Virus record (IMG/VR): IMGVR_UViG_3300041403_000489
Location: 1 to 21,815 of that record
DNA: 21,815 nucleotides
Direction: 5' to 3' (one strand)
DNA from: a virus
Under the pieces are notes generated by a model that did no database searches, was not told the DNA's origin, and worked only from the letters and a program-made list of their open reading frames with translations. Position numbers and translations under genes: made by a program. Positions 1 to 21,815 of this stretch are shown here, piece after piece. Each line of letters begins with the position of its first letter. Within the stretch, counting starts at the first letter, position 1.

Positions 1-219
1 CTAGAAGAATTTTTAAAACAGTACGAAGAGCAATATGGTGAGATTGCCTTTACGGTTTTGAGTATGAAAGACTATGAAAATCTTGCTTTAAATATTGCAG
101 AACTTCGTCGATATATCAACCAACAAACCGAGATTATAGTTTACTATGAAGATGCAGTGACTGACGAGCCAAAAGAGGAGAATGCTCAGAATGGAACTGA
201 ATCTGGAGAAAGCCAATAA
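1..219 (+). CDS. C-terminal part of an unrecognised protein (5' end outside window)
   Basis: Frame 1 is open from the first base to a TAA at 217-219, giving 72 residues. The visible part begins LEEFLKQYEEQYGEIAF and ends in an acidic, polar tail (DEPKEENAQNGTESGESQ). No start codon with a ribosome site is visible, so the gene must begin upstream. The composition is that of a soluble, partly helical protein with a disordered C-terminus. It overlaps the start of the lipase gene by about 29 bases, which is the normal packing here and supports the frame being coding. I do not recognise a family. Confidence 0.6.
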   Translation, partial: LEEFLKQYEEQYGEIAFTVLSMKDYENLALNIAELRRYINQQTEIIVYYEDAVTDEPKEENAQNGTESGESQ

Positions 220-907
220 ACTAGCGATATGTGCTAATCTAGCATATCAAGATCAAGAAGCTCAAAAAGGGTTCAAAGAACTCGGATATCATCATCATCT
301 TTTCTTTGATCATGAAGAAGCGCAATGTCATATTGTGTGGAATGATGAAGAAAAAGTAATTGCGTTCCGTGGTACTGAACCAGACCAACTTTCAGATATT
401 ATGGCAGATCTAAAAGCGTGGCCCAGAAAGTCAATGACTGATGGTTGGGTACATGCTGGATTCCGCACAGAACTAGATAAACTCTGGGATGATGTAAAGC
501 TTCTTGCCGAAGAACACACTGACAGAAAACTTTATATCTGTGGCCACTCACTTGGGGCTGCAATGGCAACTCTTTGTACTTCTCGTGTTGAAGAGTTTAG
601 AACGGTTGATGGATTGTACACGTATGGATCGCCACGGGCTGGTACAAGATCTTTTGTCAAAGGAATTAAAACTCCACATTGGAGATTCGTAAATAATAAC
701 GATGTTGTAACTCGAGTACCTCTTGCTCTAATGGGATATAAACACCACGGTCAAATGGTTTATATCAACCACTATGGTAAGATTCGTAAAATGACACCGT
801 GGCAGAGAGTGAAAGATAAGTGGAGAGGATGGAGATCCGGACTTCTTGATGGTGTACAAGATCATGGCATGCCTAACTATGTTAATTATACTATCAAGGA
901 GGACTAA
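191..907 (+). CDS. Class 3 (alpha/beta-hydrolase) lipase
   Basis: A 238-residue protein of the Lipase_3 family, which hydrolyses carboxyl esters such as triacylglycerols or phospholipids. Visible motifs, numbered from the start at 191: an FRGTE segment near 59-63 that fits the oxyanion region, the nucleophile elbow GHSLGAAMA with Ser120, a YGSPRAG strand near 145-151, the acid Asp171 in FVNNNDVVTRVP, and the probable catalytic His185 in GYKHHG. An ATG at 182 is also possible, but only one base separates it from the GGAG at 177-180; the ATG at 191 has a spacing of 10 and is preferred. There is no signal peptide or membrane segment, so the protein starts out cytoplasmic. It overlaps the upstream gene, and its stop touches the SNase start. 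A role in membrane damage at lysis or in lipid recycling is plausible but inferred. Confidence 0.85.
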   Translation: MELNLEKANKLAICANLAYQDQEAQKGFKELGYHHHLFFDHEEAQCHIVWNDEEKVIAFRGTEPDQLSDIMADLKAWPRKSMTDGWVHAGFRTELDKLWDDVKLLAEEHTDRKLYICGHSLGAAMATLCTSRVEEFRTVDGLYTYGSPRAGTRSFVKGIKTPHWRFVNNNDVVTRVPLALMGYKHHGQMVYINHYGKIRKMTPWQRVKDKWRGWRSGLLDGVQDHGMPNYVNYTIKED

Positions 908-1378
908 ATGCAAAAGAACGAATACGACGTTCAAGTTGTAAAAGTTGTTGATGGAGACACAGTAGATGTTGACATTGACCTCGGTTTTGGTGTATGCTTA
1001 AAAGATGAGCGTGTGAGAATTATGGGTATAGATACACCTGAATCGAGGACATCTGATAAGGTAGAAAAAGTTTTTGGACTTGCTGCAAAGAATAGACTTT
1101 ATTCTTTACTTGAAAAGGACGCTAAACTTATTACAACAGAAGATAAGTCTGGTGAAGATATGAAAGGTAAATTTGGTCGTATCCTTGGAGACTTTAGAGC
1201 AGATGATGGTCGTCTTGTAACCGATATTATGATTAGTGAAGGACACTGCGTTCCTTATCACGGAGAAAGTAAAGATGATATTCAAGCACAGCATATGGCC
1301 AACAGAGAAAGATTATTAGCTGAAGGTGTTGTATCAAAAGAAGATTACGACGCTGCAGTCAAATTAATGGAGAAATAA
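908..1378 (+). CDS. Thermonuclease-like (SNase family) nuclease
   Basis: A 156-residue staphylococcal-nuclease-like protein that probably cleaves DNA or RNA using calcium. The OB-fold motif VVDGDTVDVDID gives Asp15. VRIMGIDTPES gives Arg37, Asp42 and Glu45, and GRILGDF gives Arg91. Together these match the family's metal ligands and the two catalytic arginines and glutamate, so an active enzyme is expected. It lacks a signal peptide, unlike many secreted homologues, and so would act inside the cell, perhaps on host nucleic acid for nucleotide salvage. The start is firm: AAGGAGG lies about 6 bases upstream and the ATG directly follows the lipase stop. The stop at 1376-1378 is followed immediately by the next ATG. 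Confidence 0.88.
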   Translation: MQKNEYDVQVVKVVDGDTVDVDIDLGFGVCLKDERVRIMGIDTPESRTSDKVEKVFGLAAKNRLYSLLEKDAKLITTEDKSGEDMKGKFGRILGDFRADDGRLVTDIMISEGHCVPYHGESKDDIQAQHMANRERLLAEGVVSKEDYDAAVKLMEK

Positions 1379-1543
1379 ATGATTAAAAGATGGATTACAA
1401 ATAGAATAGAAGAAAGAACTAGCTGGGATGGCGCTGTATTAATTGGTGTTGGCCTAGTCATTTTGATTGCCGGCCCGTTTGCTAAACTTGCAGCATATGG
1501 TGCAATTGCATATGGTGCTTGGACAATCTGGAAGTCAGAATAA
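1379..1543 (+). CDS. Small two-helix membrane protein
   Basis: A 54-residue ORF that starts directly after the SNase stop, with GGAG about 7 bases upstream. An N-terminal charged part (MIKRWITNRIEERTSWD) is followed by two hydrophobic stretches near residues 19-32 and 37-51, rich in Gly and Ala, and a short KSE tail. The likely topology is a hairpin of two membrane helices with the basic N-terminus inside. The stop overlaps the next start as TAATG, so the two are probably co-translated. No family with a known function is recognised. A role in membrane remodelling or superinfection exclusion would be a guess. Confidence 0.7.
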   Translation: MIKRWITNRIEERTSWDGAVLIGVGLVILIAGPFAKLAAYGAIAYGAWTIWKSE

Positions 1544-1824
1544 TGATAGAGCGTATGTTTGAAGATACGCTGTGGATATATACAGCTATAGGAGGCTCAC
1601 TTCTTGGTGCAGCCTTTCTGGCTTATTTTAAAGATACGAGAGCTGGTCTGTGGTGTTATGCCAAGTTAGATCAGACTCTTGATTATCTAGTTGAGAGATG
1701 GGGTTGGACTTGGTTTGAGCAACCCACAGACGCATGGAGAAAAAAGTATCCATATGTCACAAAGAAAATTGATGAACTTGAAAAACGAATTGAGGAATTA
1801 GAAAATGAGAGAAAAACTGATTAG
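1543..1824 (+). CDS. Single-span membrane protein with C-terminal coiled coil
   Basis: A 93-residue protein. The ATG at 1543 overlaps the upstream stop as TAATG; an upstream in-frame ATG at 1519 would lie inside the previous gene and is less likely. Residues 10-28 form a hydrophobic segment (WIYTAIGGSLLGAAFLAYF). A Trp-rich middle follows (ERWGWTWFEQPTDAWRKKYP, 51-70), then a heptad-like tail (IDELEKRIEELENE). A membrane anchor with a cytoplasmic coiled coil is the simplest reading. Similar small proteins occur, from memory, in T4-like marine phages without an assigned function. It probably works with the preceding membrane protein, as the two are translationally coupled. Confidence 0.7.
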   Translation: MIERMFEDTLWIYTAIGGSLLGAAFLAYFKDTRAGLWCYAKLDQTLDYLVERWGWTWFEQPTDAWRKKYPYVTKKIDELEKRIEELENERKTD

Positions 1825-2017
1825 AGCATTTATTAGTCATGCACAAGGTCATGTTGATAAGCATGTAGCCAACATCGAGGTCTATCTCGATAATCCAGCT
1901 GGCATCGGTGAGCACTCAGATATTATTGAGGCTATTGAGATCGAGATGAAACAAATTTCTGAATATGATGATATGCTGGAAATGGTAAAAAAATATTTTC
2001 CTCCGGTTGTAGAATAA
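1805..2017 (+). CDS. Conserved T4-like phage protein of unknown function
   Basis: A 70-residue soluble protein that overlaps the previous gene by 20 bases. It contains the segments AFISHAQGHVDKHVANIEVY and GIGEHSDIIEAIEIEM, and I recall close relatives in cyanophages and other T4-like marine phages that are always left as hypothetical. The pattern of His and acidic residues (HAQGHVDKH, GEHSD) could suggest metal binding, but nothing proves it. The predicted structure is mainly helical. It is the last gene before the nrdJ promoter, with 87 bases between its stop and the nrdJ start, so it closes a transcription unit. Confidence 0.75.
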   Translation: MREKLIRAFISHAQGHVDKHVANIEVYLDNPAGIGEHSDIIEAIEIEMKQISEYDDMLEMVKKYFPPVVE

Positions 2018-2032
2018 TACGCAAATTAACAG

Positions 2033-2061
2033 TTTACAAAACTCGCGTTTTGATATATAAT
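2033..2061 (+). promoter_or_regulatory. Sigma70-type promoter for nrdJ
   Basis: TTTACA (2033-2038), 17 bases, TATAAT (2056-2061). The -35 is preceded by G (GTTTACA), as in the other members of this window's promoter family. It sits between the stop at 2017 and the nrdJ start at 2105, leaving a leader of about 38 bases with AGAGG and TAGG ahead of the ATG. Confidence 0.8.
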
Positions 2062-2104
2062 ACTACAATCAGTTAAAAATTATTCAGTTATAAGAGGTAG
2101 TAGG

Positions 2105-4321
2105 ATGGCAACAGCAGCTGTTGACACAAGGAAGTTTTTGTCGGAAACCAAGTTCTACGAAGGTTATTCACGATATGTTGAAAATGAAGGTAGATATGAA
2201 ACTTGGGACGAGGCTGTCGATCGTGTATTAGAAATGCACGAAGAAAATTACAAAGAAAAAAATAATGAACTAAAAGAATATTTCGAAGAAGCGAGACAAG
2301 CCTATAAAGAACAAAGAGTCCTTGGTGCTCAACGTGCTTTGCAATTCGGCGGTGAACAATTGATGAAGCATCAGATGCGTATGTATAACTGTACGTCTTC
2401 TTATGCTGATCGCCCCGAATTTTTTGGGGAAGTTTTTTATATTCTCCTCTGTGGTGCTGGTGCAGGTTTCTCTGTGCAAAAGCATCATGTTAAAAAATTA
2501 CCAAAGCTTCAAGCTCGTACTAAACAAGCTAAAGGTTATATCGTAGAAGACTCTATTGAAGGATGGGCATCTGCACTCGACGTGTTGATGTCTTCTTATT
2601 TTGTTGGTGGTGGTAAACATCCCGACTATGAAGGACGTAGAGTTTTCTTTGACTTATCACAAATTCGTCCAAAGGGTGCTAAAATTTCTGGAGGATTTAA
2701 AGCACCAGGACCAGAAGGATTGCGTCGTTCACTCGATAAAATCGAACATTTACTCCAAGGTATTGTATTAGACCAAAAAGAACCAGTAGCAATCAAGCCG
2801 ATTAATGTATATGATATTGCTATGCATGCAGCAGACGCTGTCTTGTCTGGTGGTGTTCGTCGTTCGGCTACGATTTGTCTTTTCTCGCCAGACGATGAAG
2901 AGATGATGAATGCTAAAACTGGCAATTGGTTTATGGAAAATCCACAAAGAGCACGTTCAAATAACTCAGCAGTTATTGTTCGTGATAAGACAACACCAGA
3001 ACAGTTTGGTAAGATTATGGAATCTGTCAAGCAGTTTGGTGAACCAGGATTCGTCTTCGTTGAATCTACAGAGCATACAACTAATCCATGTGTTGAGATT
3101 GGTATGTTCCCTAAGTTAGGAAACAAGTCTGGTTGGCAGGGTTGTAACCTAACAGAGATTAACGGAGGAAGTTGCAATACCGAGGAAGACTTTTATAAGG
3201 CATGCCGCGCAGCGTCTATCCTCGGTACCCTACAAGCTGGGTACACAGACTTTAAGTTCTTGTCTGACACATCAAAGAAAATCTTTGATCGTGAGGCATT
3301 GCTCGGAGTCTCGATTACAGGTTGGATGAACAATCCGGATATTCTTTTCAATGATAAAATTCTTGAAAAAGGAGCAAAGATTGTTAGAGATATTAATAAA
3401 AAAGTATCCGCCATTATTGGTATTAATCCTGCTGCTCGTACTACTTGCGTTAAGCCAAGTGGTAATGCATCGGTTCTTTTACAAACCGCTTCTGGAATCC
3501 ATGCTGAGCACTCAGACATGTATATCAGAAATGTGCAGATGAATAAAGAGTCTGAAATTACTCAAGCCATTATTAAGGCTAATCCATATATGGTTGAAGA
3601 ATCCGTATGGTCTGCTGGCGGAACTGATGTCGTAGTGTCGTTTCCAATTCTTCCAAAAGAAGGATCAATTTACAAGGATGAGCTCCTTGGTGTCAAGCAC
3701 CTTGAACTCGTTAAGAAAGCTCAAAAACATTGGGTGAATGCTGGTACAAATGAAGAACTTTGTGCTGACAAAGGTATTCGTCATAACGTATCTAACACTA
3801 TTATCGTTGATGATTGGGATGAAGTAGAAAAGTATGTGTTTGAAAATCGTCATTCATTTGCTGGTATTTCATTCCTTCCAATGTCTGGTGATAAAGACTA
3901 TAACCAAGCACCAAACACAGCAGTGATTACCGCAAAACAAATGGTAAAGAAATATGACACTGCAGCTATCTTTGCATCTGGTATGGTGGTGGATGCATTG
4001 AAAGTCTTCCCTAATCTTTGGGATGCATGTTCGACTGCACAGGGTTGGGGCATGGATATTTCTCTTGAATCGGCAGAGAACGCAGCAAGACAAGATTGGG
4101 TTCGTCGTTTCAAGAACTTTGCAGAAAACTATTGTGGATCAAATGAGATCAAAGCAGAACATTGCTTAAAAGATTCTTATCTGTTACACAAGTGGAATAA
4201 AATCCAAGCAAACTTAAAGCCTATGCATTGGATCGAAGATCTGACAGAGAAGAAGTATACAGATGTAGATACACTTGGTGCTGCAGCATGTGCTGGTGGT
4301 GCTTGTGAAATCGACTTCTAA
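2105..4321 (+). CDS. nrdJ: Adenosylcobalamin-dependent (class II) ribonucleotide reductase
   Basis: A 738-residue monomeric class II reductase, close to the length of the Lactobacillus leichmannii RTPR type. It reduces ribonucleoside triphosphates to deoxy forms, starting the radical with coenzyme B12 and needing neither oxygen nor a second subunit. The motif NPCVE gives Asn327, Cys329 (thiyl radical) and Glu331. MYNCTSSY (Cys96) and GWQGCNLTE (Cys347) supply the active-site disulfide pair. The C-terminal CAGGACEIDF carries Cys729 and Cys734 with the C-x4-C spacing that re-reduces the active site. SGGVRRSA and TCVKPSGNASVLL are family signatures. No intein interrupts the reading frame. It has its own promoter at 2033-2061 and is followed with almost no gap by small zinc-type genes. 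A glutaredoxin gene at 18545 could provide electrons. The phage depends on host cobalamin. Confidence 0.95.
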   Translation: MATAAVDTRKFLSETKFYEGYSRYVENEGRYETWDEAVDRVLEMHEENYKEKNNELKEYFEEARQAYKEQRVLGAQRALQFGGEQLMKHQMRMYNCTSSYADRPEFFGEVFYILLCGAGAGFSVQKHHVKKLPKLQARTKQAKGYIVEDSIEGWASALDVLMSSYFVGGGKHPDYEGRRVFFDLSQIRPKGAKISGGFKAPGPEGLRRSLDKIEHLLQGIVLDQKEPVAIKPINVYDIAMHAADAVLSGGVRRSATICLFSPDDEEMMNAKTGNWFMENPQRARSNNSAVIVRDKTTPEQFGKIMESVKQFGEPGFVFVESTEHTTNPCVEIGMFPKLGNKSGWQGCNLTEINGGSCNTEEDFYKACRAASILGTLQAGYTDFKFLSDTSKKIFDREALLGVSITGWMNNPDILFNDKILEKGAKIVRDINKKVSAIIGINPAARTTCVKPSGNASVLLQTASGIHAEHSDMYIRNVQMNKESEITQAIIKANPYMVEESVWSAGGTDVVVSFPILPKEGSIYKDELLGVKHLELVKKAQKHWVNAGTNEELCADKGIRHNVSNTIIVDDWDEVEKYVFENRHSFAGISFLPMSGDKDYNQAPNTAVITAKQMVKKYDTAAIFASGMVVDALKVFPNLWDACSTAQGWGMDISLESAENAARQDWVRRFKNFAENYCGSNEIKAEHCLKDSYLLHKWNKIQANLKPMHWIEDLTEKKYTDVDTLGAAACAGGACEIDF

Positions 4322-4322
4322 T

Positions 4323-4472
4323 GTGCCTTCACCGTGTCTCAAAATTTGCATGATAGATAACGGTATATGCATCGGTTGCAATAGGACTCAAGACGAAATT
4401 CGTGAATGGTTCTATGCAACCGATGATCGCAAGAGAGAAATCCTCAAAAGGATCAAAAATGAAAGAATATAG
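4323..4472 (+). CDS. DUF1289-type small cysteine protein (GTG start)
   Basis: A 49-residue protein with the arrangement SPCLKIC, CIGC, RTQDEIREW, typical of the DUF1289 family (Cys5, Cys9, Cys16, Cys19), a likely zinc- or Fe-S-binding knuckle. Bacterial members are common in Proteobacteria and have no settled function. The reading starts at GTG 4323, one base after the nrdJ stop: the conserved SPC element lies at the very N-terminus of family members, and the next in-frame ATG (4350) would remove the first two cysteines. There is no clear ribosome site, so translation probably depends on coupling to nrdJ. The C-terminus overlaps the next gene by 14 bases. Confidence 0.75.
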   Translation: MPSPCLKICMIDNGICIGCNRTQDEIREWFYATDDRKREILKRIKNERI

Positions 4473-4617
4473 AATTGAATGCGAAGAGTGCGAAACTACT
4501 ACAGACGTTTTTGCATATAGCAAACCCGAATTCTGTCCATGCTGTGGGAGAAGAGCAGAAGTCGAATCGCGCAGACTTGATTTTGACGATCAGGAGTTAT
4601 TACTTGAAGATGAATAA
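4459..4617 (+). CDS. Small zinc-ribbon protein
   Basis: A 52-residue protein with two CxxC knuckles, Cys8/Cys11 in IECEECET and Cys26/Cys29 in FCPCCGRR, followed by a strongly acidic tail (DFDDQELLLEDE). The ATG at 4459 has AAAGGA 7 bases upstream and overlaps the previous gene. An ATG further upstream in the same frame has no ribosome site. Such rubredoxin-like ribbons in phages often bind nucleic acid or RNA polymerase, but nothing here points to a partner. The stop lies in the loop of the hairpin that sits before the next gene. Confidence 0.75.
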   Translation: MKEYRIECEECETTTDVFAYSKPEFCPCCGRRAEVESRRLDFDDQELLLEDE

Positions 4618-4628
4618 ATATCTTCATG
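4592..4628 (+). promoter_or_regulatory. Probable split ribosome binding site with hairpin spacer
   Basis: The gene starting at 4626 has no Shine-Dalgarno within normal range. AGGAG lies at 4592-4596, 29 bases before the ATG. Between them is a 6-7 bp hairpin, TGAAGAT (4605-4611) with ATCTTCA (4620-4626) and an 8-base loop. Folding leaves about 8-9 bases between AGGAG and the start codon. T4 gene 38 is a known case of a hairpin joining the two parts of a ribosome site. The upstream stop codon (4615-4617) is in the loop, so terminating ribosomes would open the stem. Confidence 0.5.
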
Positions 4629-5027
4629 TGGTACTATGAAAACAAACAATATGATGAGACGCCAGAAGAATATCAAGGATTCGTCTACCAGATTACAGAG
4701 CAAGACACTGGTAAAAAATACATCGGAAAGAAAAACTTCTGGAAGCCAAAGACTCTCCCAATCACAAAAACACGAAAGCGTAGATCCAGAACTCGTGTTG
4801 AGTCCGATTGGAAAACTTATTTTGGCAGCAGCAAAGAAGTCCAGCTCCTCGTAGAGGAAAAGGGCCGGGATAATTATCATAGAGAAATCCTCCGACTTTG
4901 CAAGACAAAAGGAGAGATGTCATACTATGAAGCTAAGTTGCAGTTTCAGTATGACGTCTTGCTTTCTGACGAGTATTACAATGAGTTTATTGGTTGCAAA
5001 ATTCACGCAAAACATGTAAAAAAGTAG
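4626..5027 (+). CDS. GIY-YIG-like nuclease
   Basis: A 133-residue protein of a type common in T4-like phages. The N-terminus has GFVYQI (residues 18-23) and KKYIGKK (30-36), which fit the two strands of the GIY-YIG fold, with Phe in place of Ile in the first motif. A basic segment (KTRKRRSRTR) follows, then YFGSS and an E in YYEAKLQF (Glu102) that fits the metal-binding glutamate. Relatives are annotated as Seg-like homing or phage endonucleases. Whether this copy is mobile is open: it is short, does not interrupt another gene and has no extra DNA-binding domain. Its stop abuts the next promoter's -35 box. Translation probably uses the split ribosome site at 4592-4628. Confidence 0.72.
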   Translation: MWYYENKQYDETPEEYQGFVYQITEQDTGKKYIGKKNFWKPKTLPITKTRKRRSRTRVESDWKTYFGSSKEVQLLVEEKGRDNYHREILRLCKTKGEMSYYEAKLQFQYDVLLSDEYYNEFIGCKIHAKHVKK

Positions 5028-5056
5028 TTTACTTTTATAAGAAAATAGTGTATAAT
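5028..5056 (+). promoter_or_regulatory. Sigma70-type promoter for the RNase H operon
   Basis: TTTACT (5028-5033), 17 bases, TATAAT (5051-5056), with an extended -10 feature (TG two bases before TATAAT: GTGTATAAT). An A-tract precedes the -35. The -35 begins at the base after the preceding stop codon. The leader runs to a tiny ORF at 5084. Confidence 0.8.
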
Positions 5057-5083
5057 AGATCCAACAATTGAGGAGTATACACT

Positions 5084-5119
5084 ATGTTTTCTATTGAGCT
5101 TGACACAGAGGTTAGATAA
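5084..5119 (+). CDS. 11-residue leader peptide before RNase H
   Basis: ATG at 5084 with a strong GAGGAG about 8 bases upstream, encoding MFSIELDTEVR, then TAA at 5117-5119. The TAA overlaps the RNase H start as TAATG. The best ribosome site of the transcript serves this peptide rather than RNase H, which has only GAGG inside the leader's codons. Translational coupling is the likely purpose. The alternative is that this is the eroded start of an older gene. Confidence 0.55.
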   Translation: MFSIELDTEVR

Positions 5120-5967
5120 TGATTATCGTTGATTACTCTGGCATTTGCCTTGCCACTATTCTTATTACTAAAAACCTTGACGAAGGTATGATTCGTCATA
5201 TGACTCTTAATTCATTGCGAATGTACAATAAAAAGTTTCGTGATGACTATGGTCAAATGATTCTTGCTTGTGATGGTGCTAACAACTGGCGTCGTAGTTA
5301 CTTCCCTCAATACAAAGCAAATCGTCGTAAAGGCCGTGATGAGTCTACCTTTGATTGGAACGAAGCATTTCGTATTATGCATAAAATCAAAGATGAGATC
5401 CGTGAAAACTTTCCTTACAAAGTAATTCACCTTGAAGGCTGTGAGGCTGACGATGTTATTGGTACTCTGGTCGAGCAGACTCAAGAATTCGGTAACTATG
5501 AAGATGTTATGATTGTATCTTCCGACGGTGACTTCAAACAGCTGCAGCGGTATGACAATGTCAAGCAATTTTCTCCTATGCTCAAGAAGTTTGTGGTCGA
5601 TGACAATCCACGTCTTAACCTACAAGAAAAAATTCTAAAGGGTGATACCGGTGATGGTGTACCAAATGTTCTATCAGATGATGATACTCTGGTCGATGGT
5701 CGTCGTCAAACACCACTGTCAAAGAAAAAGAAAGAAGCAATTATCGAAGATCTAGCTGAAGGTGAATTGCTATATGCTGCATCGTGGTATCGTAACTATC
5801 AGCGCAATGAAACTCTCATTGATCTCACAAAAACACCAAACGATCTCAAACAGAAAATTATAAATAGTTATAATGATGATCCTATTGGTGATAAGACAAA
5901 GGTGTTTCCATACCTTGTTGCTAACAGAATGAAGCAGTTGATTGAAAGTGTTCAGGAGTTTGTTTAA
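5119..5967 (+). CDS. rnh: T4-type RNase H / 5'-3' exonuclease (FEN-like)
   Basis: A 282-residue flap-endonuclease-like enzyme of the T4 RNase H type, which removes RNA primers and 5' flaps from Okazaki fragments at the phage fork. The acidic metal sites are all present: Asp5 (IIVDYSG), Asp52 (ACDGANNWRR), Asp111/Asp112 (CEADDVIG), Asp136/Asp138 (SSDGDF) and Asp176/Asp179 (KGDTGDGVPN, the helix-hairpin-helix-like turn). YFPQYKANRRKGR is the usual basic arch region. Length and motif order match the T4 protein. It follows a leader peptide with a TAATG overlap and joins the next gene the same way. Confidence 0.9.
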   Translation: MIIVDYSGICLATILITKNLDEGMIRHMTLNSLRMYNKKFRDDYGQMILACDGANNWRRSYFPQYKANRRKGRDESTFDWNEAFRIMHKIKDEIRENFPYKVIHLEGCEADDVIGTLVEQTQEFGNYEDVMIVSSDGDFKQLQRYDNVKQFSPMLKKFVVDDNPRLNLQEKILKGDTGDGVPNVLSDDDTLVDGRRQTPLSKKKKEAIIEDLAEGELLYAASWYRNYQRNETLIDLTKTPNDLKQKIINSYNDDPIGDKTKVFPYLVANRMKQLIESVQEFV

Positions 5968-6380
5968 TGAAACAATATGTACATGAAGTCTTGGAAGAAG
6001 TTGCCAAGAAGCGAAGTAAAGTAGATAAGATTAAAGTCCTTAAAGAAAATGAATCATGGGCTTTGAAAGATATTATTAAGGGTTCAATGGATACACGAAT
6101 TCAATGGATTCTCCCGCCCGGAGCTCCGCCATACACGGCGTCAGAAGCTCATAATCATCCAGCAAATCTCATGCGAGAAAACACAAAGTTTAAGTATTTC
6201 GCGAAAGGTGGACCCGGCGAACAACTGCCGGCCTTTAAGCGCGAAAATATTTTTATCGGTTTGATAGAAGCTGTGCATCCAAAAGACGCAGAGCTCGTTA
6301 TTGCTATGATTAACAAAGAAACGCCCAAAGGTCTGACTAGGCCGTTGGTAAAGGAGGCTTTTCCCGGCTTAATCGACTGA
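5967..6380 (+). CDS. Conserved T4-like phage protein (probably DUF6433)
   Basis: A 137-residue protein resembling a family widespread in T4-like cyanophages, which I believe is DUF6433. Recognisable segments are MKQYVHEVLEEVAKKRSK, ENESWALKDIIKG, ILPPGAPPYTASEAHN, KYFAKGGPGEQLPAFKRE and the ending GLTRPLVKEAFPGLID. The lysine-rich N-terminal helix and the context next to RNase H suggest a replication or DNA-binding role, but no catalytic motif is seen. AGGAG lies 8 bases before the ATG, and TAATG couples it to RNase H. The name is from memory; the coding call itself is firm. Confidence 0.8.
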   Translation: MKQYVHEVLEEVAKKRSKVDKIKVLKENESWALKDIIKGSMDTRIQWILPPGAPPYTASEAHNHPANLMRENTKFKYFAKGGPGEQLPAFKRENIFIGLIEAVHPKDAELVIAMINKETPKGLTRPLVKEAFPGLID

Positions 6381-6412
6381 GGGTAAACATCAACCCTTGG
6401 AGAAAAGTACAC

Positions 6413-6574
6413 ATGGTTTTAGCTCAGCTCGAAAGACTTAAGAAAGACGCAACCGAATTGGAAATCTACGCTAAGAAATTAGAGAAAAAAGGAAAGGTAG
6501 ATCGAATGCAAAAAATTCTCAAAAAGCATGATTTCTTAAAACGTCGAATTGCTGAGGTTCAATATTCAACTTAA
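6413..6574 (+). CDS. Small basic coiled-coil protein
   Basis: A 53-residue ORF with GGAG upstream (CTTGGAGAAAAG, about 10 bases before the ATG). The product is a charged helix (LAQLERLKKDATELEIYAKK and onward) rich in Lys, Arg and Glu, with heptad-like Leu and Ile positions, ending in EVQYST. There is no membrane segment or cysteine. It lies in the 273-base gap between the 5967 and 6654 genes, which is otherwise regulatory. Function unknown; a small nucleic-acid or protein-binding helix is likely. Confidence 0.65.
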   Translation: MVLAQLERLKKDATELEIYAKKLEKKGKVDRMQKILKKHDFLKRRIAEVQYST

Positions 6575-6589
6575 ACGAAAATTTAGGAG

Positions 6590-6618
6590 TGTACATGCCC
6601 CTGCCGATTTGGTATAAT
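6590..6618 (+). promoter_or_regulatory. Sigma70-type promoter overlapping an inverted repeat
   Basis: TGTACA (6590-6595), 17 bases, TATAAT (6613-6618). Transcription would start near 6625. The left arm of a 10-bp inverted repeat (6598-6607) lies in the promoter spacer and the right arm (6633-6642) in the transcribed leader. Confidence 0.7.
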
Positions 6619-6657
6619 AATATTATGATTATTCGGCAGGGGTATATTATATTATGA
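6595..6657 (+). CDS. 20-residue leader peptide ahead of the 6654 gene
   Basis: ATG at 6595 with AGGAG at 6585-6589 (5 bases apart) opens a 20-codon frame beginning MPLPIWYNN. It ends at TGA 6655-6657, overlapping the ATG of the next gene as ATGA. It spans the whole inverted repeat. Only a transcript coming from upstream would contain its start; RNA from the promoter at 6590-6618 begins after it. Translation would open the hairpin and couple to the downstream gene. Confidence 0.45.
   Translation: MPLPIWYNNIMIIRQGYIIL
6598..6642 (+). repeat. Perfect 10-bp inverted repeat (hairpin or operator)
   Basis: CCCCTGCCGA (6598-6607) and TCGGCAGGGG (6633-6642) are exact complements around a 25-base AT-rich loop. 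The right arm holds AGGGG (6638-6642), a possible ribosome site 11 bases before the ATG at 6654. In read-through RNA this site would be paired; in RNA from the local promoter the left arm is missing and the site is free. On DNA it brackets the -10 box and could be an operator. With this long a loop and no T-run it does not look like a terminator. Confidence 0.65.
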
Positions 6658-7223
6658 ATATATTTGTATTAGATAATTGTCCAATCGTTTCTGCTATGTG
6701 GCAGTGCGACAAACACGTTCCAAAAATGATTGTGGAATCTGCGCAAATGCTATCAACTGCGCATCGCATGCTTGATGGCGCTATGGAAATGCGTCCGTCT
6801 AAATCTGGTAAGCGCATGGTTAAGTATTACAAGCTTAATGATAAGCGTGAAGATCTATTCTACAAAGCAGTACATCACGGTCATCCATGTACAGTATGGA
6901 CTATGGAGTCTGCAGAAAACTATGAATGGCATTGGCTACACTTCTGGGCTCTTTGTGAAGAATATACATATCGTTATGGTAAAATTCATAAGACAGATCG
7001 TGAGTTGAAAGAAGCATTGAAGAAAGCTCCATACAATATTCCGGATATTCCACAGACAGATTTTAAACTGGCTATGAAATCTAATCCGGAATGCATTGCT
7101 CTCGGCGATCCAGTCAAAGCTTATCAAGCATTTTACCAAACAAAGCAACATCGCTTTCCTATGATATGGACAAAGCGAGAAAAACCGGAGTGGTTTCAGC
7201 ATGCCGACTTACACGCTGCGTAG
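6654..7223 (+). CDS. Conserved phage protein, MNIFVLD/CDKH family
   Basis: A 189-residue protein of a type I recall from many T4-like and other large phages, always without a function. Typical elements: MNIFVLDNCPIVSAMWQCDKH (Cys18 and His21 near the N-terminus), ESAQMLSTAHR, HHGHPCTVW (residues 74-82), the Trp-rich stretch YEWHWLHFWALCEEYTYRYG, and a C-terminal KREKPEWF. The conserved His and Cys residues suggest a metal-binding or catalytic centre, but no named fold is evident. It is preceded by the unusual promoter/inverted-repeat/leader arrangement, so its dose may be controlled in time. The C-terminus overlaps the next gene by 23 bases. Confidence 0.8.
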   Translation: MNIFVLDNCPIVSAMWQCDKHVPKMIVESAQMLSTAHRMLDGAMEMRPSKSGKRMVKYYKLNDKREDLFYKAVHHGHPCTVWTMESAENYEWHWLHFWALCEEYTYRYGKIHKTDRELKEALKKAPYNIPDIPQTDFKLAMKSNPECIALGDPVKAYQAFYQTKQHRFPMIWTKREKPEWFQHADLHAA

Positions 7224-7431
7224 AGTTTCAACTGGAGAAGAATGGGACATCAATTGTTCCTTTCATGATCTAGCTCCTATCTTAGAAGATGATGATGTAA
7301 TTAAAGTTCTATCAACACCGAAGATTGTAACTGGTGTCGGTAGCTTACAGAGTAAAGTTCCAGACGGATTCAAAGACAAACTTAACCAGATTAAAAAGGG
7401 ATCTGGTAAAAATAATACGATTAAAACATGA
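7201..7431 (+). CDS. Conserved small phage protein
   Basis: A 76-residue protein beginning MPTYTLRRVSTGEEW and ending in a Gly/Lys-rich GSGKNNTIKT. The N-terminal strand pattern is like that of FmdB-type regulators, but the zinc-binding cysteines of that family are absent (only one Cys), so the resemblance may only reflect a common beta-hairpin. The middle (VPDGFKDKLNQIKKGSGKNN) matches, from memory, a hypothetical protein common in T4-like cyanophages. CGGAG lies about 10 bases upstream within the preceding gene. The stop overlaps the next ATG as ATGA. Confidence 0.75.
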   Translation: MPTYTLRRVSTGEEWDINCSFHDLAPILEDDDVIKVLSTPKIVTGVGSLQSKVPDGFKDKLNQIKKGSGKNNTIKT

Positions 7432-7613
7432 GTGCACTTTGGTGGAGAATTAGATATATGTTTTCTGTGTCTTGGATATTAAGAGACACATGGATCCTTT
7501 ATAGATTTAAATTTTATCTCGGCTTAGGATGGCATACATCTAGGCTAGTCAAAAAAAATAACTCGCCATATCAAAAAGCATTGAATGAAATTACTAAATG
7601 GTATACTGAATGA
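7428..7613 (+). CDS. Small aromatic-rich protein, possibly membrane-associated
   Basis: A 61-residue ORF joined by ATGA overlaps to both neighbours, which is the main reason to accept it. The product has many Trp, Tyr and Arg residues (ALWWRIRYMFSVSWILRD, YRFKFYLGLGWH) and could lie flat on or pass once through a membrane, although arginines interrupt the hydrophobic part. No ribosome site is clear, so translation would depend on coupling. No family is recognised. Confidence 0.6.
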   Translation: MSALWWRIRYMFSVSWILRDTWILYRFKFYLGLGWHTSRLVKKNNSPYQKALNEITKWYTE

Positions 7614-8287
7614 AAACTGCTGCAGTTAGACAAGATGAACTATACGAGTACGAGCCATTAACAGAAAATCAAAAGAAAGCTTTTGACGCTTGGGATGATG
7701 GTGATAATCTAGCATTGGTTGGATCTGCCGGCACCGGTAAGACTTTCCTTGCTATGTATCTTGCGCTTGAAACTATTTCTGATAAGCAAATGCCAGAAGA
7801 AAAAATTGTACTCTTTCGATCAGTAGTGCCAACAAGAGATATGGGATACTTACCGGGCACCGTAGAAGAAAAGAAAGAAGTATTCGAAACACCGTACAAG
7901 AATATTATTGCAGAAATTATCGGTGGCGATCAGCCCTATAAGAGGTTACTGCATACTCATCAATTTGAATTTATGACTACATCTTTTATTCGTGGTCTGA
8001 CTATCGATAATGCTGTCGTGATTGTAGATGAAATGCAGAATCTAAACTTCCATGAACTTGATTCTGTAATGACTCGTATAGGTAATAATTGTAGAGTAAT
8101 TTTTTGCGGAGACTATCATCAATCAGATTTTAGGGAAGGATCTGAAAGAGATGGTGTAATGAAGTTTATGAGAGTTGTTGAGCAACTCAAAAATTTTAAT
8201 GTAATTCAATTTGGATGGGATGATATCGTTAGATCAGACTTCTTAAGAGATTACATTATGACAAAAGAAATGTTAGGTATTAGGTAA
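7610..8287 (+). CDS. phoH: PhoH-like ATPase
   Basis: A 225-residue PhoH-family P-loop protein. Walker A is GSAGTGKT (residues 38-45) and Walker B is VVIVDEMQN (136-144). RSVVPTRDMGYLPGTVEEK is the family signature after the first strand, and FCGDYHQSDF is the sensor-like motif. It is shorter than bacterial PhoH and lacks extra RNA-binding domains, as usual in marine phages, where the gene is very common. The name comes from the E. coli phosphate regulon; the phage role is uncertain and may be RNA or DNA processing driven by ATP. It starts at an ATGA overlap and ends at a TAATG overlap with the exonuclease gene. Confidence 0.93.
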   Translation: MKTAAVRQDELYEYEPLTENQKKAFDAWDDGDNLALVGSAGTGKTFLAMYLALETISDKQMPEEKIVLFRSVVPTRDMGYLPGTVEEKKEVFETPYKNIIAEIIGGDQPYKRLLHTHQFEFMTTSFIRGLTIDNAVVIVDEMQNLNFHELDSVMTRIGNNCRVIFCGDYHQSDFREGSERDGVMKFMRVVEQLKNFNVIQFGWDDIVRSDFLRDYIMTKEMLGIR

Positions 8288-8958
8288 TGGAGTTTATTCA
8301 TGAAACAATTGATCTCGGATATGATGATTTGGTTGCTGACACACGGCCAACAGGTAGGACTTACGTTGCTCCTGATGGTAGTCGGTTTCCTAGCATTACA
8401 ACAGTATTAAGCATTATTAATGAAGATGCGATCGCTGCATGGAGGAAGCGAGTAGGGGAGGAAGAAGCAAACCGTGTTGGCTCTAGAGCCGCTAACCGTG
8501 GAACGCAGGTCCACTCTATCATTGAAAGGTATCTAAAAAATGAAGACACTACAGAATATCTCCCACACATTCGACAAAGCCTTGAAAACCTACGTCCTAT
8601 TCTGGACGAGCGGATTGGAAAAATCTTTGGTCTTGAGACTCCTCTTTACAGTCATCACCTTGGTGTTGCTGGTCGATGCGATTGCGTTGCTGAGTTTGAT
8701 GGTGTACCGTCTATTGTAGATTTTAAGACATCTAGACGACCTAAGACACACGATAAGATTCCAAATTATTTTGCTCAAATGTCAGGGTATGCCGTTATGT
8801 GGGAAGAACGTACCGGCATGCCCATTACTAATACTGTCATTATTATGGATGTAGATGATCATGAACCTCTAGTCTTTAAAGAACATAGAGACAACTACAT
8901 TCAACTTCTTATCGACACGAAAAAAGAATACGACAGACGTAAACTTTTTTTCAATTAA
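8287..8958 (+). CDS. PD-(D/E)XK exonuclease (MGME1/RecB-like)
   Basis: A 223-residue nuclease of the Cas4/RecB-type PD-(D/E)XK group, resembling mitochondrial genome maintenance exonuclease 1. N-terminal FPSITTVLSI and RGTQVHSIIERYL (His76) are the usual helical entry motifs. The core has GLETPLYS (Glu117), GVAGRCDCVAEFDG (Asp132) and IVDFKTS (Asp145, Lys147), followed by YFAQMSGYAVMW, the RecB-type glutamine motif. All catalytic positions are present. It probably digests single- or double-stranded DNA ends in replication or recombination, or in host DNA breakdown. The four-cysteine iron-sulfur cluster of Cas4 is absent. It is the last gene of the 5028-8958 block. Confidence 0.88.
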   Translation: MEFIHETIDLGYDDLVADTRPTGRTYVAPDGSRFPSITTVLSIINEDAIAAWRKRVGEEEANRVGSRAANRGTQVHSIIERYLKNEDTTEYLPHIRQSLENLRPILDERIGKIFGLETPLYSHHLGVAGRCDCVAEFDGVPSIVDFKTSRRPKTHDKIPNYFAQMSGYAVMWEERTGMPITNTVIIMDVDDHEPLVFKEHRDNYIQLLIDTKKEYDRRKLFFN

Positions 8959-8971
8959 GTGCATTTTTTAG

Positions 8972-9000
8972 TGTACATTTGCTCCAGAATAGTGTATAAT
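8972..9000 (+). promoter_or_regulatory. Sigma70-type promoter with upstream T-tract
   Basis: TGTACA (8972-8977), 17 bases, TATAAT (8995-9000), with extended -10 GTGTATAAT. GCATTTTTTAG lies directly before the -35, an element shared with the promoters at 17143, 18812 and 20836. The leader has AGAGGAG before the ATG at 9031. Confidence 0.82.
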
Positions 9001-9030
9001 ATATCTATACAATGAAAGAGGAGCTAAATT

Positions 9031-9357
9031 ATGAATACATTCGCAGTCTATCAAGTCAAGCTGGATCGCTTTATCAAAGATGGTAACTTCATCAGCGAAG
9101 ATAAAGCAAAGCTTCACTTCGACATTTCACGTGGTAAAGTAACTAACAACGATTTCGTTCGTCATTATCAACCAGTTTGCACAATTGAAGCTAAAGATCT
9201 TGACGAAGTTTTTGAGATTGGTAATATCGGTCCTGAAGATCGCATCAGTCGCTACAACGATAGCAGGATGCATTCGATCTCAGTAGGTGATGTTATCAGC
9301 AACGTGTTTACCGGTAAACGGTATGTAGTAAAACCATTTGGATTTGAGGAGCTTTAA
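9031..9357 (+). CDS. Unknown phage protein behind a strong promoter
   Basis: A 108-residue soluble protein, MNTFAVYQVKLDRFIKDG onward, with an acidic centre (CTIEAKDLDEVFEIGN) and a C-terminal RMHSISVGDVISNVFTG segment that resembles a small beta-barrel. I recall similar MHSISVGD sequences in phage genomes but no function. The ribosome site is strong (AGAGGAG, about 8 bases from the ATG). A short gene directly behind a consensus promoter suggests early, high expression and perhaps a host-takeover role, as for many T4 early genes. GAGGAG at its end serves the next gene. Confidence 0.75.
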   Translation: MNTFAVYQVKLDRFIKDGNFISEDKAKLHFDISRGKVTNNDFVRHYQPVCTIEAKDLDEVFEIGNIGPEDRISRYNDSRMHSISVGDVISNVFTGKRYVVKPFGFEEL

Positions 9358-9358
9358 T

Positions 9359-9871
9359 ATGACTGTATATCTAGACATGGATGGTGTAATCGCCGATTTC
9401 TTCGGTGCATTCGCTAAAGCAAACAATGTCACACATTGGAAATCAATCAAACAAAAAGAGAAAGCATTAGCTGATCTAGTTGGTACCGATTGGTTCTATC
9501 GACTTCCTACCTTCGGATTTGAGTCGACAAGAATTGTTGATTTTGTAAAAGTAATTAGTGATGGTGATTGGGGTATTTGCTCCTCTCCTCTTCGTGGAGA
9601 TCATAACAATTCAGCCTACTGGAAACGTCGTTGGCTTGAAGATAAAGGTTTCATGCCTGAAGTTGAAAATTGTATCTTCACTTCAAACAAACATAAGTAT
9701 GCAGTCAATCGTTTGACTGGAAAACCTAACATTCTTATCGATGACAAAATTGATAATATCAAACGTTGGGAACAGGCTGGAGGTATCGGTATTCGCTTCC
9801 AGTGTGATAAAGATGACATTAACGAATACCTGTTTGTAGAACTGGAGAAAGAATTTGAAATCACTTACTGA
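9359..9871 (+). CDS. HAD-family 5'(3')-deoxyribonucleotidase-like phosphatase
   Basis: A 170-residue HAD hydrolase. The nucleophile motif is YLDMDGVIADF (Asp6, with Asp8 as acid/base). Motif II is ICSSPLR (Ser75/Ser76), the basic motif III is near TSNKHKYAV (Lys111/Lys113), and motif IV is ILIDDKIDN (Asp128/Asp129). The order and spacing fit 5'-nucleotidases of the NT5C type, which dephosphorylate nucleoside monophosphates; the exact substrate cannot be read from sequence. Phages use such enzymes to adjust nucleotide pools, in line with nrdJ here. The ATG at 9359 follows GAGGAG with good spacing; an upstream in-frame ATG would lie inside the previous gene. Confidence 0.85.
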   Translation: MTVYLDMDGVIADFFGAFAKANNVTHWKSIKQKEKALADLVGTDWFYRLPTFGFESTRIVDFVKVISDGDWGICSSPLRGDHNNSAYWKRRWLEDKGFMPEVENCIFTSNKHKYAVNRLTGKPNILIDDKIDNIKRWEQAGGIGIRFQCDKDDINEYLFVELEKEFEITY

Positions 9872-10076
9872 ATTACTCACACTTCGTAATGAGTTTGAAG
9901 AGCTCACCGCAGGTTATAGTATGCCTGACGGAAGTGATATAAATACACTAGAGTGGTTTATTGAAAACGGACACCGTTCCAATTCACTTCGTAATGGATT
10001 TGATGATGCAAAGGAATTAGCAATCACAATCGTTACGGAGCATAAGGAATGGCTGAAGACGAAAAGAAATCGGTAA
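9855..10076 (+). CDS. Small unknown protein with TTG start
   Basis: A 73-residue ORF starting at TTG 9855, with GGAG (9844-9847) exactly 7 bases upstream, which is why the rare start is accepted. The next in-frame ATG (9921) has no ribosome site. The product is mostly helical and acidic at first (SLTELLTLRNEFEELTAGYS), with DINTLEWFIENGHRSNSLR and a basic end (KEWLKTKRNR). It overlaps the nucleotidase by 17 bases and the next gene by 28. No family recognised. Confidence 0.65.
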   Translation: MKSLTELLTLRNEFEELTAGYSMPDGSDINTLEWFIENGHRSNSLRNGFDDAKELAITIVTEHKEWLKTKRNR

Positions 10077-10390
10077 CCATCGATGCAGATGCAATCGAAG
10101 GTGCAGACACAAACGGTGATGGACACATCTCTAAAGAAGAGATGGAGATGCACCTTGAATTTAAACGGAAGGCATTAGAAGATCAGGATGCTCAGAGAGA
10201 TGCTATTCGCAAGATGGCATGGTTCTCTCTTATTGGCTTATTGGTATATCCAATCGGGATCGCAGTAACTTCAATCTTAGGATTAGACACTGCTGCAGAA
10301 CTTATCGCTGATATTGCACCTACATACTTTGCTTCTATTGCAGTATTAGTTTCAGCTTTCTTTGGAGCAGATGCACTGAAAAAGAAGTAA
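10049..10390 (+). CDS. EF-hand protein with two membrane helices
   Basis: A 113-residue protein. Residues 20-31 form a complete EF-hand loop (DTNGDGHISKEE) with calcium ligands at positions 1, 3, 5, 9 and 12. A charged helix follows (residues 32-55), then two hydrophobic spans near 57-77 and 90-108 ending in KKK. The EF-hand part would face the cytoplasm if the basic ends stay inside. I recall this arrangement in T4-like marine phages without a known function. Calcium-dependent action at the membrane is an inference. The ATG at 10049 has CGGAG about 10 bases upstream. It is the last gene before the glycan island. Confidence 0.75.
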   Translation: MAEDEKKSVTIDADAIEGADTNGDGHISKEEMEMHLEFKRKALEDQDAQRDAIRKMAWFSLIGLLVYPIGIAVTSILGLDTAAELIADIAPTYFASIAVLVSAFFGADALKKK

Positions 10391-10414
10391 TATATAATCT
10401 AAAGTGAGATTGTT

Positions 10415-11197
10415 ATGAAAAGATTGATTTATCAAGTTTACGTTGGACGACGATCTAAGTTATATGATCATTGTGTTGAGTCAGTAGCTCAATATTGTAA
10501 AGAACACAATATCGATCACGTCGTCCAGCGAACTCCTATCCTACGGATTAAGCCCGATGTTTTCTCTACGAATCGCAGTAAAGAGTCGTATGAGAAGCAC
10601 GGCGGCTTTCTTCCTATTTTTGAAAAAGAAAATGCATTTACATACTGGCCAAACTATGATCAAATTGCTATTGTAGATGCTGACATCTGGATTCGTCCAG
10701 GATCCCCAAACATCTTTAATGAGCTAACACCGGAGTATGACTTTGGTGGAGTGGTTGAGCGTGAGATGCCAATCACTGAACAGTATCGTCAAAAAATTCT
10801 TAACTATTCTCGTATGCAATATACTTCAATTCGCCTTGATTGGAAATGGGATAAGCAGACGGGTGGTGAATTCTTCAATATGGGTATGATGCTTATGAAT
10901 AAAAGCATGTCAAAATATTTGAATGGAGAAACGCCGAATCAGTTCATAAGAAGAGCTGAGTTCAAAAGTTTTGTCGATGGTATGGGTCCGTGGAAGTGGT
11001 CGACTGATCAGACTCTTCTTAACACTTGGATTAAACAAGAAAATATGAAAGTTAAACATCTTGACTGGAAATGGAATGGTTTGTTCAAAGGAATTAAAGA
11101 TGACAAAGTTAAAGAAGCATACTTTGTTCATTTCTTCTTAAAAGATAAACTTCCTGCGCGCGGCGAAAATGTAGAAGAATTGATGAAACAAGTATAA
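10415..11197 (+). CDS. DxD glycosyltransferase A
   Basis: A 260-residue cytoplasmic GT-A-type transferase. The nucleotide-sugar/metal motif is IAIVDADIWIR (Asp88-x-Asp90). EFFNMGMMLMN (152-162) and WSTDQTLLN (around Asp198) match the acceptor and catalytic segments of GT8/GT32-like enzymes. The N-terminus MKRLIYQVYVG resembles the starts of the genes at 11817 and 13210, pointing to duplication. There is no membrane anchor. The sugar and acceptor cannot be read from sequence. It opens the glycan island 24 bases after the preceding stop, with only a weak GTGAG ribosome site, and is joined by TAATG to the methyltransferase. Confidence 0.8.
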   Translation: MKRLIYQVYVGRRSKLYDHCVESVAQYCKEHNIDHVVQRTPILRIKPDVFSTNRSKESYEKHGGFLPIFEKENAFTYWPNYDQIAIVDADIWIRPGSPNIFNELTPEYDFGGVVEREMPITEQYRQKILNYSRMQYTSIRLDWKWDKQTGGEFFNMGMMLMNKSMSKYLNGETPNQFIRRAEFKSFVDGMGPWKWSTDQTLLNTWIKQENMKVKHLDWKWNGLFKGIKDDKVKEAYFVHFFLKDKLPARGENVEELMKQV

Positions 11198-11820
11198 TGG
11201 ATCAGTGGAAATACATAAAAGACTTTTCAAAGCGACATAGTATTCAAGTTGTGTATGACATTGGTGCATATAACGGAGACTTTACAAAGAAGCTTAATAG
11301 CCAACTTAACTCACAATTCTACATGTTTGAAGCAAGTCCTAAGAAAGGTAAGCCTCGTAGTTTAGGAAAGAATTGCCATTGGCATAGTGCTGTCTTATCT
11401 AATTCAGATGATGAAGAAATTACATGGTATGATAATGCAACGGGTAGCAGTTATTATGTTGAAAATCCAGAGTATGCTCGAGTCAAATATCATCAAATAA
11501 AATTAAAAACAAAAAGATTAACAACTCTTGTTCGTGAAAACAATATCCCTTTGCCAGATCTCATTAAGATTGATACTCAAGGATCTGAACTTGATATTTT
11601 AGAAGACTGCCAAAATATTCTAAATTATTGCAAACTTGTGCATTGTGAGATTCCAGCACAAGGTGTAGAGCCATATGTCGGTACACCGAGTTATGAAGAG
11701 TATATGAAGTTTTTTGCAGATAATGGATTCATATATAGTACTAAGATTAAAGATCATAAGAAAGATGGAAAGATCTTAGTCCAGCATGATTGTTTTTTTA
11801 TGAAAGAAAATGTAAAATGA
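11197..11820 (+). CDS. FkbM-family SAM-dependent methyltransferase
   Basis: A 207-residue class I methyltransferase. Motif I is VVYDIGAYNGDFT (18-30), FYMFEASP gives the acidic residue (Glu45) for the SAM ribose, and LPDLIKIDTQGSELDILE is the typical FkbM segment following the central strands. VHCEIPAQG resembles the late strand of the fold. FkbM enzymes methylate hydroxyl groups, often on sugars, consistent with its place between glycosyltransferases. It overlaps both neighbours (TAATG and ATGA) and so is co-translated with them. The target is unknown; a 2-O- or 3-O-methyl sugar on a phage glycan is an inference. Confidence 0.87.
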   Translation: MDQWKYIKDFSKRHSIQVVYDIGAYNGDFTKKLNSQLNSQFYMFEASPKKGKPRSLGKNCHWHSAVLSNSDDEEITWYDNATGSSYYVENPEYARVKYHQIKLKTKRLTTLVRENNIPLPDLIKIDTQGSELDILEDCQNILNYCKLVHCEIPAQGVEPYVGTPSYEEYMKFFADNGFIYSTKIKDHKKDGKILVQHDCFFMKENVK

Positions 11821-12485
11821 AAAATATTATTTTGCAACATTGGAATGGTCCACTCGGAGAACTCGAAAAACTTTCTTCTGAAAATATTAAAGCGTACGCA
11901 GAAAAATGCAAAGCAGATTATGAACTTGTAACAGGAGTGCCATTTAGAATAGGACTCAGTAGTCAAAGTCAAAAGCTTTGTATGTTAGATGAAAAGTATG
12001 ATGAGTATGACGTTGTTGTGATGATGGACACGGATATGTTTACTCGTCGAGGAATGGACAAAAATATCTTTACAGATGAAACAGGTATGGGTAGACATTA
12101 TAATATCCAAGAAACACTTGTACAGAAACTAGCACATCAGTTTCCATTTCTGGCCAATGCAAGCTATCCCTATTGGGGTGGATCGTGCTATCGCCTTGAA
12201 CGAGATATCAGAAAAGAATTTCGTAAACATTTACATATGAATGAAATGATACAATTTAACGGCAACTATAATGATGAAGGAATCATGCATAGATGTGCAG
12301 TGCTAGCAGATTTTAAGCCGAAACCGGGAATATATTTTGATCGCCAACAGTGGAATTATAGTTCATTCGAAGAAACAGTTGAAGAAGCATATATCGTACA
12401 TATTCGACCAAAGGTAAAGCAGGGTGGACCAAAGAGACCGAAGATTGAGAATTATAAAGATCTTACGAAGAGAGGAATACTATGA
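11817..12485 (+). CDS. DxD glycosyltransferase B
   Basis: A 222-residue GT-A-type transferase starting at the ATGA overlap at 11817; a TTG further upstream in the same frame is not needed. The metal site is VVVMMDTDMFTR (Asp71-x-Asp73). YPYWGGSCYRLER fits the segment where related enzymes carry the acceptor loop, and YNDEGIMHR gives an acidic residue in the position of the catalytic base. Its MKNIILQHWNG start is like those of the enzymes at 10415 and 13210. The C-terminus is basic (KQGGPKRPKIENYKDLTKRG). Donor and acceptor unknown. Confidence 0.77.
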   Translation: MKNIILQHWNGPLGELEKLSSENIKAYAEKCKADYELVTGVPFRIGLSSQSQKLCMLDEKYDEYDVVVMMDTDMFTRRGMDKNIFTDETGMGRHYNIQETLVQKLAHQFPFLANASYPYWGGSCYRLERDIRKEFRKHLHMNEMIQFNGNYNDEGIMHRCAVLADFKPKPGIYFDRQQWNYSSFEETVEEAYIVHIRPKVKQGGPKRPKIENYKDLTKRGIL

Positions 12486-13213
12486 CACAATGGGATGACA
12501 TGCTAAAGAAAATTGATGCAGAATTTTCAAGCCGAAAAGATTCTTTTCTTCGCCAGCCTACTATTGCTCGAACTATTCATCCTCATCAAAGAGGTGTGAT
12601 TGATAAGTATCATAATCATCTAAAGAAAGACATGCACTGTGTCGTTAATCTTCTTCCATTTGTAAAGGATCCACAATTTGGTGCACCGTTTACGAGTGAA
12701 GAGTACAGCTTAACAACTATTCAGCACTGTCACTATCTAAATATCATTAAAAAGAAATTTTCTATTGAACTTACTGATCTAGATCATATTTCAGAAATTG
12801 GTGGAGGCTATGGCAATTTCTATCGTATGGCGAAAATTCTAGGATTCAAAGGATCTTTTGAAATCGCAGACTTTCCTCTCATGCATAAGATTCAAAAACA
12901 TTATCTAGAAAATACAGTAAAGGAATATAATAGCGCAGACTTTGTTAATTTAGATCAGCTATCTCCAACTAATAAAAGTCTTTTAATTGGAATTCATAGC
13001 ATTAATGAAATGCCGATGAGTGATAGACAAAAGCTTGAGAAAAAATACAATTTATATGACTATATTGTTATTGCACACAATGACAAATTTGATGGAATAG
13101 ATAATATTAAGTACTTTGGAAATCTAAAAGAAACTTTAAGTGAAACATTCGATGTAGAATCCTTTCACTGTCCTGTAAAAAACAATGGACATTTCTTGGT
13201 GGCACAAAAATGA
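12482..13213 (+). CDS. Putative sugar O-methyltransferase
   Basis: A 243-residue protein with a clear SAM motif, ISEIGGGYGNFYRMAKIL (103-120), preceded by a long N-terminal region. The EIGGGYG form of motif I is characteristic of the putative sugar O-methyltransferases found in polysaccharide loci. GSFEIADFPLMHKIQKHYL fits the second strand and LIGIHSINEMP the fourth. The start is at an ATGA overlap with GAGAGGA nearby, and the stop overlaps the next gene as ATGA. Its place between two glycosyltransferases supports action on a sugar. The alternative is methylation of a lipid or protein. Confidence 0.75.
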   Translation: MTQWDDMLKKIDAEFSSRKDSFLRQPTIARTIHPHQRGVIDKYHNHLKKDMHCVVNLLPFVKDPQFGAPFTSEEYSLTTIQHCHYLNIIKKKFSIELTDLDHISEIGGGYGNFYRMAKILGFKGSFEIADFPLMHKIQKHYLENTVKEYNSADFVNLDQLSPTNKSLLIGIHSINEMPMSDRQKLEKKYNLYDYIVIAHNDKFDGIDNIKYFGNLKETLSETFDVESFHCPVKNNGHFLVAQK

Positions 13214-14025
13214 AAAAATTAATTTATCAATATTGGGATGGAAACATAAAGGAATCATGCCGAGCTGGTGTAGAGAATATGAAAGTCTATGCAGATAAAG
13301 TCGGTGCTGATTATGTGTTTGAAGAAAACCCACAATGGATTAAAAAATCCGGTATGGACTTTGGAAACTATTCTGCACACTATGGAGCATTCAAACCGGT
13401 CTTCAATAAGAGATATCGTGACTATGATTACTATCTGTTCTGTGACACTGATGTCTTTACGGTTGAACATATTGAAGAAGATATCTTCGAAGGATTTGAT
13501 CATCACATTGGAATCTGTGAAGAACCATTTCAGCCAAAGCAAAGGAAGATTACTCTTGGCCGAATCACAAGTGAACAGGACGAGAAGTGGGCACGAGTTG
13601 TAGAAAATGCTTATGGATTTAAAGTACCACGCACAGATGAAGGCTTAGTCAAGGTATTTAATTCCGGTGTAGTCCTCTATAGCAGAGATGGAATGCAATG
13701 GGCTCGTGATAAGTGGGTACCATTTAAGAAGTACGTAGAGTTAATTCGTAAGTCCGGACTTGATTCATTTTATACAGCCGATCAGCCTTATTTGCATGCT
13801 ATGATTTGGGCTACACGTATGGAAGTTCAAATCATGGATAATAAATGGAATAGCTATATTCATGGCACTCGCGATAAAGAGAATCCAAAGAAAAGAATTT
13901 TAGATTGGAGAACACCCGAATCGAACTTTGTACATTGCCAATTTCCAGGAGCTGATAATCTAGACGGTGAGCAACTTTGGAAGATCGTGAATCTTCCACG
14001 AGAAGAATGGGACTATGATATATGA
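13210..14025 (+). CDS. DxD glycosyltransferase C
   Basis: A 271-residue GT-A-type transferase, third member of the set with starts at 10415 and 11817. The metal motif is YYLFCDTDVFTV (Asp79-x-Asp81), followed by KVFNSGVVLYSRDGM and the TADQPYLHAMIW acidic-loop motif typical of GT8/GT34-like enzymes. Near the C-terminus WNSYIHG and FVHCQFPGADN line the donor pocket in related folds. It starts at an ATGA overlap and is followed by an ATGA overlap with the sulfotransferase gene. No signal or membrane segment. The sugar transferred is unknown. Confidence 0.8.
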   Translation: MKKLIYQYWDGNIKESCRAGVENMKVYADKVGADYVFEENPQWIKKSGMDFGNYSAHYGAFKPVFNKRYRDYDYYLFCDTDVFTVEHIEEDIFEGFDHHIGICEEPFQPKQRKITLGRITSEQDEKWARVVENAYGFKVPRTDEGLVKVFNSGVVLYSRDGMQWARDKWVPFKKYVELIRKSGLDSFYTADQPYLHAMIWATRMEVQIMDNKWNSYIHGTRDKENPKKRILDWRTPESNFVHCQFPGADNLDGEQLWKIVNLPREEWDYDI

Positions 14026-14543
14026 AAGCTAAAATCTGGTGCTTAGGATTATCTCGAACTGGTACGACTACTTTATCTCATATATTGAATGAGATGGGAT
14101 ATCGTCATATTCACTATCCGACTTACGAAGAGATGATGAGTATGAATAATGACGGAGCTTCTGATATTCCAGTAATTCCAATGTATAAAGAACTCGATAG
14201 AACATTTCCCAATTCAAAGTTCATCTACACAATTCGAAATAAAGCCGAATGGCTTACTTCTATGGAACCATATCTTGAAAGAAAAAGAACTTGGAATCAA
14301 TCGTCTCGTCAAGTACAAACGAGAATAAATGTTTACAAAGAGCCGTTTTTTGATTATAATACTTATTCGAAAGCATATGATGAGCATGATAAAGATGTGA
14401 GAGAATATTTTCAAAGACGACCTAATGATTTTCTAGTACTCGATATTCTGGGTGGAGACTCACCAGAAAAACTTTATAAATTCTTAGGATCTGACAAAAC
14501 ACCGCCGGCGAAATTTCCACATAAGAATAAGTTGAAGAAATGA
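14022..14543 (+). CDS. Sulfotransferase (PAPS-dependent, Sulfotransfer_4-like)
   Basis: A 173-residue protein with both PAPS-binding signatures. The 5'-phosphosulfate loop is CLGLSRTGTTTL (7-18); the 3'-phosphate site is KFIYTIRNKAEWLTS, with Arg72 and Ser80 in the family's R-x7-S arrangement. Histidines in RHIHYP follow the first helix as in Sulfotransfer_4 members. It is shorter than most such enzymes, so the acceptor part is reduced. It transfers sulfate from PAPS to a hydroxyl or amine; here a sugar from the surrounding glycosyltransferases is the likely acceptor. PAPS would come from the host. The coding sequence also holds a consensus promoter at 14332-14360. Confidence 0.82.
   Translation: MKAKIWCLGLSRTGTTTLSHILNEMGYRHIHYPTYEEMMSMNNDGASDIPVIPMYKELDRTFPNSKFIYTIRNKAEWLTSMEPYLERKRTWNQSSRQVQTRINVYKEPFFDYNTYSKAYDEHDKDVREYFQRRPNDFLVLDILGGDSPEKLYKFLGSDKTPPAKFPHKNKLKK
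14332..14360 (+). promoter_or_regulatory. Candidate internal promoter inside the sulfotransferase gene
   Basis: TTTACA (14332-14337), 17 bases, TATAAT (14355-14360), with G before the -35 exactly as in the intergenic promoters. Other TTTACA or TGTACA hexamers I checked inside genes have no -10 box at this distance. It would start RNA near 14367 and serve the genes from 14540 onward. Confidence 0.5.
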
Positions 14544-15244
14544 AAGCATACGTAATAGCAATACCAAAACATAAAGAATCTCAGGCAGCCGCTACGAATT
14601 GTATCAATTCTAGTGTTTCTGTTAAGAATGATTTTAAAGTAATTCGATTTGAAGCTATTACTCCTGATCGAGTAGATGATATGCTTAAACGTGAAAAGCT
14701 TTCATGGAATTATCCATGGGAAGGTGAGGTTCTTGATTTTGCGACTGGACTAAGAAAGAAGGCATATCCTACAGCAAATAGAATGGCGCGAGTTGCATGT
14801 GCTTTAAGCCACTACCATCTATGGTCTGCGTGTGCACACGGTGCGACTCCATATCTAGTTATGGAACATGATGCAATATTTACTGCTAAATTAGATTATA
14901 ATGTTATCGAGAAAAGCAAAAAATTAATCATAAGTATCAATGATCCTCTATACGCGACTAGAAAAGCACGTGAATATAAAGAAGCTATTCTTAAATCTAC
15001 TTCAGATACACAAGGCGTTGTAACTGTGCCATATATCGATGAGTTATCTGTGCCTCAAGGGTTACCCGGAAACTCGGCATATATAATTAAACCAGATGGA
15101 GCAAAGAAGATGCTTGAACTGGTAAAAGAATATGGGCTATGGCCAAACGACGCATTAATGTGTAGACAATTAATATCAAATATTGGATGCACTAAGAAAT
15201 TTTACACAAGAGTACAAGGGACGAGATCAACGACTTCGTTTTAA
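14540..15244 (+). CDS. GT25-type glycosyltransferase (LPS-type)
   Basis: A 234-residue member of glycosyltransferase family 25. The pattern is MKAYVIAIPKH at the N-terminus, then ACALSHYHLWSACAHGATPYLVMEHDAIF (87-114) with the family's Glu109-x-Asp111, and GLPGNSAYIIKPDGAKKML towards the C-terminus. Bacterial GT25 enzymes add galactose or similar sugars to lipooligosaccharide, and others act on protein-linked glycans. It overlaps the sulfotransferase by ATGA. The gene that follows is a diverged copy. Confidence 0.83.
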   Translation: MKAYVIAIPKHKESQAAATNCINSSVSVKNDFKVIRFEAITPDRVDDMLKREKLSWNYPWEGEVLDFATGLRKKAYPTANRMARVACALSHYHLWSACAHGATPYLVMEHDAIFTAKLDYNVIEKSKKLIISINDPLYATRKAREYKEAILKSTSDTQGVVTVPYIDELSVPQGLPGNSAYIIKPDGAKKMLELVKEYGLWPNDALMCRQLISNIGCTKKFYTRVQGTRSTTSF

Positions 15245-15246
15245 TT

Positions 15247-15897
15247 ATGTTAGCATATGTGATTACAATATTAAACAATGAAAAGTCTGTTCAGGCTGCA
15301 AAGCGATGTATTAAGTCTGCAGCTAAAAATGGATTAGAAGTGGATATGTGGAAAGCCACAACTCCAAAAGATTTTCCAATAGAAAAGCTAATTGATAAAG
15401 GAATTCCCACTACACCATTTGATGAGATTTATTCGCGTACTCAAAATTGTGCAGCAGCTTTCTGTTCTCATATGAGTCTATGGGAACGTTCTATTGAATA
15501 TAATGAGCCAGTTGTTATCTTCGAACATGACGCTGTAGTGCACGATAAGGTACCTACAGATGTCCCATTTGATAAAGTAATGACATTCTCAAAACCTTCT
15601 TATGGAAAGTTTAATACACCGTCTATTATTGGTGTTAATCCTCTTACTCAAAAGAGATATTTTGGTGGTGCTCATGGTTACATTGTTAAACCTCAAGGTG
15701 CAGTCGAGCTAATCGAACAAGCAAAAACTATGCCAAGACCAGCAGACTTATTCTTAAGTCTAGATTTTTTCCCTTGGTTACAGGAATATTATCCATGGGT
15801 CTGCACCGCAATGGATGATTTTAGTACAATTCAAAATATGAATGGCATTCAAGCAAAGCATCGTTATGGAGAAACTTATGGAATCGAAGAAGTATGA
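15247..15897 (+). CDS. GT25-like glycosyltransferase, second copy
   Basis: A 216-residue protein with the same layout as the preceding gene: MLAYVITILNN at the N-terminus, AAAFCSHMSLWERSIEYNEPVVIFEHDAVV with Glu93-x-Asp95, and GGAHGYIVKPQGAVELIEQA at the C-terminal part. The two are clearly paralogous but diverged, so they may add different sugars or act on different acceptors. It starts two bases after the previous stop without a visible ribosome site and overlaps the next gene by 20 bases. Confidence 0.78.
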   Translation: MLAYVITILNNEKSVQAAKRCIKSAAKNGLEVDMWKATTPKDFPIEKLIDKGIPTTPFDEIYSRTQNCAAAFCSHMSLWERSIEYNEPVVIFEHDAVVHDKVPTDVPFDKVMTFSKPSYGKFNTPSIIGVNPLTQKRYFGGAHGYIVKPQGAVELIEQAKTMPRPADLFLSLDFFPWLQEYYPWVCTAMDDFSTIQNMNGIQAKHRYGETYGIEEV

Positions 15898-16528
15898 TCG
15901 CGCATTCCTGACCGGATGCGATGAAGGACATGCTTGGATGCTTCCGTGGTTCATTAAGAATTATAAGAAGCATAATACTGCTCCTCTTATCTTTGCGGAT
16001 TTTGGTGTTTCCGAACTTACACTAAAAATTGTAAGAGAAAATGTCCATGCTGTTATTGACATGTCAAAGACAAAAGAGCAAGGGTGGTTTAAGAAACCAA
16101 GATCTATGCTGCACTCTCCGTCTGTCAAAACAATTTGGATCGATACTGACTGCCAGATTACTGACAATATTGAAGATCTATTCGACATGCTTGAACCAAA
16201 TAAGCTCGCAATGGTCGAAGATAAGCCTTGGTCAAACAGGCGCGGCGAAACATGGCATAATTCTGGAGTTGTTGGATTTATAGATAAACCTATTATTCTT
16301 CACCAATGGTGTCAGCAAGTACATGATAATCCTACTGTCGGAGATCAAGAAGTTTTACACGGAATGCTGAATCAAATTACAAAGCTAACTTATATCAAAG
16401 ACCTGCCAAATGAGTACAACGTATTAAGATTACAACTTGATCATGATGGATATGATGGAAAGAAAAAAATTATTCATTGGACCGGTGCAAAAGGTAAAGA
16501 TCGTATTAGGAGTATGTTGAATGAGTAA
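15878..16528 (+). CDS. DxD glycosyltransferase D (GT8-like)
   Basis: A 216-residue protein. The ATG at 15878 has GGAG (15868-15871) 6 bases upstream; an ATG at 15842 also reads in frame but has no ribosome site and would lengthen the overlap. The motif KTIWIDTDCQITDN carries Asp89-x-Asp91, WHNSGVVGF and VGDQEVLHGM follow in the usual order, and the end IHWTGAKGKDRIRSM is typical of GT8-like phage enzymes. The N-terminal TGCDEGHAWMLPWFIKNYKK differs from the A, B and C enzymes, so this belongs to another branch. The acceptor is unknown. Confidence 0.8.
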   Translation: MESKKYDRAFLTGCDEGHAWMLPWFIKNYKKHNTAPLIFADFGVSELTLKIVRENVHAVIDMSKTKEQGWFKKPRSMLHSPSVKTIWIDTDCQITDNIEDLFDMLEPNKLAMVEDKPWSNRRGETWHNSGVVGFIDKPIILHQWCQQVHDNPTVGDQEVLHGMLNQITKLTYIKDLPNEYNVLRLQLDHDGYDGKKKIIHWTGAKGKDRIRSMLNE

Positions 16529-17132
16529 GAGAGTTGTTCATATAATTGGTAACGGTGATTCAGCTTCTTTCTATAATGCAGAACCACGAAAAGGATTAAA
16601 GCTAACTTGCAATCTGCCTCCTTTTGAAATTGAAAATGTATATGCTACTACTATCGTAGACTTTAAGATGATGAGAGCAATTTCTCGTGGAGAAGTTACA
16701 GTTCCAGGTCAGTGGATTCTTGGAATGCGTCCAAAAATCTTCCTTGATAAGAATACGCATGTTAAAATAAGGCATGCTCAACAGATCAAAGAGTTCTATG
16801 ATGTTCTGCCAAAATACTGTCCTAATTACACAGACTTAAGCTGTGGCCACTTTGCTGTACATTATGCGGCTAATAAGTTTAAGCCAGATGAAATTCATAT
16901 GTATGGATTTGATGCTATCTTTGATTTCAATCTTCGCAGTTCATCAGATCTATTCATGCATTCTGATCGTGAGAACATGAATAACAATCGATTAGCTAAT
17001 AATTGGAGACCGGTCTGGACTGGCATTTGGAATGAGTTTAAAGATGTAAAATTTACTCTGCATCATTTTCATAATGGCTTAAAGCCACAGCACGGTGATA
17101 ACGTAGAAATTAAAACTTATTCAAAAAAATAG
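16521..17132 (+). CDS. Rossmann-like protein, glycan-pathway type (DUF115/GT42-like)
   Basis: A 203-residue protein with an N-terminal nucleotide-binding-like loop, VVHIIGNGDSASFYNA (5-20), the pattern seen in DUF115 and in GT42-type sialyltransferases. It continues with CNLPPFEIENVYATTIVDFKM, and later CGHFAVHYAANKFKPDEIHMYGFDAIFD, which fits a second Rossmann-type half. This suggests a glycosyl- or phosphotransferase completing the glycan island, but the family match is from pattern only. AGGAG lies 9 bases before the ATG. It is the last gene of the island; the next promoter follows 10 bases after its stop. Confidence 0.62.
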   Translation: MSKRVVHIIGNGDSASFYNAEPRKGLKLTCNLPPFEIENVYATTIVDFKMMRAISRGEVTVPGQWILGMRPKIFLDKNTHVKIRHAQQIKEFYDVLPKYCPNYTDLSCGHFAVHYAANKFKPDEIHMYGFDAIFDFNLRSSSDLFMHSDRENMNNNRLANNWRPVWTGIWNEFKDVKFTLHHFHNGLKPQHGDNVEIKTYSKK

Positions 17133-17142
17133 CATTTTATGG

Positions 17143-17171
17143 TGTACAAACCTCTTTTTCTATAGTATAAT
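17143..17171 (+). promoter_or_regulatory. Sigma70-type promoter
   Basis: TGTACA (17143-17148), 17 bases, TATAAT (17166-17171), preceded by GCATTTTATGG. The leader after the -10 is almost identical to that at 20865-20897, including AAAGAGGAG before the ATG. Confidence 0.82.
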
Positions 17172-17201
17172 ATATCTATTAAATGAAAAGAGGAGTTCAT
17201 T

Positions 17202-17387
17202 ATGCAGTATCGTTATCAGGTTTTAGAATCAGTTCTTAAAAATATCGCTAAGGATGGTTCAACTGAAAACATCTTTGACGAGATCGCGCGTCTTACAAGT
17301 GACGAGCGCAGGCATCTTTCATCTCTTATGACTGTTATGGAAGACGCATCTCACCAGGTCGCTCGTGATCTAGGTGAATATGCATGA
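17202..17387 (+). CDS. Small helical unknown protein
   Basis: A 61-residue soluble protein, MQYRYQVLESVLKNIAKDG onward, with predicted helices throughout and an acidic, His-containing end (EDASHQVARDLGEYA). The ribosome site AGAGGAG stands about 7 bases from the ATG, and the promoter is at consensus, so strong early expression is expected. No family is recognised. The stop overlaps the next start as ATGA. Confidence 0.7.
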   Translation: MQYRYQVLESVLKNIAKDGSTENIFDEIARLTSDERRHLSSLMTVMEDASHQVARDLGEYA

Positions 17388-17584
17388 CACATTTATCTGA
17401 AATTGTTAATACCAAAGGACACTGGGCCGTTGGAGTAAAATGGCCAGTAATTGGTAGTAAAGGTGATAAATATACAGTAGAAATGCTTGACTCAGGTTTT
17501 GAGTGTAACTGTATTGCTTATCGCAAATGTAAGCATATCAAACAAGTAGAGGCTGGCTTCGATGATCCTAGTGACCGGCGGTAG
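17384..17584 (+). CDS. Small SWIM-type zinc-finger protein
   Basis: A 66-residue protein that is essentially one SWIM domain. The pattern GFECNCIAYRKCKHIKQVE has Cys41-x-Cys43, then five residues, then Cys49-x-His51, preceded by the strand YTVEMLDSGFECNC. SWIM domains bind DNA or proteins and occur in recombination-associated and plant transposase-like proteins. A stand-alone SWIM protein in a phage has no known role that I can name. The start is at an ATGA overlap with AGGTGA nearby, and the C-terminus overlaps the metalloprotease gene by 23 bases. Confidence 0.75.
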   Translation: MTHLSEIVNTKGHWAVGVKWPVIGSKGDKYTVEMLDSGFECNCIAYRKCKHIKQVEAGFDDPSDRR

Positions 17585-17975
17585 AGCAAAGCAAAGGCAG
17601 AAGGTTTATCGTGCAGCAGAGTTCGCATGGAATTATCTTATGCCACGCATTCGTAATTGCTTTGTCGATATTGAAATCAAAAAAATTAAAGATGCTCAAG
17701 GTTATTGCCTTGAGACAAATGATCGAATTTTTGAGGTTGAGATTGATAGTAGACTCAAAGGTGATGATCTACTAACATGTGTTTTTCATGAAATGGTTCA
17801 TGTTAAACAGGGTGTTCGCAATGAATTAAAAGATGTAAGTTACTTCGCAAAGAAATGGAAAGGCGAAGAATATCTTAACTTGGTTTATGACATAGAACAT
17901 CCTTGGGAAGAAGAAGCTTATCGCTTACAGGAGGTAATGTTAGAAGCATGGAATATTCGTTCGGGGTCCCTTTGA
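17562..17975 (+). CDS. HExxH zinc metalloprotease-like protein
   Basis: A 137-residue protein with the zinc motif FHEMVH (His76, Glu77, His80) in a helix after a beta strand, and a probable third ligand in EHPWEEEAYRLQ (Glu117 or Glu118), the layout of gluzincin or SprT-like peptidases. The N-terminus is basic and helical (GRAKQRQKVYRAAEFAWNYL). Without a signal peptide it would act in the cytoplasm, on host proteins or in prohead processing; neither is shown by the sequence. GAGG about 9 bases upstream supports the ATG at 17562. Confidence 0.75.
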   Translation: MILVTGGRAKQRQKVYRAAEFAWNYLMPRIRNCFVDIEIKKIKDAQGYCLETNDRIFEVEIDSRLKGDDLLTCVFHEMVHVKQGVRNELKDVSYFAKKWKGEEYLNLVYDIEHPWEEEAYRLQEVMLEAWNIRSGSL

Positions 17976-18208
17976 ATAAGCCGGTAGATCAAACCGACAA
18001 AGAGGCTGAGTATTATCGAGATATGGTAGTGTCTCAAGGTGAGCATATTGAACTGCTTAAGCAAAATGTCCATGAATTGCAAGAACAATTGCAACAAGCT
18101 TATCGTAGAATTGCAGAGCTAAGAGAAGCTCTTGAAACAGAAGTAGAGGAGAATAGAAAAGATGAAGACGATCCTTTCGTCAGCGTTAATATCGCTGGCC
18201 ATATGTAG
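17948..18208 (+). CDS. Coiled-coil protein
   Basis: An 86-residue ORF, MEYSFGVPLNKPVDQTDKEA then a long heptad-rich helix (HIELLKQNVHELQEQLQQAY and onward), ending in an acidic stretch. The ATG at 17948 follows AGGAGG (17929-17934) at a rather long distance of 13; a TTG at 17903 reads in frame but lacks a ribosome site. It overlaps the metalloprotease end by 28 bases and the next gene start by 47 bases. The coiled coil suggests oligomerisation. No family recognised. Confidence 0.6.
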   Translation: MEYSFGVPLNKPVDQTDKEAEYYRDMVVSQGEHIELLKQNVHELQEQLQQAYRRIAELREALETEVEENRKDEDDPFVSVNIAGHM

Positions 18209-18548
18209 TCCGGCTTTTGCCGAAGTAGTACAAGACCACTTTAAGACTGTGGTTGTGCAAAACCCATATACAGTCGAAGTTTGCACAAATGGTAATAATA
18301 AGTCTGAAGTGCAGAACTTCCTCGAAGGTGCTATTGTCGGCGGAGCTATTGGCAACAACATTCCAGGTGAAGAGAATGGTGGAGCGCTTGGAGCATTTCT
18401 TGGTGGTGTATTAAACACCGAAAGAAATAAAGGACCGCAGTGTCGCACGGAGACTCGGTACGAGGAAGAGCAGAGAGTTATCTACTCTCATTCCACTATC
18501 ACGTTTACTCATGAAGGTCGTACATATACGCTGAGGTTTGCTAAATGA
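18162..18548 (+). CDS. Exported glycine-zipper protein
   Basis: A 128-residue protein with a signal peptide: basic MKT, hydrophobic ILSSALISLAIC, and a probable cleavage after AFA (residue 20). The mature part has a glycine zipper near 56-83 (EGAIVGGAIG and NGGALGAFLGGVL), as in outer-membrane 17 kDa antigen-like proteins, two cysteines (41 and 94) that could form a disulfide in the periplasm, and a C-terminal beta segment. The signal has no lipobox (no L-x-x-C before the cut), so a soluble or membrane-inserted periplasmic form is likely. GAGGAG lies about 10 bases before the ATG. An exported phage protein here could block superinfection or alter the envelope; this is an inference. Confidence 0.75.
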   Translation: MKTILSSALISLAICSPAFAEVVQDHFKTVVVQNPYTVEVCTNGNNKSEVQNFLEGAIVGGAIGNNIPGEENGGALGAFLGGVLNTERNKGPQCRTETRYEEEQRVIYSHSTITFTHEGRTYTLRFAK

Positions 18549-18799
18549 TGTACACTGTCTATTCAAAAGCCGGTTGTATTTTCTGCGATGCAGCAATGGA
18601 GCTGCTGGATAAACACAGACTTGCATATAAAGAAATTAAAGTGCCGGGTAATGAAGAAGCAATGAAACTCTTTAAAGAAAATCAGTGGAAAACAGTGCCA
18701 CAGATCTTTAGTTCAAATGGTAACCACATTGGAGGCTATCAGGATCTCAAGGAAGTATTTGATTTTCCTGATAACCCGGCAGAAAAAAATGCGTTTTAA
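18545..18799 (+). CDS. Glutaredoxin
   Basis: An 84-residue thioredoxin-fold protein. The active site is CIFC (Cys11-Cys14) after the first strand; the cis-proline is in TVPQIF (Pro52) and the glutathione-site GG in HIGGYQDL (63-64). The size is that of phage and bacterial glutaredoxins. It passes electrons from glutathione to disulfides and could reduce the C-terminal cysteines of the class II reductase encoded at 2105, although the genes are far apart. The ATG at 18545 overlaps the previous stop; a second ATG at 18548 is equally usable. It ends in a terminator-like hairpin. Confidence 0.9.
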   Translation: MMYTVYSKAGCIFCDAAMELLDKHRLAYKEIKVPGNEEAMKLFKENQWKTVPQIFSSNGNHIGGYQDLKEVFDFPDNPAEKNAF

Positions 18800-18809
18800 T
18801 GCATTTTTT
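18784..18809 (+). terminator. AT-rich terminator-like hairpin before a promoter
   Basis: AAAAAATGC (18784-18792) and GCATTTTTT (18801-18809) are exact complements with an 8-base loop holding the glutaredoxin stop codon. The T-run makes it terminator-like, but only two G-C pairs give it strength, so termination would be weak. Its right arm is the T-tract directly before the next -35. Confidence 0.45.
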
Positions 18810-18811
18810 GG

Positions 18812-18840
18812 TTTACTTTCTCGAGAAATTATAGTATAAT
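18812..18840 (+). promoter_or_regulatory. Sigma70-type promoter
   Basis: TTTACT (18812-18817), 17 bases, TATAAT (18835-18840), preceded by GCATTTTTTGG. The leader carries AAAGAGGAG about 7 bases before the ATG at 18871. Confidence 0.82.
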
Positions 18841-18870
18841 ATATACATGATTAAAAAAGAGGAGCAAATC

Positions 18871-19170
18871 ATGACTTACATTATGGAAAAAGATCTTCGC
18901 GATTACATCAACGATCAGCGCGCTGAGGCTGACGAGTTCTCTAAGCAGCCTGGCTGTTGGATGGGCAAGATGGTCGACCCTACCGATATCGAGTACTGGA
19001 GCGAGCGTGTTCCATCTGGCACTCTTCGTGAGTTCCGCCGCATCGAGCTCATCGAAGATGCGTACTATATCACTGCTGATCGTGCGAGTAAATCATATGC
19101 TCGTTCTCTTGAGTTTCATAAATGGACTGACGAGAAGATCGAGGCTCATATCGAAAGGATGTGTGCATAA
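18871..19170 (+). CDS. Unknown protein with atypical, GC-rich codon use
   Basis: A 99-residue soluble protein, MTYIMEKDLRDYINDQRAE onward, rich in Glu, Asp and Arg, with GCWMGKMVDPTDIEYWSERV in the middle and ADRASKSYARSLEFHKW towards the end. The ATG at 18871 is set by AAAGAGGAG; an ATG at 18847 in frame lies before that site. The DNA of positions 18901-19080 is about 54% G+C by my count, clearly above the surrounding AT-rich genes, with CGC, GAG, ATC and CTC codons preferred. This could mean recent acquisition or selection for the host's preferred codons in a highly expressed early gene. No family recognised. Confidence 0.72.
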   Translation: MTYIMEKDLRDYINDQRAEADEFSKQPGCWMGKMVDPTDIEYWSERVPSGTLREFRRIELIEDAYYITADRASKSYARSLEFHKWTDEKIEAHIERMCA

Positions 19171-19385
19171 TGGAATACGCAGGTTCAGGATCTCCTTTCA
19201 TTCGTGGCGGTATGGATAGCTATTACCGTCGTCCTCGCAATCCACACTACCACGTAAATGGTATAAATGACTTAGGCAATCAGTGTATCGATAAAGTCTA
19301 TGATCTGACCGAAGAACAGATCAAAGAGTATCATGCAGGATATGATGAGAACGAAGAACACGGTGACTATAAGGATTGGGGTTAA
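19170..19385 (+). CDS. Small conserved phage protein (DSYYRRP / GYDENEEHGDYKDWG type)
   Basis: A 71-residue protein with SPFIRGGMDSYYRRPRNPHY, then DLTEEQIKEYHAGYDENEEHG and the ending DYKDWG. This pattern (Gly-x-Asp-x-Tyr-Tyr-x-Arg, Pro-His, L-T-x-E, Gly-Tyr-x-x-Asn/Glu) recurs, from memory, in small proteins of many phages of aquatic bacteria; the layout recalls ribosome modulation factor-like proteins, which I cannot confirm. The ATG at 19170 overlaps the upstream stop as TAATG, with AAGGA nearby. It overlaps the next gene the same way. Confidence 0.7.
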   Translation: MEYAGSGSPFIRGGMDSYYRRPRNPHYHVNGINDLGNQCIDKVYDLTEEQIKEYHAGYDENEEHGDYKDWG

Positions 19386-19489
19386 TGTTTAAAATTGTTA
19401 TAGGTATCGTCACTATCGCTCTTCTTGCATACAATGATTGGGAATTACTTAGTGTTCTACACAGCCATGTTATGGAGATGATTAAATGA
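19385..19489 (+). CDS. Tiny single-span membrane protein
   Basis: A 34-residue ORF joined by TAATG upstream and ATGA downstream. The N-terminal half is hydrophobic (MFKIVIGIVTIALLAY) with one Lys before the span, the second half amphipathic (NDWELLSVLHSHVMEMIK). The overlaps on both sides support its being translated. Such short one-helix proteins are frequent in early phage regions. Function unknown. Confidence 0.55.
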   Translation: MFKIVIGIVTIALLAYNDWELLSVLHSHVMEMIK

Positions 19490-19641
19490 CAAGCGAAGAA
19501 TTTCAATTATATGAACGTCGTATAGACAATTGTTTTCGTACAGCAGAAAGTGCACAAGATCCAGATTTTAAAAAGTTTTGGTATCAGACTGCGATGAGTC
19601 TGCTGCGTAAAATGAATCGGTCACTTAGCTCAGCTGGATAG
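19486..19641 (+). CDS. Small unknown protein whose 3' end lies in tRNA-Arg
   Basis: A 51-residue ORF, MTSEEFQLYERRIDNCFRTA onward, helical and polar with FKKFWYQTAMSLLRKMN at the end of the unique part. It starts by ATGA overlap. The last 7 codons and the stop (TAG 19639-19641) are made from the acceptor and D-arm of the tRNA-Arg gene at 19619, so the natural C-terminus may have been lost when the tRNA was inserted there. No family recognised. Confidence 0.55.
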   Translation: MTSEEFQLYERRIDNCFRTAESAQDPDFKKFWYQTAMSLLRKMNRSLSSAG

Positions 19642-19695
19642 AGCAACTGCCTTCTAAGCAGTAGGTCGAGGGTTCGAATCCTTCAGTGACCGCCA
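19619..19695 (+). tRNA. tRNA-Arg (TCT)
   Basis: Full cloverleaf: acceptor GGTCACT/AGTGACC, D-stem GCTC/GAGC, anticodon stem ACTGC/GCAGT with loop CTTCTAA (anticodon TCT, reads AGA), T-loop TTCGAAT and encoded CCA (19693-19695). It serves AGA codons, frequent in this phage and usually rare in bacterial hosts. Confidence 0.93.
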
Positions 19696-19698
19696 AAT

Positions 19699-19783
19699 GC
19701 GGGCATGGTGGAATTGGTAGACACACAAGACTTAAAATCTTGAGACTTCGGTCGTCCCGGTTCGAGTCCGGGTGTCCGTACCA
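19699..19783 (+). tRNA. tRNA-Leu (TAA)
   Basis: An 85-base class II tRNA: acceptor GCGGGCA/TGTCCGT with two G-T pairs, anticodon stem CAAGA/TCTTG with loop CTTAAAA (anticodon TAA), a long variable arm (GACTTCGGTC), T-loop TTCGAGT and encoded CCA. Reads TTA. Confidence 0.93.
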
Positions 19784-19801
19784 AATTATAAAGAGGGAGC
19801 A

Positions 19802-19933
19802 ATGAGTAGAGTAGAACGTATATATAAAAGTACAGTAGCTCGAAAGAGAAGAAAAAGCATTAAGGATATCGTCTTCAAAAGAACTATAAGTCTCTATGCG
19901 AAGATGAGAAGGAAGAAACGTAATAAACGTTAA
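19802..19933 (+). CDS. Very basic 43-residue protein
   Basis: ATG at 19802 with GGGAG 3-4 bases upstream, a short but usable spacing. About 40% of the residues are Lys or Arg (TVARKRRKSIKD, KMRRKKRNKR), with no acidic domain to balance them. It is probably a nucleic-acid-binding peptide. It lies between the Leu tRNA and the gene-free structured block. No family recognised; a chance ORF is possible but the ribosome site and strong bias favour a gene. Confidence 0.55.
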   Translation: MSRVERIYKSTVARKRRKSIKDIVFKRTISLYAKMRRKKRNKR

Positions 19934-19934
19934 T

Positions 19935-20192
19935 TCCTATTTGCAACCGACACCGTATATCTCGGCTCTGCTTAATAAGAAAGGTTTGTCGCTCAATAGA
20001 CACGCACGGACCAACGGTTAGTCCGTCTTTAAAGCGTCCGCTTTGGGCGCTAGGATATGTCCGATTATGCTACGTAGGGTCGACATATCTGACCGGGAAT
20101 TAACCCGCGTTAGATCGATAGCTATCTCTGTGCTGGGCGTCGGTACAGAGCGATATATCAAATGTCCTCTAAGGATTCGGTGGATATAGGGC
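19935..20192 (+). ncRNA. Candidate structured non-coding RNA in the tRNA cluster
   Basis: No open frame with a ribosome site spans this block, which is visibly richer in G+C than the genes around it. It is dense in inverted repeats: ACGGAC/GTCCGT (20006-20035 area), AGCGTCC/GGGCGCT with a 5-base loop (20033-20051), GATATGTC/GACATATC (about 20053-20089), CGGG/CCCG (about 20094-20106) and CTCTGT/ACAGAG (about 20125-20150). TCCTAT near the 5' end can pair with ATAGGG near 20186-20191 to close the whole. No promoter is obvious; it would be cut from the tRNA transcript. No known RNA class was recognised. Confidence 0.5.
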
Positions 20193-20202
20193 GCCCCAAA
20201 AC

Positions 20203-20278
20203 GCTGGAGTAGCTCAACTGGGAGAGCAACTGATTTGTGCTCAGTAGGTTGGGGGTTCGATTCCTCTCTCCAGCTCCA
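20203..20278 (+). tRNA. tRNA-Thr (TGT)
   Basis: Acceptor GCTGGAG/CTCCAGC, D-stem GCTC/GAGC, anticodon stem ACTGA/TCAGT with 7-base loop TTTGTGC (anticodon TGT, reads ACA), T-loop TTCGATT, discriminator T and encoded CCA. The first pairs G1-C72 and C2-G71 fit threonine identity. Bases after the anticodon are G and C rather than the usual A-A. The T-stem has two G-T pairs. Confidence 0.83.
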
Positions 20279-20279
20279 T

Positions 20280-20354
20280 GCGGGTATAGTATAATGGCTA
20301 TTACTGCAGCCTTCCAAGCTGAGGATCGGGGTTCGACTCCCCGTACCCGCTCCA
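20280..20354 (+). tRNA. tRNA-Gly (TCC)
   Basis: Acceptor GCGGGTA/TACCCGC, anticodon loop CTTCCAA on a CAGC/GCTG stem (anticodon TCC, reads GGA), T-stem CGGGG/CCCCG with loop TTCGACT, discriminator T as expected for glycine, encoded CCA. One base separates it from the Thr gene. Confidence 0.93.
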
Positions 20355-20371
20355 CCTTTATAAATAGTAGA

Positions 20372-20530
20372 ATGGAAAAAGAATTGACAATCGGTGATTA
20401 TCTCGTTATCTCACCATTTGCTTGGGTGATGTCTCAATCCATTATTCACATGGATGTGTTTTGGCTTTTTGTTGCGTGGTGGATGTTCAACTTATATGCA
20501 TATAAAAGAAGGAGCTGGGCTGATGTCTGA
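20372..20530 (+). CDS. Small membrane protein
   Basis: A 52-residue protein, MEKELTIGDYLVISPFAW then a hydrophobic, Trp-rich stretch (HMDVFWLFVAWWMFNLYAY) and a basic end KRRSWADV, so one or two membrane spans with the C-terminus inside. The ribosome site is weak (TAGTAGA). A TATAAATA octamer, like the T4 late promoter, lies at 20359-20366, five bases before the ATG, which would give a nearly leaderless RNA. The gene overlaps the next one by 8 bases. Confidence 0.6.
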   Translation: MEKELTIGDYLVISPFAWVMSQSIIHMDVFWLFVAWWMFNLYAYKRRSWADV

Positions 20531-20786
20531 TGATATTTTTGATTTTGGCTTTACAGTAGTTGATGAAGATGAACTTCAAGCAGTGCAAGATGCTCAAAAG
20601 GCAGTCGGTGATGTAGAAGTTACTGCAACCGTCACTCAGGATAAACTTGATAAATTGTATAATGCTATTACTCCTCTTCTCAATAATCTTAAAGCAAATC
20701 CAGAAAAAGAATACATCCTTTGGCCAAACAGGATTGAAAAGGTAGAGCAGTTTGAAAACTATCTCTACAAAATTTACTCCGAATAA
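20523..20786 (+). CDS. Conserved T4-like phage protein
   Basis: An 87-residue protein, MSDDIFDFGFTVVDEDELQA at the N-terminus, then a helix and the strongly recognisable LYNAITPLLNNLKANPEKEY and WPNRIEKVEQFENYLYKIY. I recall close relatives in cyanophages and other T4-like marine phages, always hypothetical. The conserved core is helical and acidic. The ATG at 20523 has AAGGAG about 9 bases upstream; an ATG at 20454 in frame lies inside the previous gene. Confidence 0.8.
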   Translation: MSDDIFDFGFTVVDEDELQAVQDAQKAVGDVEVTATVTQDKLDKLYNAITPLLNNLKANPEKEYILWPNRIEKVEQFENYLYKIYSE

Positions 20787-20835
20787 AAAAAACGTAAGTA
20801 GTTGATTTCAAATAAAAAAACATTGCATTTTTTTG

Positions 20836-20864
20836 TTTACAAATGCGCTTTTCTATGGTAGAAT
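20836..20864 (+). promoter_or_regulatory. Sigma70-type promoter
   Basis: TTTACA (20836-20841), 17 bases, TAGAAT (20859-20864), preceded by GCATTTTTTTG. It lies in the 108-base gap after the 20523 gene, which also holds A-tracts (20787-20820) but no other gene. Confidence 0.8.
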
Positions 20865-20894
20865 ATATCTATAAAATGAAAAGAGGAGTTCATT

Positions 20895-21197
20895 ATGTCT
20901 AATGTTGTTATCACTAAAAATTCTACATACGAAGAACGTATGGCTGTTATTCGCGAGACTGCTGAAAGATTTGCTAAGATCAAAGCACGTCGTGCAAGGC
21001 TAGCTGCTAGTGCAGCTCGTGTTCGCAAATACGTCGATGAGATTGACAAGCCAGAACGTAAAAAGTTCGATGATCTTATCGATAAGATGGATGAAAATCA
21101 TAATCAGTATACTGATGGTGCCAAGTATCTTGCTGAGCATTATGGCGATCGCTTGGCCGATCAAACTTCTTATGAGTCTGAAGAAGGTTGGAACTAA
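20895..21197 (+). CDS. Basic helical protein of unknown function
   Basis: A 100-residue protein: MSNVVITKNSTYEERMAVIR, a basic Ala/Arg-rich helix (FAKIKARRARLAASAARVRK), an acidic helix (ERKKFDDLIDKMDEN) and a polar tail. The helix pair suggests an oligomer or nucleic-acid binding. The leader is an almost exact copy of that at 17172-17204, with AAAGAGGAG before the ATG. The stop overlaps the next start as TAATG. No family is recognised. Confidence 0.72.
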   Translation: MSNVVITKNSTYEERMAVIRETAERFAKIKARRARLAASAARVRKYVDEIDKPERKKFDDLIDKMDENHNQYTDGAKYLAEHYGDRLADQTSYESEEGWN

Positions 21198-21556
21198 TGA
21201 CTATGCATCTTGTTCGTGGTATGACTACCACATCAACTCGCAAACGCAAGACTAAGCGCACTCCAGGCTGGCAAAAAGCTCAGGCCGAACACGATGCTTG
21301 GCTGCGTAAAATGGGTGTACACCCTGATCAACTTAAGACCAAGGAGAAATCAAGTGGCACGAGTATTCCGGACTATTCAGAAAACCGTTCAGCAATCCCG
21401 ACGTCGGACCGTGTTACAGCCATCGCCGGAAAGCGTAAAGCTCAGGAATACTCAGGTGACTACATCACCGGTCTCGCCACAATGCACAAATCTAACACAG
21501 TCCCGGTCGGTCGAGGAAGTGATCCAAAAATATACGCACAAATGAGACGAAATTAA
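21197..21556 (+). CDS. Conserved phage protein (MHLVRG ... MHKSNxVPV family)
   Basis: A 119-residue protein of a family I recall from many unrelated phages, with a basic N-terminal part (MHLVRGMTTTSTRKRKTKR), EHDAWLRKMGVH in the middle, a disordered centre and the conserved end YSGDYITGLATMHKSNTVPV followed by a terminal MRRN. The family has no established function; the wide spread across phages suggests a general early role. The ATG at 21197 is set by the TAATG overlap. The C-terminal signature residues all lie in the last 40 amino acids. Confidence 0.78.
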   Translation: MTMHLVRGMTTTSTRKRKTKRTPGWQKAQAEHDAWLRKMGVHPDQLKTKEKSSGTSIPDYSENRSAIPTSDRVTAIAGKRKAQEYSGDYITGLATMHKSNTVPVGRGSDPKIYAQMRRN

Positions 21557-21559
21557 TGG

Positions 21560-21588
21560 TTTACTTTTTCGGAGAACTGTGGTAGAAT
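21560..21588 (+). promoter_or_regulatory. Sigma70-type promoter
   Basis: TTTACT (21560-21565), 17 bases, TAGAAT (21583-21588), followed by the shared ATATCTA. It begins 3 bases after the previous stop codon. Confidence 0.8.
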
Positions 21589-21594
21589 ATATCT

Positions 21595-21751
21595 AGAATG
21601 AAGAATAGTCGAACGAGTATAAACGTGGTTAAGCCTGTAAACGACTTTAAAATTAAGACGCAGGTGGGAGTGGTCTATTCGCCCTCAGTAGATAGGAATA
21701 CGGGTCCTAAGCACGACTGTAAAAGGCTTACTTATATAGTTTGTTGAGGAG
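21595..21751 (+). ncRNA. Long structured 5' leader (possible cis-regulatory RNA)
   Basis: About 165 bases separate this promoter from its gene, against about 30 for the other promoters of this family, and no ORF with a ribosome site fills them. TAAGCCT (21630-21636) pairs with AGGCTTA (21724-21730), closing a domain. AGTCG (21607-21611) can pair with CGACT at 21642-21646 or at 21714-21718, two exclusive options. The two CGACT copies lie in a 12-base direct repeat (ACGACTTTAAAA and ACGACTGTAAAA). Together this suggests a switching leader. Confidence 0.45.
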
Positions 21752-21759
21752 CAAATATT

Positions 21760-21815
21760 ATGGCATTACCAAAGCGCACTAAAAAGAAAACTGTCCGTGC
21801 ACGTCGCCGTACTGG
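21760..21815 (+). CDS. N-terminal start of a very basic protein (3' end outside window)
   Basis: ATG at 21760 with TTGAGGAG about 9 bases upstream; 18 codons are visible: MALPKRTKKKTVRARRRT. Half of the residues are Lys or Arg. The start resembles that of ribosomal protein bL32 (MAVPKR-type), but with 18 residues this is only a hint; a DNA-binding or head protein is equally possible. It is served by its own promoter and a long structured leader, which is unusual in this window. Confidence 0.6.
   Translation, partial: MALPKRTKKKTVRARRRT

Follow-up and report, generated by a model that had tools for sequence, protein, structure and literature searches.

GOLLD and ROOL RNAs are phage-encoded and are often found near tRNA islands, GOLLD being much the larger of the structures considered here, often above 800 nt (PMC12286853). 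The manA RNA has also been described (PMC2864571), and the genomes of T4-like cyanophages contain the structured or small RNAs wcaG, glnA, PhotoRC-II, and CfrI (PMC9964418). Phage T4 encodes two small non-coding RNAs, C and D (species 1 and 2), at the border of its tRNA cluster, where they adjoin a tRNA, and the locus examined here has a similar setting.

The window, meaning the whole stretch of DNA that was analyzed, corresponds to a virus record of 21.8 kb (21,815 nt; IMGVR_UViG_3300041403_000489) with a PhoH-like protein and an exonuclease among its phage genes (PHROGs). A first-pass annotation had marked positions 19935–20192 as a gene-free block of raised G+C between tRNA genes and as a candidate new structured RNA. 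Its description of the setting was borne out: tRNA-Arg and tRNA-Leu (19619–19783) lie upstream and tRNA-Thr and tRNA-Gly (20203–20354) downstream, a 43-codon ORF (19802–19933) separates tRNA-Leu from the block, the block has no credible plus-strand ORF, and G+C is 0.47 around it versus 0.39 just upstream and 0.37–0.41 downstream of the tRNAs. The candidate itself was strengthened, as compensatory changes are abundant among homologues. Taken together, the sequence comparisons below indicate that the block is a real structured RNA of the plus strand rather than a chance cluster of hairpins, and that it belongs to a previously uncatalogued family with a well-defined core and a modular architecture.

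Fold and extent of the block

On the plus strand, folding of the block was more stable than in 199 of 200 shuffles (z -3.0), and the minus strand showed no folding excess over shuffles (z -1.2). Most of this signal came from the 3′ half (20032–20172, z -4.4), with the P1–P3 part alone at z -0.4. The single-sequence minimum-energy fold pairs P2 and P3 wrongly and is overridden by covariation; it is covariation, and not folding energy, that provides the proof of the P1–P3 fold. The elements found in and around the block are as follows.

19802–19933, plus strand: 43-codon Lys/Arg-rich ORF, ending 10 nt before P1; weak PHROG match only
19943–19971, plus strand: P1 hairpin, GCA-A-CCGA..UCGG-CUC-UGC, with an asymmetric internal loop, then the tail UUAAUAAGAAAGG; model R1, 48.1 bits
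19984–20002, plus strand: P2 hairpin, UGUC-GCUCAAUA-GACA; 4 of 4 pairs with double-sided changes
20007–20025, plus strand: P3 hairpin, CGGAC-CAACGGUUA-GUCCG; 4 of 5 pairs with double-sided changes, none unpaired
20033–20051, plus strand: hairpin H4 of the 3′ domain, AGCGUCC/GGGCGCU; compensatory G-C to U-A in contig L005
20054–20089, plus strand: hairpin H5 of the 3′ domain, GAUAUGUC/GACAUAUC with a 20-nt loop; kept in four loci, G-C to G-U in contig L004
20088–20114, plus strand: hairpin H6 of the 3′ domain, UCUGA..GGG/CCC..UUAGA; inner pair G-C to A-U in L005
20126–20150, plus strand: hairpin H7 of the 3′ domain, CUCUGUG/UACAGAG; covariation in four loci
20151–20198, plus strand: 3′ end of the block, reaching the 5′ end of tRNA-Thr, with conserved CGATATATCAAAT; alignment of four loci
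21605–21669, plus strand: module B, a separate structured RNA with the pseudoknot AGUCG..CCUG..CGACU..CAGG; model R3, 96.7 bits

Related IMG/VR contigs were gathered by means of DNA patterns and two neighboring proteins. The block occurs at a tRNA cluster in L005 and L003, the sequence of L003 ending inside it; in L004, it stands behind an ORF that we call gene-32-like from its acidic C-terminus (..DDDDTMSYFAKLA), and is split by a tRNA-like insert. This insert (L004 19203–19276), situated between P3 and the 3′ domain, has a T-arm and is not called by ARAGORN. Many other contigs have the 5′ part only. The 3′ domain (20033–20198) has so far been found only in close relatives and comprises four conserved hairpins, three of them with compensatory change, in four sequences only. 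The H7 changes, G-C/A-U and G-U/G-C/A-U, are distributed across the window, L003, L004, and L005; the outer arm of H6 is unchanged, and the first two bases of H6 overlap H5.

Long-range pairings proposed for the block fared less well. The suggested closing helix (TCCTAT with ATAGGG) is unchanged in L005 and absent from L004, where the tRNA-like insert also divides its two halves, and neither of the proposed long-range or pseudoknot contacts (CACCG/CGGTG and TATATC/GATATA) is kept in L005 or L004. As an RNA, the block has no fixed extent but is a mosaic of separable modules, with P1 and P2-P3 widespread and the 3′ domain narrow in distribution.

Module B lies 1.6 kb downstream of the block, behind a promoter-like site at 21560. 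Its pairing is 100%, with three pairs showing double-sided changes, and it recurs in more than 20 related contigs; in some, L026 and L047 among them, P1 follows it immediately. Two further non-coding elements were observed in the vicinity of the modules. One is a recurring hairpin with a conserved CTCCTCTCTCAG, which resembles an anti-Shine-Dalgarno sequence and stands upstream of module B or P1 (L050 9560–9620, L064 1366–1412, and L015 10500–10548); the other is a conserved stretch, GTAAAGTCC..GACTAACTCGCGGGGT..ACTATACCACGTCAAGTGAAGAAG, beside the modules (L032 9282–9365 and L027 9076–9165).

Covariation of the P1 and P2-P3 hairpins

The P2-P3 core is a pair of hairpins with variable stems and nearly invariant loops, NCNNAAUA and CAACGGUUA, which are nearly fixed whichever genes adjoin. 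Model R2, built on this core, matched the window at 19984–20025 with 56.8 bits. In the covariation count, 144 of 144 cells were paired and 52 were changed on both sides, giving a covariation score of 1.06 versus 0.29 in shuffles; shifting the partner by one base reduced pairing to only 34–41%. Across 88 distinct copies, which entered the count if at least 3 of 4 and at least 4 of 5 pairs formed and so were partly selected for pairing, 791 of 792 base pairs were standard, 63 of them G-U, with one C-A; this rule tolerates one mismatch per stem, yet there was just one mismatch overall. As G-U pairs outnumber C-A by 63 to one, the P2-P3 stems are kept as RNA of the plus strand. The P2 loop is mostly (G/C)CNNAAUA and nearly invariant across relatives. 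The P3 loop (CAACGGTTA or CAACGGUUA) is kept in 79 of the 88 copies and resembles a tRNA D-loop, though this is a resemblance only.

P1 has a frame, GCA-N-CC/GG-CUC-UGC, that is invariant in relatives. Among 14 distinct arm sequences, 99% of cells were paired and three pairs were changed on both sides (CCGA/UCGG, CCAC/GUGG, CCAG/CUGG, and CCUA/UAGG). Because MAFFT misplaced the arms of P1 and of A-type P3, pairs were counted and models built after manual extraction of the arms or after filling of the loops with N. Coding was considered for P1, since some relatives would encode the peptide HPAFISWLC, and was rejected because the stems covary, yet loops of differing length put the sequence out of frame. 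One P1 pattern match, L020, lies within a gene and was set aside as a chance match. A helix joining the P1 tail to the P2 loop was likewise abandoned: it can be drawn in L026 (UUAAGG/CCUUAA) and L083 (UACGG/CCGUA) and fails in the window and L005. Model R1 found P1 in 29 of 75 sources at E ~0.01 or better, with one match each. P1 is present in a subset only, and, where the two occur together, it may come before or after P2-P3, as if the unit could be circularly permuted.

Distribution and gene neighborhood

The R2 model gave 25 matches at E < 1e-5, and pattern scans of IMG/VR gave 27 and at least 80 stretches with the core. A pattern scan of genomes from 84,980 species of bacteria and archaea (genome_contigs) yielded one stretch, L258, which was discarded for want of the hairpin arms. 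In 19 phage records, P2-P3 occurred exactly once per record, a count made with one model on records that are mostly contigs of uncertain completeness. These single-copy records include the complete circular genomes of Melnitz (141.5 kb) and RHph_I1_18 (171 kb) and contigs of 173.5, 152.7, and 123 kb. In Methylophilales phage Melnitz (MZ577097), the RNA is at 46563–46644; in Rhizobium phage RHph_I1_18 (MN988519), P2-P3 alone is present (170901–170944, minus strand). One contig, L029, contains inverted copies of one region, probably an assembly artifact. Under strict filters, neither P1 nor P2-P3 was found in T4, HTVC008M, Mosig, S-PM2, P-SSM2, Syn9, S-SSM7, P-HM1, S-SM2, Syn30, or C48C1. Given this absence from ten control T4-like genomes and C48C1, the RNA is not general to T4-like phages. 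The searches point to a two-hairpin core that occurs in many marine T4-like phages, usually once per genome and at changing positions.

The genes beside P2-P3 vary, and include tRNAs, a gene-32-like ORF upstream, or gp33 (in Melnitz), gp44, and other ORF families downstream. P2-P3 is immediately flanked by tRNA genes in the window, L007, L026, and L055, within a few bases of the tRNAs in the last two, and is found in other contig loci with no detected tRNA gene (e.g., L015, L050, L059, L064, and L067). Basic ORFs similar to that of the window precede the RNA in L005, L007, L009, L024, L028, and Melnitz. Short Lys/Arg-rich ORFs directly 5′ of the RNA were seen in several phages (window 19802–19933 and L098 2911–3008) and possibly encode RNA-binding peptides. 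In Melnitz (locus L098), the hypothetical CDS MelnitzEXVC044M_89 (MZ577097 46492–46593, minus strand) lies antisense to P2-P3; this CDS probably does not represent a true gene. In RHph_I1_18 (locus L151; MN988519 168719–170944, minus strand), the RNA heads an operon that ends in CCA-tRNA nucleotidyltransferase.

Possible roles and relation to known RNAs

A single copy, changing neighbors, and fixed loops together favor a trans-acting small RNA over a switch for one gene. We put at about even odds the proposal that the block is a phage small RNA with P2-P3 as its working core, freed from a tRNA operon and acting in trans on one conserved partner. We infer its expression, excision, trans action, and partner as follows. 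The core, often joined to P1 and in the window lineage extended by the 3′ domain, would be transcribed with the tRNA operon, for which the window has a promoter-like site at 18812. RNase P cleavage at the 5′ end of tRNA-Thr (20203) would probably free the 3′ side, and a different nuclease would act on the 5′ side, in the vicinity of tRNA-Leu or of the small ORF, to trim it. The RNA would then present its fixed loops, NCNNAAUA and CAACGGUUA, in trans to the one conserved partner. For this partner, a protein or a component of the translation machinery is more probable than an mRNA target that changes.

Some of the neighborhood data weigh against trans action and suit a cis-acting element equally. 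An ORF starts downstream of P2-P3 in 62 of 76 copies, at a median of 30 nt, and 24 copies precede one ORF family (MSN.KNPFE.R). P2-P3 could then be an mRNA element of intercistronic leaders, whether a protein-binding operator, a processing or stability site, or a put-like antitermination signal, that controls the downstream gene. The intergenic position of P2-P3 agrees with this, as does RHph_I1_18, where P2-P3 occupies the short 5′ UTR of an operon made up of two ORFs and a CCA nucleotidyltransferase gene; manA, which adjoins the RNA in two contigs, is also filed as cis-regulatory. However, the downstream genes are unrelated between phages and are sometimes tRNAs (71 downstream ORFs formed 17 clusters by sequence, including one that represents a spurious ORF within the window block itself), and a search for terminator-like sites gave none at the block. 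Moreover, a regulator of one gene would be expected to stay linked to it, and an element serving operons in general to occur repeatedly in a genome, whereas this RNA does neither, with one copy per record. We therefore favor the trans-acting small RNA and regard cis control as a tentative second choice, appreciably less probable.

It is improbable that the block is functionless in itself and serves the tRNA operon merely as a spacer or a signal for processing, to be removed by RNase P and RNase E. The copies placed directly between tRNA genes in the window, L007, L026, and L055 would fit such a role, but the loops are nearly invariant regardless of neighbors, and many copies adjoin no tRNA. 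A signal at the DNA level, for instance a replication origin or a packaging or recombination site, single-copy by nature, is still less probable: one element per record at a variable place is what it predicts, and an RNA-primed origin would still fit weakly, but the 63 G-U pairs against one C-A describe stems kept as RNA of one strand, not a DNA cruciform.

The trans-acting reading may be taken further. P2-P3 with optional P1 could represent a separate class of RNA gene, present in single copy in T4-like phages that infect marine and other proteobacteria, with permutable, mobile domains, and acting in trans on a conserved component of host translation or the tRNA machinery, for example as a D-arm mimic engaging a tRNA-binding enzyme or a tRNA-cutting defense nuclease; we consider this doubtful as a whole and offer it as speculation. 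If the family is as the comparisons suggest, annotation pipelines overlook a conserved small RNA present in a large group of marine phages. Among the RNAs of bacteria and phages, it would be uncommon for domains to change their order and shift from operon to operon with their fold intact.

The first-pass annotation recognized in the block none of the ornate phage RNAs of the GOLLD and ROOL types, and the Rfam searches agree. Rfam gave no family for the block, either on the window at the gathering threshold or on 19780–20210 at E up to 5, and only tRNAs on the window and eight related loci. BLAST against phages with 19700–20360 returned essentially only tRNAs, and with 19935–20202 alone nothing; a literature search, with most subscription papers outside its reach, found no description of this RNA. 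ARAGORN found no tmRNA in the window, and the block was not recognized as a degenerate tRNA by ARAGORN or RF00005. Descent of the RNA from tmRNA, an idea prompted by the hairpin GACTGCCTAATAGGTC in the Melnitz tmRNA, was dropped: neither R1 nor R2 has a match there, and the likeness is a resemblance only.

That the block is a divergent member of manA RNA, T4 RNA C or D, GOLLD, or ROOL is the least credible reading and already largely refuted: the type of location is the same and manA lies behind P1 or P2-P3 and a gene-32-like ORF in L023 (5204–5369) and L086 (7133–7338), but there it is a separate stretch beside the module and not the same stretch, no Rfam family matched, and R1 and R2 have no match in the T4 rnaC/rnaD region.

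Each of these RNAs nonetheless shares something with the block. manA (RF01745) also occurs in marine T4-like phages, but is ~190 nt with a multibranch fold of its own, and sits in potential 5′ UTRs of metabolic genes, where the window block instead precedes tRNA-Thr. RF01745 gave no match in the window at its gathering threshold of 55.2 bits, none at E up to 5 in 19780–20210, and none in G000, and identity with manA was rejected. Cyanophages P-SSM2, P-HM1, and S-SSM7 have manA, all without P1 and P2-P3; manA was also seen in Pelagibacter phage Mosig (108164–108371, minus strand). GOLLD shares the tRNA-island setting, with tRNAs on both sides of the block, but its Rfam model has no match and the block is ~260 nt. 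ROOL has a complex fold with several pseudoknots; the block has no Rfam match to it, and its proposed pseudoknots are not conserved. For wcaG, glnA, PhotoRC-II, and CfrI, there was no Rfam match in the window or eight related loci. The T4 rnaC/rnaD region (L100) was not matched by R1, R2, or R3, although this test is weak because T4 contributed no sequence to the models; T4 rnaC has a T-arm-like GGGTTCGAATCCC that the window block lacks. By the tests made, the block falls outside T4 RNA C/D, manA, GOLLD, and ROOL, the RNAs nearest to it in setting. With a core of only ~42 nt that occurs in the cultured phages Melnitz and RHph_I1_18, it would, if the family is confirmed, be a compact, widespread, and testable counterpart to the long-unexplained T4 RNA C/D, GOLLD, ROOL, and phage manA.
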